The position numbers and the translations under genes are program-made. A DNA stretch of 64,000 nucleotides, from assembly GCF_040530035.1 (NCBI RefSeq), contig NZ_JBEWCD010000002.1, positions 2,897,793 through 2,961,792 of the forward strand. Reading direction: 5' to 3'. Shown in pieces: positions 1-64,000 of the stretch (position 1 is the stretch's first letter; each line of letters starts with the position of its first letter). The notes below the pieces were generated by a model. It was not told the DNA's origin. It made no database searches and was given only the letters and a program-made list of their open reading frames with translations. The stretch comes from Roseibium sp. HPY-6 (GTDB lineage: Bacteria; Pseudomonadota; Alphaproteobacteria; Rhizobiales; Stappiaceae).

Positions 1-1
1 C

Positions 2-226
2 CCCTGTTTCGGATTGGACTTTGCATCCGTCGCCGAGATCCGGGCTCAGATCATGGAGCAGCGGAACAAGGGGGCGGCGGTCCTACTGGTGTCAGAGGAT
101 CTCGACGAAATTCTCGAGCTTGCGGACACAGTCGCCGTGATGTCCGAAGGGCGGATCACCTACCAATCCCCCATGGCGGAGACGGACAGGGCAACGATCG
201 GTCATGCCATGGCGGGACATCATTGA
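2..226 (+). CDS. ABC transporter ATPase, C-terminal fragment (cut by window edge)
   Basis: The reading frame is open from the first bases, so the gene starts upstream of the window. The visible ~74 residues contain [11 protein letters not shown], the counterpart of the D-loop/GLD segment after Walker B. They also contain [15 protein letters not shown], the switch region in which His is often replaced in sugar/nucleoside (BMP-type) ABC ATPases, and then VMSEGRI. This matches the second ATPase half of the tandem-ATPase family that imports simple sugars or nucleosides (inference from motif style; only the tail is visible). The stop codon overlaps the ATG of the next gene (TGATGA), so it is translationally coupled to the hydrolase operon and probably imports its substrate. 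Confidence 0.8.
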
Positions 227-891
227 TGATCGAAGTTGACGCGGCACCCTTTGCATTCAAATTCGATCCCGCGCGAACCGCATTGGTCGTGATCGATATG
301 CAACGCGATTTCATTGAACCGGGTGGATTCGGGGAAACGCTTGGCAACGATGTGTCTCACATGCAGCGTGCCATCGGTCCGACAAGGCATCTGCTTCAGC
401 TCTTTCGGGAACGAGGCTGGCCTGTCATCCACACACGTGAAAATCATGCGGGGGATCTGAGCGACTGCCCACCGGCGAAACGCGAACGTGGCGAGCCGTC
501 TCTGCGCATTGGCGACGAAGGGCCGATGGGCAGGATACTCATTCGGGGTGAGCCCGGTGCGGAGATCGTTCCAGAATGTGCGCCCGTAGACGGTGAAACC
601 GTCATCGACAAGCCCGGCAAGGGAGCGTTTTACGCGACGCCCTTGAGCGATGTTCTCAAGACGCTTGGTACAAACAGCTTGATTTTTGCCGGGGTCACAA
701 CTGAAGTCTGTGTTCAAACCACCATGCGGGAAGCCAATGACAGAGGCTACGATTGTCTTTTGATCGAAGAGGCAACCGAGAGCTATTTTCCGGCCTTCAA
801 GGCTGCGACGCTCGAGATGATCCGTGCGCAGGGCGGTATAGTGGGCTGGACCACGCCATTGGCGTCTTTCGGAATAGCGATCAATCAATAG
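226..891 (+). CDS. Isochorismatase-like cysteine hydrolase, biuret-hydrolase-like
   Basis: A 221-residue cysteine hydrolase of the isochorismatase superfamily. The catalytic triad can be read as Asp in VVIDMQRDF (near residue 25), Lys in [10 protein letters not shown] (near 129) and Cys in [16 protein letters not shown] (near 162). The stretch from the DMQ motif to NDRGYDCLL resembles biuret hydrolase (BiuH/TrzF) and ureidoacrylate amidohydrolases, which hydrolyse a carbamoyl C-N bond to release ammonia. The ATG at 226 is preferred to the TTG at 223 because it overlaps the upstream TGA. Neighbours of AtzG, AtzE and AtzH type support a role in biuret/carboxybiuret-like nitrogen release. The exact substrate is inferred. 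Confidence 0.82.
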
Positions 892-903
892 ACCGGGGTT
901 GGC

Positions 904-1089
904 ATGAGCGGCAAATTCGACGCAAAAGCACATGTGGCGCACATGGAAGTTGTTATGGGTCTGACACTGGAAGAAGGCTGGCGTCCGGTCGTTGAAACTC
1001 ACATCGCCGCAACGCAAAAGGCGGCAGAACTCGTCCTGTCCTTTCCACTCGAGGACGACGTTGAAGCAGCGCCGGTTTTTGAGGCATGA
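904..1089 (+). CDS. AtzG-like small subunit (DUF4089)
   Basis: A 61-residue protein of the DUF4089/AtzG type. It is short and helical, with the usual pattern of a C-terminal AAELVLSFPL segment and an acidic tail. In cyanuric acid catabolism AtzG forms a complex with the amidase AtzE, stabilising it as GatC does GatA. Its 3' end overlaps the amidase start (ATGA at 1086-1089), as expected for a co-translated complex. It would be acting in the cytoplasm. The family assignment rests on size, context and the C-terminal pattern rather than on a catalytic motif. Confidence 0.75.
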   Translation: MSGKFDAKAHVAHMEVVMGLTLEEGWRPVVETHIAATQKAAELVLSFPLEDDVEAAPVFEA

Positions 1090-2504
1090 GTGGTGGCACG
1101 CCGTTGTCCGCGCTGACTGCGTCGGAAATTGCCTCGTCCGTCGGAACGGGCACTCTTCGGGCCAAAGAGGTCTTAGAGGCGTCACTGGCGCGGATTGAAA
1201 CCCTGAACCCGGCTGTCAACGCCTTTACCGATGTCACCGCCCAAAGAGCGCTGGCCGAAGCGGAAGAGGTCGATGCTGCCGTTGCAAAAGGAGCAGAACT
1301 TCCCCTTGCCGGTGTGCCGTTTGCGGTCAAGAACCTGTTTGACATTGAAGGCGTCGTCACCCGGGCGGGCTCGAAGATCAATCGTGAGAACGCGCCTGCG
1401 GTGGCAGACGCCACGCTTGTCAGCAAGCTCCGAAGCGCGGGAGCGGTTTTGGTGGGCGGGCTCAATATGGGCGAATACGCCTATGACTTTACCGGTGAAA
1501 ATTTCCATGACGGCAATTGCGTCAATCCGCATGACCTTGGCCGCATGAGCGGCGGGTCCTCATCGGGATCAGGGGCTGCCGTCGCCGCTGGAATGGTACC
1601 CTTGACGCTTGGATCGGACACAAATGGGTCTATCCGGGTACCGTCATCCTTTTGCGGTCTCTTTGGCCTGAAGCCAACCTATGGTCGCCTGTCGCGTCAT
1701 GGAACGTATCCGTTCGTTGGCAGTCTTGACCATCTCGGGCCTATGGCCCGTTCCGCAAAGGATCTGGCACTTGTCTTTGATACCCTGCAAGGACCGGACC
1801 CGTTTGACCCCGCGCAGGCGGAACGAGAGAGCCTGGCAACGCTGACGGAGATTGAAAAAGGAACTGACGGCCTTCGGATTGCCGTTGCTGGTGGTTACTT
1901 CAGACAAAAAGCCGAACCAGAGGCTTTTGCGGCAGTCGACAAGGTTGCACAAGCGCTTGGTGTAACAGCTGAAATCGACATTCCGGAGGCCGCCAGAGCA
2001 CGTGCGTCGGCTTATGTAATCACTGTCGCCGAGGGCGCAAGTCTTCATCTGGAGCGCATTATCAAGCGCCCCTGGGACTACGACCCAGATACCCGCGACA
2101 GGTTCCTTTCGGGCACGATGGTACCGGCTGTTTGGGTTCAACAGGCACAACGCTTTCGGAGTTGGTTCAGGGACAAGATGCGGCGTGTCTTTGAGGATGT
2201 CGACGTCATCCTCACGCCGGCCACCCCGTTTTCCGCTCTGCCATCGGGAACAAAAACGATCACGCTGGATGGGGAGACAATGCCTGCGCGTCCGAACATC
2301 GGTCTCTTTACACAGCCGATCTCGTTTATCGGGTTACCGGTTGTGGCCGTGCCCGTCTGGCTGGAAGGGGCGTCCCTGCCTATCGGCGTTCAGGTCATCG
2401 CACCGGCGTGGCGCGAGGATCTTGCACTTCGGGTCGCTGCCGAACTTGAGCGAGCAGGTGTCTGCAAGGCGCCCGTAGCGGCCCTTGATGCACCTATCAC
2501 CTAA
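1086..2504 (+). CDS. AtzE-like amidase (1-carboxybiuret hydrolase family)
   Basis: A 472-residue amidase-signature enzyme. The Ser-cisSer-Lys triad is visible: Lys in PFAVKNLFD (near residue 81), the glycine/serine-rich MSGGSSSGSGAA (near 155) and the nucleophile region GSDTNGSIRVPSSFCG (near 178). AtzE-type amidases hydrolyse 1-carboxybiuret to urea-1,3-dicarboxylate and ammonia. The partner AtzG-like gene lies immediately upstream and overlaps. The sister families GatA and allophanate hydrolase are less likely, because the small DUF4089 partner and a downstream AtzH-like gene are specific to the AtzE context. The true substrate could be another ureido compound. Confidence 0.82.
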   Translation: MSGGTPLSALTASEIASSVGTGTLRAKEVLEASLARIETLNPAVNAFTDVTAQRALAEAEEVDAAVAKGAELPLAGVPFAVKNLFDIEGVVTRAGSKINRENAPAVADATLVSKLRSAGAVLVGGLNMGEYAYDFTGENFHDGNCVNPHDLGRMSGGSSSGSGAAVAAGMVPLTLGSDTNGSIRVPSSFCGLFGLKPTYGRLSRHGTYPFVGSLDHLGPMARSAKDLALVFDTLQGPDPFDPAQAERESLATLTEIEKGTDGLRIAVAGGYFRQKAEPEAFAAVDKVAQALGVTAEIDIPEAARARASAYVITVAEGASLHLERIIKRPWDYDPDTRDRFLSGTMVPAVWVQQAQRFRSWFRDKMRRVFEDVDVILTPATPFSALPSGTKTITLDGETMPARPNIGLFTQPISFIGLPVVAVPVWLEGASLPIGVQVIAPAWREDLALRVAAELERAGVCKAPVAALDAPIT

Positions 2505-2515
2505 GGGAGGGGATC

Positions 2516-3286
2516 ATGGACGATGCGCGCTGGTCAGGCCGGAACGCGGACAAGGACAGGATCCGGCAGCAGATCTGGTCCGGACTTGAAGACAATGGAA
2601 CCAGCATCGGCCCGGCTTTCAGCTGTATCCCGAACTTCGCCGGCGCCGATCTCGCCGCGCGAAATCTGGCACAGCTTCCTCAGTGGCAAGCGGCACGAGT
2701 CGTGAAGTGCAATCCCGACCCGCCTCAGATCCCGGTCCGGCTTCGCGCGCTTTATGAGGGCAAAATCGTTTATGCTCCCGTTCCGGAGCTCTTGAAACCG
2801 TACCCTTTCGTGCGTCTTGATCCGGACAAGTTGAACCAAAAAGGCATTCAATTCGAGTTGGCAGCTACCTCCCAGGGCTTCGTCGAACATGGCGAGGCCG
2901 TGGAATTCGAAGATATGGAGCTTCTGGATTTTGTAGTCGTTGGATGCGTTGCCGTTACCCGGACAGGAGCAAGAACCGGGAAGGGTGGCGGCTTTGCGGA
3001 TCTTGAACTCGGGATCTTCCGCGAATTGTCCAAACTGAAACCCGACACGCTGATTACGACGACAGTTCATTCGTCGCAGGTCGTCGATGATGGCGCGCTT
3101 GTCATGATGCGCCACGACAGCGCGCTGCACGCAATCGCGACCGAGGTGGAGCTGATCGAAACCAGCACCGCTTTCACCCAGCCAAAAGGTGTTGCCTGGG
3201 ATGAAGTGCAGCCGGATCAGTTTCGTGACATTCCATTTCTCGCGACACTACGCGATCGGCTCGAAGCAGCGGGGAAGGGCGACTGA
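2516..3286 (+). CDS. 5-formyltetrahydrofolate cyclo-ligase family protein
   Basis: A 256-residue member of the MTHFS/5-FTHF cyclo-ligase-like family (the longer MTHFSD-type branch). Visible features are the N-terminal IRQQIWSGLE, FSCIPNFAGAD, a KCNPDPPQ segment, LRALYEGKIVYAPVPEL, and the glycine-rich nucleotide-binding ARTGKGGGFADLE. The classical enzyme is an ATP-dependent ligase converting 5-formyl-THF to methenyl-THF. The branch found in catabolic operons has no assigned reaction known to me. A good Shine-Dalgarno (gggagggg) precedes the ATG. The stop shares a base with the next start (TGATG), so it belongs to this operon. It may handle a formyl or carbamoyl intermediate (speculative). 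Confidence 0.75.
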   Translation: MDDARWSGRNADKDRIRQQIWSGLEDNGTSIGPAFSCIPNFAGADLAARNLAQLPQWQAARVVKCNPDPPQIPVRLRALYEGKIVYAPVPELLKPYPFVRLDPDKLNQKGIQFELAATSQGFVEHGEAVEFEDMELLDFVVVGCVAVTRTGARTGKGGGFADLELGIFRELSKLKPDTLITTTVHSSQVVDDGALVMMRHDSALHAIATEVELIETSTAFTQPKGVAWDEVQPDQFRDIPFLATLRDRLEAAGKGD

Positions 3287-3672
3287 TGGAAATCAACATT
3301 GCATCGGTAAAAGCCGAAGTTGAAGCGGTTTTTCAAGAGTATGAGACCGCACTTGTTACCAATGACGTCGAGACACTGGATCGATTGTTTTTGGATGCGC
3401 CGACAACCATCCGCTATGGCGGCGGCGAAAACCTTTACGGCTACGAGGAAATTGCGGCCTTCAGGTCATCAAGAGACAGCGCGAACCTTCAGAGGACCCT
3501 CGAGCGCACCGTGATCACAACATACGGCGCGTCCTTTGCAACGGCTTCGACGCTGTTCTTCCGAGACACAGCTCCGGGCAAGACCGGACGGCAAATGCAA
3601 ACCTGGGTCAAATCGGAAGCGGGCTGGCAAGTGGTTGCCGCACATGTCAGTATTATCTCCGAGGAAACATGA
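3286..3672 (+). CDS. AtzH-like (DUF3225, NTF2/SnoaL-like fold) protein
   Basis: A 128-residue protein resembling AtzH/DUF3225, a SnoaL-like alpha+beta barrel family. It has an N-terminal helix with VFQEYETALVTNDVETLDRLF, then IRYGGGENLYGYEEIAAFR, and a C-terminal WQVVAAHVSII strand. AtzH is encoded beside AtzE in cyanuric acid clusters and is a 1,3-dicarboxyurea amidohydrolase-type partner. Whether this homologue is catalytic cannot be told from the sequence. The start overlaps the stop of the upstream gene by one base. It is the third Atz-family protein in the same operon. Confidence 0.75.
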   Translation: MEINIASVKAEVEAVFQEYETALVTNDVETLDRLFLDAPTTIRYGGGENLYGYEEIAAFRSSRDSANLQRTLERTVITTYGASFATASTLFFRDTAPGKTGRQMQTWVKSEAGWQVVAAHVSIISEET

Positions 3673-3735
3673 TCTGCGTCAGCGCCTTGCCGACAACCGC
3701 CTGACCCAAGTCCCAAGATAAGAGCTCGAGAATTC

Positions 3736-4140
3736 ATGGCCGGTCCATCGGACAAGAAGACTTTCAACCCACCTTCCGTGCGCGCTCCTTTCGGGAACTA
3801 CAACCACGGCCTCTTTGTCCCGCCAGGGGCAAGTCTGCTGGTGACGTCGGGACAACTCGGCATTGAGCCTGATGAGACGATCCCTCCGGATGTGACGGGG
3901 CAGGCCGAAGTCTGTTTTCAGGCTGTAGACGCGATCTTGAGGGACGCTGGCATGAGCTTCGAAGACGTCATCCGGATCTCGGGATTTGTCACCAGACGTG
4001 AGGATTTTCCGGCCTACATGGCCGTGAGGGATCGCTACACCGGCACTATCAAACCGGTCTCCACGCTGCTCATTGTCAGCGGTTTCACGCGTGAAGATTT
4101 CCTGGTCGAGGTTGAGGTAACGGCGGCCAAGATCTTTTGA
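3736..4140 (+). CDS. RidA family protein (enamine/imine deaminase-like)
   Basis: A 134-residue RidA/YjgF/Rut-type protein with the N-terminal APFGNYNHG segment, VTSGQLGIEPDETIPPD, CFQAVDAILRDAGMSFEDVI and the C-terminal FLVEVEVTAAK. RidA enzymes hydrolyse reactive enamines or imines to ketones and ammonia; relatives such as RutC act on aminoacrylate or carbamate intermediates of pyrimidine breakdown. It is the last gene of the plus-strand operon and faces the minus-strand oxidoreductase across about 46 bases. A detoxification or terminal deamination role in this pathway is inferred. Confidence 0.85.
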   Translation: MAGPSDKKTFNPPSVRAPFGNYNHGLFVPPGASLLVTSGQLGIEPDETIPPDVTGQAEVCFQAVDAILRDAGMSFEDVIRISGFVTRREDFPAYMAVRDRYTGTIKPVSTLLIVSGFTREDFLVEVEVTAAKIF

Positions 4141-4186
4141 GCCACTATGACCATCCCGGTACGAAGTACGATCCGTGGCGCCGGGC

Positions 4187-4768
4187 CTAAAACCGTTCCA
4201 TTTCCTCGCCAACTTTCTGAAGGAAAGCGGACGTTGTCTGCGGCGTACAATTGTTCATGTCGTAATGGGCGAGGTATTTCACAGGCGCACCCAGTTTGAT
4301 CTGCGCCCGGATGACCCGTTTGACGATCTTGCGTGGGGGATCGCCGACGAGCAGGGCGCGCCATCTGCTGCCGCCATAGGTCATGACCGCACCAAGCTTT
4401 TGAATATGCCGCAGAGTTGGCGTCAGTTTGCCGTTCTCCAGATCGAAGGACACGCCCGGCAACCAGACACGGTCGAAGTACCCCTTCAAGATGGCCGGAA
4501 AGCCGAAGTTCCAGACGGGAGTACAGATGACCAGTGCCTCGCAGGCAAGCAGCCGCTCGCAATAGCCGTCAACCAGTTCTCTGTTGTCCGGAACCGTGTG
4601 ATAGATGTCCCTGTCACGAGCGGACAGGACAGGGTCGAAACCTTCTTCGTAGAGATTGCAGGGATCTACCTGATGACCGGCTTTTTCCAGACTTTCGCAG
4701 GTCTTGTGGAACAGGGCCCGGCCGAAGCTAGCTTCTTGCGGGTGAGAATGAAGTACCAGAACGCGCAT
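4187..4768 (-). CDS. Flavodoxin-like NAD(P)H oxidoreductase
   Basis: A 193-residue flavodoxin_2-type protein (NQO/YwrO/KefF family). It has the N-terminal FMN-binding MRVLVLHSHPQEASFGRAL, a second ICTPVWNFGFPAILKGYFDRV segment and a GAVMTYGGSRW loop. It probably reduces quinones or a pathway intermediate in the cytoplasm with FMN and NAD(P)H. The ATG at 4768 is chosen because MRVLVLHSHP aligns with the family N-terminus and lies 4 bases after the stop of the FAD-oxidase gene. A longer frame extends upstream but runs through that gene. It is the last gene of the minus-strand operon. Confidence 0.83.
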   Translation of the reverse strand: MRVLVLHSHPQEASFGRALFHKTCESLEKAGHQVDPCNLYEEGFDPVLSARDRDIYHTVPDNRELVDGYCERLLACEALVICTPVWNFGFPAILKGYFDRVWLPGVSFDLENGKLTPTLRHIQKLGAVMTYGGSRWRALLVGDPPRKIVKRVIRAQIKLGAPVKYLAHYDMNNCTPQTTSAFLQKVGEEMERF

Positions 4769-4772
4769 GCCT

Positions 4773-6179
4773 TCATGCCTCGGCAAAGGCCTGAAGGCCT
4801 GGGAAGAGATAGTTGCCGCCAGCATTGAAGTCGAAATCCGGGTTCTCCCAGGCAATCATCTTGCCGGGGTTGAGCAGTCCCTTCGGATCGGTTTCCTTTT
4901 TGAAATCGAGCTGAACCTGGTCGGTGCGTTTCATGCCGCCTTCTTCCAGCGTGTATCGGTGCGGATTGAAAACCGGACAACCGTTTTCCTCGTGCAGCCT
5001 GATAATTTCGTCGAGCCTCTCTTCGCTCGTAAACCGGATCAAAGGCAGCCCGGAACATTGGACCTGACCGTCGAAACGCAGGAACTCGAGATGACCGAAT
5101 ATTTCGCCGGGGAACATTTCGGTGGTCTTTCGGACCAGTTCCACATGGTTCGGGCCAGGATATTGTGTCTGCAGGTAGGTGAAGGAGCTGTCGAACTTGA
5201 GCGCGCGCAGGGTCGTGTGGTTCCACGCCAGCTCATAGACATGCGGAATGCCCTTCATGCTTTCGACGGCGTCGGATCGAAACCGGATCGTGCCTTTCAT
5301 GCGCTCGGCGAGGGCGAGAACCGCAGACATGGATTGCGGTGCCACCATCAGAACCGTGACGGCTTCGCCTTCCTTCAGCCAGGGCTTGTGGCGGGTGAAA
5401 TAGTCAAATGGGATTGGAGCTGCAATGGGAGCGACTTCCTTCAGGAGGAGACCGTTGCTGCGCGCGAGCTTGTCTGAAAAAACGACCGCATCCATGAAGG
5501 TCTCGTGACCGACAATGACATCCACCCAGTCATAGGCGGTCGTGAGAGGCATTTCGACCTCCGTAATGATGCCGTTTGTGCCGTAAGCATGGCTGACCTT
5601 CTGAAGGTCCCAGGTCGAGAGTTCGATTACACGCGGTTCAGCTTCCATTGTCACGATACGAAGACGCAGGATATTGCCGAGATCACGCAACCCGCCCCAG
5701 TGCACAGAGCCGACACCGCCCGAACCGCCCGCAATGAACCCGCCAATGGTCGCCGTCTGCGCGGTCGATGGGTGAAACCGCAGTTCCTGTCCAGAGTGCT
5801 CTTTGGTCTGCTTGTCGAGCTTTGCCATGACGATGCCCGGCCCGCACACCACACGGCCAGGAGCGATTTCCTTCACCTCATCCATCTTGGACATGTCGAG
5901 GACAATGCCCCCTGAGAGCGGCATGGCCTGACCGTAATTCCCAGTGCCTGTTCCACGCGGCGTGACCGGGACGCCATGGGCGAATGCGGTCTTCAAGACC
6001 CTGATGACTTCGTCCTCGTTCTTCGGAGAAACAAGGAGATCGCCAGTGACATTGTCGAGTTGTCTCTTCAACACGGGCGAATACCAGTAAAAGTCCCGGC
6101 TCTTGGCTTGCACGAGCTTCGGATTGTCTTCCACTGCCACGCCATCAAGTTCGCTCTTGATCTGTTCGTAATCGGCCAT
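4773..6179 (-). CDS. FAD-binding oxidase (GlcD/VAO-type)
   Basis: A 468-residue FAD-linked oxidase with a PCMH-type FAD domain: VTPRGTGTGNYGQAMPLSGG (residues ~75-94), VVCGPGIVMAKLD and a TIGGFIAGGSGGVGSVHWGG region for cofactor binding. A C-terminal substrate domain ends with ETDPKGLLNPGKMIAW, the usual GlcD-type ending. Such enzymes oxidise alpha-hydroxy acids or related alcohols. The ATG at 6179 lies 2 bases after the stop of the amidohydrolase, so the genes are co-transcribed. The substrate is unknown; context suggests a hydroxylated product of the amidohydrolase step. Confidence 0.82.
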   Translation of the reverse strand: MADYEQIKSELDGVAVEDNPKLVQAKSRDFYWYSPVLKRQLDNVTGDLLVSPKNEDEVIRVLKTAFAHGVPVTPRGTGTGNYGQAMPLSGGIVLDMSKMDEVKEIAPGRVVCGPGIVMAKLDKQTKEHSGQELRFHPSTAQTATIGGFIAGGSGGVGSVHWGGLRDLGNILRLRIVTMEAEPRVIELSTWDLQKVSHAYGTNGIITEVEMPLTTAYDWVDVIVGHETFMDAVVFSDKLARSNGLLLKEVAPIAAPIPFDYFTRHKPWLKEGEAVTVLMVAPQSMSAVLALAERMKGTIRFRSDAVESMKGIPHVYELAWNHTTLRALKFDSSFTYLQTQYPGPNHVELVRKTTEMFPGEIFGHLEFLRFDGQVQCSGLPLIRFTSEERLDEIIRLHEENGCPVFNPHRYTLEEGGMKRTDQVQLDFKKETDPKGLLNPGKMIAWENPDFDFNAGGNYLFPGLQAFAEA

Positions 6180-6181
6180 TG

Positions 6182-7483
6182 TCAGCCTTTCATCAGTGGG
6201 TCAAGTTCACGATAGTCCGGCAGGCAGCGGTCGATGCCCATGCCATTCCGCAAAATGATGCGGTCCGCCTGCGGACGGGAAAGAAATTCGCTCCAGTTTC
6301 GAGCGTTGAAGACAACCAAATCGGCAGTAGCGCCGTTTTGAATGCGGCCGAATTCAGGTGCCTGAAGAATGTCTGCTGGAAGGCAGGTGATAATCTTTGC
6401 GGTTTCATCCAGCGGATGATCGAGATGCGCGATCCTGACCGCTTCGCGAAAGACTTCGACCATATCCAGGTCGCCATAGGCGTAGAAAGGGTCTCGGGTA
6501 TTGTCCGAAGCGACCGCAATTGGAACGCCGGCTGCCTTGAGTTCGTGAAAGAGTGTAACGCCGCGCGACCGCGGCGTTCTGCCCGGATGCCGGTCCTGGA
6601 GGTACATATTGCACATCGGCAGGGAGACGATGGAGATCCCGGCTTCCGCCACTTTTTCGATTGTCGCGTTTGCCCGGTCTTCGCTTTGCCGCGCAAGCGA
6701 ACAGCAATGCCCCACAGTGACGGCGCCTTCGAACTTGTTCCGCATCTTGGCTTCGGCGATGGACGCCAGCGTCAGGATGTTCACATCCTGCGTCTCGTCC
6801 ACATGGAGATCGACATCGAGCCCTCTGTCCGATGCGGTCTGGAAAAGACGGTCAAGTCTGCGTTCGAGATCCGGCAGGATGTGGGTCACACCGCCGAGCA
6901 GCCCGCCATTCGCAGCGACGACTTCCACCAGATCATCGAAATAGGCTTCATCATCAACGGCATCGATCGGGAAAAGCGCGACTGCCTGCAGGCTGATGCG
7001 ATCTTTCCAGCGCGCGCGCATGTCGGAAAAGACTTCAAAAGAAATCCTGTGCTGCGGCGCAAGGCTGTCTATGTGCGTCCGGAGCAGGTTGGTTCCGTGG
7101 GCATAGGCGCAACGCAGGGAGAAATCCATGCGTGTAGCAACATCATCCGCGTTCCAGTTGGCTTCCCTGTCGGCCCGCACTGCTTGCAGCGCGCCATCGA
7201 AGTCACCGCTCGGGTTGGGTTCGCGGTCCCAGATATGTCCCTTGTCGATATGCGTGTGCATGTCGGTAAAACACGGCCACACCATGCGATCCTGAAGGTC
7301 GGCCCCTTCGATATCGTCAGGTGCCGATCCGGCAGGAAGCACCGCTTCGATGCTGCCTTCGGCGATGATGAGATCTGCTGAAGAAAGTCCTTCCTTTGCA
7401 GCGCTCTCAAATCCAGGCGTAACTGCGATCGGTAAGGTCGCCGAGCGCAAAGCAAATCGTCTGGTCCTGGGAATTTTAAGCAC
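6182..7483 (-). CDS. Cytosine-deaminase-like amidohydrolase
   Basis: A metal-dependent amidohydrolase of about 433 residues, CodA/cytosine deaminase-like. Metal-binding motifs are visible: FTDMHTHIDKGH, DLHVDETQDV, VGHCCSLA and ASDNTRDPFYAYGD. Family enzymes hydrolytically deaminate cytosine or other N-heterocycles. The proposed GTG start at 7483 lies just past the permease stop (7486) and gives a normal N-terminus. A longer frame reaching 7534 would overlap the permease. It is flanked by importer genes and a FAD oxidase, which points to an N-heterocyclic substrate (inference); cytosine itself is not established. Confidence 0.78.
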   Translation of the reverse strand: MLKIPRTRRFALRSATLPIAVTPGFESAAKEGLSSADLIIAEGSIEAVLPAGSAPDDIEGADLQDRMVWPCFTDMHTHIDKGHIWDREPNPSGDFDGALQAVRADREANWNADDVATRMDFSLRCAYAHGTNLLRTHIDSLAPQHRISFEVFSDMRARWKDRISLQAVALFPIDAVDDEAYFDDLVEVVAANGGLLGGVTHILPDLERRLDRLFQTASDRGLDVDLHVDETQDVNILTLASIAEAKMRNKFEGAVTVGHCCSLARQSEDRANATIEKVAEAGISIVSLPMCNMYLQDRHPGRTPRSRGVTLFHELKAAGVPIAVASDNTRDPFYAYGDLDMVEVFREAVRIAHLDHPLDETAKIITCLPADILQAPEFGRIQNGATADLVVFNARNWSEFLSRPQADRIILRNGMGIDRCLPDYRELDPLMKG

Positions 7484-7485
7484 AA

Positions 7486-8385
7486 TCAGTTTTCCCGTTT
7501 CACGCTGCTTTCGTGCCAGCGGTGCAGCGTCCACCAGGAGATGAAGGACGTAATCGCAAAGATGAGAACGCCGAGACTGGCAAGGAGGAAAAGGGCTGCG
7601 AACAGTCTGGAAATGTTAAGCCGGAATTGCGACTCCAATAGCCTGAAAGCAAGGCCTGAACCCGCGCCTGCCGATCCGGCTGCAAACTCGGCAACGACTG
7701 CCGCGATGAGTGCGAGGCCACCGCCGATCCTGAGGCCCGTCATGAAATAGGGCAGACAGGACGGCAGCTTGAGATAGATAAGCGTCTGCCAGCGCGATGC
7801 CCCATAAAGTTCAAACAGATTGAGCAGGTTGTGATCAACGCTTTTCAGCCCCTGGACCATGTTCGAGAGGATCGGAAAAAAGGCGACGACAAAAGCGCAG
7901 ATCAACAAGGCGGTTTGCGTCGTCGGTGCGTAGATCAGTATGAGGGGCGCTATCGCGATAATCGGCGTGACCTGAAGGATCACCATGATCGGATAAAGGG
8001 CTGTTTCTATCCAGCGGGATTGGACCAGAAGGATCGCCATGCCGCCGCCGCCAATGAGAGCAAGCGCCAGCGACATCAGCGTGATCTTTGCCGTCACCAA
8101 AAGAGCGGGAAACAGGATGTGCCAGTCGGACACGAGGGAATTTACGACCAGCGAAGGTCCGGGCAGGATGTAATGCGGTACTTCGTTAACCTTGACCATC
8201 ACGTGCCAGACAACGATCAGACAGGCGATCACGCACAGCGGGATAACGATCGTGAAGAAGCGATCCCGCCGCTTGCCGGCCGCCGCACTTTCCTTCGTTG
8301 GCAGAACCTGAGTCTGACCCTTTCCTGGAGCGGTTTCCTCGAAGTCGCCTTCGGTGGGCGCGTCGACTTCTTTGACGGTCGTCAT
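7486..8385 (-). CDS. ABC transporter permease (NitT/TauT/ThiX type)
   Basis: A 299-residue inner-membrane permease of the BPD type. A charged ~45-residue cytoplasmic N-terminus is followed by several hydrophobic segments beginning FFTIVIPLCVIACLIVVWHV. The EAA-like loop reads LFELYGASRWQTLIYLKLPSCLPYFMTGLR (given here only for its position in the central third). The ATG at 8385 lies just after the ATPase stop (8388) and is preferred to the upstream in-frame start at 8442, which lies inside the ATPase gene. It works with the adjacent ATPase and periplasmic protein, like ThiXYZ/RibXY/SsuABC systems. Confidence 0.87.
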   Translation of the reverse strand: MTTVKEVDAPTEGDFEETAPGKGQTQVLPTKESAAAGKRRDRFFTIVIPLCVIACLIVVWHVMVKVNEVPHYILPGPSLVVNSLVSDWHILFPALLVTAKITLMSLALALIGGGGMAILLVQSRWIETALYPIMVILQVTPIIAIAPLILIYAPTTQTALLICAFVVAFFPILSNMVQGLKSVDHNLLNLFELYGASRWQTLIYLKLPSCLPYFMTGLRIGGGLALIAAVVAEFAAGSAGAGSGLAFRLLESQFRLNISRLFAALFLLASLGVLIFAITSFISWWTLHRWHESSVKREN

Positions 8386-8387
8386 CG

Positions 8388-9227
8388 TCAATGTTCGGCC
8401 CCTCCCATCGCTTCGGAGAGTTTCGCCGAGACTTCCGAACATGCCAGGCGGTATTCTTCCGAAGTGCGGTAGCCGGCATCACGATCCAGGCTGGTGTGAA
8501 GCGGGAAATCGGCGTGAACACGTCCAGGCCGGGCCTTCATCACCACGATGCGGTTGGCAAGATAGGCCGATTCAAAAACGGAATGTGTAACAAACACCAC
8601 CGTGATACCGGTCGATTTCCAAAGCGCAAGAACGTCGTCATTTAGCTTCTGGCGCGTAATTTCATCAAGGGCCGCGAACGGCTCGTCCATGAGCAGGAGC
8701 TTCGGCTCCGTCACAAGCGCACGCGCGATCGAGACGCGCATTTTCATTCCGCCCGACAACTCACGTGGATACGCCTGATCGAAATCGGCAAGACCAACGC
8801 TTTCGAGCGCCGCCATGATACGCTCACGCGAAGCCTTCCTGGAGACACCCTTCAGGCGTAACGGCAGATAGACATTGCCGAACACGGTCTGCCAGGGCAT
8901 CAGCGTCGGTTCCTGGAACACAAAGCTGATTGCACCATCGGGAAGTCCGCGCGCGTTGATCCTGAGGCTTGGCCAGTCGAGCTCGCCTTGCGAAATACCG
9001 CCCAGTCCTGCGATGATCCTGAGCGCGGTTGATTTTCCGCATCCCGACGGCCCCAGAAGGCTGATGAATTCGCCAGACCGGACGGTCATCGACATGTCCG
9101 ACAGCGCGACGGTGCCGTTGGAAAAAACCTTGGTAACATGTTTCATTTCAACGAGGGGGCGCGATGGGCTGTGTTCGCGCGCTGAAACCATGTTTTTATC
9201 TTGGCTGCCTTCTTCGGCTATGACCAT
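8388..9227 (-). CDS. ABC transporter ATPase (SsuB/TauB/ThiZ type)
   Basis: A 279-residue nucleotide-binding subunit. Walker A is GPSGCGKST, the Q-loop FVFQEPTLMPW, the signature ELSGGMKMRVSIARAL, Walker B LLLMDEPFAALDE, and the switch VTHSVFESAYL. PWQTV after the Q-loop is typical of the nitrate/taurine/HMP importer class. The ATG at 9227 is preferred to the in-frame TTG at 9233. A C-terminal ~40-residue extension with SEEYRLACSEVSAKL is usual for this class. It energises the adjacent permease. Confidence 0.88.
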   Translation of the reverse strand: MVIAEEGSQDKNMVSAREHSPSRPLVEMKHVTKVFSNGTVALSDMSMTVRSGEFISLLGPSGCGKSTALRIIAGLGGISQGELDWPSLRINARGLPDGAISFVFQEPTLMPWQTVFGNVYLPLRLKGVSRKASRERIMAALESVGLADFDQAYPRELSGGMKMRVSIARALVTEPKLLLMDEPFAALDEITRQKLNDDVLALWKSTGITVVFVTHSVFESAYLANRIVVMKARPGRVHADFPLHTSLDRDAGYRTSEEYRLACSEVSAKLSEAMGGAEH

Positions 9228-9298
9228 TTTCAACTCGGAGAATTGGACACGTCCACCTCGCGCTTTTGCACGAGGTGGCAGACTGACTTGGCTTGTTG

Positions 9299-10309
9299 CT
9301 ACTTCTTCAGATCGAGGCCTACGCCTTTGCAGACAAAGTCAACGGTATAAGACTGTTTGTAGTCAAGAGAAGCATCAACGACATCAATGGATGCCAGTGT
9401 ATCGAAGAACTGTTTGAAATGATCGTCGGTCATGCAGCCGATGCCTTGCTCCAGCGCGTCGCCCGAATCCACAATGCCGTATTCCTTCATCTTGGCGAGG
9501 GAGTAGGCGAGCTGACCGTCGGTCATCTCCGGATTGTCCTTCTTGATCAGCTCATTTGCAGCAGCGTTGTCGCCGTAAAGATAGTTGTACCAGCCTTCAA
9601 TCGACGCATCGACGAAGCGCTGAACGAGGTCAGGGTTCTCGTCTACGAGGGATTTGGAGGTGGTGATCATCGTTGAATACGGCGTCCAGCCCTCATCGGC
9701 CAGAAGGAAGACCTTCGGCGCCCAGCCCGCCTGCTTCTCGATCTCATACGGCTCAGAGGTCAGATAACCCTGCTGCCCCGACTTCGGGTCCACAATGAAA
9801 GGTGCGGGATTAAATGTATAGGGTTTGAATTGCGCGTCCGTGAACCCGTCGAAATTCTTCTTCATCCACTCGAAGTAAGTGACATAGCCGTCCTTACCCA
9901 TGAAAATGGTTTCGAGTTTCGTCAGGTCGGTGAATTTCTCAATCCCCTGATCCGGATGGGCTGTCAGGATCTGCGGGTCTTTCTGGAACATGCTGGCGAC
10001 ATTGATGAGCGGAATGCCTTCCTTCACATAGTCGAAGCCCTTGAGCGTTCCGCCCATATAGAAATCAATCTTGCCGGAGATCAGCAACGCGTCGTTGGCG
10101 GCTTGCGGCCCGCCCGGAGCGATCGTTACTTTCAGGCCGTATTTTTCATAGGTCCCATCGGCCACGGCCTGATAAAAGCCGCCATGTTCTGCCTGAGCCA
10201 GCCAGTTTGTTCCGTAGGTCACCTCATCCAGCGCAAGGGCTTGAGGAGCTGCGATTCCGGTGAACAGAACAGTCGCAAGAAGCGTCTTGGGAGACGGAAA
10301 AACAGTCAT
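9299..10309 (-). CDS. ABC substrate-binding protein (NMT1/THI5-like)
   Basis: A 336-residue periplasmic protein with a Sec signal peptide (MTVFPSPKTLL then a hydrophobic core and cleavage near PQALA-LDE). The mature part starts VTYGTNWLAQAEHGGFYQAVA and has the NMT1-like pattern APGGPQAANDALLISGKIDF. Such proteins bind pyrimidine/thiamine precursors or other small heterocycles and pass them to ThiX-like permeases. The start at 10309 follows a strong GGAGG site and gives a proper signal peptide. First gene of the minus-strand operon, transcribed divergently from the LysR gene. Confidence 0.87.
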   Translation of the reverse strand: MTVFPSPKTLLATVLFTGIAAPQALALDEVTYGTNWLAQAEHGGFYQAVADGTYEKYGLKVTIAPGGPQAANDALLISGKIDFYMGGTLKGFDYVKEGIPLINVASMFQKDPQILTAHPDQGIEKFTDLTKLETIFMGKDGYVTYFEWMKKNFDGFTDAQFKPYTFNPAPFIVDPKSGQQGYLTSEPYEIEKQAGWAPKVFLLADEGWTPYSTMITTSKSLVDENPDLVQRFVDASIEGWYNYLYGDNAAANELIKKDNPEMTDGQLAYSLAKMKEYGIVDSGDALEQGIGCMTDDHFKQFFDTLASIDVVDASLDYKQSYTVDFVCKGVGLDLKK

Positions 10310-10339
10310 ATCATACCCTCCATTGGCGTGCGTTGCCGA

Positions 10340-10356
10340 GAATTCGCAGGAATTCG
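10340..10356. promoter_or_regulatory. Direct repeat GAATTCG x2 in a divergent promoter region
   Basis: Two copies of GAATTCG begin exactly 10 bases apart (10340 and 10350) in the gap between the divergent substrate-binding gene and the LysR gene. Helical-turn spacing in a LysR divergent region would suit a regulator site, but the repeats are short and no T-N11-A dyad is evident. Low confidence. Confidence 0.3.
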
Positions 10357-10479
10357 AAATATTTGAGCGCTTGAAGTGCGCGTTGAAAAGCATCAAAATT
10401 CGCCTGCAGCGATGCCTATTTGTCATCGCTGGTGTTTCTGATGATTATTTGTGCCTCATGCATAGAAAGGAGGCAAGAT

Positions 10480-11421
10480 TTGGCGCAGCTTCATTCCAGG
10501 AAGCTTCAGTATCTTGACGAGATCGCGCGCGCCGGGTCGATCCGGAAAGCAGCGGATCGACTGAATGTGTCTTCCTCGGCGATCAATCGTCAAATCCTTG
10601 CGCTTGAAGAAGAATTCGGCGTGCCTTTGTTTGAGCGATTGCCCCGTGGCTTGCGCCTGACGGCTGCGGGTGAACTCTGTATTGAGCACATTCGCGAAGT
10701 CCTGAAGGACTTTGAGAAGCTCGAGACGCGGATCAGGGCGCTCAAGGTGCCTCAAGCCGGCCAGGTATCACTGGTAACAACGGTTGGACTTGCCTCCGGC
10801 CCATTGCCGGACATCATTGGTCGGTTCATCGAGAAGAACCCCAGGGTTCACATCAAATTGCGCAGCGACGGCGGAACAACAACTGTCAATCCTGTCCTGA
10901 CGGGCGATGTCGACATTGGGCTCGGTTTCAATATCGCCGCCATGCCGGGTATCCGTACGCTGGCCACATTCGACATCCCGATCGGTGCTGTCGTGCCGCC
11001 TGAGCACAGGCTTGCCCGGGAAGCGGGGCCGGTTGAGTTGACGGAACTCGTTCAGGAACGCATGGTCCTTGCACAGTCGGGCACGAGCCTCAGGGATGTT
11101 ATCAATCTCGTGCTGTCTTCCGTACCGGTTCCCGTCGAACCGGTTCTGGAGACCAATTCGTCCGAGACAGTGCGTCAACTGGTACGGCGCGGGATTGGCA
11201 TAAGTCTGCTCAATCCGCTTGATGTTGTGGAGGAGTGTCGTCGTGGCGACCTTGTTTTCCGTCCACTCGCTGCCATGAAAACCCACCATCAACCGATGAA
11301 GTTGTTCACGAGAGCAAGGGCGTCCATGGATGCAGCCACGAACCTCTTCGTTGAGTTCTTGCTGAGTGAGCTTGTTTCGCTGGTAGCAGACCTCAGGGAT
11401 GACGGCAGCCTGCCAACTTAG
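10480..11421 (+). CDS. LysR-family transcriptional regulator (TTG start)
   Basis: A 313-residue LysR regulator. The N-terminal winged HTH reads LQYLDEIARAGSIRKAADRL, then SSSAINRQILALEEEFGVPLFER (the end of the recognition helix and wing). A periplasmic-binding-like effector domain follows from about residue 90. The TTG at 10480 is chosen because aaggagg lies 8 bases upstream and it starts at the normal family N-terminus; an earlier start would add ~20 unrelated residues. Divergent from the ABC/deaminase operon, so it probably controls that operon in response to its substrate. Confidence 0.85.
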   Translation: MAQLHSRKLQYLDEIARAGSIRKAADRLNVSSSAINRQILALEEEFGVPLFERLPRGLRLTAAGELCIEHIREVLKDFEKLETRIRALKVPQAGQVSLVTTVGLASGPLPDIIGRFIEKNPRVHIKLRSDGGTTTVNPVLTGDVDIGLGFNIAAMPGIRTLATFDIPIGAVVPPEHRLAREAGPVELTELVQERMVLAQSGTSLRDVINLVLSSVPVPVEPVLETNSSETVRQLVRRGIGISLLNPLDVVEECRRGDLVFRPLAAMKTHHQPMKLFTRARASMDAATNLFVEFLLSELVSLVADLRDDGSLPT

Positions 11422-11431
11422 CGATCGGACG

Positions 11432-12232
11432 TTACTCCGGCTGATATAGATTTGATAGCGGATAGGCAGCAAAATCTTGCAGCATCTCGATGAAACCGCT
11501 TACCTGGTGTGTACAGATTTTCGCACCTTTTTCGGCTGTTCCATTTGAAGCATCCCCGACAACACCTGCCGGGTTGAGATCATGGGCGATCCAGGCGAGC
11601 GCATGCGGCGGTGTAGGTTGAATGAATTTTGATCCCGCCCGCATATCTTCCGCCTTGGATCTGAAGTTCTCTGCTTTCTCCATGCGAACAAGATCGGGGC
11701 GGAAGTGCAGCATGAGCGATGTTTCCACGTCACCGCCATGGATCCCGAACTTGGCCTCGTGATCTGAAATCATGCCTTCAGGATGACCGAACCGGCTCCA
11801 ATGGGTGACCAGAACGGCCATATCGTATCGCACGCGCAGCTCACGGGAGACGATGCTGATGATGTCCGTATTGCCGCCATGGGAATTGACGATCACAAGT
11901 TTGCGGACGCCGGCTTCGCAGACTTTCTGGCCGATGGCTGTCCAGGCCTGGATAAGCAATTCTGCTCCAAGCGACAATGTGCCCGGACCGTATTTGTGTT
12001 CATTCGCCTTGCCGATTTCCTGGACAGGCAGCACGAGAATGTCGAGGTTATCCGGCAATTGACGGCGTGTTTCGTCCAGCATACCTGCCGCTATGGCAAC
12101 ATCTGTCGCGATCGGCAGATGCGGTCCGTGCTGTTCCGTGGAAGCTGTGGGCAGGACGGCGATAACACGCTCCGGATCAAGCTCTGCAAAGTCGGTCGTG
12201 TTCAGTTCGTTCCAATAAAACCTCTTTGCCAT
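11432..12232 (-). CDS. Creatininase family protein
   Basis: A 266-residue creatininase-family metal-dependent amidohydrolase. Metal-binding residues are visible in TASTEQHGPHLPIATDVAIA (E, H, D) near residues 30-45, and NSHGGNTD and HGGDVETSLML follow. Known members open cyclic amides such as creatinine, or process formamide intermediates (as in MftE and ArfB-type enzymes). The ATG at 12232 starts the typical MAKRFYWNELN N-terminus; the longer frame to 12487 is not supported. It is convergent with the LysR gene. With the deaminase and AtzE-like genes it completes a block of ring-opening C-N hydrolases. Confidence 0.85.
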   Translation of the reverse strand: MAKRFYWNELNTTDFAELDPERVIAVLPTASTEQHGPHLPIATDVAIAAGMLDETRRQLPDNLDILVLPVQEIGKANEHKYGPGTLSLGAELLIQAWTAIGQKVCEAGVRKLVIVNSHGGNTDIISIVSRELRVRYDMAVLVTHWSRFGHPEGMISDHEAKFGIHGGDVETSLMLHFRPDLVRMEKAENFRSKAEDMRAGSKFIQPTPPHALAWIAHDLNPAGVVGDASNGTAEKGAKICTHQVSGFIEMLQDFAAYPLSNLYQPE

Positions 12233-12717
12233 CCGCCTATCCTCTATCGGTCGCTGCTGCCGTATATGATGGGGTAGGAAAATCAGCGCGGCATGAGAAG
12301 CATCATTATGTCTGCGGCTTGCTGCCTTTTTGCGGACGGTGACATGACAACGCGCGTGATACGTAAAATTGGGCTGGCAACCGAGTGTGGTGAACCAAAG
12401 CGTTTGAGCATTAAAACTCTTTCGTGTGACGCGAAAAGGGGTTTGTCCAGCCAGGTGCGCGAAATAAAGCGGTTCGACTGAAACCAAACCAGGCGCGTAT
12501 CTGAGTGATCGTGAAACTTTGCGTCGTCAGTACCAATCGCCATCAAAGATCGTGTGCGATATTTTAAAGAATTGGACCGCAACCCAGCAAAACTCTCGAG
12601 TTGCAAACCGATGAAGCGTGATTTGGGTCACTTTTCCGCCAGGCGATCGGAGTACCGTCAAGGCATTATTTTTTGCACGACCTGTGCTGCCACGGCTGAT
12701 TTTGAACAGGCATTGCA
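12233..12717. other. Intergenic region between divergent genes
   Basis: About 485 bases between the creatininase gene (minus strand) and the first metalloprotease gene (plus strand). Both start codons face outwards, so it must hold both promoters. No RNA gene, strong hairpin or repeat was recognised. Reading frames on either strand here lack ribosome binding sites and family resemblance. Confidence 0.5.
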
Positions 12718-14007
12718 ATGACACACGAAACCTTAAAACTGAGCGACGACCCCCGGCTTCAAAGTGCTGCCCGCAATGAACCACCCATGTGCACAGGGGA
12801 GCGAGGACCGGCGGTTGCCATTCTTCAAAAAGCTTATGAAGCTGTAGGCTTTCCAATGCCCGGTTCCATTCGTGCTGACGGATCTGCGGACGGCATATTC
12901 GGCAAGGAGACCTATTCGGTCACGCGTCATTTTCAGATTGGAAAAGAGATTTGCGTCGACGGCATTGTCGGTCAGAACACGCTCGGCGCTCTTGCCAAGG
13001 CACTGAACGAGGTCATTCCGGGCAATGATCCGGTGAAGCCAACGCCAAGCGGACCCGTCTTTCCGCCGCAGCCGGAGCCACCGTCACCAAGTGGTCCGAC
13101 GGTTCCGAAAAAACCTAAACCATCCCCGCAGCCCGCCAAGCGCGCGCACTTCGCCGAAGAGCGGATCGCGAGTGGCTTCGACAATACGGTAATTCCGCAT
13201 TGGCAGATGGTTCCGACTTCCAGCAGGCCGAACAGCTCCGGCGGAGGTGGTGCGATCGTGAAACTGCACAACGGTGAAGGGCTTACCGTTGTAAGCAATA
13301 ACGATCTCATAAAGGTCCACGAGCTGCCGATCAGTCATAGAGACGGCAGCCGGCAATTCCTCCTGACGAGCGATGTCGATGGGGCCCGTGGACAGCTTCT
13401 GGCGCGCAATGGCGTTTTCACGGCCGCCCGATTGCAGGTTGAAGCGACCAGGCCTTACGTGTTGACGGTCGATTTCTACATGGTGAGCGACAAATTTCGC
13501 AAAACAAAACGGCCGGTTGGAGAGCTGGATCAGCTCGTGCGCGATACGACCAAACTTCTTGCAGATCAGTGCAACATCCATCTCCAGAAGAAGCACGTCT
13601 ATAAAAAATATCATCTCGATATGGATCTTGGCGATGTCATTCTCGAGCGGGACATGCAGAGGAGGGTCGAAACCCAAGACGTCTACCTCATCTATCAGGG
13701 CTGTCAGTTCACCGCCGACCTCAGCGTTTTCTGTGTCTGGGACTTTGAGAGGAACCAGGAAAATGCCGACAAGGGTGGTGTGCACGTTGGTCTTCACTCC
13801 GGCAGGGGCCGCATCATCGTGGAAGACGAACATGCCAGCAGCGCCAGAAAACACGGGAAGTGGACGCTCATGCATGAGGTTGGTCATGCACTTGGCCTGA
13901 AGCATCAGGACAATTCGATCATGGCCGATGTCGGCCAGACCAAGCTGTCTTATCTGCGCATGTCGCAAATCCACACAATGTGGGAAAACGCCAGAAAAAT
14001 TCCGTAA
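12718..14007 (+). CDS. Peptidoglycan-binding-like/matrixin-like metalloprotease, paralogue 1
   Basis: A 429-residue two-domain protein. Residues ~24-95 form a PG_binding_1-like domain (GERGPAVAILQKAYEAVGF, DGIFGKETYSVTRHFQ, CVDGIVGQNTLGAL). A Pro/Gly/Ser-rich linker (residues ~104-140) follows. The C-terminal domain contains the zincin motif HEVGHALGLKH (near residue 386) and a following Met-turn candidate IMAD. This layout suggests an extracellular or cell-wall-associated zinc protease, but no Sec signal peptide is visible at MTHETLKLSDD. Export, if any, would use another route. A close paralogue follows 55 bases downstream. Confidence 0.75.
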   Translation: MTHETLKLSDDPRLQSAARNEPPMCTGERGPAVAILQKAYEAVGFPMPGSIRADGSADGIFGKETYSVTRHFQIGKEICVDGIVGQNTLGALAKALNEVIPGNDPVKPTPSGPVFPPQPEPPSPSGPTVPKKPKPSPQPAKRAHFAEERIASGFDNTVIPHWQMVPTSSRPNSSGGGGAIVKLHNGEGLTVVSNNDLIKVHELPISHRDGSRQFLLTSDVDGARGQLLARNGVFTAARLQVEATRPYVLTVDFYMVSDKFRKTKRPVGELDQLVRDTTKLLADQCNIHLQKKHVYKKYHLDMDLGDVILERDMQRRVETQDVYLIYQGCQFTADLSVFCVWDFERNQENADKGGVHVGLHSGRGRIIVEDEHASSARKHGKWTLMHEVGHALGLKHQDNSIMADVGQTKLSYLRMSQIHTMWENARKIP

Positions 14008-14061
14008 GCGTGAAGGATTTCGCACGCCGGAAAGCCGAATTTTCGAATGGGATTGATAGTT

Positions 14062-15519
14062 ATGACCACGCATTCGCAAGGTATCATCCGATTGAAAAAT
14101 GCAGCGTGCAATTCACCGCCTATGACGAGGGGGGAAAGAGGAGAGGGCGTCTCGCTCCTTCAGGGCGCTTATGTCGCGCTTGGTCACGCCATGCCCAATT
14201 CCACCGGCGCCGACGGAGCCCACGACGGCATTTTCGGCAAGGAAACGGATGCGGTCACACGCCACTTTCAAACAAAACACGGCCTCTCGGTCGACGGTGA
14301 CGCAGGAAAGGAAACGATCGGACGCCTAAATTCCGAACTCGGTGGAGCTCTTTTTAACGATCCGGTTCCTGATCCGAACGGTCCGGTCCCGAATGGTCCG
14401 GTGCCCCCGTCACCTGATCCGGGTGGCAACGGCCCGAAACGGGTGGTGCCGGTTCATCCGCTCCCGACGCCGCCCCGGCCAGTGACCCCAACTGTAGATG
14501 ATCCTCATCGTCCACGTTTCGTACCCGGAAAGGTGCTCAATGGTTTCGACGAGCGGGGAGATCCGCCCTGGCAAATGGTCCCAGCCAATGGAAATCGCAT
14601 TGTCCAGCTAGTTGGCGGACGCGATCTTACTGTCACGGCCTCGGACCACACGATCAACGTGACCGAGATCCGGCCACGTTTTTTCACCAAAAGTCGCCTG
14701 TTTCTTCTGTCCGGTTTGCCCGGGCTCGCCGGTCTTCAACGACGGAGAATACTCGCGCGAGACCGTGAGGGCCATATCAGGACGCAGCTCTCAGTGGATG
14801 TGGTGCGCAATCTGTCGGTTAAGGTGACTTTCCACCTTGTACAGGATGAACACGGCGGTTCGCGCCGCTCGGAGGCCGATGTCACCGATAGCCTGGAAAC
14901 GGCAAACAACATTCTTTTCGGTCACGCGAATATCCATCTTCATGCCCATGACATTCGTCGCGTTGATCACATTTTTGGAAAGGCTGTCAATTATATAGAA
15001 GCGAAAAAGAAGAAAAAGGGTGAAGTGGACGAGTGGGACTATCTGGACACTTATCGTGATCTCTCCGCGGACATAAACGTGTTTTTCGTCAACAATATTC
15101 TCACATACGAAGAGGAAAAGCAGAACGAGACTTTGAAAGCCTACGGAGTTGCAAGCGGCACATCGCCCACTATTCTCATCCGTGATCCAACAAAGTATCG
15201 GCGTGCCTTCTCAGCTGGCGAAGTGCTGGCGCATGAAGTCGGACATGTTCTTGGCCTCGACCACCCTGAACCAACGAGCAGACAGACAGCGGGTCAGGGT
15301 TTCGTGGTTGTTCCGGTCGACCCGCATTCCGGGCAAATCTTGGGGGAAAAGAACCTGATGACGCGGACGATCAGCGAGGTCAACGCTCAGAATCAGGTGA
15401 TCAAGACCAACTTCACGCTTCGCCGAGGCCAGGTGCGGCAAATGCATGAGAAAGCGAAATCGATGGGGATCACAAGCTCATCCGAGCTTACGAACCTCAA
15501 CGTGCCGCGTCCGGTGTGA
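14062..15519 (+). CDS. Peptidoglycan-binding-like/matrixin-like metalloprotease, paralogue 2
   Basis: A 485-residue paralogue of the preceding gene. It has the same N-terminal PG-binding-like domain (GERGEGVSLLQGAYVALGH, DGIFGKETDAVTRHFQ, GLSVDGDAGKETIGRL), a longer linker with PNGPVPNGPVPPSPDPGG-type repeats, and a zincin motif HEVGHVLGLDH (near residue 394) with an NLMTRT Met-turn candidate. The C-terminal domain carries a lysine-rich insert (AKKKKKGEVDEWD). The ATG at 14062 is used because MTTHSQG aligns with the paralogue's N-terminus. No signal peptide is visible. The linkers and catalytic domains have diverged more than the binding domains. Confidence 0.75.
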   Translation: MTTHSQGIIRLKNAACNSPPMTRGERGEGVSLLQGAYVALGHAMPNSTGADGAHDGIFGKETDAVTRHFQTKHGLSVDGDAGKETIGRLNSELGGALFNDPVPDPNGPVPNGPVPPSPDPGGNGPKRVVPVHPLPTPPRPVTPTVDDPHRPRFVPGKVLNGFDERGDPPWQMVPANGNRIVQLVGGRDLTVTASDHTINVTEIRPRFFTKSRLFLLSGLPGLAGLQRRRILARDREGHIRTQLSVDVVRNLSVKVTFHLVQDEHGGSRRSEADVTDSLETANNILFGHANIHLHAHDIRRVDHIFGKAVNYIEAKKKKKGEVDEWDYLDTYRDLSADINVFFVNNILTYEEEKQNETLKAYGVASGTSPTILIRDPTKYRRAFSAGEVLAHEVGHVLGLDHPEPTSRQTAGQGFVVVPVDPHSGQILGEKNLMTRTISEVNAQNQVIKTNFTLRRGQVRQMHEKAKSMGITSSSELTNLNVPRPV

Positions 15520-15551
15520 GAACAAGTTGGCCGATTCGAAGGAACGGCTTG

Positions 15552-15854
15552 TCAACCAGTCATGTTGTTCTGCCGGATATGGACAGCTGAAACCTCAAAC
15601 CTGCACCAGACATTTGCTGATTTGAGCGGATCGCCGTCAAAGAATTTTTCGACGGTTTTGCGGTCTTCCGCCTCGAGGAGAAAGAAGGACCCGCACATGG
15701 TCTCGCCGTCGTCCTGGGTGAGCGGTCCTGACAGAAGGATTGAAATACCGTGTCGGACCGGCGCATCCGCCAGATAACGGCGATGCGCATCGATGACCTC
15801 CAAACGCCGGCTGAGTGAATCCGGAACGTCTATGGCATATACGACGAATTGCAT
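15552..15854 (-). CDS. YciI family protein
   Basis: A 100-residue YciI/YCII-type ferredoxin-like protein starting MQFVVYAIDVPDSL, with IDAHRRYLADAPVRHG (conserved His and Asp region), ILLSGPLTQDDGETMCGSFFLLEA and VEKFFDGDPLKSANVW. The YCII family includes TftG, a dehydrochlorinase of 2,4,5-trichlorophenoxyacetate breakdown. It is the last gene of the minus-strand aromatic run, 8 bases after the TRAP permease stop. An elimination role on a ring intermediate is possible but inferred. Confidence 0.8.
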   Translation of the reverse strand: MQFVVYAIDVPDSLSRRLEVIDAHRRYLADAPVRHGISILLSGPLTQDDGETMCGSFFLLEAEDRKTVEKFFDGDPLKSANVWCRFEVSAVHIRQNNMTG

Positions 15855-15862
15855 TTTGCTTC

Positions 15863-17824
15863 CTATTCAAAGACGAGACTGAGCGCCGGGACGAAGGTCA
15901 GTAGCAAGGTGACAAGCGTCATCATGACCACGAACGGAAATGTGCCGATGAAGATGTCGCCAAGCGTTGTGTTCTTGTCCGAGATGGTCGCCTTGACCAC
16001 ATAGACGGTCAGGCCGAAGGGCGGTGTCAGGAGGCCGATTTCCACGGCGATCACGGTGACGATGCCGAACCAGATCAAGTCACCGCCAAGCCCGGAGACG
16101 ATGGGCAGCGACAAAGGCAGCAGGATCAGCATGATCGAGGTGGAATCGAGGATCATGCCCATGACGACTACGAGCAGCAGGTAGATCATCATGAAGCCCA
16201 TCAGCCCGAGCCCGGCATCGGAGAACAACATTGTGATTTCCTGCGGGATCGTCGACAGGGTCAGCATTCTGGAATACATCGACGCGGCGATAATGAGGAG
16301 AAGGATAGAGACGGATACCAGACCGGTATCGACCAGGACCTTCCAGAAGCGCGCCCAGGTCAGACTGCCCTTGGCAATTGCGACCCCTATGGAGGCGCCA
16401 GCACCTGCTGCACCGGCTTCTGTTGGCGTGAAGAAACCGGAATAGATGCCTCCAAGCACGATGATGACGAGCACAGTTATCGGGATCAGCTTGACGATAG
16501 CCGTGCCCCACGTTTCGCCCTCGATCACGGCCGGCCGGTCGCTCTGCATCACCATTCGCGGCCTGAACCGTGCCATCAGATAAATGCCGACGCCAAAGAC
16601 GAGCGCCAGCAGGATGCCCGGTACGATGGCGGCCAGGAACAGCGCGCCGACGGACTGTTCCGCCAGAACGCCGTAGATGATCAAAAGCAGGCTCGGCGGG
16701 ATCAGCATACCCAGAACGGAAGACCCGGCGACCACCCCGAGCGCGAAGCGGTTGTTGTAACCGTTGGCGACCATCTGCGGCACCGCAACCCGTGAGAAAA
16801 CTGCCGCAGAGGCGATGGAAATGCCGGTGATGGACGCAAAGACGGCGTTGGCGGCAACGGTCGCCATGCCAAGGCCGCCCCGGATTTTCTGCAGCATCCA
16901 GGCTGCAACGCGATAGGCATCACGGCCGATATCGGCCGTATCGACAATCAGTCCCATGAGGACGAACAGCGGCACGACGCCGAAGAGATAGCGGTTGATC
17001 GCTCCGTCCGCCGCCAGCGCGAGTGAGCGCATGGCGACATTCGGGTTGTCGCGGATCAGCCAGATGCCAAGAAAGCTGAGCAGAATCAGAACGACGGCGA
17101 TATGCGCTCCGGAAAAGATCAGCATCAGCATGAAGAAGATGGCTGCGACCCCGATTTCGATCCGGCCAAGATCGGCAAAGAACACGCCGTAGCCGAGCAC
17201 CAGGAGCAGCGCGAACCCGATCAGAATGGGCAAGCCCTTAGGTGGCAGGTCGACAGAATGGCGGACGGTGAGGGGTTCAACGCGTGAGGCGTTCAGGATT
17301 TCCTTCACATCGGTAAGGACCTGCGTCGCGAATGCGAGACAGGTCAGGATCGAACCACCAAAGAGGCAGGCCTTGATCGGCCAGACCGGTGCGGTGAAAA
17401 CGCCCTGCGCACCGAAAAACTCGTTTTCAACCCAGGCATCAACCAGCTTCGGCCATGTGCCCCAGGCGATCAGGGCGAAGACGAAAATACCCGCGAGATG
17501 AAAGAATACACGCATGACGGCAGCTGCGAAGGGCCTGTGTTCCTCGATGCTGCCGATCAGTATGTCGGTGCGCGTCATGCGCCCGCTCATGATGGTGTGG
17601 CCCGCCTGCAGGAAAACGATGGCAACGATAGAATTGGCAACGATCTCCGCAACGCCCTGAACAGGCGAATTGAAAAAGGTGCGGCCGATGATATCGGAGC
17701 AGATCAGGAGCATCAGGCAGAAGATCCAGATCGATGCGGCCGCACTGACGGCGCCGGTGAGTGAGGAAACCCCATTCACCGTCCGGTCGGCACCGTGGCG
17801 GAATTGTCTTGATGTGATCGCCAC
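15863..17824 (-). CDS. TRAP transporter fused small/large permease (DctQM)
   Basis: A 653-residue integral membrane protein. The N-terminal ~180 residues are DctQ-like (four hydrophobic segments, SDIIGRTFFNSPVQGVAEIV near residue 45). Residues ~195-653 are DctM-like with many hydrophobic segments and family motifs VPLFVLMGLIVD, GSSVLGMLIPPSLLLIIYG and TPTEAGAAGAGASI. TRAP permeases import organic acids using the sodium gradient. Q and M are often separate genes; here they are fused. The start is GTG at 17824, preceded by a G-rich site. It pairs with the DctP gene 15 bases upstream. Confidence 0.88.
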   Translation of the reverse strand: MAITSRQFRHGADRTVNGVSSLTGAVSAAASIWIFCLMLLICSDIIGRTFFNSPVQGVAEIVANSIVAIVFLQAGHTIMSGRMTRTDILIGSIEEHRPFAAAVMRVFFHLAGIFVFALIAWGTWPKLVDAWVENEFFGAQGVFTAPVWPIKACLFGGSILTCLAFATQVLTDVKEILNASRVEPLTVRHSVDLPPKGLPILIGFALLLVLGYGVFFADLGRIEIGVAAIFFMLMLIFSGAHIAVVLILLSFLGIWLIRDNPNVAMRSLALAADGAINRYLFGVVPLFVLMGLIVDTADIGRDAYRVAAWMLQKIRGGLGMATVAANAVFASITGISIASAAVFSRVAVPQMVANGYNNRFALGVVAGSSVLGMLIPPSLLLIIYGVLAEQSVGALFLAAIVPGILLALVFGVGIYLMARFRPRMVMQSDRPAVIEGETWGTAIVKLIPITVLVIIVLGGIYSGFFTPTEAGAAGAGASIGVAIAKGSLTWARFWKVLVDTGLVSVSILLLIIAASMYSRMLTLSTIPQEITMLFSDAGLGLMGFMMIYLLLVVVMGMILDSTSIMLILLPLSLPIVSGLGGDLIWFGIVTVIAVEIGLLTPPFGLTVYVVKATISDKNTTLGDIFIGTFPFVVMMTLVTLLLTFVPALSLVFE

Positions 17825-17839
17825 GGCGAGCCCCCCGGC

Positions 17840-18895
17840 TTACTTCTGCGTCCAGTCGATCCGCGGCTCAAGGCCGGCATTACGCACCTTGGCCATGTAG
17901 GCCTGAAGCACGTCCTCAGCACCCTTGGACGCATTCGCGTCGGACCAGTCCTTGGCAAGGTTTGGAAGACCGTCGGCCCAGGTCGTGACTTCTTCCGCAG
18001 GAAGTGTGGTAACGGTCGCACCTACCTCTGGCAGCTTGGCCAGGAAGTTTTCGTAGCGCTGCATCACTTCTTCGGCGTGGGCGACGGTGTATTCCTCACC
18101 AAGCTCCGTCAGGACATTCTGGACGTCTTCAGAAAGTCCGTCCCAGACATCCTTGTTGATACCGAGCCCGCCGGTCATTTGCGCGCCGATCCCCACCAGT
18201 GTCACATACGGGGCGACCTCATAGTGCTTGTTCGCAAACGCGCCAGTCACGATGACCACCATGCCGTCAGCCACGCCGGTCTGGATCTGGTTGTAGTAGG
18301 TCGGCAGCGCGCCGTTCACCGGCACCGCACCCAGATGCTTGATCCAGTTGGCAGAAGGACCGGGTGCCAGGATCTTGCGGCCTTCCAGGTCTTTCAGGGA
18401 ATTCACCGGGAAATTCGTCAGCAAGTGGTAGGTTTCCACGCCACTGGCCCCAAGGAAGACGACATTCTGGTCGTCCCAGGCCTTCTGCAACGCCGGCAGT
18501 TCGCGATGAAGCTCGTTCATGATCTTCAGCGTCGCGACGAGATCGTCGGACACGAACGGCGTGAAATAGGTCATGTTCTGGAGCGGCATCTTGGAGCCTT
18601 CCCAGAGCGTGCCGACCCAGCCGGCATCGGTCAAACCGTCGCCGACGGCTTCCAGCGTGTCCTTGAAGCCGTAGAGTGATCCGCCATAGGCTTCGGTCCA
18701 CTCGATCCGGTCTTCAGACCCCATCGCCTCAAGGCGCTTATTGGATTCACCCACGACCAGCGTCGAGAGCTGTCCGACCCATGGCAGTACAGTCGGATGG
18801 CTGGACGCCATGGTCAGGTTGTAAGTTTCAGCCTGGGCCGGCGCCGTTGCGGCTGCGGCGACAAAGCTGAGCGCAGCTATTATGCGTTTCATCAT
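17840..18895 (-). CDS. TRAP transporter substrate-binding protein (DctP-like)
   Basis: A 351-residue periplasmic protein. A Sec signal peptide (MMKRIIAALSFVAAAATAPAQA) is followed by ETYNLTMASSHP. DctP-type segments include KDTLEAVGDGLTDAGWVGT, LEGRKILAPGPSANWIKHLG and a GALPTYYNQIQTGVADGMV motif around the conserved ligand-binding region. A double ATG lies at 18890-18895 after GGGAGGAAC. It delivers the ligand to the fused QM permease. In this operon the ligand is likely an aromatic acid or breakdown product (inferred). Confidence 0.87.
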   Translation of the reverse strand: MMKRIIAALSFVAAAATAPAQAETYNLTMASSHPTVLPWVGQLSTLVVGESNKRLEAMGSEDRIEWTEAYGGSLYGFKDTLEAVGDGLTDAGWVGTLWEGSKMPLQNMTYFTPFVSDDLVATLKIMNELHRELPALQKAWDDQNVVFLGASGVETYHLLTNFPVNSLKDLEGRKILAPGPSANWIKHLGAVPVNGALPTYYNQIQTGVADGMVVIVTGAFANKHYEVAPYVTLVGIGAQMTGGLGINKDVWDGLSEDVQNVLTELGEEYTVAHAEEVMQRYENFLAKLPEVGATVTTLPAEEVTTWADGLPNLAKDWSDANASKGAEDVLQAYMAKVRNAGLEPRIDWTQK

Positions 18896-18917
18896 TGTTC
18901 CTCCCAAAAGGCGGTCA

Positions 18918-19310
18918 TCAGGCGACCGCGTGGCGTCCTGTCGAGAAATTCACCTCGACGGTGATCCGTCCCTCGTTGAGCAGCCAGGGCCGGATCGTAA
19001 AACTGCGCGCACCCGAGGAGTGCATCGGGTCCGTTTCCGCAATCTCGCGGGCGTGGGCGAGGCTGTCGGCGCGAATGATCACCATGCCTTCACCGTTCCA
19101 GGTGTGCTCGTCATCGGCCCAGAAGGGACCGGCACCGAGCATGATGCCCCTCTGTTCCAGATCGACTTGGAATTTCAGGTGTTCTTCAATGTTTTCCATC
19201 ACCGGCCCCATGCCGTTGGTCGGGCTGGTGAATACGACGAAGAGTTGCTTTTGCAGCATCCCCGCCGAGGCTTTCAGGATGTCGTCCTTGGTAATGTGCG
19301 GGCCTGACAT
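18918..19310 (-). CDS. YCII-like protein
   Basis: A 130-residue protein with a YCII-like core: KQLFVVFTSPTNG, MENIEEHLKFQVDLEQRGIMLGAGPFWAD, MVIIRADSLAHAREIAETDP and an SFTIRPWLLNEG tail. The ~30-residue N-terminal extension is longer than simple YciI proteins. The YCII fold is used by the chlorinated-hydroquinone dehydrochlorinase TftG. With the TfdB-like monooxygenase, hydroxyquinol dioxygenase and maleylacetate reductase in one operon, a dehalogenation or elimination role is attractive but unproven. Sits between the TRAP and nitroreductase genes with short gaps. Confidence 0.7.
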   Translation of the reverse strand: MSGPHITKDDILKASAGMLQKQLFVVFTSPTNGMGPVMENIEEHLKFQVDLEQRGIMLGAGPFWADDEHTWNGEGMVIIRADSLAHAREIAETDPMHSSGARSFTIRPWLLNEGRITVEVNFSTGRHAVA

Positions 19311-19322
19311 GGCGTGGTCCTC

Positions 19323-19979
19323 CTAAAGGGTCTGGCAGACGTCGGCGTAGTCGAACCTGGGCAGGCGCCGGAAAATCTTCGACGTGTCGGCATAGCCAAG
19401 GTTCACCAGGAAATTCGATTTGAGGGACGTTCCGTGAAAGAATTCCTCGTCCACCTTTTTGTTGTCGAAACCGGACATGGCTCCGACATCCAGCCCGACG
19501 GCTCTCGCGGCGAGCATGAAGTAAGCGCCCTGCAACGTCCCGTTCCGGAAGGCATTGACCTGCGCAGCGGTCGAATTGTTGCGGAAGATGTCCTGGGCAT
19601 TCGGGTTCGGCGGGAACAGCTTCGGCAGTTCCTCCCAGAAATTAAGGTCATAGGCGATGATCGCGGTCACCGGGGCGGTACGCATTTTGGGCCTGTTGGC
19701 CTCCATCAGCCAGGGCTCGAGCCGGTCTTTGGCATCGTCCGAGCGGATGAACAGCACCCGCATGGGCTGCTGGTTCATAGAGGTCGGACCCATTTTGGCG
19801 ATGTCATAGAGCGCATGCAGCGTCTCTTCGGACACATCGCGGTCCTGCCAGCCGTAGTGGGTGCGTGCGACGGTGAACAGAAGTTCGAGGGTGGTCGGAT
19901 CGGCCGCATGTTCCATCGCCTGGAAGATCCGGGCGGCCTCTCTGGCTTCTATATGGTCGGCTTCGAAGGGATCGCTCAT
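19323..19979 (-). CDS. Nitroreductase family protein (RutE/HadB-like)
   Basis: A 218-residue FMN-dependent nitroreductase-fold protein. Features include RTHYGWQDRDVSEETLHALYDIAKMGPTSMNQQPMRVLFI (N-terminal FMN-binding region; positions ~39-78), AYFMLAARAVGLDVGAMSGFD and FLVNLGYADTSKIF. RutE/HadB-type members reduce small semialdehydes or quinone-like compounds. Here it could reduce a hydroxybenzoquinone produced by ring hydroxylation back to hydroxyquinol (inference). Gap of 18 bases to the BKACE gene upstream, so co-transcribed. Confidence 0.82.
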   Translation of the reverse strand: MSDPFEADHIEAREAARIFQAMEHAADPTTLELLFTVARTHYGWQDRDVSEETLHALYDIAKMGPTSMNQQPMRVLFIRSDDAKDRLEPWLMEANRPKMRTAPVTAIIAYDLNFWEELPKLFPPNPNAQDIFRNNSTAAQVNAFRNGTLQGAYFMLAARAVGLDVGAMSGFDNKKVDEEFFHGTSLKSNFLVNLGYADTSKIFRRLPRFDYADVCQTL

Positions 19980-19997
19980 TGAAAGGGTCCTGGATAT

Positions 19998-20834
19998 TCA
20001 GAGGGTGTGTTGGGAGAGGCCGAGGATCGCGCGGGCCTCGGAAGGCGTTGCGACAGACCTATTGTTCGTTGCGCAGATTTCAGCCGTCCGCTTCACAAGT
20101 GCGGCATTCGACGGCGCGAGCCGGTCCCGGTCCAGGCGGATATTGTCCTCAAGACCGGTGCGGGCATGACCGCCGGCGGCAATCGACCATTCGTTCAGGG
20201 TGAGCTGGCTGGCGCCGATACCCGCGGCGCACCATTCGGCGTTCGGCATCAGGCGTTCAACCGTATTGACATAGTAATCGAACACATCCTTGTCCGCGGG
20301 CATCGCGTTCTTCACGCCCATGACGAACTGGACATACACGGCGCCCGGAATGCGGCCGTCCCGGTTCATCGCCGCCGCCTGATGGATATGACTGAGATCG
20401 AACGCCTCGATCTCCGGCATGACGTTGTGGGTTCGCATTTCCGCGGCGAGCCAGTCGACAAGGTCCGGGGCGTTTTCATAAACCCTTGTCGGGAAATTGT
20501 TGGAGCCGACCGATAGCGAGGCCATATCCGGTTTCAGTGGCAGCATGCCGCCGCGCACCTTGCCCGCTCCCGATCGTCCGCCCGTGGAGAACTGGATGAT
20601 CATGCCGGGGCAATGCTTTTCCAGCCCTTCCTTGAGGCGGGCAAATTTCTCAGGATCGGAGCTCGGGGTCTGATCGTCATTGCGCACATGCGCATGGCAG
20701 ATCGTTGCCCCGGCCTCAAACGCCTCATGCGTGCTTTCGACCTGCTCGGAAACCGTGATAGGCACCGCGGGATTGTGCTCCTTGCGCGGCAGGGAGCCGG
20801 TAATCGCGACGCAGATGATACAGGGCTTGGACAT
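19998..20834 (-). CDS. BKACE (3-keto-5-aminohexanoate cleavage) family enzyme
   Basis: A 278-residue TIM-barrel BKACE/DUF849 protein. Visible are CIICVAITGSLPRKEHNPAVPIT, the zinc-binding GATICHAHVRND, MIIQFSTGGRSG, MASLSVGSNNF and an SDPEKFARLKEGLE helix. The family condenses a beta-keto acid with acetyl-CoA and cleaves it to an acyl-CoA plus acetoacetate. Substrate is not predictable by eye. The ATG at 20834 lies 2 bases after the dioxygenase stop. It could process a beta-keto acid from the hydroxyquinol branch, such as beta-ketoadipate, which would be an unusual end to this pathway (speculative). Confidence 0.85.
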   Translation of the reverse strand: MSKPCIICVAITGSLPRKEHNPAVPITVSEQVESTHEAFEAGATICHAHVRNDDQTPSSDPEKFARLKEGLEKHCPGMIIQFSTGGRSGAGKVRGGMLPLKPDMASLSVGSNNFPTRVYENAPDLVDWLAAEMRTHNVMPEIEAFDLSHIHQAAAMNRDGRIPGAVYVQFVMGVKNAMPADKDVFDYYVNTVERLMPNAEWCAAGIGASQLTLNEWSIAAGGHARTGLEDNIRLDRDRLAPSNAALVKRTAEICATNNRSVATPSEARAILGLSQHTL

Positions 20835-20835
20835 C

Positions 20836-21723
20836 TTACGCCTTCTTCGGTGCCAGCACGAAATCGAATTCCACATCCCAGAAAGAGGGGCCGCTGAAAC
20901 CGGCTTCCCTGGTCTTTGCCGGGTCTTCGATCTTTCGAAAATCCGCGATCAGGCTTTTCTTCACGCCGAAAACACTGTCGGAATCGATGTATTCGTCATC
21001 CGGGTCGAAAATATGCGTGGTCAGCTCGTCGTAGCCGTCCTTGGACACGATGTAGTGGAGGTGGGCCGGTCGGAACGGGTGCCGTCCGAGCCGGTTCAGC
21101 ATGTCGCCGACAGGTCCGTCTGCCGGGATCGAGTAGTGCTTCGGCTTGACCGCCCGGAACCAGTATTTGCCGTCAGGTCCGGTGCGGAACACACCGCGCA
21201 GGTTGAATTCCGGCTGGATGCCCTTCTGCTGGACATCATAGAAGCCTTCGTCATTGGCCTGCCAGACATCGATCTTGACCCCTTCCATCGGGTTGCCGTC
21301 GATGTCCTTGACCATGCCGCGCACCAAAAGGTCTTCGCCTTTCTCGTCGAGGCAAATGTTGTGGCCCATTTCGTATTCCGGAGCGTCGCCCAGATGGAAA
21401 GGACCGAGAACGGTGTTTTCGGATGCTCCGGTCGGACGGCGCGAGTTGACCGCATCCACCAGCATCGAGACGCCGAGCACATCGGACAGGAGTATGAATT
21501 CCTGGCGCCAGTCGTCGCATTTGTGGCCCGTCGCCGTCAGGAACTGGATTGCCTTGAACCATTCTTCCTGCGTCGGCTCGATCTCCTTGACCGCCTCGTG
21601 CAGCTTGCGCGTCACGACTTCCATGATTTCCTTGAGACGCGGGTCGCTGGCGTTCTTGTTCCGGCCCGTGACCACTTCGGCGGAGTTTTCTTCGGTGAAA
21701 TATCCAAGTTCGTGAGCTTCCAT
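20836..21723 (-). CDS. Hydroxyquinol 1,2-dioxygenase-like intradiol dioxygenase (canonical ligands)
   Basis: A 295-residue intradiol ring-cleavage dioxygenase. All four ferric-iron ligands are visible at canonical positions: Tyr162 (DEGFYDVQQ), Tyr197 (KPKHYSIPADGPVG), His221 and His223 (RPAHLHYIVS). The N-terminal helical dimerisation domain (TRKLHEAVKEIEPTQEEWF) and length match hydroxyquinol 1,2-dioxygenases, which open 1,2,4-trihydroxybenzene to maleylacetate. The ATG at 21723 follows AAGGAGAG. The maleylacetate reductase in the same run supports the assignment. Chlorocatechol or catechol as substrate is less likely. Confidence 0.87.
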   Translation of the reverse strand: MEAHELGYFTEENSAEVVTGRNKNASDPRLKEIMEVVTRKLHEAVKEIEPTQEEWFKAIQFLTATGHKCDDWRQEFILLSDVLGVSMLVDAVNSRRPTGASENTVLGPFHLGDAPEYEMGHNICLDEKGEDLLVRGMVKDIDGNPMEGVKIDVWQANDEGFYDVQQKGIQPEFNLRGVFRTGPDGKYWFRAVKPKHYSIPADGPVGDMLNRLGRHPFRPAHLHYIVSKDGYDELTTHIFDPDDEYIDSDSVFGVKKSLIADFRKIEDPAKTREAGFSGPSFWDVEFDFVLAPKKA

Positions 21724-21733
21724 CGGGCTCTCC

Positions 21734-23491
21734 TTAGCGTGCGAGAATTTTGGAAAAGACACGGCGCAGATCGCCGGCAGGGTCGCCGGTCAGCCCGGTG
21801 CTGCGCCAGGCGACGTGCTGATCCGGGCGCACCAGGATGCAGCCCTTGTCGCTAACTTCGCGCGCCCGTGCCCAGTCGCCTGTGTGATCAACATATTGCC
21901 GGCGCGGACCGATTACATGGACCTGGACAGCGAGGCCGAATTCCGCACCGACGGATTTCGCGACTTCTTCCCAGGCTTCACCGCCGATGCCGGTAAAGAG
22001 GGTGAAGGTTCCGCCGCCGCACAGGTCGAGCGTTGAGAACTTGTCGCCGTTGTCGTGATCAAATAACCAGCAATGCGGTATGCGGGCCCCTGGCCATGTC
22101 GTTGCCTGATAATGCAGCTCGGCATCGCGTTCGAAAGCCGGTTCCTGCTGTCCATCCGTTTCGATCGCTTTTGACTTGTAGCGCTGGTTCATCTCCACGC
22201 CGTGCGCGTCGAATTCGTATTTCTTGAAGGCGATCGCCTTGCGGATCGCTTCGCGCTGCGCTTCTGCGGCATCGGTGCGGTCGCAGCGGGCAACAAGATT
22301 TTTCTGCATGACCTCAGGATCGACACCTTCGCCCATGCCGAGCGCTTCGAAGATCGGGCCGAACTCGGCGATGGACTGGTTGGCGCGGGTCACGATCTGC
22401 TTGGCGACCGGTGCCCTTTCGACGCTGTAGCTGTCAAGCAGCGCTTCGCCTGCCTGACCCTTCAGAACCGCGGCAAGTTTCCAGGCCAGGTTGAAACTGT
22501 CCTGAATGGAGGTGTTGGATCCGAGGCCGTTTGAGGGTGGGTGTCGGTGCGCCGCATCGCCCATGATGAACACGCGGTCCTTCTGCATGTGCGTTGCGTA
22601 CATGTTGTTGACGGTCCAGGTATTCGCCGAGATCAGCTCAATCGTCAGATCCGGATCTCCGACCAGCTGGCGGGCCACGTCGGTCGCCATGGCTTCGTCG
22701 ACTTCCGGGGCCGGCTGATTGATGTCGTATCCCCAGACGATCAGCCACTCGTTCCAAGGGCGCACCATCCTCACAAGACCCATGCCGATGCCGCCGACAT
22801 CCGCACCCGGCTGCATCACCCAGTAAAGAACAGAGGGTCTGTGGGCGACATGCTTGGAAAGGTCCGCCCGGAACAGAATGTTCATTGAACCGCCGACGCC
22901 CATCTTGCCCTCAAATGGCAATCCGGCATGTTCCGCTACGAGGGAGTTGCCGCCATCAGCACCGATAAGATACTTCGACCGGATGGTGAATTCTTTTCCC
23001 GACAGTCGGTCGAGGCAAGTGGTGGTAACGCCTTCCGCGTCTTGTTCGTGGGAAAGATACTGGGTCGACATGCGCGCTTGAGTTCCCCTCGAACAGGCCG
23101 TCTTGAAGAGAAGCGGCTCCATGAAGGTTTGCGGCAGGTCGTTCATCATCGTCGGCGAGGCCATCAGGTGTTCCGCTTTGGACAGCGGATGATTGCCCCA
23201 GCTTTTCATGCGACCGATTTCTTCGCCCGCGAGGCTCTCGCAGAAGACGTTCTCGCCCATCAGCTCCTGGTGTGCGGCGAACAGATAGGCTTCGTCTTCG
23301 ACGGCTCGCCCGAGATCTCTGAGGACCTCCATGGTGCGCTGGTTGGTGATGTGCGCACGCGGGGTGTTGGCGAGCCAGCGATAGCGGTTGATCGCCATGT
23401 TCTCGATACCATAAGTCGACAGAAGCGCCGCTGTTGCAGAGCCCGCCGGGCCGGTGCCGATGATCAGGACATCGGTGCTGAAATCAGCCAT
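21734..23491 (-). CDS. FAD-dependent aromatic monooxygenase (TfdB/phenol hydroxylase-like)
   Basis: A 585-residue single-component flavoprotein hydroxylase. The FAD GxGxxG is VLIIGTGPAGSATAALLSTYG at the N-terminus, followed by a TNQRTMEVLRDLG segment, the DG motif IGADGGNSLVAE and the GD motif FIMGDAAHRHPPSNGLGSN. The C-terminal thioredoxin-like domain ends near LVRPDQHVAWRS, a PHBH/phenol-hydroxylase class feature. The combination is close to 2,4-dichlorophenol 6-monooxygenase and resorcinol-type hydroxylases. It should feed hydroxyquinol to the adjacent dioxygenase. The ATG at 23491 gives the classic N-terminus. Exact substrate unknown. Confidence 0.86.
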   Translation of the reverse strand: MADFSTDVLIIGTGPAGSATAALLSTYGIENMAINRYRWLANTPRAHITNQRTMEVLRDLGRAVEDEAYLFAAHQELMGENVFCESLAGEEIGRMKSWGNHPLSKAEHLMASPTMMNDLPQTFMEPLLFKTACSRGTQARMSTQYLSHEQDAEGVTTTCLDRLSGKEFTIRSKYLIGADGGNSLVAEHAGLPFEGKMGVGGSMNILFRADLSKHVAHRPSVLYWVMQPGADVGGIGMGLVRMVRPWNEWLIVWGYDINQPAPEVDEAMATDVARQLVGDPDLTIELISANTWTVNNMYATHMQKDRVFIMGDAAHRHPPSNGLGSNTSIQDSFNLAWKLAAVLKGQAGEALLDSYSVERAPVAKQIVTRANQSIAEFGPIFEALGMGEGVDPEVMQKNLVARCDRTDAAEAQREAIRKAIAFKKYEFDAHGVEMNQRYKSKAIETDGQQEPAFERDAELHYQATTWPGARIPHCWLFDHDNGDKFSTLDLCGGGTFTLFTGIGGEAWEEVAKSVGAEFGLAVQVHVIGPRRQYVDHTGDWARAREVSDKGCILVRPDQHVAWRSTGLTGDPAGDLRRVFSKILAR

Positions 23492-23544
23492 TTGTCTTTC
23501 CTCCAAAATCAATCAGGCACTGCGCTGCAAGTGTCTTTTTCATT

Positions 23545-24627
23545 TCAATCTCCAGATTTTTCGCTGGTGCCGCCGGAGAGCCTGCGGCGAATGGGAAAGA
23601 GTTCGATGCCGGTGCGGTCGGTGAAGAGGCCCCAGAGGCCGCGCGGCGCGAACAGCATGATGACGATGCCCAAGAGACCCAGAACCAGCAGGTACCAGGA
23701 GCCATAGCCGGATAGGGAATTCTGCAGGGCGAAGAAGACGAGGACTCCGATGATCGGTCCTTCGATGGTGCCGATGCCGCCGATGACAACGATGAAGATC
23801 ACATAGGCGGTCCAGTCGAGCACCGAGAAGGCAGCATCGGGAGAAATCCGGGCTTTCTGGACGTAGATCAGCGCACCGGCGAGACCCGTAATGAACGCCG
23901 TGCTCAGGTACACGATAGTTTTCAGGCGCTGCGCGTCGACGCCGACGGACCGGGCGGCATTCTGGTTGTCGCGTACGGCTGCGAGCCCGAGCCCCTGGCG
24001 GGAGCGCAACAGCCAGTAGACGACACCCACCGTGGCGACTGCCAGGATCAACGCGAGCCAGAACGTAATGACATCGGTTGCGGCGGACGTTTTGAAGCCG
24101 AACGTGTCTTTCAGAAAATCGAGGCCGAACATGTCCCGCGTCGCGCTGCGGGGCAGGGACGTGCCGGTGCCGCCGCCAAGCGCCTTCCACTGCGCAACGG
24201 TGAGGCGTACGATTTCCGCGACCACCCAGGTGCCGATAGCGAAGTAAGCGCCCTGCAGACGGAACGTGAAGAAGGCGGTCGGGATGGCGAGCAGCGCGGC
24301 TGCGACCCCACCCAGAAGGATCGAGACCAGCGGATCGAGATCCAGAAGAATGACGCCGCCGAACATGGCGTAGGCACCAATGCCGACGAAGGCCTGCTGG
24401 CCGACGGAGACGAGGCCGGCATATCCGGCAAGCAGGTTCCAACCCTGCGCCAGCACCAGCATGGTGAGAATGAAGAAGAGATCCTGGATAAGGCTGCGCG
24501 ACGCATAGAACGGGGCGAAAGCCAGAACGATCACAAGGAGCGCTGCAAGCCCGAGGAACAGCGTCGAGGTGCGTGTGCCGGTCTCAACGGTCCAGGCGGT
24601 TCGGGTGGTTTGGGTGGACGCGGTCAT
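23545..24627 (-). CDS. livM: Branched-chain amino acid-type ABC permease LivM
   Basis: A 360-residue permease. After a short cytoplasmic N-terminus (MTASTQTTRTAW) come multiple hydrophobic segments and the LivM motifs AQGWNLLAGYAGLVSVGQQAFVGIGAYA (residues ~53-80; core Gln/Gly residues visible) and AVRDNQNAARSVGVDAQRLK. The ATG at 24627 is chosen over the longer frame, which would overlap livH; it follows GAGGGAGCT 11 bases after the livH stop. It forms a heterodimeric channel with LivH. In this operon the cargo may be an aromatic acid rather than an amino acid. Confidence 0.88.
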   Translation of the reverse strand: MTASTQTTRTAWTVETGTRTSTLFLGLAALLVIVLAFAPFYASRSLIQDLFFILTMLVLAQGWNLLAGYAGLVSVGQQAFVGIGAYAMFGGVILLDLDPLVSILLGGVAAALLAIPTAFFTFRLQGAYFAIGTWVVAEIVRLTVAQWKALGGGTGTSLPRSATRDMFGLDFLKDTFGFKTSAATDVITFWLALILAVATVGVVYWLLRSRQGLGLAAVRDNQNAARSVGVDAQRLKTIVYLSTAFITGLAGALIYVQKARISPDAAFSVLDWTAYVIFIVVIGGIGTIEGPIIGVLVFFALQNSLSGYGSWYLLVLGLLGIVIMLFAPRGLWGLFTDRTGIELFPIRRRLSGGTSEKSGD

Positions 24628-24637
24628 GGCAGCTCCC

Positions 24638-25501
24638 TCAATCCACGGCCCGCGGGAACAAACCGCGTGGTCTGAGCAACAGAACGACGACAAAGGCAAT
24701 ATGCCCGGCGAGGATCTGCCATTCCGGGTTGATGGCGGCTCCCAGCGTTTGTGCAACGCCGATGATGATGCCGCCCGCAAGCGTGCCCCAGAGCGAACCG
24801 AGCCCGCCGATAATCACGGCCTCGAAGGCATAGATCAGTCGCGCCGGGCCGATTGTCGGGTCGAAATTGGCGCGGGTTCCAAGATAGAGCGCGGCGATCG
24901 TCACAACGACCATCGCAATACCCGTTGCGGTGGCGAAAATGTTCTGGGGACGGATGCCCATCAGGCTCGCGGTCACCGCATCATCCGAGGTTGCGCGGAA
25001 GGCCCGGCCAAGCGACGTGCTGTAGAAAAGTCGGTTCAATCCAACGATAACCACGATCGCGGAAAGAAATGTCAGAAGAGGCATCACGCCGACATTAAGG
25101 GGACCAAGCGCGAGAGACGCTGTTTCGAGTTGACCGACGGAAAGGCGTTGGCTGTCGGCGGAAAAGCCTTCCAGAAGCGCGTTCTGGATCACGATGGAAA
25201 GGCCGAAGGTCACGAGCAGTGGCGGCAGGATGTCGGGACCGAGCGTCCGGTTGAGAACATGCATCTGCAAAAGCCAGCCAATGCCAAACAGGATCGGCGC
25301 CGATATCAGGGCTGCCAGGAACGGGTCGATGCCGAGCAACGTCACAAGCACAAGGATCAGGTAGGCGGCCATGACGATGAGATCGCCATGGGCAAGGTTC
25401 ACGAGCCGCATGATCCCGAAAACGAGGCTGAGCCCGGCTGCGAAGAGGGCATAGAGGCCGCCGAGCAGGACGCCTTGGACGATTGTGTCGACCCAGATCA
25501 T
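24638..25501 (-). CDS. livH: Branched-chain amino acid-type ABC permease LivH
   Basis: A 287-residue inner-membrane permease with LivH motifs GLYALFAAGLSLVFGIMRLV, then NLAHGDLIVMAAYL near residue 37 and SDDAVTASLMGI and IIGGLGSLWGTLAGG. The ATG at 25501 overlaps the livF stop (ATGA), which fixes the start; the longer frame to 25591 is a shadow. It pairs with LivM and the two ATPases. The whole livKGFHM set lies on the minus strand in this order from the promoter. Confidence 0.88.
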   Translation of the reverse strand: MIWVDTIVQGVLLGGLYALFAAGLSLVFGIMRLVNLAHGDLIVMAAYLILVLVTLLGIDPFLAALISAPILFGIGWLLQMHVLNRTLGPDILPPLLVTFGLSIVIQNALLEGFSADSQRLSVGQLETASLALGPLNVGVMPLLTFLSAIVVIVGLNRLFYSTSLGRAFRATSDDAVTASLMGIRPQNIFATATGIAMVVVTIAALYLGTRANFDPTIGPARLIYAFEAVIIGGLGSLWGTLAGGIIIGVAQTLGAAINPEWQILAGHIAFVVVLLLRPRGLFPRAVD

Positions 25502-26205
25502 GCGGCAGCTCCGAAATAGGCGTTGTGAATGGCATCGCGACTGAGATCGGAGGGAGTGCCTTCCAGCGTGATCCGTCCTTCCATCATGCAATAGACGCGG
25601 TCTGCGACTTTCAGCGCCTGGCCGATATCCTGTTCCACCACAACGATGGAGGTGCCGGATGCCTTGATCTTTGGCAGCGCGGCGTAGATGTCCTTGATGA
25701 TCACCGGCGCAAGACCAAGGCTGATCTCATCGCAAAGGAGCACGCGCGGGTTGGACATCAGCGCCCGTCCGATCGCGACCATCTGCTGCTGACCGCCGGA
25801 AAGGGCGGTGCCGGGATTGAGCCTGCGCTCCTGGAGGACCGGGAACATGTCGTAGACTGTTTCAAGCGTCCAGCTTCCCTCGACCTTGCGGCCGTGGGCG
25901 CCGATGAGGAGATTTTCCTCCACGCTTAATGAAGGGAAGAGCTTGCGCCCCTCGGGCACCATGGCAATGCCCTTCTTCACGATATCCGCCGCATGGGAGG
26001 AACCGATCCGGTCGTTATCGAATGTGATCGCATCCGCCCGGTTGGTCAGAACCCCGGAAATGGAACGCATCAGTGTGGTTTTGCCGGCCCCGTTTGCGCC
26101 GATGATCGCCACAGTCTCGCCTTCCTCAAGCCGGATATCGACCCCGAAGAGCGCCTGGAAGTCGCCGTAGTGGGCGGTCAGATTGTCTGTCTGAAGCAGC
26201 GCCAT
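25498..26205 (-). CDS. livF: Branched-chain amino acid-type ABC ATPase LivF
   Basis: A 235-residue ATPase. Walker A is GANGAGKTT, signature ALSGGQQQMVAIGRAL, Walker B VLLCDEISLGLAP and the switch region VVVEQDIGQALKVADR, all typical of LivF. The ATG at 26205 overlaps the livG stop (ATGA). The longer frame (to 26574) is a read-through of livG in another frame and is rejected. Partners: LivG, LivH, LivM and the periplasmic protein. Confidence 0.88.
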   Translation of the reverse strand: MALLQTDNLTAHYGDFQALFGVDIRLEEGETVAIIGANGAGKTTLMRSISGVLTNRADAITFDNDRIGSSHAADIVKKGIAMVPEGRKLFPSLSVEENLLIGAHGRKVEGSWTLETVYDMFPVLQERRLNPGTALSGGQQQMVAIGRALMSNPRVLLCDEISLGLAPVIIKDIYAALPKIKASGTSIVVVEQDIGQALKVADRVYCMMEGRITLEGTPSDLSRDAIHNAYFGAAA

Positions 26206-26924
26206 CACACATCGATCCCGAGATAGATTTCCCGCACTTCCTGCGAGTTCATGATGGCGTCCGGCTCGCCGATGCCGATCACCTTGCCGAAGTCGAGCAC
26301 GAGCAGGCGTTCGGCGACGGAGGTGAGGGCGTGAAGAACGTGCTCGATCCAGATGATCGACATGCCGCCCGAATGGATTTTCCTGATGGTCGCGACTAGC
26401 GCGTGGCATTCGCCCTCGGTGAGCCCGCCGGCGATCTCGTCGAGCAGAAGCACCTTGGGTCGGGTTGCCAGGGCGCGGGCGAGTTCCAGGCGTTTGCGCT
26501 CCAGAAGGCTGAGACGCCCGGCAACTTCGTTCGCCTTGCCGATTAAACCCGTCTCGACGAGAATCTCGGCGCATTCATCGGAAACGGCGCTTTCCGGCAA
26601 CCTGTTGCCGAAGGCTCCAGCAACGATGAGGTTTTCAAAAACCGTCAGTTTTTCAAATGGCTGCGGGATCTGGAAGGTGCGTCCCAATCCGCTGAGACAC
26701 CGTTCCATCGGCGGGACATGTGTCACGTCCCGGCCGAGAAATTCGATCCGGCCCTCATCGACAGGCAGATTGCCGGTGATGAGGTTGAACAAGGTCGATT
26801 TGCCGGCGCCGTTCGGTCCGATCACACCCAGGGCCTCGCCTTCTGCAAGATCAAAGGTAATGTGTTGCGAAACACGCAGCGCACCAAAGGCTTTCGACAC
26901 ATTGTCAAGCGCCAGGATCGTCAT
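26205..26924 (-). CDS. livG: Branched-chain amino acid-type ABC ATPase LivG
   Basis: A 239-residue ATPase: [20 protein letters not shown], Walker [29 protein letters not shown] (Q-loop), signature [16 protein letters not shown], Walker [16 protein letters not shown], and [23 protein letters not shown]. The signature LSLLERK instead of LSGGQ is common in LivG homologues. Its stop overlaps the livF start. It drives uptake with LivF. Confidence 0.88.
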
Positions 26925-26975
26925 TGCTTCACTCCCTCAAGCCTGCGCAGACGAAAGGTCCACGCCTGCCGGAAC

Positions 26976-28256
26976 TCAGGTGATCGGTTCCATCTTGCCG
27001 CCGGTCGGAATGGCCTGTGCGGTCTGGTTGTCGGTAATGACGAGGTCGTAGCCTCCGCCGTCCTTCAGGCGCCACTGACCGCCGACCAGCGGCGTCTTGG
27101 CAACATTCTTCTGAGCAAAGGGCGGCAGGCCCTTTCCGTCCCAGGCGATCGGGCCGACGATCGTGTCGAGGTCGGTCGCTGCGATGACTTCCGAGACCTC
27201 GTCGGCGTCCGTCGGGTCGCTTGCGCGCTTCATGACATCCGCTGCCAGTTCGAACAGTGCGTGGACGAAGCCGATGGGCTGTGTCCAGGGGCGTCCGGTG
27301 GCTTCGGTGAAACCTGATGCAAGCTGGCCGGAGCTTTCGCCCGTGAGCGAGGAGGAGAACGGGTGCGTCGGGCTCCACCAGATTTCTGAAGAGAGATTGT
27401 TGCCGGCATCGCCGAGCGCTGCGACGGCCTGCGGGAACAGGATCGCCTTGCCGATCGAGGCGACTTTGGGCGTGAAACCCTGCTGCTTGGCCTGTGTCCA
27501 GAATGTCGTGAAGTCCGGCGGGACCATCACGCCCGTCACGATTTCAGCATTCGCCTGTTTGAACGCGTTGATCTGCGCGGTGAAATCGTCGGTGAGGTTC
27601 TGATAGCGTCCCGGGTCGGTCAGGCCGTAGCCGAGTTTTTCAAGCACCGGTGGAAAGCCGACATTCGGATCGCCCCAGGCATTGCCGTCGCCGTCATTCG
27701 GGAAGAGGCCGCCGACTTGCTTGTTGGTGTCGAGCTGTCCCCACATGTTGGTGAAGACTGCGATGACATCCTCCAGACCCCAGAAGAAATGATAAGAATA
27801 GTAGAACGGTTCCCAACTGCCCGGATCGCCGGGGTTGCCCTGCTGGCCGATGAACCAGGGCTGCCAGGGCGCGACCGTCGAGATGCAGGGGATCTCTTCG
27901 CTTTCACATGTCGTGGTGACCGGATTTGTGGTTTCCGGGGTGGAGGCCACAAGCATCAGGTTAATTTCATCGTCAATGATAAGCTCGCGGGCGACTTCAG
28001 CTGCCCGGTTAGGGTTCGACTGGCTGTCCTTGACGATAACCTCGATGTTGAGGCCTTCAGCTTTTGCAGCCGCATTGAAACCGCTGATGATGAAGTTGTC
28101 GGCTTCGGCGAAAGCGGCGAGGGGGCCGGTTTGCGGGCTCACATAGCCAAGCTTGATCGGCGTTCCCTGCGCACGGGCCGGCAGAGCCAGTCCGGATGAA
28201 CCCGCAAGGGCGGCCGTTGCCGCAGTCGATTTCAGGAATGTGCGTCTATTCAACAT
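26976..28256 (-). CDS. ABC substrate-binding protein (LivK-like, Tat-type signal)
   Basis: A 426-residue periplasmic binding protein. The N-terminus [20 protein letters not shown] is a twin-arginine-type signal, with cleavage after LPARA. The mature domain begins [22 protein letters not shown], typical of Peripla_BP_6. The Trp/Pro-rich segment around 140-160 ([10 protein letters not shown]) is seen in homologues associated with aromatic or other non-amino-acid ligands. Two Cys (CESEEIPC) could form a disulfide. It lies between the maleylacetate reductase and livG genes. Confidence 0.87.
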
Positions 28257-28280
28257 ATTGGTTCCTCCCAGACCAGGTGA

Positions 28281-29342
28281 TCAGACTGCGGGGCGCGTTC
28301 CTTCCCAGGCGTCCTGCAGCAGATGACGGATGGACGCGCGGTCGATCGGGCGCGGGTTCCAGTACGGGTTTTCGGTTGCAATGTCGGCGGCACGCTCAAG
28401 GTCTGTCTCGTTCAGGCCAAGGTCCTTGAGCGCAAGCGGTGCGCCGATACGTGTAGAAAAGTCGAAGAGGCCTGCACCCGGTGTTGCCCCGAAAAGATCG
28501 GCAATCGGCTGCAATTGTTCGGGAACCGCACCGGCGTTGAAGCCGACCGTGTGCGGAAGCATGATGGCATGGGTTTCCGCGTGCGGCGTATTGAAACTGC
28601 CGCCGAGCGTGTGGCAGATCTTGTGATGAAGCGCCATGCCGACAGTACCGAGGACCGTGCCGCAGAGCCACGCACCATAGAGCGCTGCAGAGCGGGCCTC
28701 GGTATCTGCCGGATCCGCCTTGAGCAAAGGCAGAGCCTCGCTGAACGCAGCCAGACCTTCGGCCGCCATCAGACTGGAAACGGGATTGCGGTCCTGCGCG
28801 TAAAGGGCTTCGGCGGCATGGGCCATGGCGTTCAGGCCGCTGGTGATCGTCATGGCCAGCGGCAGTCCTGTTGTCAGGTCCGGGTCGTAGATCACGACCT
28901 CAGGCAGGATACTGTCGCCCCGCACCGTGGTTTTACGGCCTTCTTCCGTCTGGCCGAGGATCGGCGTCACCTCAGACCCGGCGTAGGTGGTCGGAATAAC
29001 GATCTGGGGCACATCTGTGCGGTAGGCGATGGCCTTGCCGAGGCCGGTCGTGGAACCACCGCCGAGCGAAACGACGCAGTCCGCACCAGAGGATCTTACA
29101 AGGTCCATTGCCGCTTCGGTGACATCGATGGGCGTGTGCATGGCCGCTTTCGCGAAGACATCGACGGCAAGACCTCCAAGCTCTTCGGCAAGCTGTGCCG
29201 CATCGTCCGCCTGATGCGGTGTTGCCAGAACCAGGGCTTTCCCGCAGCCGAGCTTTTTCACCCAGGTCCCTGTTTCGGCGCGCTTGCCGGCACCGAAGAC
29301 GATATGGGCTGCGCTGCCTCTGTAGGTGAAGGCGCGGGTCAT
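28281..29342 (-). CDS. Maleylacetate reductase
   Basis: A 353-residue iron-containing alcohol dehydrogenase-fold enzyme of the maleylacetate reductase branch. Visible are the NAD-binding VSLGGGSTTGLGKAIAYRTD, IPTTYAGSEVTPILGQTEEGRKTT, the SGLNAMAHAAEALYA motif and the HHKICHTLGGSFNTPHAETHA region that in relatives supplies metal or substrate-binding histidines. The enzyme reduces maleylacetate to beta-ketoadipate with NAD(P)H, the step after hydroxyquinol cleavage. The start overlaps the stop of the upstream dioxygenase (ATGA), giving direct coupling of the two steps. Confidence 0.87.
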   Translation of the reverse strand: MTRAFTYRGSAAHIVFGAGKRAETGTWVKKLGCGKALVLATPHQADDAAQLAEELGGLAVDVFAKAAMHTPIDVTEAAMDLVRSSGADCVVSLGGGSTTGLGKAIAYRTDVPQIVIPTTYAGSEVTPILGQTEEGRKTTVRGDSILPEVVIYDPDLTTGLPLAMTITSGLNAMAHAAEALYAQDRNPVSSLMAAEGLAAFSEALPLLKADPADTEARSAALYGAWLCGTVLGTVGMALHHKICHTLGGSFNTPHAETHAIMLPHTVGFNAGAVPEQLQPIADLFGATPGAGLFDFSTRIGAPLALKDLGLNETDLERAADIATENPYWNPRPIDRASIRHLLQDAWEGTRPAV

Positions 29343-30214
29343 GCATCAAGCTCCTGTCTGACCGGGTTCAGGTGGAAATCAATGTTGAGTTTGAGCGCTG
29401 CGTCCGAACCCGCTTCGGCTTCCTTGAAACAACGGATGAGCCCGGGTTTGACGCTGAATAGCGGGTCCTTGCCGAGGTTTGGATCGTCGCCGTCAAAGAT
29501 CTGCGTCGTGAGGGTCTCGAAACCGTCAGCCGACACCTGGAAATAGACATGGGCAGGCCGGCAAAGGGGCGCACCGAGTTTTGCAAGAAGATCTCCGAGT
29601 GGGCCGTCCTTCGGCACTTCGTATCCGGAAGGGCGGATGGTGCGGTAGGTGACGCGACCGGCATCATCTGAAACGAAATGGCCGCGCAGATTGTGTTCCG
29701 GCTGCAGATCGGGCTGCTGGTTTTCATAAAACCCTTGCGCGTTGGCCTGCCAGGTTTCGACATGCGCCCCGGCAAGGGGCCGGTCGTCCAGGTCAAAGAG
29801 GCGGAGGGTGACGTCGACCGGTGTTCCCGCACCGTCGAGCGAGATGTTTTCGCCGTGCTGCATCAGTGGAGCGTCCGGGCGGTAAAACGGCCCGCGCATC
29901 GTGTTCGGTGTCGCTTTATGGGGCCGGTCCGAATTGAGGGCGTCGACAAGCGTGGACATGCCCAGAAGGTCTGACACCAGAACCCATTCCTGACGCCGGT
30001 CGTCGCACAGGTGACCGACTTCCGTCAGGAATTCGATCGTCGCGCGCCAGTCGTTCAGGGTTGGGCGGGTTTCCCGGACGATGGCGTGCAGATGCTCCGC
30101 GACCTTGCTCAGCACCTGGGCAAGCCGCTCATCCGAAGTCGCGTCGAGCCGCTCGGCAAAAAGCCGGTCGGACGTTTCCGTCTTGAAATAAGCGATGTCG
30201 GACATGCCGGCCAT
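29339..30214 (-). CDS. Intradiol dioxygenase paralogue with an altered iron-ligand motif
   Basis: A 291-residue second hydroxyquinol 1,2-dioxygenase-like protein. It aligns with the paralogue at 20836-21723 over the dimerisation domain (HLHAIVRETRPTLNDW) and the catalytic core. The Tyr ligands are present: Tyr163 (AQGFYENQ) and Tyr198 (PSGYEVPKDGPLG). The ligand pair HxH is changed: RPAHVYFQV puts Tyr224 where the second His (His223 in the paralogue) should be; the codon is TAT at 29543-29545. It is the promoter-proximal gene of the run, with a GGGAGGAAC site before the ATG at 30214. Activity is therefore uncertain. Confidence 0.82.
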   Translation of the reverse strand: MAGMSDIAYFKTETSDRLFAERLDATSDERLAQVLSKVAEHLHAIVRETRPTLNDWRATIEFLTEVGHLCDDRRQEWVLVSDLLGMSTLVDALNSDRPHKATPNTMRGPFYRPDAPLMQHGENISLDGAGTPVDVTLRLFDLDDRPLAGAHVETWQANAQGFYENQQPDLQPEHNLRGHFVSDDAGRVTYRTIRPSGYEVPKDGPLGDLLAKLGAPLCRPAHVYFQVSADGFETLTTQIFDGDDPNLGKDPLFSVKPGLIRCFKEAEAGSDAALKLNIDFHLNPVRQELDA

Positions 30215-30297
30215 GGTTCCTCCCAATGGTCATTTCCTGACCTCTGGGAAAATTATCGGGCACAGCGGTGCGGTTGATGATTTCTTGGGTCAAGTTT

Positions 30298-30312
30298 ATA
30301 ACAAATTGCTAT
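30298..30312. promoter_or_regulatory. LysR-type dyad (T-N11-A) overlapping a start codon
   Basis: The 15-base sequence ATAACAAATTGCTAT is a near-perfect dyad (6 of 7 arm positions pair) and contains a T-N11-A LysR box. It lies between the divergent operon and the LysR gene and its right end includes the first bases of that gene's ATG. Binding there would fit autorepression and control of the divergent catabolic operon. No experimental basis. Confidence 0.5.
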
Positions 30313-31261
30313 GAAGCTTGATGAGCGACACCTGATACAGCTCGCCGCCGTCGTTCAGACCGGCAGCGTCACGGAAGGCGCCGAAATGCTCGGCATGACC
30401 CAGCCGGCGGTTTCGCGCACGCTCTCTTCGCTGGAAAAGCGCCTGGGGGAACCGCTTTTCCAGAAAGGGCAGCGGCCGCTTCTGCCAACTCCACTGGCGC
30501 AGGCCCTGGCCGATCAGGGAATGGTGATGCTGTCGGCCTCGCGCAAGGCTTCGGAAACGGTTCGGAATTTTCAGGAAGGCAAGGCGGGAACCGTAAGGGT
30601 TGGCGGAACACCGTTTTTCATGGATGCGCTTATTTCCAGCATGACCGCGGAGTTCCAGAACAGTTATCCGGAAATCCGCGTTGATCAGAGCTACGGTTAT
30701 GTCCGGGATCTGCGGGAAGCCATTCATGCGGACCGGATCGATCTTGCAATCTGCCCGATAGATATACTGGGAGAAGGCTCAGGGCTTGTGTTCGATGAAA
30801 TCCTGCCTGGCCGGAATGTTGTCGCCTGCAGCGCTCTGCATCCGCTTTTGGGCAATCGCAGGACAGGAGCGCAGGAACTGCTCGAATATCCATGGATCGC
30901 GCCTCCGCCCGGCAGCCCGCTCTACGCTGATCTTCACTCCATCCTACTCTCGCTCGGTGCCACAGAAATCAAGGTCCGCTATTCGGGCGGGTCGCTTGCC
31001 AGCGTGATCAACTACATGACCCGGACCAATGCCCTGACGGTTTTGCCACACAGTGTCGTCTTCGCCTACCGGAAGGAGAGGACCATGACTGCTCTGCCGT
31101 TCCAGATCCCCCATCCGGATCGTGCACTGGGGATCTTGCGTCCGGCCGACGCGCCTTACCTGCCGGCAGTGGATAAATATGCACAGCACGTCGCCAAGAG
31201 TTTTGAAAACCTCCGGCACCTGATCAAACGTCACGAAGATGCCGTTGTCTGGGGTGGGTAA
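30311..31261 (+). CDS. LysR-family transcriptional regulator
   Basis: A 316-residue LysR regulator. HTH: LIQLAAVVQTGSVTEGAEML, then TQPAVSRTLSSLEKRLGEPLF. The effector domain begins near residue 92 (GTVRVGGTPFFMDALISSM) and resembles the GbpR/pcaQ group that senses sugar or aromatic acids. It is divergent from the 15-gene aromatic run, with only 96 bases between the two start codons, so it is the likely pathway regulator. Confidence 0.87.
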   Translation: MKLDERHLIQLAAVVQTGSVTEGAEMLGMTQPAVSRTLSSLEKRLGEPLFQKGQRPLLPTPLAQALADQGMVMLSASRKASETVRNFQEGKAGTVRVGGTPFFMDALISSMTAEFQNSYPEIRVDQSYGYVRDLREAIHADRIDLAICPIDILGEGSGLVFDEILPGRNVVACSALHPLLGNRRTGAQELLEYPWIAPPPGSPLYADLHSILLSLGATEIKVRYSGGSLASVINYMTRTNALTVLPHSVVFAYRKERTMTALPFQIPHPDRALGILRPADAPYLPAVDKYAQHVAKSFENLRHLIKRHEDAVVWGG

Positions 31262-31607
31262 GAGGACGAAGGTCGCAAACAAGGAGCAGCGCACCTGGAT
31301 TCCCGATAGTTGACCGCTGAAAATTTCCGCAAGGATATCGATAGTATTCAAAAAGTAAAAAAGTATTGTTAATTCGGATAGTTAAAATAAGTGCCGTTAC
31401 GGGAATTGTGAAAAGTCATTTTGTTCTGTTTTGGGACTGAATACTTCATTTCTTGTCACAATCAGTGTGCATCAGGACGGAACTTAGCTGACGAATATGC
31501 TCTAACAGTCTGAGAAATATAGAGAAAAAGTTCGATAATACGTTAAGCATCATTTGGTCGCAGTCTTGCATTCACCTGGTCAGAGCCAAGGACTGGAGGA
31601 GATTGTA
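31262..31607. other. AT-rich intergenic region
   Basis: About 345 bases, visibly more AT-rich than its neighbours, between the LysR gene and the HAD-like gene. It probably carries the promoter for the next gene. No RNA gene, repeat or clear terminator hairpin was recognised. Confidence 0.5.
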
Positions 31608-32417
31608 ATGCTTTCCAAAGCCCAAGTGATTTCATTGGACACTGCCGAAGAGGCAACGGGTAACGCAGGTTCACAGAACGTTTTTCTTTTCGATTTGAAT
31701 TCGATTGTCACCGGCACTTTTGGCCAGATGGATCATGACTTTGCAGCCTATTTGCGCAGCTTCGCGCTTTTAAAACCGTGTTATCTGATAGCAAGTGTCA
31801 GTTATAACGAACTTATGTCCCGGGTGCCGTCCAGCGTGCGCCGTAGTTTCAGAGGGATATTCGTCTCGTCCGGGGCTGAACTGTGGAGCGGCGATGAGAT
31901 TGTCGAGCGCTACGAGCATTGCTTTTCAGATGATCTTTACGAGTATCTCGTGAAGGTGGTGCAAAACAGCGCTTACCCTGTAAAGATTGCCCCGGTTATT
32001 GAAAACGGGCCTGCAACGCTTCGGGTTTGCCTGGCGGGTACAAAGGCAACAATCGGACAACTGAATGCGTACCTGGAGTGGGAAAAAGAACATAGTGAAC
32101 TGCCACTCATTTTAGGCGAGCTCAAATCCAAGTTCCCCGATCACACGGTCTGCCAGGACTCCGAGACAAGTCTGCTGATCTCACCCGAGGCATTCACCAC
32201 AGCACTCATCTATCGGCAGATCATAGCAGAAAACGAAGGAGCCCGGCTGATTGGTTACCTGTCGGAGCGCTCTGCGAACAGTTTTGCAAGACCGCTGTGC
32301 GAATCGCTGTCGAGCTTTGATCAGATGACAGAAGTCGGCGGTCCCAGCGACCTTAGTCAGCTCATAAGGTACGAGATCCGACGCGAAAAAGCTTGCAAGC
32401 TGATGGCGGCCGAGTGA
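31608..32417 (+). CDS. Degenerate HAD/phosphomannomutase-like protein
   Basis: A 269-residue protein with the overall order of a eukaryotic-type phosphomannomutase HAD fold. An FLFDLNSIVTGTF motif lies where DxDGTxT is expected, followed by YLIASVSYNELMSRV, FVSSGAELWSGDEIVERY, a cap-like middle region and a GGPSDLSQLIRYE ending resembling the GGNDxEI motif. The nucleophile Asp29 is kept, but the general acid/base Asp is Asn31 and the Thr position is altered. This suggests a sugar-phosphate-binding or regulatory protein rather than a normal mutase. The start at 31608 follows a strong GGAGGAG. The assignment is from pattern only. Confidence 0.5.
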   Translation: MLSKAQVISLDTAEEATGNAGSQNVFLFDLNSIVTGTFGQMDHDFAAYLRSFALLKPCYLIASVSYNELMSRVPSSVRRSFRGIFVSSGAELWSGDEIVERYEHCFSDDLYEYLVKVVQNSAYPVKIAPVIENGPATLRVCLAGTKATIGQLNAYLEWEKEHSELPLILGELKSKFPDHTVCQDSETSLLISPEAFTTALIYRQIIAENEGARLIGYLSERSANSFARPLCESLSSFDQMTEVGGPSDLSQLIRYEIRREKACKLMAAE

Positions 32418-32582
32418 CTTAACAGGACCGTTGGTCGCGCGCTGCGCATCCCTGGGACAGACCGCGATTTGTCCGTTTGACCGTGTGTGCATTTTAGAAA
32501 ACGCGCAGTCAGCCAGACTTGGCGCCTGAATGCTCTTGTGATGAAATCGCATCAGTCGAAGCACACATAGAGTGTTGAAGTC

Positions 32583-33623
32583 ATGGTTGATTGGGTTGCC
32601 AGGGCTGTCGGCAAGATCAATGCGGATGCACATAGATCTGCCGATACGCACCTGTTTAAATTGCAGGTGCCGAAACTCGACGGCGTCGACATATATCTCA
32701 AGGATGAAAGCACCCATCCGACCGGCAGTCTGAAGCACAGGCTTGCTCGGTCGTTGTTCCTGTACGCGCTTTGCAACGGCAAGATCAAAGAGGGAACCAC
32801 CATTGTGGAGGCGTCCTCCGGCAGCACGGCTGTGTCCGAGGCGTATTTCGCGCGCATGATCGGCGTACCGTTTATCGCTGTTGTTCCTGAAAGCACTGCC
32901 CACAGCAAGATCCGCCTGATCGAGCTTTATGGCGGAAAGATCCATTATGTTGGGTCTGCGCCGAAGATGCATGACGCTTCGGTCGAACTGGCGCGCTCGA
33001 TCGGCGGCTACTTTATGGACCAGTTCACTTACGCAGAACGTGCAACGGACTGGCGGGGCAATAACAATATTGCAGAAAGCATCTATCGGCAGATGGAGTT
33101 TGAGCCGCACCCGGTGCCGCGCAGAATAGTCATGAGCGCAGGAACCGGTGGAACGTCCGCAACGCTTGGACGGTACATACGCTACAAAAGCTATGACACC
33201 GCATTGACTGTTGTCGATCCGGAAGACTCTGTTTTTTATGATAGTTTTCAATCAGGCGATCGAACGCTGACTTCTGGGAAATCAAGCCGCATAGAAGGAA
33301 TCGGCCGGCCCGAGGTCGAACATTCGTTTCAGCCGGACGTCATTGACGAAATGATGAAGGTGCCGGATGCCGCAAGCGTAGCAACGATCCATTGGCTTCA
33401 AAGGCGCATCGGACGCAGGGCGGGCGCTTCGACGGGGACCAATCTGTGGGGCGTTCTGAACTATGCGCGCGGCATGGTGGCGGCCGGCGAGCGGGGCTCG
33501 ATTGTGACCCTGATGTGCGACAGTGGAGAACGCTATCTCGACACCTACTACGACCCGGAATGGGTTCTTGCGCATATTGGTGATATCAGCGGTTATCAGT
33601 CGCAGCTTGAAGAATGGACCTGA
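32583..33623 (+). CDS. PLP-dependent cysteine synthase/desulfhydrase family protein (Cds1-like)
   Basis: A 346-residue fold-type II PLP enzyme. The PLP lysine lies in STHPTGSLKHRLARSLF (Lys near residue 51), followed by the EASSGSTAVSEAYFARMIG Asn/Gly-loop equivalent and the phosphate-binding MSAGTGGTSATLGRYIR. The last motif is STGTNLWGVLNYA. The arrangement matches the Cds1 group of L-cysteine desulfhydrases, which release H2S, pyruvate and ammonia, rather than CysK. Some 165 bases separate it from the HAD-like gene on the same strand. Confidence 0.82.
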   Translation: MVDWVARAVGKINADAHRSADTHLFKLQVPKLDGVDIYLKDESTHPTGSLKHRLARSLFLYALCNGKIKEGTTIVEASSGSTAVSEAYFARMIGVPFIAVVPESTAHSKIRLIELYGGKIHYVGSAPKMHDASVELARSIGGYFMDQFTYAERATDWRGNNNIAESIYRQMEFEPHPVPRRIVMSAGTGGTSATLGRYIRYKSYDTALTVVDPEDSVFYDSFQSGDRTLTSGKSSRIEGIGRPEVEHSFQPDVIDEMMKVPDAASVATIHWLQRRIGRRAGASTGTNLWGVLNYARGMVAAGERGSIVTLMCDSGERYLDTYYDPEWVLAHIGDISGYQSQLEEWT

Positions 33624-33698
33624 ATGTGGGCCGCTTGTCGAAGATTGCTGATTGAAACTCTTGAGTCTCAGAAACGGGTTTGCGAGTTTTTCGCGAGC

Positions 33699-33941
33699 TT
33701 ATCGGTCAAATGCCTGCAACAGCAGGGACATGACATTCAAGAATTCGTCCTGCCGTTCTTGTGGCAATTCCTTGACGGTCGAAACACCATAATCCAGCGT
33801 CAGGATCATGTTCCACATTTCGGTGAGGTTGGCCGCATCGACGGCTGATTTGAGTTTGACCGGCGACAAGGCTTTGGATGTTGTCGGCGAGACATGCTCC
33901 GGGACATAAGCTCCCAGCGACTTGTAAATGTTATGCTGCAT
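33699..33941 (-). CDS. Small hypothetical protein
   Basis: An 80-residue protein (MQHNIYKSLGAYVPEHVSP...) with two helical segments and a hydrophobic C-terminal helix (EFLNVMSLLLQAF). GAGCGGGG lies upstream of the ATG. No family is recognised and no signal peptide or membrane segment is seen. It is convergent with the Cds1-like gene. Expression is plausible but not certain. Confidence 0.4.
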   Translation of the reverse strand: MQHNIYKSLGAYVPEHVSPTTSKALSPVKLKSAVDAANLTEMWNMILTLDYGVSTVKELPQERQDEFLNVMSLLLQAFDR

Positions 33942-34266
33942 GTGCCCCGCTCGTATTGGTTCTTATGGTTTTTTGAACCGGCCCAGCCGGTCGGTAAAAG
34001 TTCAGCCGTTTGCAAACCGAAACGGTTCCCAACGCCGCTGAAATTCTCGCTAAGGTAGCTACTAGCACACTCTGCATGTCACTGTCATCTCAACACGGCG
34101 TCATTCATGCAAAACAGTGGACAGGAAATCGAACCCGCACACCAACGTTCGTGTGAGTGCGTGTCAGCTGGCTCACTTTCAAGAACGGTGTTGACTTCCG
34201 GCCAAAAGGTGGGAAAAAGCTTTCAGGATCTTGAGACACCGACGAACTGATTAAGGGCAACGCCAA
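33942..34266. other. Intergenic region
   Basis: About 325 bases between two divergent genes. An imperfect 18-base dyad, CACACCAACGTTCGTGTG, lies at 34138-34155 and could be a regulator site. No gene or RNA was recognised. Confidence 0.4.
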
Positions 34267-34572
34267 ATGGTTGCACGCATTTACCGTCCGGCAAAAACCG
34301 CCATGCAGTCCGGCAAGGCCAAAACGCATCGCTGGGTACTGGACTATGAGCCGGAAGTCGCGAAGTCCGTCGAACCGCTCATGGGTTATACGTCCTCTTC
34401 CGATATGAAGCAGCAGGTCCGGCTGTATTTCGACACACAAGAGGAAGCCGTCGCATACGCCAAACGCCATGGTATCGCGCACCGCGTGGAAAAAGCGCAG
34501 AACCGGAAAGTGCGCGGCGCGGCCTATGCGGACAATTTCAAGTTCAAGCGGGTCGCCCCCTGGACGCACTGA
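34267..34572 (+). CDS. NDUFS4-like accessory subunit of respiratory complex I
   Basis: A 101-residue protein of the ETC_C1_NDUFA4/NDUFS4 family: MVARIYRPAKTAMQSGKAKTH then WVLDYEP, a GYTSSSDMKQQVRLYF motif with EEAVAYAKRHG, and the C-terminal YADNFKFKRVAPWTH. The family is an accessory subunit of NADH:ubiquinone oxidoreductase shared by alphaproteobacteria and mitochondria. It stabilises the matrix/cytoplasmic arm. It is usually encoded alone, away from the nuo operon, as here. It lies about 140 bases before the tRNA-Arg gene. Confidence 0.9.
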   Translation: MVARIYRPAKTAMQSGKAKTHRWVLDYEPEVAKSVEPLMGYTSSSDMKQQVRLYFDTQEEAVAYAKRHGIAHRVEKAQNRKVRGAAYADNFKFKRVAPWTH

Positions 34573-34715
34573 TGCGCCCATCATTACTGTGTCGACGTAA
34601 TCCAAGCGCTTACTAGGATCGAATGCCTGTTGAAATTCAGAAAGATGAATCGACACGCGGGCAAAAACAGAATTTAAGGCTCAACGCAGCAACTCACCTG
34701 GCTGCAACACAATAT

Positions 34716-34792
34716 GGCCCCGTAGCTCAGCTGGATAGAGCACTCGCCTTCTAAGCGAATGGTCGCAGGTTCGAATCCTGCCGGGGTCGCCA
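34716..34792 (+). tRNA. tRNA-Arg (anticodon UCU), CCA encoded
   Basis: A 77-base tRNA. The acceptor GGCCCCG pairs with CGGGGTC (one G-U), the D arm is GCTC-AGCTGGATA-GAGC, the anticodon loop CTTCTAA has anticodon TCT, and the T arm GCAGG-TTCGAAT-CCTGC is standard. A G discriminator and encoded CCA follow. The top anticodon-stem pair (C27-A43) is a mismatch by eye. UCU reads AGA/AGG codons. A transposase remnant lies just downstream. Confidence 0.93.
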
Positions 34793-34848
34793 TCCACTTT
34801 CGGGTCCATTCTTGTCACATGGCTTACATTTGATACCGGAGAGATAGT

Positions 34849-35118
34849 TTACACTTTCTCCGGAGTGAATGGGTTTGTACCTGGCTCGACACGGTTCTCC
34901 CTGTGGTCGAAGAACCCCAGATCATAATTCAGGAACGAAACGAGCCATATCTGGTCATCGAATTCGCGTAGCCCCAGGATCTGGCCAGCGAAGACCTGGT
35001 TGAGATTGATCTTTCGTTTTCCAATGCAGATGCGCCCGCATCGTGTGACGCGCACGGTCCGGTCATGGAATGGGTCTACGCGGGCGCGCTGCGTTACATC
35101 CACAAGCGGCTGAAACAT
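34849..35118 (-). pseudogene. C-terminal remnant of a DDE integrase/transposase
   Basis: Only about 89 residues remain, with VTRCGRICIGKRKINLNQVFAGQ, then IWLVSFLNYDLGFFDHRENRVEPGTNPF. This is the recognisable C-terminal tail of a DDE-type (IS481-like) integrase-core transposase. The catalytic DDE residues and the N-terminal HTH are absent, so it is a 5'-truncated fragment. It lies 57 bases from the 3' end of tRNA-Arg, a common integration site. No terminal inverted repeat was found around it. Confidence 0.65.
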
Positions 35119-35145
35119 GCGTTTTTCTGATACTTATGCAGCAAG

Positions 35146-35895
35146 CTAAGTGTGATTAACACTTGTCCAATCGCTTCGATCGGGAACTTCAAAAGGTTTG
35201 AATGAAGACCAGCTACGCGCATCGGGGGCGACCTTTCTGAGAACCGCGATGTCTGGGACAGGCTGATAGGCAATTTGATAGTCTGGACGGTTGGCGCGTA
35301 TGTAATTCAGGACTGTTTCAATGGCAGGAAAAGCTGCATCGTCCAGGACAATGTATCCATGGTGTGCACAAAGAAGGTCTGAGAGGGCGAAGTCCGTCAT
35401 CACGTTTTCGAACTGATGTCCACCGTCGATGAAGATAAGTCCGGCTTTGCCTTGCCCACGGGTCTTGAGTATTTGACCAAGTGCGATTTCAGAACGTTCC
35501 CAGATCCGTTGAAACTTGGGTCCGAACTCCTGTTCAAGGTAATCCTGGACGATTTCCCCATCTAGTCTGCTAATGCCCCACGGGTCGAGGATCAGGTGTT
35601 CAAAATTTCGTCCCGTCGACCTCCTTGTCCCTAGAATTACAGTGGCGGATGAACCCATGCCGAAGCCAATTTCAATCGAAAGTTCCGCTTCGCAATGCTG
35701 GCAAAGAAAGGCAAGCAACGCTGCTTTTTCGGGCGAAAAAATCATTCGTTCCAAATCCGCTTTTCGGCCGTCATCGGCCACAAAAGACTTTTGTGCCGTG
35801 GCCTGCGAATATCTCCTGACCGGCTCGATGGTTTCCGACAAAAGCTTGAAGTTTGCGACCAGTTCGCTTTCGCTTGGAAGTTCAAGTCGCTGCAT
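35146..35895 (-). CDS. Class I SAM-dependent methyltransferase-like protein
   Basis: A 249-residue protein of the Methyltransf_24 type. The SAM-binding glycine motif is LSIEIGFGMGSSATVIL (near residue 73), followed by DPWGISR, the acidic LIFIDGGHQFENVMTDFAL and a C-terminal half with IVLDDAAFPAIETVLNYI. Homologues act on O- or N-positions of sugars and small molecules, but no substrate can be read. It stands between a transposase remnant and a gene-poor stretch, suggesting it may be part of an acquired island. Confidence 0.72.
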   Translation of the reverse strand: MQRLELPSESELVANFKLLSETIEPVRRYSQATAQKSFVADDGRKADLERMIFSPEKAALLAFLCQHCEAELSIEIGFGMGSSATVILGTRRSTGRNFEHLILDPWGISRLDGEIVQDYLEQEFGPKFQRIWERSEIALGQILKTRGQGKAGLIFIDGGHQFENVMTDFALSDLLCAHHGYIVLDDAAFPAIETVLNYIRANRPDYQIAYQPVPDIAVLRKVAPDARSWSSFKPFEVPDRSDWTSVNHT

Positions 35896-36317
35896 TGGCT
35901 GCTATCCCGATCAGTTTCTAAACCCAATAGGTCTAAGGCTATCACATTGACCTACGGAGTTTTGGTCGCGACCTCTGAAACGGATCCGAATTGCGTAGAA
36001 GTTTTGTGTGCATTTCTAGTAAGAGAGGCGTGTCTCGATGCCGAATAATGGTAGACGATCAGATCGGGTTTGCGTTGAGGCAGGCAGAATCTGACACGAC
36101 GATTGGCGAAAGTTCTTAGTAAAATCAATCGGGAAAAACCGTGATTACCCCTGGACTGGGGGGGAAGTAAGTTCAACAAAGCAATGCGCTGCTCCTACCT
36201 GCCGGAGCGCTAGCCCTTTAAATTTTACAGCCCGGACAATATCACCGAAAGCAGTTACTGTCGGATCAGACCAACATCAACATGCCGATTGTGTTTCAAA
36301 GCCAAGGGTTCGTTGAA
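35896..36317. other. Intergenic region
   Basis: About 420 bases upstream of the methyltransferase gene and downstream of a small gene read the other way round. No coding region with a ribosome site, RNA gene or strong hairpin was recognised. An isolated G-run lies near 36158-36166. Confidence 0.4.
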
Positions 36318-36551
36318 TCAGTGCAGGCTCAGGAGAACCTCAAGGTCGCGCTCGCTCAGCCGCGCCATCAGTTTGCGCTGATCGGCATTCAGGATATCGC
36401 CTTCGGATATCATGCGGCGAACCATCCGCGCAACGTGGCTTGTCGGTTGATAGTATAGCTCAGGGACTTCACGGCCCAGTTCTTCAACGAGCTGACGCAA
36501 AAGGACCTTTTGCTTCTCCGCGTCGGTTTCGGATTTCTTGTCCTGAAGCAT
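36318..36551 (-). CDS. Small hypothetical protein, charged helical
   Basis: A 77-residue protein starting MLQDKKSETDAEKQKVLLRQLVEELGREVPELYY, rich in charged residues and predicted helical, with ARMVRRMISEGDILNADQRKLMARLSERDLEVLLSLH at its end (positions ~41-77). The ATG at 36551 follows AGGTC. No family is recognised; it could be a small DNA-binding or regulatory protein, but there is no clear HTH. Confidence 0.45.
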   Translation of the reverse strand: MLQDKKSETDAEKQKVLLRQLVEELGREVPELYYQPTSHVARMVRRMISEGDILNADQRKLMARLSERDLEVLLSLH

Positions 36552-36849
36552 GCGTGACCTGCGTTTGTCGAATGATAAAACAAATAGGGCGCGCACCGGT
36601 CAAGTGAAGCATCCTGGACGCTGATTGGTGATGGAAACAGGTTTGTAAGACGACGTCACAGCATACGAACATGGCACCTTCCATGTGCGTCGCGAGTTTT
36701 TCTTTCGAGAACAAAGCGGAGTTGCTTTTCCGGGTCAAAAATCGGCCGGACCGCCTGTGTCTGAAGACCGATCTTGACCCCAAAACATACGACACCTAGC
36801 CTTTCCCAACGTCAGCGTTACAAGACCATTCGACCGGAGGCAGGCGCTT

Positions 36850-37542
36850 ATGGGTTTTTCTCATTGCGGACATTGGAAGATCTTTGTCATTGCGGTCTTC
36901 GGTGTGTTCATGTCCGCTCCGCTCATGGCTGGCGACGGCGGTCTTGCCCCTGGTTTACAAAAAACACCAAACGAGGGAGGCCCCCGGCGCTTCGAGGTCG
37001 CGACCATCAAGGCGGCGCTTCACGAGGCGCCATCGAGCGGTTCAAAACTCATTGATACCGTTGAGCAGGGCACAGTGTTCTTGAACATGGGATGCGATGG
37101 ATCGGCTGACCAGACCTGGTGCGCGGTTCGACCTTTCAGGGGCGGGGCGAAGGGCTACATCAGGTCGAGCGATCTGCAAGCCGCGCGCGGTCCGGACGGC
37201 AACGTCCCGGTGGGCGAAGACACCAGCAAGGGCAGGGCAGGAAAACGGGACTTTGATGCCGAGGTAACAATCGCCTGTGCCCAGGAACGCGGTCAGGCGC
37301 TTGGAACATGCAGCGCGGCCGTTTCACGCGATGTTGGCGGCGATGCGACAATCGTGGTGACATTCGCAAACGGATTTGAACGCAAACTCTATTTTGTTCA
37401 TGGGGAATTCGTGAGAGCCAGTGCGACCATGTCTGGCGTTGGCAGAGACATTGATTGGCGCCTGCAGAACGGTGTCCATATGGTGCGGGTCGACGATCAG
37501 CGTTTTGAACTGCCGGACCCATTCGTCTTTCAAAGGCAGTAG
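36850..37542 (+). CDS. Secreted SH3b-domain-like hypothetical protein
   Basis: A 230-residue protein with a Sec signal peptide (hydrophobic WKIFVIAVFGVFMSAPLMA) and a bacterial SH3-like domain: ATIKAALHEAPSSGSKLIDTVEQGTVFLNMGC, then WCAVRPFRGGAKGYIRSSDL (residues ~53-112). The C-terminal ~100 residues form an unassigned domain with two Cys. SH3b domains bind peptidoglycan or metals. It is likely periplasmic. A GGAGG lies 10 bases upstream of the ATG. Convergent with the sugar dehydrogenase gene. Confidence 0.65.
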   Translation: MGFSHCGHWKIFVIAVFGVFMSAPLMAGDGGLAPGLQKTPNEGGPRRFEVATIKAALHEAPSSGSKLIDTVEQGTVFLNMGCDGSADQTWCAVRPFRGGAKGYIRSSDLQAARGPDGNVPVGEDTSKGRAGKRDFDAEVTIACAQERGQALGTCSAAVSRDVGGDATIVVTFANGFERKLYFVHGEFVRASATMSGVGRDIDWRLQNGVHMVRVDDQRFELPDPFVFQRQ

Positions 37543-37592
37543 TTTTGCGGTACGGCGGCGCCCGTGGGCACCACCGATTGTTGTTGCCAGGT

Positions 37593-38861
37593 TCAGGGTG
37601 TAATCTTGTGGATCATACCTTCGTCAACAGCTGCATAAAGACTGCCGTCGGGTCCCAGCACCAGTGACCGGAACCTGCCGGCCTCCATAGGAAGTGTCAT
37701 TTCGGTGATATCCGTCACCTCTGTTCCGTCTTCGGTAAGCTGCAGGACATCGATACGCTGACCCAGCGGCGTGCCACCGAAACCGATCCCCATGAGGCCA
37801 ACGACCATTGCGCCGTTCCAGTCGCCCCAGGCGTCGCCTTCAAGGAATGCTGCCGAGGATGTACCTTGTGACCAGCCATTGTTATTCCAGATAGGAGGCA
37901 TTGCGCCCGGATAGGTTTCAAAGTCAGTCATCGGCATCCAGGATGCTCGCGCGAACCTGTTTTCGCCAACCATCTGGTTCGGGCTGTATCCGCAATAATC
38001 GTCCGGGCAATCACCGCGTCCGGCCATGTTTGGTCTTGGATCCCAGCCTGCGTTTCCGCCGTTGCGAAGCACGGTGACTTCATCTGAATGCCAGGGGCCG
38101 TGTTCAGCGGCAATCGGGGTGCCTGTTCCTGGATGGAATGCGATACCCTGGACGTTTCTGTGCCCGTAGGTATAGGTCCGCTTGTCGAACCCGACGGGAG
38201 GTGTGTTTTCAGCCGCTGCGGTACCGTCTGTGTCGATACGCAGAACCTTGCTTCCCATCATGGTCGGGCTTTGTGGAACCTGACCGTTATGTGTGTCACC
38301 CGTGGTTAGGTAGAGATAGCCATCGTCAGGATTGAATCGGACCCTTCCGCCATTGTGCGCGCCCGGTCCACCGAACGGATGATCCGATGCCTTCATCTTG
38401 TAAGGCACATCATCGACGATATCCGTGCGGCCTGACACGTTGGAAAAGTCGTCGCTGACCTCAAGCCGCATCAAGCGGTTGGTGTGCGGGTCAGACATGT
38501 TGGACGTGGAATAAACGTATATGCGGCGGTTGTTGGCGAAATTCGGATCAACGGCAACGCCCATCATTCCTGCCTGGCCTTCGCAGAAAAGGTCGTCAGC
38601 GGCAGAGGCGTAGCCCTCAGACCCACCCATGCCGAGAAGTGCCTTGGTTTCACCGGGCGGCAGCAGCACCGAAAGACCTTTGCATTTTTCGGTATAGAAC
38701 ATCGTCCCATCGTCAAGGAACGCCATGTCCCACGGGTTTTCCAGGTCGTCAAGTACAAGCGTATGCTGGAGGCTGGTGGTGTTTTGCGCAAAGACTGGGG
38801 TAGAGATAACTGTAACGCTCATCAGAAGCGCCATAAGACTGGTGACATTCCCAACTATCAT
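37593..38861 (-). CDS. PQQ-type soluble aldose dehydrogenase-like protein
   Basis: A 422-residue periplasmic protein with a Sec signal peptide (LMALLMSVTVISTPVFA) and a GSDH six-bladed beta-propeller: VLDDLENPWDMAFLDDGTMFYTEKC, GQAGMMGVAVDPNFANNRRIYV, HNGGRVRFNPDDGYLYLTTGD, TYGHRNVQGIAFHPGTG, EHGPWHSDEVTVLRNGGNAGWD. The last motifs match the soluble aldose dehydrogenase (Asd/YliI) family with a PQQ and calcium site. It oxidises sugars in the periplasm. Several Cys in the CPDDYCGY region are not usual for E. coli homologues. The start follows GGGAGGAAAC. Confidence 0.82.
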   Translation of the reverse strand: MIVGNVTSLMALLMSVTVISTPVFAQNTTSLQHTLVLDDLENPWDMAFLDDGTMFYTEKCKGLSVLLPPGETKALLGMGGSEGYASAADDLFCEGQAGMMGVAVDPNFANNRRIYVYSTSNMSDPHTNRLMRLEVSDDFSNVSGRTDIVDDVPYKMKASDHPFGGPGAHNGGRVRFNPDDGYLYLTTGDTHNGQVPQSPTMMGSKVLRIDTDGTAAAENTPPVGFDKRTYTYGHRNVQGIAFHPGTGTPIAAEHGPWHSDEVTVLRNGGNAGWDPRPNMAGRGDCPDDYCGYSPNQMVGENRFARASWMPMTDFETYPGAMPPIWNNNGWSQGTSSAAFLEGDAWGDWNGAMVVGLMGIGFGGTPLGQRIDVLQLTEDGTEVTDITEMTLPMEAGRFRSLVLGPDGSLYAAVDEGMIHKITP

Positions 38862-39425
38862 TGTTTCCTCCCATTTATTTGCTTTTGTCCGATGTGATAT
38901 CGCAACGCGTTTGCAGCGTTTCTCAGACGTTAGAGAGGTTAGGCTTTAATTGAAGTTGTATCAAATAAAATTACCCTACGTAAGTAGCGCTTACCAATTG
39001 ACCATTAATTAGTTAATTTCAATTAACTTAGCGATAAATAAAGAAAAGGAAAGTAATGGACTGCATTCTCAAAGCATTGAGTTTCTGTGCAATGCCAGCT
39101 AAGGCGTGCCGACTTCGAAATTTCAGCCTTAAGAGAACAAGATGGCGCGTCGACAAAGTGGATGGGCCGCTACATGGCGAGCTTGGTTGGGGCTGGATGG
39201 CTTATTTTGCGCGGATCGGTGGTCTGTTCCGCTGTTCCTTGTGCATGTGAGGTTTCCTATTGTCGGCGTCTGACGTCGCACGAACGATCCGCAACCGGCC
39301 ACACCGGTGTTTAGCTTGCTGCTGCCAGAACGTCCTTGTGAACGCATCCCAACCGGCTCGCGCTCGAAAAATGAGAGTTGGACGTCAGGCGCTGCCTGAG
39401 TACGCACCCAGGAAGTCTTTAAGGT
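38862..39425. other. AT-rich intergenic region
   Basis: About 560 bases between the sugar dehydrogenase start and the radical SAM gene stop. The first ~200 bases are strongly AT-rich and probably contain the promoter for the dehydrogenase. Short reading frames at 39056-39250 and 39129-39407 have no recognisable family and no good ribosome site. No RNA or repeat was identified. Confidence 0.45.
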
Positions 39426-41177
39426 CTACTTCGCGGCGACAGTTTTTCGAGCGACTTCCGGGGCACCGTGGGTGTTCGGGATTGCTTCCTTGAACACCTG
39501 AATGAGTTCCATTTCCTCTTCTTCCGCGTCGCTGGTCGGCGTCAGGGCAAGGTCGGTGTAAGCCTTTCGGTTTTCATCCGCCAATACGCGCTTTAGCGCC
39601 GGCCTGAATTTCAGGAACAAACGGGCCCAGGAAAAAGCGACGAAAGCGGCTTCGACAGCCCGTTTGGGATAGAAAATGAGCGGATGTTCAAGTTTCATCC
39701 CCGATCTGCGTTGGTTCCGGTGCTTTCGCCGAACGATACCGCATTCAAGCGGATGCACCTTTTCAATAAGGATGGCCCCGAGAAAGTGGATCATTGACGA
39801 ATAGAGTGCCTTGGTGCGCGCACCCCGCGCTGCGTCGCGTCGCAACACCGTTTCCACGTGATCGGGCGTATAAAACTGTCTCCAGCTGTCAAAATAGACC
39901 TGTTCCCACTCCTGTTCCGTCATTTTCGGATGATGTGTGACCCGGTGATTGAGGTCGTATTTGTTGAAATCCGGATCCATCCAGACGCCCTTGGAGGCAA
40001 GTACCTTGTGATCTTCCGAACCGGGAAGGGGCGTCAGAAAGAAGAACTCGATAAGGTCAAGTGGGAGCTCTTTCTTGATGATCTCGATGTTTCGGTGAAT
40101 CTTTTGAGGCGTGTCGTCCGGAAAGCCGAGAATGTAGCCGGCATAGGTTATCACGCCAGCGTCTTTCCAGGCCTGCAGCATCTTGCGGTATTCCCAGATC
40201 TTGTTTTGGCGCTTCTTTGCGGCCGTTAGAGCATCCGGATCTATGTTTTCTAGCCCTATGAATACGCGCGCACATCCGGCACGTGCAGCCTTTTCGATAA
40301 AACCGGGAAGCCGGTAGCAAAGCGTGTCGACCTGCAGCGTGAGTTTGAATTTGAGCCCCTCTTCCTCGCGAAGATAGATCAGCCGGTCGAGAATGATTTC
40401 CCAGTTCTTGTTTCTGGCAAAGTCGTCATCCGTGATGAAAAAGCGCCGGATGTTCTGCGCAGCGTTCGCGCGAATGATCTCCTCAATGTCGTCGGGGGTG
40501 CGGAAGCGGGACTTGCGCCCCTGCACATTGATGATGGTGCAGAAGGAGCATTGGAAGGGGCATCCGCGGCCCGCGTCGAAACTCGTATATGCGCCGGCCA
40601 TTTTCCGCACCGCGTCTGCCGGCAGGATCGGCTGCACCGCGCCTTCGAGATGCGGCAGGTCTTTCATGAAGTTATAGAGTGGTTTCAGCTCGCCGTTCCA
40701 GGCATCGCTCAAGAGAGCATCCATGCGCCCCTCTGCTTCACCCGCGTAAATACTGAGCCCAATTTTCTGGGCATCCAGTATTTCCTGCGGTACGTCAGGC
40801 AGCATCGCGATACTGCCTGCCGCGTGAAATCCGCCCGCTGCTACCGGTATTCCGGCGTCAATGAAGTCTTTTGCAATATCGACTGCGCGGGGGAACTGAT
40901 TGGTCTGGACCCCGACAAGTCCGACGAAGCAGCCGTCGGCTTGCTTCAAATCCCTGATGAGTTTTTTTGTTTCGACTTTTGTATTCGTCTCGTCGATGAC
41001 GTCGATTTCAATTGAAACGTCATGCCCGAGGGTTTTGCGCTCGCTGCAGTCTTTTATCAGGCCGAATACCGAAGCGAGCGAATTGGAAGGGATCGGAGCG
41101 CGCAGCCACTGGATGACATAGCCTTCATCGTCATAGTGCGAGGGCTTGATCAAAAGGACTGCAAAGCGCTTGGACAT
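39426..41177 (-). CDS. B12-binding domain radical SAM protein
   Basis: A 583-residue radical SAM protein. The N-terminal ~180 residues resemble a cobalamin-binding (B12-BD) Rossmann domain (ADGCFVGLVGVQTNQFPRAVD, IPVAAGGFHAAGSIA). The [4Fe-4S] cluster motif CxxxCxxC is GRGCPFQCSFCTII near residue 210, then the VFIGLENIDPDALTAAKKRQNK and ITYAGYILGFPDDTP segments. Such enzymes perform methylations, methylthiolations or lipid changes (HpnP/BchE-like group). The C-terminal ~130 residues are extra and unassigned. Monocistronic by context. Substrate unknown; a link to the RiPP genes downstream is possible but not shown. Confidence 0.82.
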   Translation of the reverse strand: MSKRFAVLLIKPSHYDDEGYVIQWLRAPIPSNSLASVFGLIKDCSERKTLGHDVSIEIDVIDETNTKVETKKLIRDLKQADGCFVGLVGVQTNQFPRAVDIAKDFIDAGIPVAAGGFHAAGSIAMLPDVPQEILDAQKIGLSIYAGEAEGRMDALLSDAWNGELKPLYNFMKDLPHLEGAVQPILPADAVRKMAGAYTSFDAGRGCPFQCSFCTIINVQGRKSRFRTPDDIEEIIRANAAQNIRRFFITDDDFARNKNWEIILDRLIYLREEEGLKFKLTLQVDTLCYRLPGFIEKAARAGCARVFIGLENIDPDALTAAKKRQNKIWEYRKMLQAWKDAGVITYAGYILGFPDDTPQKIHRNIEIIKKELPLDLIEFFFLTPLPGSEDHKVLASKGVWMDPDFNKYDLNHRVTHHPKMTEQEWEQVYFDSWRQFYTPDHVETVLRRDAARGARTKALYSSMIHFLGAILIEKVHPLECGIVRRKHRNQRRSGMKLEHPLIFYPKRAVEAAFVAFSWARLFLKFRPALKRVLADENRKAYTDLALTPTSDAEEEEMELIQVFKEAIPNTHGAPEVARKTVAAK

Positions 41178-41895
41178 ATTTTCCAGGCTCCGTTCTTACG
41201 CGCGTACATAAAGGAGCTTACCGACTTCTCAAGCGGCTACTTTCACGGAATGCATCGGTTACCGCAAGGGAAATTTCGCAGATCGTTTCGATCGTATCGG
41301 CCGAAGTGAACCTTCCCTGGCGGCGATACATCAATCCTGGTCTTGGGTCTTTCGTGTTAGGGCAAAGAATGTAGCCGGTAACTCCGTAACTGCGATTGGA
41401 GAGCGATACGATGGGCATGCATAAATACTTGTGCAGTGCAGTATTTTCGGCACGTTAATTTATCAACATCTTATCAACAATTGCGTAAGTGTCTGTTGAA
41501 AGCTGATGTTTCGACTGGACAGATACCGGCCAAACGAGCACCATAATACCCACTACTGGTTCGGAACCGATGGCGGTTTGGCAACCGCATAACGGCCCGG
41601 AAACCCAGTAGCCCATGCCGGAGCTGGTGAGCGTACCGTCACACGGAAATCGCGACCGGGCCTTCGGGTGCCACATGGGATACGCCGGACGCATTCACGT
41701 GAAGCGAAGGGCGTCCCGGTATTCCGGTGAACGGCGGGTTATCCGTATGATCGGCGCGAGCATGAGATCTTGTGGTTTCTTGGTCGCGGGCTGGAAGTTT
41801 CTTCGGGAGCGACCGGCCGGTGTAAAAGCGGAGAGTGTTGACGCATGGTGGCTGCTCAGCGCCATTCGTCAAAACAAAATCTTCCTTTAACGCAG

Positions 41896-41932
41896 GGGGG
41901 GCGCTGGTTACGGCCAGCGTCCTTTTTCTTTT
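41896..41932 (+). terminator. Orphan rho-independent terminator-like hairpin
   Basis: CGCTGG at 41902-41907 pairs with CCAGCG at 41914-41919 around the loop TTACGG, with additional flanking G/C pairing, followed directly by TCCTTTTTCTTTT. This is a standard plus-strand terminator form. The only frame ending just before it (41890) is not convincing, so it may end a small non-coding transcript. Confidence 0.55.
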
Positions 41933-42126
41933 GTCAGCCAAAAGAGACACATCTGTCGTCAGCGGCATGCATTGCGCGAACAGCCTGCGCCAAACATGCC
42001 TCGACACTTAAGCTGGGGCGCATGCGCCGACATTCAAAGCTGCAAAAAACTTTTCTGGGGATTGGTTTGACGCCAATGGAGAATTTACGTTCCAGGGTAT
42101 CTGGCGACACCAGACATCTACACCCG

Positions 42127-42162
42127 GAAAAACCGGTCCGCTTCGCGCGAACCGGTGTTTTG
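42127..42162 (-). terminator. Terminator-like hairpin downstream of the small CxxC gene
   Basis: ACCGGT at 42132-42137 and ACCGGT at 42151-42156 form a hairpin with extra G/C pairs in the loop arms. On the minus strand it is followed by TTTTT. It lies about 30 bases after the stop of the small gene at 42193, so it probably ends that transcript. On the plus strand it is followed by GTTTTGG. Confidence 0.55.
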
Positions 42163-42192
42163 GGTCTGTGATATTAAGGGCCTGCGCGGCGC

Positions 42193-42441
42193 TTAGGACT
42201 TTCTTTGCTCAGCGTTTGGCTGGCCCACCATAAGCGGTGTGATCTTCGTTTTGAGAATCATGTCCAGTTCCTCAGACCCATCCTCAAGCGACTGCAAGGC
42301 CATGTCGAGGCAATAGGAGCAGAAGGTGCGACCGTCCTTGTCGGCCTCTTTCTTTGTGTAGCGGATCATTCTTTTGATCGCTTCGACCGCAGGTTCCTGC
42401 TCAATTGCAGTGCGATCTGACTTACTGACTGTCTTTGACAT
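42193..42441 (-). CDS. Small CxxC hypothetical protein
   Basis: An 82-residue-class protein starting MSKTVSKSDRTAIEQEPAVEAIKRMIRYT, with a FCSYCLDMALQSLEDG motif (CxxC near residue 40) that may bind zinc or a redox centre. No family is recognised. The ATG at 42441 follows GGTGGG; an upstream in-frame start at 42495 would add 18 residues. It is divergent from the BTAD regulator gene, with about 180 bases between starts, and could be a small regulator or accessory of the RiPP locus. Confidence 0.5.
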   Translation of the reverse strand: MSKTVSKSDRTAIEQEPAVEAIKRMIRYTKKEADKDGRTFCSYCLDMALQSLEDGSEELDMILKTKITPLMVGQPNAEQRKS

Positions 42442-42621
42442 TATACTACCCACCAGTATTCGATTTTCCATTTGCAGCGAAGCTGCCGTAACCATCCACA
42501 GGAAGCATGCTGTTGCAGCGTGATATTAGCGTGATAAAGTATTGTTGTATATCGGGTTGTGTGGCATTGGCTTTTGCGTTTCTAAGCTACGGTAAACGTG
42601 TGGTTCAAATACGGGGAATTG

Positions 42622-44616
42622 ATGGCAGACGCGTACTGCTTCGCATGTCTTGGTCGCCCGTTACTCCTGGGCGAAAATGGTGAGCCCGTCGCGGTAAAAA
42701 CCCGTAAAGCCCTGGCAATTATGGGTTATTTGAGCCGCATCAACTCCATGAACTCGCCGAGGGAGAAGCTCGCGGATCTGTTGTGGAGCGGTGCTGAGAG
42801 ACCCAAGGCGATGCAGTCGCTGCGCCAGGCGTTGCGCCAACTCAAGACCGCGGAAGAAGAGGCGGGTGTTGACGCTGTCCAATCGTCAAGTGGCGACGTC
42901 AGGCTCGATCCGGAATCGTTTTCTTCGGACCTGGCTGCTTTGTTGCGGTTGCTCGAACGAGGTCAGACGGAAGATTTCCAGGAGGCCGTAGAGCTTTGGC
43001 GGGGAGACTTTCTCGCTGGTTTTGAAGACATTGATTCCGAGTTCTCCGACTGGCTACAGGTTGAGCGCGAGCGTGTGCGTTCTGAAGTCGCGACGGCAAC
43101 TTTCAGGCACCTCAATCAGATCTCAACAGCTGACGGCGGTTTGAATGCCGAGGCGGGCGCGCGATTTTTGTTGAAGGTGGATCCGGCTCTAGAAGCGGCG
43201 CACCGGGTCTTGATCAAGCTCTACCTCAAGCTTGGTCAACGTGAGCGCGCGGAGCAGCAGCTCAAAGCCTGCGAACGCGAAATGAAACTGCACCTGGATG
43301 CGGCCCCGGACCAGGAAACGGTCGCGTTGCTGATCGATGCAAATGAGAAAAAAAGTTTTTTGCAAGAACCAAGGCGACCGGGAGATGTTGCTCCGGCCAT
43401 TGCAAATCACCCTGTTTCATCCAAGGTCATTCAATTACCGTCGATATCGATCATATCGGCGTCCCTGGCAATGGCTGGCGGCAACGACGCGATACACCTG
43501 AGAGAGGAAATCGTTTCTGGATTGTCATCCTTCCGCTCGTTCGATCTTTATCAATCCGAGTATTTCGGCGAAGAAAACGCACCTGATGCTACGTTGATCG
43601 AGGGTTACGAACTTGGCAGCTATCTGCTGAGGTTCAGGCATGATGAGCGATCCAACAAAGTCGTCGTGCAATTCGAAGATCGCGCAACCGGCCAGATTGT
43701 ATTTAATGAGATCGTTGATCTGACGCTCTGGGACGGCGTGTTTCAGGCAGCAAGCCATATTGTCAGTCGGATACACTCACATTCAATATCCAGACTTCAA
43801 AACCCGGCGAACACATCGGTATTTGCCAGATGGTGCCAGGCGGAAGCGCTTTTGTGGGATTTCACGCCGCAATCTGACGAAAAAGCGATGAGGCTCCTGA
43901 ACGAGTTGGAACAAACAAACAGCTCATTTTCCAGGACTTATGCAGGAAAGGCCTCCATCGTCATGAAGCGCGAATTGCATTATCCGCTTCACGACAACAA
44001 TTTCAATCTGGACATGAATAGTCCTTTGAACCTTGCCGAAAAAGCGATCATGCTCGACCCTTGGCAAGCGGTGAACCTTCGTGTTTATGGCTGGGCATCC
44101 ATTTTGGCCAACATGCCGGACGAAGCGAAGAGAGCCTTTCAGAACGCGAGCAGATTAAGTTCTGCTGACCCTGCAAATCTGATGTCTGTTGCTGAAGGCC
44201 TGGCATTTTCTGGAGATGTTGCAGAGGCGCGGGCGATTGCGGACCGTGCGTTCTCGCTGTGTGCGTTTGTTCCGCGTGTCTTTTACGAGTATTTGGCAAA
44301 CATTTCTTTTGCTGCCGAAGACTATGAGGGTGCCATCAGACAAATTGAACGCAGTGCTGGGAATAGCGTGAGCGGACTAACGACACGAGTCGCAGCGTTG
44401 ATTTGTTCCGACCGTGAAGATGAGGCAAATCAGATACTTCAGCGATACGGTGACCATCGATCGGCGCTTTTGAAGAACTCTCCCGTCGGCACGGACAACC
44501 TCGATCTTTGGAGGACGAAGATCAACTTTTTCCAGAACACCAGGATCCGAGCGAACTTCGATAGGGGGGCAGAGGTTGTTCAAAGGTTCCTGGCGGGTGG
44601 CTCGCGCTCAGTTTAG
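42622..44616 (+). CDS. SARP/BTAD-like transcriptional regulator
   Basis: A 664-residue multidomain protein. Residues ~1-95 resemble the OmpR-type winged HTH of SARP regulators (CLGRPLLLGENGEPVAVKTRKALAIMGYL, REKLADLLWSGAE, KAMQSLRQALRQLK). Residues ~95-250 form a BTAD domain (DLAALLRLLERG, EAVELWRGDFLAGFE, RVLIKLYLKLGQRERAEQQLKACE). The C-terminal ~370 residues contain a TolB-like segment and TPR-like repeats (FARWCQAEALLWDF, LAEKAIMLDPWQAVNLRVY, AKRAFQNASRLSSADPANL). Lone SARPs often activate natural-product genes. The ATG at 42622 follows CGGGGAA; GTG at 42598 is possible. Its 3' end overlaps the convergent precursor gene by 9 bases. Confidence 0.75.
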   Translation: MADAYCFACLGRPLLLGENGEPVAVKTRKALAIMGYLSRINSMNSPREKLADLLWSGAERPKAMQSLRQALRQLKTAEEEAGVDAVQSSSGDVRLDPESFSSDLAALLRLLERGQTEDFQEAVELWRGDFLAGFEDIDSEFSDWLQVERERVRSEVATATFRHLNQISTADGGLNAEAGARFLLKVDPALEAAHRVLIKLYLKLGQRERAEQQLKACEREMKLHLDAAPDQETVALLIDANEKKSFLQEPRRPGDVAPAIANHPVSSKVIQLPSISIISASLAMAGGNDAIHLREEIVSGLSSFRSFDLYQSEYFGEENAPDATLIEGYELGSYLLRFRHDERSNKVVVQFEDRATGQIVFNEIVDLTLWDGVFQAASHIVSRIHSHSISRLQNPANTSVFARWCQAEALLWDFTPQSDEKAMRLLNELEQTNSSFSRTYAGKASIVMKRELHYPLHDNNFNLDMNSPLNLAEKAIMLDPWQAVNLRVYGWASILANMPDEAKRAFQNASRLSSADPANLMSVAEGLAFSGDVAEARAIADRAFSLCAFVPRVFYEYLANISFAAEDYEGAIRQIERSAGNSVSGLTTRVAALICSDREDEANQILQRYGDHRSALLKNSPVGTDNLDLWRTKINFFQNTRIRANFDRGAEVVQRFLAGGSRSV

Positions 44617-44895
44617 TGCAAATGTTTGCGTCAGACTAGACAAGTATTCCGGATTACCATCCTGAATTTTTTTGTCATTTAACTTAAACGGAACAGCAAC
44701 TGCTCGCGGAAATTTTGAGCGATCGACTATTTTGAATTCGATCAGGTCTACAGTTTGTTGTGGAAGATTGATTGAAGCTAGAGTTTTTGCTGGGTTGTTA
44801 CGAAATTCACTCAAGAAATTTTTATCTTCTGCCGCTTTTGCAATCAATTTACCGAGCGATTTGATGTTGTGTTGATGGTAGGGAAATCTTGCCAT
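44608..44895 (-). CDS. Candidate RiPP precursor with NHLP-type leader, no Cys (precursor 2)
   Basis: A 95-residue protein. The N-terminal part SLGKLIAKAAEDKNFLSEFR, NNPAKTLASINLPQQTVDLIEFKIVDR has the helix-plus-beta pattern of nitrile-hydratase-like leader peptides (NHLP). The C-terminal ~35 residues, ending NPEYLSSLTQTFALN, would be the core; it has Ser86, Ser87, Thr89, Thr91 but no Cys. The ATG at 44895 follows GGAGACTG. It lies 71 bases downstream of precursor 1 on the same strand, so they probably share a transcript. Its tail overlaps the regulator gene on the other strand. Not a working nitrile hydratase subunit: far too short. Confidence 0.6.
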   Translation of the reverse strand: MARFPYHQHNIKSLGKLIAKAAEDKNFLSEFRNNPAKTLASINLPQQTVDLIEFKIVDRSKFPRAVAVPFKLNDKKIQDGNPEYLSSLTQTFALN

Positions 44896-44966
44896 TTCTT
44901 GCAGTCTCCGAGTTTGCGTCCGAGTGGCAGAACCACTCGGACGAATATTGAACAATCGCAATCAGA

Positions 44967-45257
44967 TCATTCGGGCACGTCTTCGTAGAGGCAGTTACCC
45001 AGTGCAGCCCGGCCGAGTTCTTCGAAATAGGTCTCGTCGTCCGCAGCTACACGATCCTTGTCCACTTCTGCAGGTACGATGATGTGCACGAGGTCAGCGG
45101 TATCGGCAAAAATCTTCACGTCCGAAGAAACGCCGAGTTCGCCTAAAATGTCTGCTGGGTTCTCGATCAGTTCTTCTCGGGTGTCGCGGTCTTGAATGAT
45201 CGCGCCAAGTTTTGCACCGATTTCCAATTGGGTTTTTGAAGTCATTTTTGCGTGCAT
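44967..45257 (-). CDS. Candidate RiPP precursor with NHLP-type leader and one C-terminal Cys (precursor 1)
   Basis: A 96-residue protein with the NHLP leader pattern: LEIGAKLGAIIQDRDTREEL, IENPADILGELGVSSDVKIFADTADLVHIIVP, then an acidic spacer and the tail LGRAALGNCLYEDVPE. The single Cys89 lies 7 residues from the C-terminus, and LG/AALG-type sequences before it could serve as a protease site. The ATG at 45257 follows GAGG; other in-frame ATGs (45269, 45245) are possible. It is divergent from the YcaO gene. A YcaO cyclodehydratase would convert such a Cys (or Ser/Thr) to an azoline; this is inference. Confidence 0.65.
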   Translation of the reverse strand: MHAKMTSKTQLEIGAKLGAIIQDRDTREELIENPADILGELGVSSDVKIFADTADLVHIIVPAEVDKDRVAADDETYFEELGRAALGNCLYEDVPE

Positions 45258-45442
45258 AGTGAGCCTCATGAAGTTTAAGTTGAACTTTGACTTGGCGGGT
45301 GATTGGATGGTCACATGGCCAACCCGAAATAAGTCAAACATTAGTAAAATGTTGTTATCGTTCTATTTTTACTATTGTTCGACTGCTTTCGAGAAAAATA
45401 TAAGACGATAAAAAAATATTGCTCAATAGCGGTTTCTTACTT

Positions 45443-45463
45443 TTACAATTGCCACAATTGTAA
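45443..45463. promoter_or_regulatory. Perfect 9-bp inverted repeat upstream of the YcaO gene
   Basis: TTACAATTG and CAATTGTAA are exact inverted repeats separated by CCA (21 bases in all). The site lies 67 bases before the YcaO ATG, in an AT-rich divergent promoter region between precursor 1 and ycaO. It is not followed by a T-tract on either side that would make it a clear terminator, so an operator is favoured. The cognate regulator could be the SARP-like protein (inferred). Confidence 0.55.
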
Positions 45464-45530
45464 GGGGAGGCTTGTATTTCACGGATACTTCGGTTGAGTT
45501 TGATTTACTGGGCAGCGAAGGTGGTTGAGC

Positions 45531-46916
45531 ATGCGCACCGAAATGATTGATGTGTCGAAGATGTCCGCAGCGTTGCGTGCTGATCTCATGCGGCTTGGGC
45601 TGATGCAGCCCGTAAAAAAGAACGCTGCACCGGATACCTGTGAAGCCCACATTGACCTCTGTTTGTTTCTGCCTTTGCTGTCCGACCATGACATCCGCCT
45701 GGTACCCATGGTCCGCGACGGATGCCCCGTTCAGTTTTGTACCGGTACTTTGAAAATCAATATCGCCGGCGACTGGCGTGCCGGGAGAAATGCGAACGTA
45801 ATTCCAGCGGGCGGGCAGGCGGATACATTAAGATCTGCAGCTTTTGGTTGTTTAGGTGAACTAGCTGAGCGATTGAGTCTTTGTCGTGCCGGAGAAGACG
45901 ATCAGAGGATCGTGGTGCGACAGGAATTGCTACCAGAAGTAGAGATTGCAAATCTACTCGGGCTAAGTGAAACTCAAAGCAGGAGAGCGGCGCGGCGCTT
46001 GGCTGATGGTGGTAAAAAACTGGATGCGAAAACTCCAGATTGGGGGTGCGTGTCAGAAAGCCACGTGGTTCTGCGGCGCCTTCAAGGGGAAGAGGTTGTG
46101 CAATGTCCGAGTTTCGGCATTTTGTTTCGCGACTTGGACCTGGGTAAGGGGCAGGAATTTGGATTTGCGTCCACCGTTGGATGCGCGGTCTGGCATAGTC
46201 ATGAGGGTGCGAGGCGCCGTGCGTTGCTTGAACTGGTCGAGCGTGATGCAGTCGGTCAAGCATGGTACAACCGCTTGGGGATAACTCATATACCTCGCGA
46301 GTTCGTGGATCCGGTCTTGGGTGAGGTTCTTTGTGGTTTTCTGGATGGAGAAGACCGCGAATGGCGGCTTTTTTCAGTTGATACCGATTTCGAAGTGCAT
46401 GTCGTTATCGCGATATCGTATGAACCTGATGGGAAAATGTGTGCCTTTGGATCCGCCGCCGGTTTGAATATGCCGGCAGCTTGCAACGCGGCGGTAGAGG
46501 AAATGTTGCAATCCGAAAATGCGCTCGTGCTTATGGATAGGGCCTATCCTGTTGATACGGGAGCAACAACTTCTGCGACCAACATCCCCCGCCAGCTCGC
46601 CTATGCACGGCAAAAGTCAATCTTGGACGACTTGCCTATAAGAACCGCGGCAACTTCTCATCCCGCGCGGCATGATGCCTGTTTCACGCACGAAGACCTT
46701 CTAAGAAGCTGCATGGATCAGAATATAGAAATATGGGAATTTGACGCGACACGCGCCGATCTGAACATTCCGTGCGTCAAGCTCATTTCGAAAGACCTGT
46801 GCAGCTGGGAACCGCGTTTCGGCAAGAAGCGCCTTTATGACGGTGTCGTCAGAAGGGGGTTGCGGCGCGCGCCAGGGACGGAAGACGAGTTCCAAAAGCG
46901 TCCGTTTCCGTTTTAG
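45531..46916 (+). CDS. YcaO-domain protein (azole/amidine-forming cyclodehydratase candidate)
   Basis: A 461-residue YcaO-family protein. ATP-binding motifs are visible: SAAFGCLGELAERLSL (S..E..ER type), RALLELVERDAVGQAWY, and AAVEEMLQSENALVLM. The very C-terminus KRPFPF* is a proline-containing tail like the PxPxP ending of TOMM cyclodehydratases. The ~90-residue N-terminal part is unassigned. In TOMM biosynthesis YcaO activates peptide carbonyl oxygens with ATP, usually with an E1-like or RRE partner, neither of which is seen within this locus. The ATG at 45531 follows GAAGGTGG. It is divergent from the two precursor genes. Confidence 0.8.
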   Translation: MRTEMIDVSKMSAALRADLMRLGLMQPVKKNAAPDTCEAHIDLCLFLPLLSDHDIRLVPMVRDGCPVQFCTGTLKINIAGDWRAGRNANVIPAGGQADTLRSAAFGCLGELAERLSLCRAGEDDQRIVVRQELLPEVEIANLLGLSETQSRRAARRLADGGKKLDAKTPDWGCVSESHVVLRRLQGEEVVQCPSFGILFRDLDLGKGQEFGFASTVGCAVWHSHEGARRRALLELVERDAVGQAWYNRLGITHIPREFVDPVLGEVLCGFLDGEDREWRLFSVDTDFEVHVVIAISYEPDGKMCAFGSAAGLNMPAACNAAVEEMLQSENALVLMDRAYPVDTGATTSATNIPRQLAYARQKSILDDLPIRTAATSHPARHDACFTHEDLLRSCMDQNIEIWEFDATRADLNIPCVKLISKDLCSWEPRFGKKRLYDGVVRRGLRRAPGTEDEFQKRPFPF

Positions 46917-47062
46917 ACATAGGTAAAGCCGTGATTCGACGGCGCAGTTTGCCCGAACGTCAAAAAACGGCTGCGGCACTCGGGACCCGGGGCGTCTATC
47001 TCCGGATATATTTTGTTGTGCCCAATCTCTGGACAAACCGGCAGGTCACGCCCGTCCCAATT

Positions 47063-47611
47063 CTATTGGAGAACCGGACGCCCGTCCTCTTTTGGCCGCG
47101 CAAGTGTCATGACCCAGAAATTCCGCCACGTTCCGGTGTTGCGATTTGTCCGGGCGATACCCACACGGGTGACATACGGATTGAGTAGGTTTTTGTTGTG
47201 CCCTTCCGAACCCTGCCAGCCTTTGAATGCGGCTGGCAGGTCCGCGTAACCCGCACCGAGATTTTCTGCACCGGCATAATTCGTGTAGCTGGCCTTGCTG
47301 AGCCGTTGGGACAGTCCGAAGGCACTGTGCTGCCAGGTATCCATGCTGTCCCGCTCTGCAATGTGGCGCGCCATTTTTTGCGAAACATCGTCAAGTGCCG
47401 GATCGTGTTTCAGGGCCGGAAGTCCGTTTTGCCTCCGGTAGGAATTGATGAGTGACAGGAGCTGGCTTTTGTCGACCGTTTGATCCGAAAGAACGGTTTT
47501 GTCCTCAAGATCACTGTTGCCCGGCAAAACGCTACAGCCGGCAACCAGTGCCATGCTGAAAAGCAACAGCACGAATTTAAGGTGACTGAAGTGCCTTTGG
47601 ACAAACTGCAT
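47063..47611 (-). CDS. CAP-domain (SCP/PR1-like) lipoprotein
   Basis: A 182-residue protein with a lipoprotein signal peptide ending LVAGCS (Cys26). Residues ~50-180 form a CAP domain: LLSLINSYRRQNGLPALKHDPALDDVSQKMARHIAERDSM (positions ~51-90), WQHSAFGLSQRL, GAENLGAGYADLPAAFKGWQGSEGHNKNLLNPYVTRVGIA (positions ~118-157). The conserved His, Glu and His residues of CAP proteins are visible (AENLG, EGHNKNLL). The start codon overlaps the stop of the phosphodiesterase gene (TAATG), so they are coupled. The function of bacterial CAP lipoproteins is largely unknown. Confidence 0.82.
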   Translation of the reverse strand: MQFVQRHFSHLKFVLLLFSMALVAGCSVLPGNSDLEDKTVLSDQTVDKSQLLSLINSYRRQNGLPALKHDPALDDVSQKMARHIAERDSMDTWQHSAFGLSQRLSKASYTNYAGAENLGAGYADLPAAFKGWQGSEGHNKNLLNPYVTRVGIARTNRNTGTWRNFWVMTLARPKEDGRPVLQ

Positions 47612-48447
47612 TAGGTTTCATCTCCCGGCCACGTCACGCCCGGATCTGCAAAGAAGTGATAGGGACCCGGGTAGCTTTCGACATAAGCCATGTGAGTCAC
47701 CAGGCCGGTTTTCCGAGTGTGGTGGTGCACGAAAAATGCCGGTGGTTCGAAATTGAACATGGCCGGGCCGTCTTCTGCGAGATCGAGCTGGACCTGATGG
47801 CCTGTACTTGGCGCGAGTGTCATGATTTTATTTGCAAAACTTGCAATGATCGGCCGGTGGATGTGACCGCAGAGGATCCTCTCGACATGATCGTGCCGGG
47901 ACAGGATTTCTTCCAGTTCGGGTGCATCCGTCAGCCCCATCATGTCCATATGTACGATACCGGAAAGTGCCGGCGGGTGATGGAGCGCGATCATGGTAGG
48001 CGCATCGGTCTCCTGCAGTGTCTTGTCGAGCCATGACAATTGCTCTGCCCCAAGCTTCCCCTCCGGACTGCCGGGCAAGTGCGAATCGAGAGCGATGAGG
48101 GCGACGTCGCCGATCATCTTCATGTAATAGATCTTGTCGGTCGCACTGTCACAAATTCCGGGGAATTCTTTCATCTCCTGGCGCATGCCCGAGCTGCTGT
48201 CATGATTTCCGGGCATAAGAAACACCGGTACGTCGATGCGCGACAGCAGGTCTCTCGCGACCGCATATTCCCGAGGGTCGCTGCGATCGGTCAAATCGCC
48301 CGTAACCACGACGGCGTCAATTTTGGGGGTAAACGCGAGCAGTGAGCGCACAGCGCGTTCTGCAAGCATGTTGGTATCGGACACCCGATAGCAGGCAAGA
48401 CCTTTCGGTCGAAGGTGCAAATCTGTTATCTGCGCAATAAGGGTCAT
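47611..48447 (-). CDS. Metallophosphoesterase (CpdA/GpdQ-like phosphodiesterase)
   Basis: A 278-residue calcineurin-like phosphodiesterase. The five metal motifs are visible: QITDLHLRP, VVTGDLTD, MPGNHDSS, ALHHPPALSG and CGHIHRPI. The spacing matches class III cyclic-nucleotide phosphodiesterases (CpdA) and glycerophosphodiester GpdQ enzymes. Cytoplasmic; no signal peptide. Coupled to the CAP lipoprotein gene downstream by a one-base overlap. cAMP hydrolysis is possible but not proven. Confidence 0.85.
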   Translation of the reverse strand: MTLIAQITDLHLRPKGLACYRVSDTNMLAERAVRSLLAFTPKIDAVVVTGDLTDRSDPREYAVARDLLSRIDVPVFLMPGNHDSSSGMRQEMKEFPGICDSATDKIYYMKMIGDVALIALDSHLPGSPEGKLGAEQLSWLDKTLQETDAPTMIALHHPPALSGIVHMDMMGLTDAPELEEILSRHDHVERILCGHIHRPIIASFANKIMTLAPSTGHQVQLDLAEDGPAMFNFEPPAFFVHHHTRKTGLVTHMAYVESYPGPYHFFADPGVTWPGDET

Positions 48448-48614
48448 TTGAAATCCTGAAGACTCAGCGAACCATTCCAGTTAAGGACGATAGCCAAGCG
48501 CTTCACGAGGGCAAGCACTTGTTTCCCTTTTTCGAACTCTCATGTAGGAGAGGTTTCCGGGCGGTGGCGAACACCAAGCTGCATTTCGGCGGCGGAGGTT
48601 GGAAACGGCATTAG

Positions 48615-50489
48615 ATGGCAGAAAAGAGTGATACCCAAAAGCTTCAGGGCGACGCGGCCGAGGATCAGTCCGTCGCGCACGAGGCCCGAGAAGCCGAAGA
48701 TGCCGGCAGAGAAGGCCCGGAAGGAACAGCGGCAGACAGCGCCGCGACGGAAACACAACCTGCCAGCATTCGAAAGCCTGTCTGGCTCAGAGTTTTCGGC
48801 CACGACGTTACCGCACCGTTCTTGCTGCTTTTCTTGTCGCTTCTGCTGTTTGTTCCGGGGCAATGGACCGTACCACCGCTGGATCGGGACGAACCCCGCT
48901 ATACCCAGGCGACAAAACAGATGCTGGAAACCGGTGACTATGTCGACATTCGGTTTCAAGATCAGGCCCGGCACAAAAAGCCGGTTGGAATCTACTGGCT
49001 ACAAGCTGCCGCGGTAAAGCTGACCGGAAATGGCGTCGATGCACCGTTGTGGGTGTATCGCTTGCCCTCAATTATCGGAGCAACGCTGAGCGTGTTGGCC
49101 AGCTTCTGGATGGCGCGCGCTTTCCTTGGACCTGCAGGTGCGCTTCTTGTGGGCGGCTTTGTGTCGCTTGCCATCATTGTCGGGGTCGAGGCGCGTCTTG
49201 CAAAAACGGACGCCATGCTGTTTGCAACGGTTGTCATTGCACAAGGTGCTCTGGCGCGCATCTGGCTCAGGGATGCCGGAGAACGCATCTGGGGGCTCAG
49301 TTTCCTGTTTTGGACTGCACTGGCCGCAGGCGTATTGATCAAGGGACCGGTTGGACTGATGGTCGTTGGTCTGACTGTAGCCGGCCTCATGATCCTGAAG
49401 CGGCAGGTCCGCTGGTTCAAGGCGGCGGCTCCGGTTATCGGAATTGTCTGGCTGCTGCTGTTGGTATCTCCATGGTTTGTCGCCATCTGGATCGCAACCG
49501 ACGGCACATTCTTCACCGAGGCCATAGGCCGGGATTTCTTGGGGAAAGTCGGGCAGGGCCAGGAAGGGCACGGAGCGCCGCCGTTAACGCATCTGGGAGC
49601 CATGTTCGGCATATTCTGGCCTTTGCCTGCGTTTTTCCTGATCGCGTTGCCCTTGATCTGGAAAGAGCGCGCAAGTCCGCTTGTGACTTTCGCGATTGCC
49701 TGGTTCGTCCCGACCTGGGTCGTTTTCGAACTCGTGGCGACGAAGCTGCCACACTACACGTTGCCCATATTGCCGGCGCTTGCGTTACCTGTCGCCGCAG
49801 CGCTCCTGGAAGGAGCTGGCGAGCAGACCGGAAAATGGATGAAGCGTCTGGCGGCGGTTTTGCTGGCGCTGCCACCCGTTGGTTTGGCAGCGGTCGCCTT
49901 CGCCGGCCCATTCGTGCTCGGCATCTGGCCATCGCCGCCTGGGGTTGTCATCGTCGCGATTGGCGGAGTTTTCGGGATAGCTGCAGCCTCAAGATTGTTC
50001 CGTGGACCGGCGCTCTATGCCTTTCCGGCCACATCATTGAGCGCGGTTTGCGTCGCGATTGGCATCTGGGGCTTCGTCGGCCCGGCACTCACGCCTATCT
50101 GGGTAAGTCCGCGGCTGGTAGCTGCGCTCGATGAAGTTCCCGGTTGCCAGAGCGGTGCGACGCGGCAAGTTGTCACTTCCGGATTTCACGAACCGAGTTT
50201 CATATTCCTGGAGGGAACGGGAACACGTATCGTCTCACCGAAAGACGCCGCCGAGTTTCTGGCTCAAAAGGACGCTCAGAGCGAGGGTACTTGCCGCGTC
50301 GCCGCCATAGAAAGCCGGGAAGAAGCCGCGTTTTTGACGTCCGCCAAGGAGTTTGGTCTTGTGCCGGTGGTCAGAAAAAGGGTAGACGGCCTCAATATTA
50401 ATGGCGGCGACAACGTCGACATTGCTCTTTACCAGAATGACAGTGCGGCAAAAGGTGCAGAAAGCGGAAATGACGAAGAGCAGCAATAA
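48615..50489 (+). CDS. GT39-family glycosyltransferase (ArnT/PMT-like)
   Basis: A 624-residue integral membrane GT-C enzyme. An acidic, disordered N-terminal ~55 residues precedes LLLFLSLLLFVPGQWTVPPLD. The catalytic loop after the first membrane segment reads DRDEPRYTQATKQMLETGDYV, with the conserved acidic residues of the ArnT/PMT family, and KKPVGIYWLQAAAVKL follows. Many hydrophobic segments make up the rest, with a periplasmic C-terminal domain. Such enzymes transfer a sugar from an undecaprenyl-phosphate donor to lipid A or other acceptors. The downstream phosphatase, GT2 and LAB_N genes overlap or follow closely and support an envelope-lipid modification operon. Confidence 0.82.
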   Translation: MAEKSDTQKLQGDAAEDQSVAHEAREAEDAGREGPEGTAADSAATETQPASIRKPVWLRVFGHDVTAPFLLLFLSLLLFVPGQWTVPPLDRDEPRYTQATKQMLETGDYVDIRFQDQARHKKPVGIYWLQAAAVKLTGNGVDAPLWVYRLPSIIGATLSVLASFWMARAFLGPAGALLVGGFVSLAIIVGVEARLAKTDAMLFATVVIAQGALARIWLRDAGERIWGLSFLFWTALAAGVLIKGPVGLMVVGLTVAGLMILKRQVRWFKAAAPVIGIVWLLLLVSPWFVAIWIATDGTFFTEAIGRDFLGKVGQGQEGHGAPPLTHLGAMFGIFWPLPAFFLIALPLIWKERASPLVTFAIAWFVPTWVVFELVATKLPHYTLPILPALALPVAAALLEGAGEQTGKWMKRLAAVLLALPPVGLAAVAFAGPFVLGIWPSPPGVVIVAIGGVFGIAAASRLFRGPALYAFPATSLSAVCVAIGIWGFVGPALTPIWVSPRLVAALDEVPGCQSGATRQVVTSGFHEPSFIFLEGTGTRIVSPKDAAEFLAQKDAQSEGTCRVAAIESREEAAFLTSAKEFGLVPVVRKRVDGLNINGGDNVDIALYQNDSAAKGAESGNDEEQQ

Positions 50490-51381
50490 TGTCTGGCGGA
50501 TACTTGCGCGTATGCGCGGCAATATCCGGCGGGCTCAAATGCTGTTCAAGGGCCGCAAGGAGAGGGCGCGCGACAGCCTCGATCCCCTGTCGCCGGGTCA
50601 AAGGCCGCAGGACATACTGGCTGTCTTGCTGTTGACGGTCGGTGTTGCAGTCGTTGTTTTCGACGTCCCGACATATCCGTGGCTGCGTTCACTTCCGGGC
50701 GAGTACCGGAATGCGTTTCGGGCTTTCACCGATTTCGGCAAGGCGGACTGGATCTTGCTGTCAACGGGTTTGACATGCTTGTTTCTTCTCGCACTTGACG
50801 CGGGCCGTTATGCGTTCCGCATCCGCATGGCGATAGGCTCGGTATTCACATATGCAACCTTTATCTTCTATTCCGTGGCAGCCACCGGCCTGATCGCGAT
50901 TGCTTTCAAGTGGTCGCTCGGGCGTGCCCGTCCGAAGCTTTACGAACAGGTTGGCCCGGTTCGCTTTGACTTTCTGGCATTCGACGGAACGTACACGAGC
51001 TTTCCCTCCGGACATTCGACGACGGTCGCAGCACTGGCGACCGCACTTGCCTTTATCTTTCCGTCCTATCGCTGGCTCATTATTGTCGCCGCCTTTTGGG
51101 TGGCATTCAGCCGCGTTATGGTCGGTGCGCATTACCCGAGCGATGTCATTGCCGGAACGCTGCTCGGCATGACGTTCACTTTCTTCACGGTCAGGGCGAT
51201 GGCGCGGCGCCGGATCGGTTTCCATCTTTCACCGTCAGGTAAAATCGAGCCGAATATGAACGTTCGTTCTGCGAAAGCCTGTGTGCGTGCGGTTTGGCAG
51301 GCTCTTCGAGGTCAACGCGGCGTCAACCGCGTACCGAACGAGCGGGCACGCACGGAAGATACAGAACGGACGGTTTCATGA
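50470..51381 (+). CDS. PAP2-family phosphatase
   Basis: A 303-residue membrane phosphatase. Signature motifs are KWSLGRARPKLYE, SFPSGHSTTVAALATAL and SRVMVGAHYPSDVIAGTLLG, the three conserved parts of the PAP2 site (Lys/Arg, SGH, SRxxxxxHxxxD). It probably removes phosphate from undecaprenyl-PP or lipid A on the periplasmic side. The ATG at 50470 overlaps the GT39 gene by 20 bases. Its 3' end overlaps the GT2 start (ATGA). Confidence 0.85.
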   Translation: MTKSSNNVWRILARMRGNIRRAQMLFKGRKERARDSLDPLSPGQRPQDILAVLLLTVGVAVVVFDVPTYPWLRSLPGEYRNAFRAFTDFGKADWILLSTGLTCLFLLALDAGRYAFRIRMAIGSVFTYATFIFYSVAATGLIAIAFKWSLGRARPKLYEQVGPVRFDFLAFDGTYTSFPSGHSTTVAALATALAFIFPSYRWLIIVAAFWVAFSRVMVGAHYPSDVIAGTLLGMTFTFFTVRAMARRRIGFHLSPSGKIEPNMNVRSAKACVRAVWQALRGQRGVNRVPNERARTEDTERTVS

Positions 51382-52139
51382 CGAAGAGCTTTCTTGAGCA
51401 CGTTGCGACCGACAAGGGTGCGCTGGCTGTGACGGTTGTCGTCCCGGCCAAGGACGAGGCCGAGAACCTGCCTATCCTTCTCGATGAGATCGAGGCCGCT
51501 CTGCAGGCAAGAGCGTTCGAGGTCATTGTGGTCGACGATGGCTCGACGGACGGAACAGACATTGTTCTTCAGGATTATGCCGCCACGCACGATTGGCTGA
51601 GGCCGGTCCGTCACGAGAAATCATGTGGGCAAAGCTGCGCCGTCAGAACCGGTTTGCAGCATGCACGCGGCGATGTCGTTGCCACGATTGACGGTGATGG
51701 TGAAAACAATCCGGCCTATATTCCCAAGCTTCTGGATGCGCTCGAAGCTGCCGGCCCTGCAACCGCGCTTGCCGCGGGTCAAAGGTTGGGACGAAAGGCG
51801 AGCCTGGCGAAGAGATACGCATCTAGATTTGCCAACAAGCTCCGCGGCGCGATTTTGAAGGATAAAACACGTGACAGCGGCTGCGGCCTGAAAGCGCTCA
51901 GGAGAGAGATCTTTCTGCAACTGCCTTATTTCGACAGCTGGCATCGTTTTTTGCCAGCTCTCGTGATCAGGGAAGGTTTCGACGTCGTTCATATTGATGT
52001 TCAGGACCGGCAACGACGGCATGGCACGTCGAAATACGGAATTTTTGACCGCGCGCTCGTCGGCGTGTTGGATTTGTTCGGTGTGTGGTGGCTTCGCCGC
52101 CGGCGCAAAAAAATTCCCACTGTCCGGCCTTTGACCTAA
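51378..52139 (+). CDS. GT2 glycosyltransferase (dolichol-phosphate-mannose synthase-like)
   Basis: A 253-residue GT-A enzyme. N-terminal TVVVPAKDEAENLPILLDEIE, the VIVVDDGSTDGT motif, and ATIDGDGENNPAYIPKLL with the DxD-like sequence define the DPM1/ArnC family. GQRLGRKASLAKRYASRFAN and DSGCGLKALRREIF follow. The C-terminal RRHGTSKYGIFDRALVGVLDLF is a membrane-association helix segment typical of polyprenyl-phosphate sugar synthases. It would make the sugar donor used by the GT39 enzyme. The ATG at 51378 overlaps the PAP2 stop. Confidence 0.86.
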   Translation: MTKSFLEHVATDKGALAVTVVVPAKDEAENLPILLDEIEAALQARAFEVIVVDDGSTDGTDIVLQDYAATHDWLRPVRHEKSCGQSCAVRTGLQHARGDVVATIDGDGENNPAYIPKLLDALEAAGPATALAAGQRLGRKASLAKRYASRFANKLRGAILKDKTRDSGCGLKALRREIFLQLPYFDSWHRFLPALVIREGFDVVHIDVQDRQRRHGTSKYGIFDRALVGVLDLFGVWWLRRRRKKIPTVRPLT

Positions 52140-52200
52140 CGGACGATCGAAACCAACGCACAACGGGAAACCTGCCCGACTGGACCGACTGGATCTGCCC

Positions 52201-52515
52201 ATGAGCGCTCTTTACGACTGGCTGTACACTGTATTCGTCGAGCAATTCGATTTTTGGATCATCTTGGGGTTCTTTGCCCAGGCCATGTTCATGATGCGGT
52301 TCGTGATCCAGTGGATCGCGTCCGAGCGTGTCGGGAGGTCGATTGTGCCGGTCGCCTTCTGGTTCTTTTCCATAGCCGGAGGATCGCTGCTTCTGATCTA
52401 TGCGATTCAACGGCAGGATCCTGTATTTATCGCGGGTCAGGGGCTCGGACTCGTCATTTATTTCCGGAACCTCTGGCTGATTTTCAAGGAAAAACGGCGC
52501 GACCCGACGATCTGA
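52201..52515 (+). CDS. LAB_N (lipid A biosynthesis N-terminal-like) membrane protein
   Basis: A 104-residue membrane protein of the LABN family: FWIILGFFAQAMFMMRFVIQWIASERVGRS (residues ~18-47) with the conserved QWIASE, then SIVPVAFWFFSIAGGSLLLIYAI and a third hydrophobic segment ending YFRNLWLIFKEK. LAB_N proteins are small EmrE-like membrane proteins encoded with lipid A or undecaprenyl sugar enzymes; they may flip or handle the lipid-linked sugar. It ends the GT39-PAP2-GT2 group, 61 bases after the GT2 stop. Confidence 0.85.
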   Translation: MSALYDWLYTVFVEQFDFWIILGFFAQAMFMMRFVIQWIASERVGRSIVPVAFWFFSIAGGSLLLIYAIQRQDPVFIAGQGLGLVIYFRNLWLIFKEKRRDPTI

Positions 52516-52560
52516 GGCCGCACCGTTTTGCTTCGATCTGATCAATAAGCTTTCTAATGA

Positions 52561-53739
52561 TTAGCCGAATGCCTTGACGAGCGCCTGTTCGATATCCCGG
52601 ATCAGGTCCTCCGGATCCTCCAGCCCGATATGCAGGCGGACGGAACGCCGATTTTCATCAAAACGCGTTGTTGATCTCGCGCCCTTGAGCTTCACTGGAA
52701 TAGCAAGGCTTTCAAAACCGCCCCACGAATATCCGAGGCCGAACAAGGTAAGAGCATTGAGGAAGGCATTTGACTGCTCTTTTGTCGTTCCTTCAATGAA
52801 ATCGAACCCGCACAGGCCGGAACTGCCGGAAAAGTCGCGTTTCCAGATTGCATGGCCCGGATCAGACGGAAGGGCAGGGTAGCGGATAGTCCCAATCATG
52901 GGCAGATCTTTCAGCCATTCGAGAACCGCGTGCGTGTTTCGCTGGTGCCTTTCAAGACGCACGGACATTGTGCGAAGGCCACGAAGTCCGAGAAAGGCAT
53001 CGTCGGGCGCTACGTGACCGCCAATCGCGCCATAGAAGTCATTAAGACCATCCCAGGCTCGTTCACTCGCTGCCACAGTGCCGAGCATCGCGTCGGAATG
53101 CCCAACGATGTACTTTGTCCCCGCCTGAATTGACAGGTCGACACCAAGGGCAATCGGCTGGCAGAAAAGCGGCGTCGCCCAGGTGTTGTCCATGAGCACC
53201 ATGGCGCCGATTTCGCGTGCGGCCTGTGCAATTGCCGGGATGTCCTGCATTTCAAAGGTGAGCGAGCCCGGCGCTTCGGTAAACACCGCAGCCGTGTTTG
53301 GCTTGAACCGCGACTTGATTTCTGCCCCTATCAACGGATCGTAATACTCAGCGCTGATACCGAATTTCGGCAAGACCGTATCCGAAAAATGGCGCGTCGG
53401 ATGATAGGCCGTGTCGGTGATCAATATGTGATCACCGGATTTCACGCAGGAGAGGATTGCGAGGGAAACGGCACCCAAGCCGGAACTTGCAAGCCTTACG
53501 CCGGCTGCGCCTTCAAGTTCCTTGACCGTCTCTTCTAGAGAGTCCGTCGTTGGATTTCCGCGCCTTGCATAAGAGTATTTCTGACCGCCAGGTCGCATTG
53601 TCTCTACGTCGGGATATAGCACGGTCGATGCGTGGACAACCGGGGGATTGACGAAGCCGTGAAACGACTTCGGATCGCGCCCCAGATGCGCAAGTTTCGT
53701 ATCCGGTTTCAGGGAAGATTTGGAATCGGAATTTGACAT
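52561..53739 (-). CDS. metC: Cystathionine beta-lyase-like PLP enzyme
   Basis: A 392-residue Cys/Met-metabolism PLP enzyme. The PLP lysine lies in SIQAGTKYIVGHSDAMLG (Lys near residue 206), preceded by VLMDNTWATPLFCQP and YSYARRGNPTTDSLEETVKELEGA. FYGAIGGHVAPDDAFLGLRGLRTMSVRLERH follows (residues ~232-262). This is the cystathionine beta-lyase branch (homocysteine, pyruvate and ammonia from cystathionine) rather than gamma-synthase; assignment from motif style. The ATG at 53739 is preferred to the longer frame starting at 53844. Facing the aap genes across 460 bases. No SAM riboswitch was recognised before it. Confidence 0.82.
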   Translation of the reverse strand: MSNSDSKSSLKPDTKLAHLGRDPKSFHGFVNPPVVHASTVLYPDVETMRPGGQKYSYARRGNPTTDSLEETVKELEGAAGVRLASSGLGAVSLAILSCVKSGDHILITDTAYHPTRHFSDTVLPKFGISAEYYDPLIGAEIKSRFKPNTAAVFTEAPGSLTFEMQDIPAIAQAAREIGAMVLMDNTWATPLFCQPIALGVDLSIQAGTKYIVGHSDAMLGTVAASERAWDGLNDFYGAIGGHVAPDDAFLGLRGLRTMSVRLERHQRNTHAVLEWLKDLPMIGTIRYPALPSDPGHAIWKRDFSGSSGLCGFDFIEGTTKEQSNAFLNALTLFGLGYSWGGFESLAIPVKLKGARSTTRFDENRRSVRLHIGLEDPEDLIRDIEQALVKAFG

Positions 53740-54201
53740 GTGGGATCTGTTTCGCGTGGGCGTGGAAGGGTCGTCGGCTTTTACCGGGTCGGGAGCGCTC
53801 ACTCTAGACAATCCTCTGCCTTGCCAACAAGGCTTGTCGGACACTCTCAGCGCCTATGTCATGTTGGTAATTTGTTATTAGGGTTAATGCGCGCGCGAAT
53901 TTTCCAGGATCGAGTGAACTCATTTTGAGCATTGAATGATTTCGATTTAGCCATGTTCGCTATTTGTGCATTGAACCGCGATGAATTTGAACGCCGCTTG
54001 CGAATTTTGACGAGATAATGACAGCAAGTACTTGACCCGAACAGCTAAATGCCATCGTATGTGCACGTTGGGTGGAACGGGAGAATTCTGGAGGAAGCCG
54101 CTTAGAAGGCAGGCGCTCGTCCGCAAACGAAGCGCGAAGGGTTTTTCCGCTCGGTCCTGACACAATAAAAAGTATGGGTAACAAATAAAGGCTGCATATC
54201 C
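53740..54201. other. Divergent intergenic region (metC / aapJ)
   Basis: About 460 bases between the divergent cystathionine lyase and aapJ genes, with an AT-rich centre near 53870-53980. It should contain both promoters. No SAM-II or other riboswitch pattern, RNA gene or strong hairpin was recognised. Confidence 0.45.
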
Positions 54202-55221
54202 ATGTCCAATAAAATCCTTCCACTCGTACTCGGCGCTGCAATGGGCGTCGCCGCTTCGACGGCTGCGGGTGCGACAACCCTGGAAGATGTCAAGGCAAAA
54301 GGCTTCATTCAGTGTGGGGTGAGCCAGGGTCTCCCGGGTTTCTCCAATCCGGATGCACAGGGGAACTGGACCGGTCTCGACGTTGATCTTTGCCGCGCAA
54401 TGGCTGCTGCGGTGTTCGGTGATGCGTCGGCTGTTAAATTCACTCCGCTGTCCGCTAAAGAGCGCTTCACAGCGCTGCAGTCCGGCGAAGTGGACGTTCT
54501 GTCCCGCAACACAACCTGGACGATGTCTCGCGACACCCAGCTTGGTCTGAACTTCGCTGGCGTCAACTACTACGACGGTCAGGGCTTCATGGTTCGCAAG
54601 GACCTGGGCGTTACGTCCGCACTTGAGCTGTCTGGCGCTTCAGTCTGCACGAACACCGGTACAACCACCGAGCTGAACGTTGCCGACTACTTCCGGGCGA
54701 ACAACATGCCGTACGAAATCGTCGCTTTTGAAAAAGCTGACGAGGTTGTTGCTGCTTACGATGCGGGCCGTTGTGACGTCTACACAACAGACGCCTCTGG
54801 TCTTTACGCTCAGCGTCTGAAGCTCACAAACCCGGGCGATCACATGGTTCTGCCGGAAATCATTTCCAAAGAGCCACTTGGTCCGGTTGTCCGCCAGGGT
54901 GATGATGAGTGGTTCAACGTCGCCAAGTGGACGCTTAACGCCATGATCAACGCTGAAGAACTTGGCGTGACTTCCGCGAACGTTGATGAAATGAAGTCTT
55001 CCGACAATCCTTCGATCAAGCGCATGCTTGGCGTTGAAGGTGCGTTCGGCGAAGGCATCGGCCTGTCGAACGACTGGGCGTATAACGTCATCAAGAACGT
55101 TGGTAACTACGAAGAGTCCTTCAATGCCAACGTTGGTCCGGACACTCCGCTCGGCATCTCCCGCGGCGTGAACGCTCTTTGGAGCGACGGTGGTTTCCTT
55201 TACGCTCCGCCGATCCGTTAA
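54202..55221 (+). CDS. aapJ: General L-amino-acid ABC transporter substrate-binding protein
   Basis: A 339-residue periplasmic protein. Signal peptide MSNKILPLVLGAAMGVAAST with cleavage near AAGA. The mature domain TTLEDVKAKGFIQCGVSQGLPGFSNPDAQGNWTGLDVDLCRAMAAAVFGD (residues ~24-74) is SBP_bac_3, and the VLSRNTTWTMSRDTQLGL segment is diagnostic of AapJ. It binds a broad range of L-amino acids. First gene of aapJQMP, with two hairpins after the stop. Confidence 0.92.
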   Translation: MSNKILPLVLGAAMGVAASTAAGATTLEDVKAKGFIQCGVSQGLPGFSNPDAQGNWTGLDVDLCRAMAAAVFGDASAVKFTPLSAKERFTALQSGEVDVLSRNTTWTMSRDTQLGLNFAGVNYYDGQGFMVRKDLGVTSALELSGASVCTNTGTTTELNVADYFRANNMPYEIVAFEKADEVVAAYDAGRCDVYTTDASGLYAQRLKLTNPGDHMVLPEIISKEPLGPVVRQGDDEWFNVAKWTLNAMINAEELGVTSANVDEMKSSDNPSIKRMLGVEGAFGEGIGLSNDWAYNVIKNVGNYEESFNANVGPDTPLGISRGVNALWSDGGFLYAPPIR

Positions 55222-55222
55222 T

Positions 55223-55270
55223 CCTCATTTCTTATGAGGAAAAGGGGTTCCGGCAGACTTGCCGGAACCC
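55223..55270 (+). promoter_or_regulatory. Tandem hairpins between aapJ and aapQ
   Basis: Hairpin 1: CCTCAT (55223-55228) with ATGAGG (55234-55239), loop of 5. Hairpin 2: an 11-bp perfect stem, GGGTTCCGGCA (55245-55255) with TGCCGGAACCC (55260-55270), loop GACT. The second is followed by TCAATAAAA rather than a long T-tract. Such structures after binding-protein genes usually stabilise the upstream mRNA or partially terminate, giving more binding protein than permease. Confidence 0.7.
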
Positions 55271-55438
55271 TCAATAAAAGCCGCGCATAAAAGACCGGAC
55301 AACCGGGAAACGCGTGGGGGAACAAACTGCTTCATAAGCCGATTGGGGAGCGCGCGACAGCGTGTTGCAGAAGCAGATAAGACGGGGAAGAGGAGAGGCT
55401 TCGAGCCGGGCTCTTTCCGTGAACTTGGGCGAGGTTCT

Positions 55439-56653
55439 ATGTCAGTAATGGAGCAGGACTCGGCGGGGGCGCCGGCGCGTGCTTCGCTGATGAACGATCC
55501 AAAAGTCCGCGGTTATTTCTACCAGATGCTACTGGTGGTGTTGCTGCTGACTTTCGGATACATCATCGTGACGAACACTATCGCCAACCTGGAACGGCAA
55601 AACATTGCCTCAGGTTGGGGGTTTCTTGAGAATACTGCCGGCTTTGGCATTATTCAGTCGCTTGTACCATATACGGAAACCTCCAGTTACGGTCAGGCGA
55701 TATTTGTAGGCTTTCTGAACACGGTTCTCGTTGCTGTCGTCGGTATTTTTTGCGCGACGATCATTGGCTTTGTTGTCGGGATCGCAAGACTTTCGAACAA
55801 TTGGGTCATAAGCCGCCTCGCATACTGCTATGTAGAGCTGATCCGCAACGTTCCGCTTCTTCTCCAGATTTTCTTCTGGTATTTCGCGGTGCTTCGTGCG
55901 GTGCCCGGCAAACGCGAAAAATGGTCCTTGTTCGACACGTTCCATTTGAACATCGCCGGTTTGCGCGGACCCAAGCCGATTTGGGAACCTGGTGCCGAAT
56001 TCATTGGCTATGCCCTCATAATCGCTATTGTCGCAACGGTTGCGGTCTCAAGGTGGGCGCGCAAACGCCAGGAAAACACGGGTCAGCAATTCCCGGTTTT
56101 CTGGACGGCGGTCGGTTTGATCATTGGATTGCCGCTGATCACTTATCTGGCGACCGGTATGCCAATACAGCTCGAGCACCCGAATTTTGTCGAGACCGGC
56201 CCGCGGCTGAGGCAGGGTTTTGAGCTCGGTGTCGGCTTCAACCTGATACCTGAGTTTCTGGCGCTGACGGCAGCCCTTGCGATTTACACGGCTGCTTTCA
56301 TCGCGGAAATCGTCCGGGCGGGAATCCAGGCCGTGAGCCATGGTCAGACCGAGGCCGCTCACGCTCTCGGAATTCGCCAAGGTCCGACACTGCGCCTGGT
56401 CATCATCCCTCAGGCAATGCGGGTGATCATTCCACCGCTCACAAGTCAGTACTTGAACTTGACGAAGAATTCGTCGCTTGCAGTCGCTATTGCCTTCCCT
56501 GATCTCGTATCCGTCGGCGGTACGGTTTTGAACCAGACCGGTCAGGCAATCGAGATTATCGGCATCTGGATGGCGGTTTATCTGTCGCTCAGTCTGCTCA
56601 CATCGGCCTTCATGAACTGGTACAACCAGCGCATGGCGCTCGTGGAAAGATAA
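55439..56653 (+). CDS. aapQ: General L-amino-acid ABC permease AapQ
   Basis: A 404-residue permease of the HisM type. A cytoplasmic N-terminus (MSVMEQDSAGAPARAS) is followed by LLVVLLLTFGYIIVTNTIANL and a long periplasmic/insert region typical of AapQ. The EAA loop is QAVSHGQTEAAHALGIRQGPTLRLVIIPQAMRVIIPPLTSQ (residues ~296-336). The ATG at 55439 follows GAGG; a longer frame from 55259 covers the hairpin and leader and is rejected. It pairs with AapM. Confidence 0.9.
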   Translation: MSVMEQDSAGAPARASLMNDPKVRGYFYQMLLVVLLLTFGYIIVTNTIANLERQNIASGWGFLENTAGFGIIQSLVPYTETSSYGQAIFVGFLNTVLVAVVGIFCATIIGFVVGIARLSNNWVISRLAYCYVELIRNVPLLLQIFFWYFAVLRAVPGKREKWSLFDTFHLNIAGLRGPKPIWEPGAEFIGYALIIAIVATVAVSRWARKRQENTGQQFPVFWTAVGLIIGLPLITYLATGMPIQLEHPNFVETGPRLRQGFELGVGFNLIPEFLALTAALAIYTAAFIAEIVRAGIQAVSHGQTEAAHALGIRQGPTLRLVIIPQAMRVIIPPLTSQYLNLTKNSSLAVAIAFPDLVSVGGTVLNQTGQAIEIIGIWMAVYLSLSLLTSAFMNWYNQRMALVER

Positions 56654-56665
56654 GGAGCGCACAAG

Positions 56666-57817
56666 ATGGCAAATTCTCAGATGTTCCAGATAAGAACGGA
56701 AGAAGCGCCGACCTTGCCGGCGCCGGTGTCGACCACCGGTGCTATCGGCTGGATGCGCAAAAACCTGTTTTCGTCGATTGGCAACACCATCCTGACCGTA
56801 ATCGGTGTCCTGATTGCGTACTGGATGATTGCACCATTTATCCAGTTCGCGTTCATTGATGCTATATGGACCGGCGAAAACCGGGAAGCCTGCCTGCCTC
56901 AGGATGGTGGTCACGGCGGTGCGTGCTGGGCGTATGTTGAAGCATATTTCCCGCAGTTCATCTATGGACGGTATCCTTCTGCCGAAACGTGGCGTGTGGA
57001 TATCGTCTACGCGCTGTTTGCGTTGCTCCTGATCCCACTTGCGATCCCGAGCGCGCCCTACAAGCGCACAAATGCGATCCTGTTTCTGGTCGTTTTCCCG
57101 ATTGTTTCCTACTTCCTGCTGACCGGTCTTGTCATCGGCGGCACTGTCATCCTGCCAATTGTCGAGACGGCGGTCTGGGGTGGTCTACTGGTGACGTTGG
57201 TGATTGCGGTCACGGGTATCGTTGCCTCGCTCCCCTTGGGCATCGCACTGGCACTCGGCCGGCGCTCACAGATGCCGATCATCAAACTGGTTTCGATCAT
57301 CTTCATCGAATTCTGGCGCGGCGTTCCGTTGATCACCGTGCTGTTCATGTCTTCGGTGATGTTGCCGTTGTTCCTTCCGGAAGGCGTGACGTTCGACAAG
57401 CTCCTGAGGGTTCTGATCGGGGTGACACTGTTCTCTGCGGCTTACATGGCGGAAGTCGTGCGCGGCGGTTTGCAGGCAATTCCGAAGGGGCAGTACGAGG
57501 GCGCAATGGCCTTGGGCCTGAGGTTCTGGCCGATGATGTATCTCATCATCCTGCCGCAAGCCTTGAAACTCGTGATCCCGGGGATCGTCAACACCTTCAT
57601 CGGCTTGTTCAAGGATACGACGCTGGTTCTGATCGTGGGAATGTTCGATCTGCTCGGGCAGATCCAATCGTCCTTTACCGACCCAACCTGGTCCACACCA
57701 AGCCAGGGGCACACAGGATACCTGTTTGCGGCAATCGTGTTCTTTGTCTTCTGTTTCGGCATGTCACGATACTCCATATTCATGGAAAACAAGCTGCATA
57801 CCGGACACAAACGCTAA
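56666..57817 (+). CDS. aapM: General L-amino-acid ABC permease AapM
   Basis: A 383-residue permease. After a short N-terminus (MANSQMFQIRTEEA) come hydrophobic segments including VIGVLIAYWMIAPFIQFAFIDAIW, a periplasmic region with two Cys (EACLPQDGGHGGACWAYVEA), and the EAA loop GGLQAIPKGQYEGAMALGLRFWPMMYLIILPQALKLVIPGI (residues ~270-310). The start follows AAGGAGCGC and lies 12 bases after the aapQ stop. With AapQ it forms the channel. Confidence 0.9.
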   Translation: MANSQMFQIRTEEAPTLPAPVSTTGAIGWMRKNLFSSIGNTILTVIGVLIAYWMIAPFIQFAFIDAIWTGENREACLPQDGGHGGACWAYVEAYFPQFIYGRYPSAETWRVDIVYALFALLLIPLAIPSAPYKRTNAILFLVVFPIVSYFLLTGLVIGGTVILPIVETAVWGGLLVTLVIAVTGIVASLPLGIALALGRRSQMPIIKLVSIIFIEFWRGVPLITVLFMSSVMLPLFLPEGVTFDKLLRVLIGVTLFSAAYMAEVVRGGLQAIPKGQYEGAMALGLRFWPMMYLIILPQALKLVIPGIVNTFIGLFKDTTLVLIVGMFDLLGQIQSSFTDPTWSTPSQGHTGYLFAAIVFFVFCFGMSRYSIFMENKLHTGHKR

Positions 57818-57886
57818 AGAGTGAACCCCGGGGCGCGCGGTTCAGGCGCAGCGCCCCGGTCGAAAGACCTTCTGGAGTAAGACCTC

Positions 57887-58690
57887 ATGACCGAGAATGC
57901 TGTAAACGCGGACGAGCTCGCTGCCGATCGCTCAAAGATGACGATTTCCGACACGGATGTGGCGATTGAAATCAACAATATGAACAAGTGGTATGGCGAC
58001 TTTCATGTTCTGCGCGATATCAATCTGAAGGTGATGCGTGGTGAGCGCATCGTTATCTGCGGACCCTCAGGCTCGGGCAAGTCCACGATGATCCGCTGCA
58101 TCAACCGTTTGGAGGAACACCAGGCGGGCCAGATCCTGGTTGATGGCATCGAGCTGACCAACGACCTGAAGAAAATTGACGAAATCCGGCGCGAAGTCGG
58201 CATGTGCTTTCAGCATTTCAACCTGTTCCCGCATCTGACCATCCTGGAGAATTGCACGCTCGCTCCGATTTGGGTTCGCAAGATGCCGAAGAAGGAAGCT
58301 GAGGATATTGCCATGCAGTATCTTGAGCGCGTCAAAATTCCCGAGCAGGCATTGAAATATCCCGGTCAGCTCTCCGGGGGGCAGCAGCAACGTGTGGCCA
58401 TTGCGCGTTCGCTGTGCATGAACCCGAAAATCATGCTTTTCGATGAGCCGACGTCTGCGCTTGACCCTGAAATGATCAAGGAAGTTCTCGACGTTATGGT
58501 CGGCCTTGCCGAAGAAGGCATGACCATGCTGTGCGTGACCCACGAAATGGGTTTTGCCCGCAAGGTTGCCAATCGCGTCATCTTCATGGACGCCGGCCAG
58601 ATCGTTGAACAGAACGAACCGGAAGACTTCTTCGTCAATCCGCAACACGAGCGCACGAAGCTGTTCCTCAGCCAGATCCTGCATCACTGA
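57887..58690 (+). CDS. aapP: General L-amino-acid ABC ATPase AapP
   Basis: A 267-residue ATPase. Walker [11 protein letters not shown]-loop [12 protein letters not shown], signature [15 protein letters not shown], Walker [15 protein letters not shown] and switch [15 protein letters not shown], all typical of the polar amino acid (GlnQ/HisP) class. The ~25-residue N-terminal extension is usual for AapP. GGAG precedes the ATG. Final gene of the aap operon; it energises AapQM. Confidence 0.92.
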
Positions 58691-58700
58691 TCTGTTTGCG

Positions 58701-59408
58701 TTGAAAGTGCTGATCGGCATCGCCCGAAAACTGTTGTTGGGTAGCGTGCTGATCGTAATAGGAGCAAGTCTTGCAGTGGGCCTTGGGATAGCGATCCCGG
58801 GGCCCATTTCTGTCTCATCTGATATTCAGGGGCCTGACGATACTGAAACGCGGCAGATCCTCGTCTTGTCAAATCCTATCCATACCGACATCGCGCTGCC
58901 AGCTGATCCAGACGTTCTGAAAGCACTGTCATTTGTGAGTGCTGAAGGACTGGAACTGGATTATCCGGGTGTTTTTTGGGTTGTTGTCGGTTGGGGCGGT
59001 CGCTCGTTTTATCTGGAAACACCGACCTGGGCCGATTTGAAGCCGGGACCGGTTTTCGATGCACTCACCTGGGATCGGTCGGTCATGCATGTTCGTAGGT
59101 CTGGGACGATCCCCTTCGAGCAAGAAAACGTGCGGGCACTGGAACTCAACTCGGAAGAATTTCAGAGTTTGCTGGAGGGCGTACAGGATAGTTTCCAGAT
59201 TGATGAATCGGATCTTCCACGCGCAATCAAGGACGCATCCTATGATGCACACGATATCTTTTTTCCGGCAAAAGGCGGGTTCAACGCCCTTGTGGGGTGC
59301 AACACCTGGACAGCGCGCATGTTGCGGCTGGCGGGTGTTCGGACCGGTATTTGGACACCGCTCCCTTCAACGCTCAATTGGTCTCTCGATTTTCACGGAT
59401 CCGGTTAA
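58701..59408 (+). CDS. DUF2459 (TIGR02117) family protein, non-ATG start
   Basis: A ~235-residue protein with one N-terminal membrane anchor (IARKLLLGSVLIVIGASLAVGL) and a DUF2459 domain: ILVLSNPIHTDIALPAD, VFWVVVGWGGRSFYLETPTWADL and a C-terminal GFNALVGCNTWTARMLRLAGVRTGIWTPLP (residues ~193-222). The frame has no ATG near its beginning; TTG at 58701 (or GTG at 58707) lies 10-16 bases after the aapP stop and is the likely start. The conserved Cys-Asn-Thr-Trp motif recalls cysteine hydrolases, but no activity is established. The family is sometimes found with polyhydroxyalkanoate genes. Confidence 0.7.
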   Translation: MKVLIGIARKLLLGSVLIVIGASLAVGLGIAIPGPISVSSDIQGPDDTETRQILVLSNPIHTDIALPADPDVLKALSFVSAEGLELDYPGVFWVVVGWGGRSFYLETPTWADLKPGPVFDALTWDRSVMHVRRSGTIPFEQENVRALELNSEEFQSLLEGVQDSFQIDESDLPRAIKDASYDAHDIFFPAKGGFNALVGCNTWTARMLRLAGVRTGIWTPLPSTLNWSLDFHGSG

Positions 59409-59451
59409 GGACCGATCGGCAAGACTGCCCATGCCTCCTCCTTAGTGGAGG

Positions 59452-60297
59452 TTAGGCGTCATCCGCGACAATGTCCGTGTCTTCCCTTCCGCCCCATTCG
59501 CTCCAGGATCCGTCATAGAGAGCAAGGTCTCGCGCTCCAAGAACAGTCAGACCAAGTGTCAGGATCGCGGCCGTAACACCGGAACCGCATGTCGTGGTGA
59601 CCGGCTTTTGTAAATCTATGCCTGCAGCCTGATACAGTTCCTTCAGTTCTTCGCGTTGCCGGAATGTGCCGTCTTCGTTGAGCAACTGCGTGAAAGGCAT
59701 GTTGAACGCCGTCGGCATATGCCCGGTGCGCAGCCCAGCGCGCGGTTCGGGGGCTGTCCCCGCAAAGCGGTCTGCGGACCTTGCATCCAGGATCTGGCGG
59801 TCGCCTGACTGAATGCTCTTTTTCATTTGGGAAAGATCAGCAACGGCACCGTGGTTCAGTCGCGCACTGAAATGGCTTTGCACGATGCGGGGCTGATCAT
59901 CGGTCACCGGACGGTTTTCAGCACGCCATTTCGGAAAGCCTCCATCCAGAACAAAGACGCGTTCTGCGCCCATCGTCCGCAGGGTCCACCAGACACGGGG
60001 CGCGGAATAGAAACCAAAATCGTCATACACAACGACCGTTTGACCATCGCCGATCCCGAGTTTGCGCATGGCTGAAGAAAAGACGTGCGGGGCAGGCAAC
60101 ATGTGCGGAAGATCGGAGGTCTTGTCGCAGATTTCGTTCACGTCGAAAAATACGGCACCAGGAACATGGGCGTGCGGATAGACGGGCGGCGCGTCCGGAT
60201 GGGTTACGGGCGGCATCCAGGCATTGATGATGGCAAGGTCCGGAGACTGGAGATGATCGGCCAGCCACTGGGTGCTGACGAGAGGATGGTCGGTCAT
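59452..60297 (-). CDS. sseA: 3-mercaptopyruvate/thiosulfate sulfurtransferase
   Basis: A 281-residue tandem rhodanese protein. The N-terminal inactive domain includes GAVFFDVNEICDKTSDLPHMLP and VVVYDDFGFYSAPRVWWTLRTMGAERVFVLDGG (residues ~92-124). The active loop is TTCGSGVTAAI (Cys near residue 237), the CG[S/T]GVT loop of mercaptopyruvate sulfurtransferases. It transfers sulfur from 3-mercaptopyruvate to thiols or cyanide. First of a minus-strand group with the GFA and AlaX genes behind it, read in the order AlaX, GFA, SseA. Confidence 0.87.
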   Translation of the reverse strand: MTDHPLVSTQWLADHLQSPDLAIINAWMPPVTHPDAPPVYPHAHVPGAVFFDVNEICDKTSDLPHMLPAPHVFSSAMRKLGIGDGQTVVVYDDFGFYSAPRVWWTLRTMGAERVFVLDGGFPKWRAENRPVTDDQPRIVQSHFSARLNHGAVADLSQMKKSIQSGDRQILDARSADRFAGTAPEPRAGLRTGHMPTAFNMPFTQLLNEDGTFRQREELKELYQAAGIDLQKPVTTTCGSGVTAAILTLGLTVLGARDLALYDGSWSEWGGREDTDIVADDA

Positions 60298-60306
60298 GGC
60301 AGTTCC

Positions 60307-60780
60307 TTATGTCTCATAAAGCCCTTTGGACTTGTGCCAGTTTTCGATGGACAAATCCGGATAACGCCGAAAATGAACATGGCCTGGCCCGTCGGGTACG
60401 GAAACCCAGTCAGCCTTGAAGTCCAGCATGATATGGACGGTTTCCGGGGCGCTTGGCAAGGGCGTGTCGATTGCGCCGGCATGCGGGTGTACGAGTTCCG
60501 GCCAGCGCGGATCCCAAAGCCACAAATGCGCTCCGCATTGAGAGCAGAAATGCCTTTCAGCGGGGCTGGATTTCCCGTCTATCAGGGCGTTGTAGTGTGC
60601 CTTGTTTTCGGAGCCAATGACTTCAAGAGTATTTGCATCAGCCATGAGGTTGACAGCGTATCCGCCGCTGCCACCTATTTTCCTGCATATGGAACAGTAA
60701 CAGCGCATGTAGGGGTAGGGGCATTTGCTCTCTACACGGAATTCAACCGATCTGCAGTGACAGCTTCCATTCAGGATCAA
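60307..60780 (-). CDS. GFA family protein (TTG start)
   Basis: A 157-residue GFA/CENP-V zinc protein: GSCHCRSVEF, MRCYCSICRKIGGSGGYAVN and HFCSQCGAHLWLWD, which together give the zinc-binding Cys pattern. Glutathione-dependent formaldehyde-activating enzyme was the founding member, although most homologues have other or unknown roles. No ATG precedes the first motif; the TTG at 60780 follows a GGAG 9 bases upstream. It lies 20 bases after the AlaX stop and 9 before sseA. Confidence 0.82.
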   Translation of the reverse strand: MILNGSCHCRSVEFRVESKCPYPYMRCYCSICRKIGGSGGYAVNLMADANTLEVIGSENKAHYNALIDGKSSPAERHFCSQCGAHLWLWDPRWPELVHPHAGAIDTPLPSAPETVHIMLDFKADWVSVPDGPGHVHFRRYPDLSIENWHKSKGLYET

Positions 60781-60800
60781 GGCAATGTCTCCAGTAATCG

Positions 60801-61517
60801 TCAGTCAACAAGACGGATGCGTACACGCCTGTTCTGTTTGCCCTTCTTTTCGATTTTGCCAAGCGCAAGTTCGCCAATTTCGGAAGTTCTGGAGACGTGT
60901 GTGCCACCGCAAGGTTGAAGGTCGACATTGCCGCCGATTCTGACCAGACGAACGCGCCCGGATCCGCGCGGAGGTTTGACGGACATGGTTTTGACCAGAT
61001 CGGGTTTTGCATCGAGTTCCGCATCCGTGATCCATTCCGTGGTCACTTCGTGATCGCCTGCAGCCAGTGAATTGAGTTTGCCTATAAGGGCTTCCTTGTC
61101 GACCGTTTCTTCGCCCATGTCGAAATCCAGACGGCCCTCAGCGTCTCCAATCTGCCCCCCTGTGACCGGAAAAGGCAGCGCAACAGAAAGCAGATGCAAG
61201 GCTGTATGAACCCGCATCAACCGGTAGCGTCTCGCCCAGTCTATGTGAGCGGTCAAGCGCGTGCCTGCCGAAGGAGGTGTTTGGCCCTCTGCCGGAACAT
61301 GAACAATTGACGATTTGTCTTCGTCATAAACGGTTGTGGTGATCTCGATCCGGCTGCCGTCTTCCAGCTCAAGATATCCGCTGTCACCGGGTTGGCCTCC
61401 GCCCGTTGCGTAAAAAACGGTTCGGTCCAGTATGATGCCGTCCCGATCGTTTACGCCTGCAACCTCCGCATCGCATGTTCGAAGATAGGCATCATCGCGA
61501 AACAAAGGTGTGCTCAT
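60801..61517 (-). CDS. Alanyl-tRNA editing protein AlaX-like
   Basis: A 238-residue AlaX-type trans-editing protein. The N-terminal LFRDDAYLRTCDAEV and GGQPGDSGYLELEDGS match the AlaRS-editing fold (threonyl/alanyl-tRNA synthetase SAD domain). The zinc ligands are in VHTALHLLSVAL (HxxxH) and PCGGTHVSRTSEIGEL (C...H). It removes Ser or Gly from mischarged tRNA-Ala. The ATG at 61517 starts MSTPLFRDD; the longer frame to 61631 is not used. Convergent/adjacent operon with GFA and sseA downstream. Confidence 0.85.
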   Translation of the reverse strand: MSTPLFRDDAYLRTCDAEVAGVNDRDGIILDRTVFYATGGGQPGDSGYLELEDGSRIEITTTVYDEDKSSIVHVPAEGQTPPSAGTRLTAHIDWARRYRLMRVHTALHLLSVALPFPVTGGQIGDAEGRLDFDMGEETVDKEALIGKLNSLAAGDHEVTTEWITDAELDAKPDLVKTMSVKPPRGSGRVRLVRIGGNVDLQPCGGTHVSRTSEIGELALGKIEKKGKQNRRVRIRLVD

Positions 61518-61615
61518 ATTTTGGTCCTTTTGACGGAAACACTTTGGGGTGCGGCTAAACTCTCGAAGACCCGCCATAGTGACGAGCGATCGGGACCACA
61601 TTTTCTGAGACAAGA

Positions 61616-62512
61616 CTAGGTCTTGAAACAATTGTCCATAACAATCGTCGCGGCTGCCATATTGCCCATGTGAAATGCAGTCGGAGTGTTCTGATGCCCC
61701 GGATAAGTCAAATCTCCGGCGGCATAAATACCTGCTTCGGACGTTCGAAACCCTTCATCGACTTCAATGTAACCGGCGTCAGTAAGAGACAGGTTCAGTC
61801 CCGACATCAGGTCGCACTGAGTCTGATGTGGATAAACCAAAAGGCAATCAAGTTCTATCAGGCGACCGTCCGGCATTTCCGCATGGGTTATTGCGCCATC
61901 TTCATGATGAACCCGCACGGGAAGGCTGTCTTCCACGGCACTGCAAAGTTTTGAAAGTGTCTGTCGGCGCGCGGCGGTTGGTGACGCTGTTGAACCAAGA
62001 AAATAGATGAGCTGACTTGTCCAGTTGCGGTAGATTTCTGCAGCGTCAACGACTTCCGGCCGATGTGCATAGATGCCCCAACGTCTGCTCTGCCATTCAA
62101 TGCCGTGGCAAAACGGACAATTAATGATGGTGTGACCCCAGCAAGCGCTCAAGCCTTTAAGCGGCGGCAATAGATCTCGCATTCCCGTTGCGAGCAATAC
62201 AACGCCTGCCTGCAGCTTTTGCTCTTCGCCTATCAACACCTCGAAGCCCTCTTGCAGTCGTCGAATACCTGTGACTTCGCTTTCCAGGAACTCAGCATAG
62301 GGATAGGAAAGGATGTCTCGCCTTACAGTCTCGCGCAGCTCGGAAGGCGATGTTTTTTCCAGACCGGGAAGCGCCGCAACAAAAGGCGAGGATGCGTTTC
62401 TCGCAGGCTGCGCTGAATCGACGACCACCGAACGCATCAGCGAGCGCGACAAAGTCAATGCAGCAGCCAGACCCGCCGGACCGGCACCGATAATTGCGAC
62501 CTGATAATCCAT
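61616..62512 (-). CDS. Thioredoxin-reductase-like FAD/NAD(P) oxidoreductase
   Basis: A 298-residue flavoprotein. FAD-binding VAIIGAGPAGLAAALTLSRS at the N-terminus, the ATG motif LLATGMRDLLPPL, the central CPFCHGIEW motif (CxxC; in TrxR it is CATCDG), and the C-terminal GIYAAGDLTYPGHQNTPTAFHMGNMAA. The CxxC and short length match thioredoxin reductase-like proteins that reduce low-molecular-weight disulfides. The second NAD(P)-binding glycine motif is weak (FLGSTASPTA), so pyridine-nucleotide use is uncertain. Upstream context gives no partner. Confidence 0.82.
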   Translation of the reverse strand: MDYQVAIIGAGPAGLAAALTLSRSLMRSVVVDSAQPARNASSPFVAALPGLEKTSPSELRETVRRDILSYPYAEFLESEVTGIRRLQEGFEVLIGEEQKLQAGVVLLATGMRDLLPPLKGLSACWGHTIINCPFCHGIEWQSRRWGIYAHRPEVVDAAEIYRNWTSQLIYFLGSTASPTAARRQTLSKLCSAVEDSLPVRVHHEDGAITHAEMPDGRLIELDCLLVYPHQTQCDLMSGLNLSLTDAGYIEVDEGFRTSEAGIYAAGDLTYPGHQNTPTAFHMGNMAAATIVMDNCFKT

Positions 62513-62742
62513 TGTGTTACGACCTCGATTGAAGCGTTGCCCGGGCGACGAGCAGGCTCAAGTTGGAAGTGCCCGTAACGGCTGCGAACACCCACGCAGA
62601 AGCGAAGCGAAGACGGTTCATGGTGGCTTCAGCCTTGTTGCCAGCATAGCGGCCTAAAAACCAACGCGGTGCGAACCGAAATGCCCAGTGCAACACTATG
62701 CACCGATAAACGACATTGTCACATCAGGAAACGAGCAGAAAC

Positions 62743-63291
62743 CTATCGGCGCTTTCCGAAAGTTACGCCTCTGTCCACACGTCCAGAGTGGGACGTTGGC
62801 GCTCGACGCGGCATTGCGGGCGGTGGCGCCTGACGCGGCATTGTAGATGGCACTGCATGTCGCTGTGTCACAGGGTGCTGAAGCTTTCGAGGGGCTGCTT
62901 GAGCCCGCCGCTGCAACATACCTTGAGCGATGGCCCAGACAACAATTCCCATGCAGAGAAAGATCGTCAGAATCCTGTTCCAAAGATAGTCCTGTCCCAC
63001 GGACGATGTGAGTTCACCGGAGGCATTTCCACGCAAAAGGACCAGCGTTTCCGGAGCTCCCAGCGCAAAGAAGAAATAGGATTGTTTTTGTTCTTCTTGT
63101 TGTTGAACATATTTATAATTGCAGGACTGGAACACAAAAACCCGTGTGCGGCATCTTCGCTCAGACGTTGGGATGTTGGCGTAAGACAGTGTCTCAGACT
63201 GCAGCTTAAAGTCCTTGATGATCGACCCGTCCATAAGAAACAGTCCGGGACCCGCCGCAAAAATAAAGATCAAACTAAGAACAAACTTCAT
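62743..63291 (-). CDS. Hypothetical membrane protein with Pro/Arg-rich tail
   Basis: A 182-residue protein. An N-terminal hydrophobic segment (VLSLIFIFAAGPGLFLM, signal peptide or anchor), a periplasmic-like region with two Cys (RRCRTRVFVFQSCNY), a second hydrophobic segment (ILTIFLCMGIVVWAIAQGM) and a cytoplasmic tail rich in Pro, Arg and Ala (APRKLQHPVTQRHAVPS, then a duplicated MPRQAPPPAMPRRAP unit). The ATG at 63291 follows GTGAGGC. No family recognised. The repeated tail is direct-repeat DNA. Confidence 0.5.
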   Translation of the reverse strand: MKFVLSLIFIFAAGPGLFLMDGSIIKDFKLQSETLSYANIPTSERRCRTRVFVFQSCNYKYVQQQEEQKQSYFFFALGAPETLVLLRGNASGELTSSVGQDYLWNRILTIFLCMGIVVWAIAQGMLQRRAQAAPRKLQHPVTQRHAVPSTMPRQAPPPAMPRRAPTSHSGRVDRGVTFGKRR

Positions 63292-63407
63292 GAAAGCCTC
63301 ACTGAAAAACACTGTAGTGCGAACATGAAAAATGCACGTTAAAATAGATTTAAATCAGTTTGCTGCTTTTTAGCGTCCTTGTAGAATCTCCGATTAGATG
63401 CGCCTGC

Positions 63408-64000
63408 TCAAAGGATTGGAGAGAGCAACCGGGCACCTTGTGCAAAGACGCGGAAAACATAACTGCGGGAGCGAAATGCATCGGGCCAGGTGAGCTTTGC
63501 GTTTTCAAAGTCGTTCTCCAGCATCGCTTCCACGTTGCCGATCATGCGTTCATGGGTAAACCACAAGGTAAGCTCGAAATTGATCTGGAAAGAGCGGTTG
63601 TCGAAATTGACTGTTCCGATCGACACCAGATCGTTGTCCAGCAGGGTTACCTTTTGATGCAGGAAACCGTCTGTGTAACGATAAACCTTGACCCCGCGTT
63701 GTACCAGCGTGTCTTCATAAGCGTGACTGGCAAGCCATACGGTCCAGTGATCTCGTTTTTCCGGCAGTAAGATGCGAACATCGACGCCCCGCATCGAGGC
63801 AGCAGCCAGAGCGGTCTGAACATCCAGTGACGGCACGAGATAAGGTGTCGTAATCCAAAGCCGTTCCTTCGCACGCGCAGCAGCTTCAACAAAGGCAATC
63901 GCACATTCTTCCAGTTTATCCGCCGGGCCGGTCGGCATGACGAGAACGGATTCGTCCCCTGGCATGGGAATGTCCCGGACCTGAGGCAACTCAATACGCT
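63408..64000 (-). CDS. Phospholipase D/cardiolipin synthase family, C-terminal part (cut by window edge)
   Basis: The frame is open to the window's right end, so the gene starts beyond it. The visible ~197 residues include LEECAIAFVEAAARAKERLWITTPYLVPSLDVQTALAAASMRGVDVRILLP (positions ~28-78 of the visible part) and the HKD motif FLHQKVTLLDNDLVSIGTVNFDNRSFQINFE. This is the C-terminal half of a bacterial cardiolipin synthase (ClsA-type), which joins two phosphatidylglycerols. The N-terminal HKD motif is not visible. The ending QGARLLSPIL is normal for the family. Confidence 0.83.
   Translation of the reverse strand, partial: RIELPQVRDIPMPGDESVLVMPTGPADKLEECAIAFVEAAARAKERLWITTPYLVPSLDVQTALAAASMRGVDVRILLPEKRDHWTVWLASHAYEDTLVQRGVKVYRYTDGFLHQKVTLLDNDLVSIGTVNFDNRSFQINFELTLWFTHERMIGNVEAMLENDFENAKLTWPDAFRSRSYVFRVFAQGARLLSPIL

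Follow-up and report, generated by a model that had tools for sequence, protein, structure and literature searches.

A four-gene YcaO cassette of Roseibium whose single enzyme probably alters one conserved near-terminal cysteine of a small protein

In the available portions of the literature compared here, the YcaO enzymes that form azolines use an RRE or an E1 partner. Among the closest described systems is mpr (MprC, MprE1-10; PMC12455567), in which, according to the sections at hand, MprC has an RRE and is accompanied by ten precursors and the oxidase MprD. The NHLP/TOMM clusters of Haft et al. (2010, PMC2887384) have, in the part of the paper compared, hypervariable cores, with fused cyclodehydratase-docking proteins in the examples given; the same part places an unfused YcaO of Azospirillum near NHLPs, where LanM is also found. 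Extracts on streptamidine (PMC8442711) and nostatin (PMC11583998) and from PMC12636437 were also compared. Roseibium is reported from corals and algae in the excerpts consulted, and YcaO is absent from the corresponding papers among the matches listed.

Here we describe a cassette from Roseibium sp. HPY-6 that resembles known peptide-modification systems yet is without parts that these normally need. It lies in a window of 64,000 nucleotides, the whole stretch of DNA that was analysed, and comprises four genes, namely the regulator (+), N1 (-), N2 (-) and the YcaO (+), with the YcaO divergent from N2-N1. The features are as follows:

42193-42495, start about 42441: S0, a neighbour gene outside the system
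42622..44616, plus strand: SARP/BTAD-type regulator with a TPR-like C-terminal part; ORF open from GTG 42598, start GTG 42598 or ATG 42622
44608..44895, minus strand: N1, nitrile-hydratase-like small protein, 95 aa, Cys-poor N2 paralogue
44967..45257, minus strand: N2, nitrile-hydratase-like putative precursor, 96 aa, L(X)4L-xx-Cys89, seven-residue tail
44991..44993, minus strand: Cys89 codon, proposed modification site (from its conservation, read in the sequence)
45326..45348, minus strand: 23-bp promoter/operator motif TTTACTANNGTTYGACTNNTTTC, copy facing N2-N1
45368..45390, plus strand: the same 23-bp motif, inverted copy facing the YcaO
45531..46916, plus strand: standalone YcaO of cyclodehydratase type, 461 aa, C-terminal RPFPF, without the RRE/docking half

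All the genes that the earlier note had named for a compact RiPP-type locus with a YcaO and NHLP-like proteins are present. The regulator converges on the small-protein genes, as had been described, and its end overlaps that of N1 by 9 bp; N2 and N1 presumably share one operon. The cassette is carried by 42 of 45 same-genus (Roseibium) genomes; all four genes are gone in two of the remaining three, and the regulator alone is kept in the third. All five genes of the span, S0 included, were found together in 47 of 59 relatives' loci, and order and orientation were scored as the same in 46 of these 47, the sole exception (L063) being caused by an overlong ORF start; thus, the grouping goes beyond chance. 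S0 was considered as a fifth cassette gene and ruled out, since it remains in genomes where the cassette is absent. The radical SAM gene (39426-41177) was likewise rejected as a tailoring enzyme and placed outside the cassette, because only 5 of the 47 loci have it, while its place is covered in 43 of these stretches.

The YcaO matches PF02624 at E 3.4e-32 and starts at ATG 45531, rather than TTG 45525. It resembles the azoline-forming cyclodehydratases LynD, TruD, MusD and McbD, which agrees with its earlier assignment to the azol(in)e-type enzymes; its match to the TOMM class model TIGR03604 has E 4.7e-25, yet lies under that model's cut-off. The cyclodehydratase (C-terminal) half of LynD and TruD aligns with it, Pro-rich end included, and the first ~300 residues of LynD (RRE and docking) are without a counterpart. 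Its Glu motifs, previously called ATP-grasp-like, we take to be those of the YcaO fold and not of ATP-grasp. A second YcaO in the genome is separate and paired with an adjacent TfuA (PF07812, E 1.3e-40), and no TfuA was found in the cassette beside its YcaO. Neither of the outcomes that the earlier note had named as speaking against it was found, since the YcaO is cyclodehydratase-like and the TfuA-paired YcaO is a separate gene.

The lack of a visible E1/RRE partner near the cassette, already noted, is supported, and the genome check with PF05402 and TIGR03882 was also empty, though blind to divergent partners. PF05402 (RRE) had 0 matches in the genome, and divergent RREs can escape it; TIGR03882 also had 0 matches, with control genomes under its cut-off too. 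No dehydrogenase, protease or exporter stands beside the cassette genes, and a haem peroxidase was rejected as the missing partner, PF03098 being unmatched in the window's genome. Rfam at gathering cut-offs gave no match in 37000-52000, the phage and defence libraries gave nothing at 1e-3, and the plasmid comparison returned a single weak record.

N2 most likely starts at 45257, with GAGG upstream here and GGAGG in many relatives; the listed ATG 45341 is disfavoured because it falls within the promoter motif. TIGR03793, the NHLP leader model, matches N2 at E 4.8e-5 (23.1 bits) and N1 at E 2.8e-4 (20.7 bits); both scores are under the curated cut-off of 50.9, and we therefore regard the two proteins as remote NHLP relatives. 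In profile comparison, N2 matched the MprE7 NHLP (8tb1) at E 0.0061 and nitrile hydratase (1v29) at 0.012. The AlphaFold model of N2 is of middling confidence (pLDDT 72, pTM 0.39), and Foldseek with this model matched no solved structure. The single Cys of N2 is kept in 120 of 120 homologues among the matches listed (159 found) and is placed eighth from the C-terminal end in 109 of 121 rows, again among the matches listed; L(X)4L followed by Cys after two residues is present in 47 of 47 loci. Mean entropy is 1.79 bits over residues 1-49 and 1.23 bits over residues 87-96, with values of 0 at Cys89, 0.07 at Tyr91 and 0.21 at Pro95, against 2.27 and 2.54 at the variable residues 88 and 90; the tail (92-96, 1.34 bits) is less conserved than the preceding helix. 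By this entropy comparison, the N2 core lacks the hypervariability of published NHLP cores, and no Gly-Gly-type cleavage motif lies ahead of it in the window's N2. Thus, the proposal of NHLP leaders holds at the level of remote homology, and not for the curated threshold, the Gly-Gly motif or a hypervariable core. In the 5' leader of N2, RNAalifold predicted no hairpin, and a hand-drawn helix was rejected as weak (70.3% of cells paired vs a shuffled mean of 65.1).

N1, whose start was corrected to 44895 (M[A/P]RFP in relatives), is homologous to N2 (hhalign 99.1%), and its profile matches nitrile hydratase alpha (1v29) at E 4.2e-5. Of 47 loci, 34 have an N1 free of Cys; no Ser/Thr/Cys column of its tail is conserved, the best reaching 20 of 48. 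The two small proteins had been taken for equivalent precursors, which we do not uphold, as the invariant Cys belongs to N2 only; of the core residues put forward, the single Cys of N2 stands and the Ser/Thr of the N1 tail do not. No other protein of the block evolves as fast as N1, whose median identity to the window is 40.0%. The deeper outgroup loci L066 and L067 retain an N2-like protein and a YcaO, and blastp did not find N1 there, so N1 is not essential across the whole clade. It is probable that N1 is a partner protein, not a second substrate.

The regulator matches PF03704 (BTAD) at E 2e-8, in keeping with its SARP/BTAD-like description; in the winged-helix test, Trans_reg_C was unmatched in the window's regulator and weakly matched in L066. 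Next to the YcaO, the regulator is present in all 47 cassette loci, a set selected for containing all five genes, and it keeps this place in the nearest 2 outgroup loci and in 12 loci of the sister clade. Two inverted copies of the 23-bp motif sit between the divergent N2 and YcaO genes. Shuffled sequence gave best matches at 4-8 mismatches (20 tries), and genome-wide there is no further match with <3 mismatches; 26 of 48 loci lack a recognisable pair of copies. Remote genes under this motif were rejected as candidates (2 extra sites at 3 mismatches vs 3 for the reversed control). A palindrome, TTACAATTGCCACAATTGTAA (45443-45463), is missing from the other 49 intergenic regions examined and was dropped.

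On balance, and with moderate confidence, we favour the following reading of these sequences: a self-contained RiPP-type cassette in which the YcaO turns Cys89 of N2 into a thiazoline, with N1 as a helper. The SARP-like regulator would activate the two divergent promoters, of the N2-N1 operon and of the YcaO, via the inverted motif copies. The nitrile-hydratase-like leader of N2 would display the lone Cys on its final helix, which carries L(X)4L, ahead of the seven-residue tail. The YcaO, with ATP, would activate the peptide carbonyl preceding Cys89, and ring closure would give the thiazoline (-18 Da). As it is without LynD's RRE/docking half, the enzyme must bind the leader by other means; N1, which accompanies N2 throughout this clade, is a likely helper in this binding. 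The product would be one conserved genus scaffold and not a diversifying bacteriocin, as residues 88 and 90 vary and Cys89, Tyr91 and Pro95 hardly do. What the sequences show directly is the gene content, co-inheritance, conservation and homology together with the promoter motif; the reaction and its site, the part played by N1, the tie between regulator and motif, and the release and function of the product are inferred. Several observations speak against this reading: no RRE or E1 partner was found, blastp detected no N1 in L066 and L067, the paired motif is unrecognisable in many loci, the end of N2 is less conserved than its last helix, no dehydrogenase, protease or exporter adjoins the genes, the N2 model is of middling confidence and without a solved match, and one genome has kept the regulator alone.

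The YcaO may act on N2 in another way, by forming an amidine or a thioamide or by a MusD-like, ATP-activated C-terminal hydrolysis that trims the tail. In the part of the paper compared, MusD cleaves a C-terminal sequence using ATP (PMC10885120); it is among the three closest solved relatives of the YcaO, the cassette is without a protease, and the tail past Cys89 is near-constant in length. However, the conserved nucleophile favours cyclisation, LynD and TruD score above MusD, and TfuA is not adjacent, in contrast to the genome's other YcaO; we consider such chemistry unlikely. That N1 rather than N2 is the true substrate through Ser/Thr azolines in its tail, or that both are substrates, seems very improbable: its fast evolution is what a variable core would show, but its tail lacks the conserved column and L066 and L067 lack a detected N1.

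It is also improbable that N2 and N1 are a nitrile-hydratase-like regulatory or metal-handling pair instead of precursors, with the target of the YcaO elsewhere or the Cys a metal ligand. Orphan N2-N1 pairs without a neighbouring YcaO (L187, L188), one of them 3.4 kb away from a nitrile hydratase alpha gene, speak for this, together with the sub-threshold leader scores and the core that is not hypervariable. The 23-bp motif was sought upstream of these pairs and rejected there (none in L187, one distant 5-mismatch site in L188). However, both orphan-pair genomes have the cassette elsewhere (L186, L180; contigs of L050, L070), and therefore the YcaO could act in trans. The joint absence of the four cassette genes from two genomes, the constant L(X)4L-xx-C, and the retention of an N2-like protein with a YcaO in outgroups without N1 also argue for N2 as a precursor.

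Since its four genes are small enough for rebuilding in E. coli, the cassette is informative as a test. It could show whether an RRE-free YcaO cyclodehydratase recognises a folded leader, and whether a leader paralogue, N1, takes over the recognition role. A conserved, non-variable core would point to a molecule with a dedicated role as a signal, as a cofactor or in metal handling.

The cassette shares with mpr (PMC12455567, in the sections at hand) an NHLP-type folded leader, L(X)4L and a YcaO cyclodehydratase, and a lone Cys can be modified there; it differs in its linked regulator, in the combination of a single Cys-bearing putative precursor with a Cys-poor paralogue, and in that no RRE was found and no dehydrogenase adjoins the genes. 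With LynD, TruD and MusD, the likeness is confined to their C-terminal half, LynD's RRE and docking parts being unmatched. The nitrile-hydratase-derived leader with a YcaO is common to the NHLP/TOMM clusters, as far as the compared part of PMC2887384 goes, and the Azospirillum case there is a precedent for an unfused YcaO close to NHLPs. In a sister clade (D), a SARP, a standalone YcaO and a near-terminal-Cys precursor occur with a haem-peroxidase-like protein; its YcaO and SARP are related to those of the cassette, and the haem-peroxidase-like partner sets it apart. The D-group precursors were rejected as NHLP/N2 homologues (hhalign probability 0.2%) and are not named by the family models searched (one or two members scanned), so this clade points to precursors outside those models. 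A bolder reading, which we consider less likely than not, is that the cassette represents a distinct RiPP branch, in which an RRE/docking-free YcaO, with N1 in trans, would form one conserved thiazoline in a genus-level product rather than a variable bacteriocin, within a SARP-linked lineage of standalone YcaOs that has a second branch, where a haem peroxidase goes with the near-terminal Cys.

Regulator, N1, N2 and YcaO make up the cassette as a unit, and the short gene S0 is its neighbour, since the flanks are kept in all three same-genus genomes that lack YcaO. The genome holding the window is 7.03 Mb, the named relatives nearest to the window are Roseibium/Labrenzia, and the searches placed the genes, whose start positions have been corrected, as follows:

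Within 42598-46916, plus strand: BTAD-domain regulator (domain search)
Within 42598-46916, minus strand: N1 and N2, two small nitrile-hydratase-like proteins (profile search)
Within 42598-46916, plus strand: YcaO (domain search)

The YcaO search gave matches in 68 of 151 relatives' genomes, the window's own included, and in 42 of 45 same-genus genomes. Sixty stretches were taken, 59 of which matched a query protein; the sixtieth, L073, holds a TfuA-paired YcaO, the second in the window's genome (G000:C1:1911091-1912008), and this YcaO and TfuA are likely a thioamidation pair. Two C39-peptidase matches were seen, one about 25 kb from this second YcaO. All five genes of the span are present in 47 of the 59 loci (41 from the same genus, 6 from other genera of the family), with order and orientation scored identical in 46; the remaining locus differs through an ORF start called too long. 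The flanks of the 47 are alike, with a CAP-domain gene in 47, GT39, PAP2 and GT2 genes in 45 each and a phosphoesterase gene in 43. Of the remaining 12 loci, two from deeper relatives (L066 and L067) contain the regulator, one N2-like protein and YcaO; the other ten are YcaO loci that are more distantly related. In G015 and G016, S0 and CAP are present and the interval separating them contains no cassette gene, and G038 retains the regulator as its sole cassette gene. S0 (42193-42441, minus strand) is a short conserved protein with no Pfam match over the cut-off, and three genomes that lack the cassette or keep a reduced one encode it too.

The region between N2 and YcaO carries two copies of one motif:

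45326-45348, minus strand: motif TTTACTANNGTTYGACTNNTTTC (sequence pattern search)
45368-45390, plus strand: motif TTTACTANNGTTYGACTNNTTTC (sequence pattern search)

These matches are exact by construction, because the pattern was derived from the window and 19 relatives; the evidence for it is its uniqueness and fixed position. The chance expectation in the window is a mean of 0.01, and the rest of the genome has two sites at 3 mismatches and none at fewer, against 3 sites for the reversed control. Across 48 loci, the plus copy is found in 23 and the minus copy in 24 at up to 5 mismatches; both copies are found at up to 6 mismatches in 22, at the same two positions in 21 of these, and shuffled sequences gave a best of 20 tries of 4-8 mismatches (means 7.3-8.8). 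We infer that the SARP regulator binds this motif. A perfect 9-bp dyad with a 3-bp spacer (45443-45463) was rejected, being absent from 49 relatives' regions. The 5' leader of N2 (45258-45323, minus strand) may also form a hairpin, with weak support.

Both ends are already labelled by annotation pipelines, as the database names 'YcaO-like' and 'NHLP leader peptide family natural product' show. In the open-access library searched we found no paper naming Roseibium together with YcaO and none combining YcaO, heme peroxidase and RiPP; two papers name both Labrenzia and YcaO, as unrelated mentions in the passages of the one checked.

A sister clade with a standalone YcaO combines YcaO, SARP and a convergent precursor in twelve loci (L069, L074-L079, L081, L082, L119, L121 and L125). 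The precursors of these twelve were chosen by a pattern that demanded a near-terminal Cys, so this Cys is partly by construction; a thirteenth, found by profile in L080 (without SARP), also has it. R121, Tyr125 and Cys130 occur in 13 of 13 and [DE]YT in 12 of 13, the L080 version being DYV, and a typical C-terminus reads RVADYTI-x-V-C plus 0-2 residues. A haem-peroxidase-like (animal-type) protein lies in the examined stretch of nine of the twelve and of L080, and none in those of L075, L076 and L078; a Pfam scan of the ten proteins placed PF03098 over the cut-off in nine, with L074 below. In L121 (6513-8165), a vanadium-chloroperoxidase-like protein (PF17897, PAP2) lies near the DYTxxxC precursor, YcaO and haem peroxidase. 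L118 (6075-9578) and L120 (2722-6281) hold precursors ending SCASC or CCAAC, divergent from YcaO, with a haem-peroxidase-like gene after YcaO and a TPR-type regulator nearby; a cyclase domain was seen in L118.

The cassette is fast-evolving, while parts of N2 are not. Over the 47 loci, median identity to the window is 40.0% for N1, 46.6% for YcaO, 56.2% for N2 and 58.9% for the regulator; it is 76.8% for S0 and 67.9-83.6% for the flanking CAP, MPE, GT39, PAP2 and GT2. Along N2, mean entropy falls from 1.79 bits (residues 1-49) to 0.67 (50-66), then goes to 1.19 (67-76), 0.66 (77-91) and 1.34 (92-96), and in the core, positions 88 and 90 are variable and Cys89, Tyr91 and Pro95 nearly invariant. 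N1 is a paralogue of N2 (hhalign 99.1%), is Cys-free in 34 of 47 loci, and showed no conserved Ser/Thr in its tail on alignment across loci. Two genomes hold orphan N2-N1 pairs (L187, 6001-6770; L188, 5962-6668) with no YcaO in the stretches examined, and a nitrile hydratase alpha gene lies 3.4 kb from the L187 pair. Against 385 genomes across the class, the N2 profile gave a clear match in the window's genome and weak ones in four others (E 1.6e-6 to 6.9e-6), that of G344 being nitrile hydratase alpha itself and those of G409 two small NHLP-like frames.

When N2 was aligned with the best 120 of its 159 homologues (the window's own protein among them), Tyr77, Gly82, Leu86 and Cys89 were found in all 121 rows and Tyr91 in 120. 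The pattern [LI]xxxxLxxC with a tail of 4-9 residues fits N2 in 47 of 47 loci, and in 45 of these the protein has a single Cys. Its L(X)4L motif is the one that PMC12455567 shows to be important for PatE/LynD and MprE7/MprC binding.
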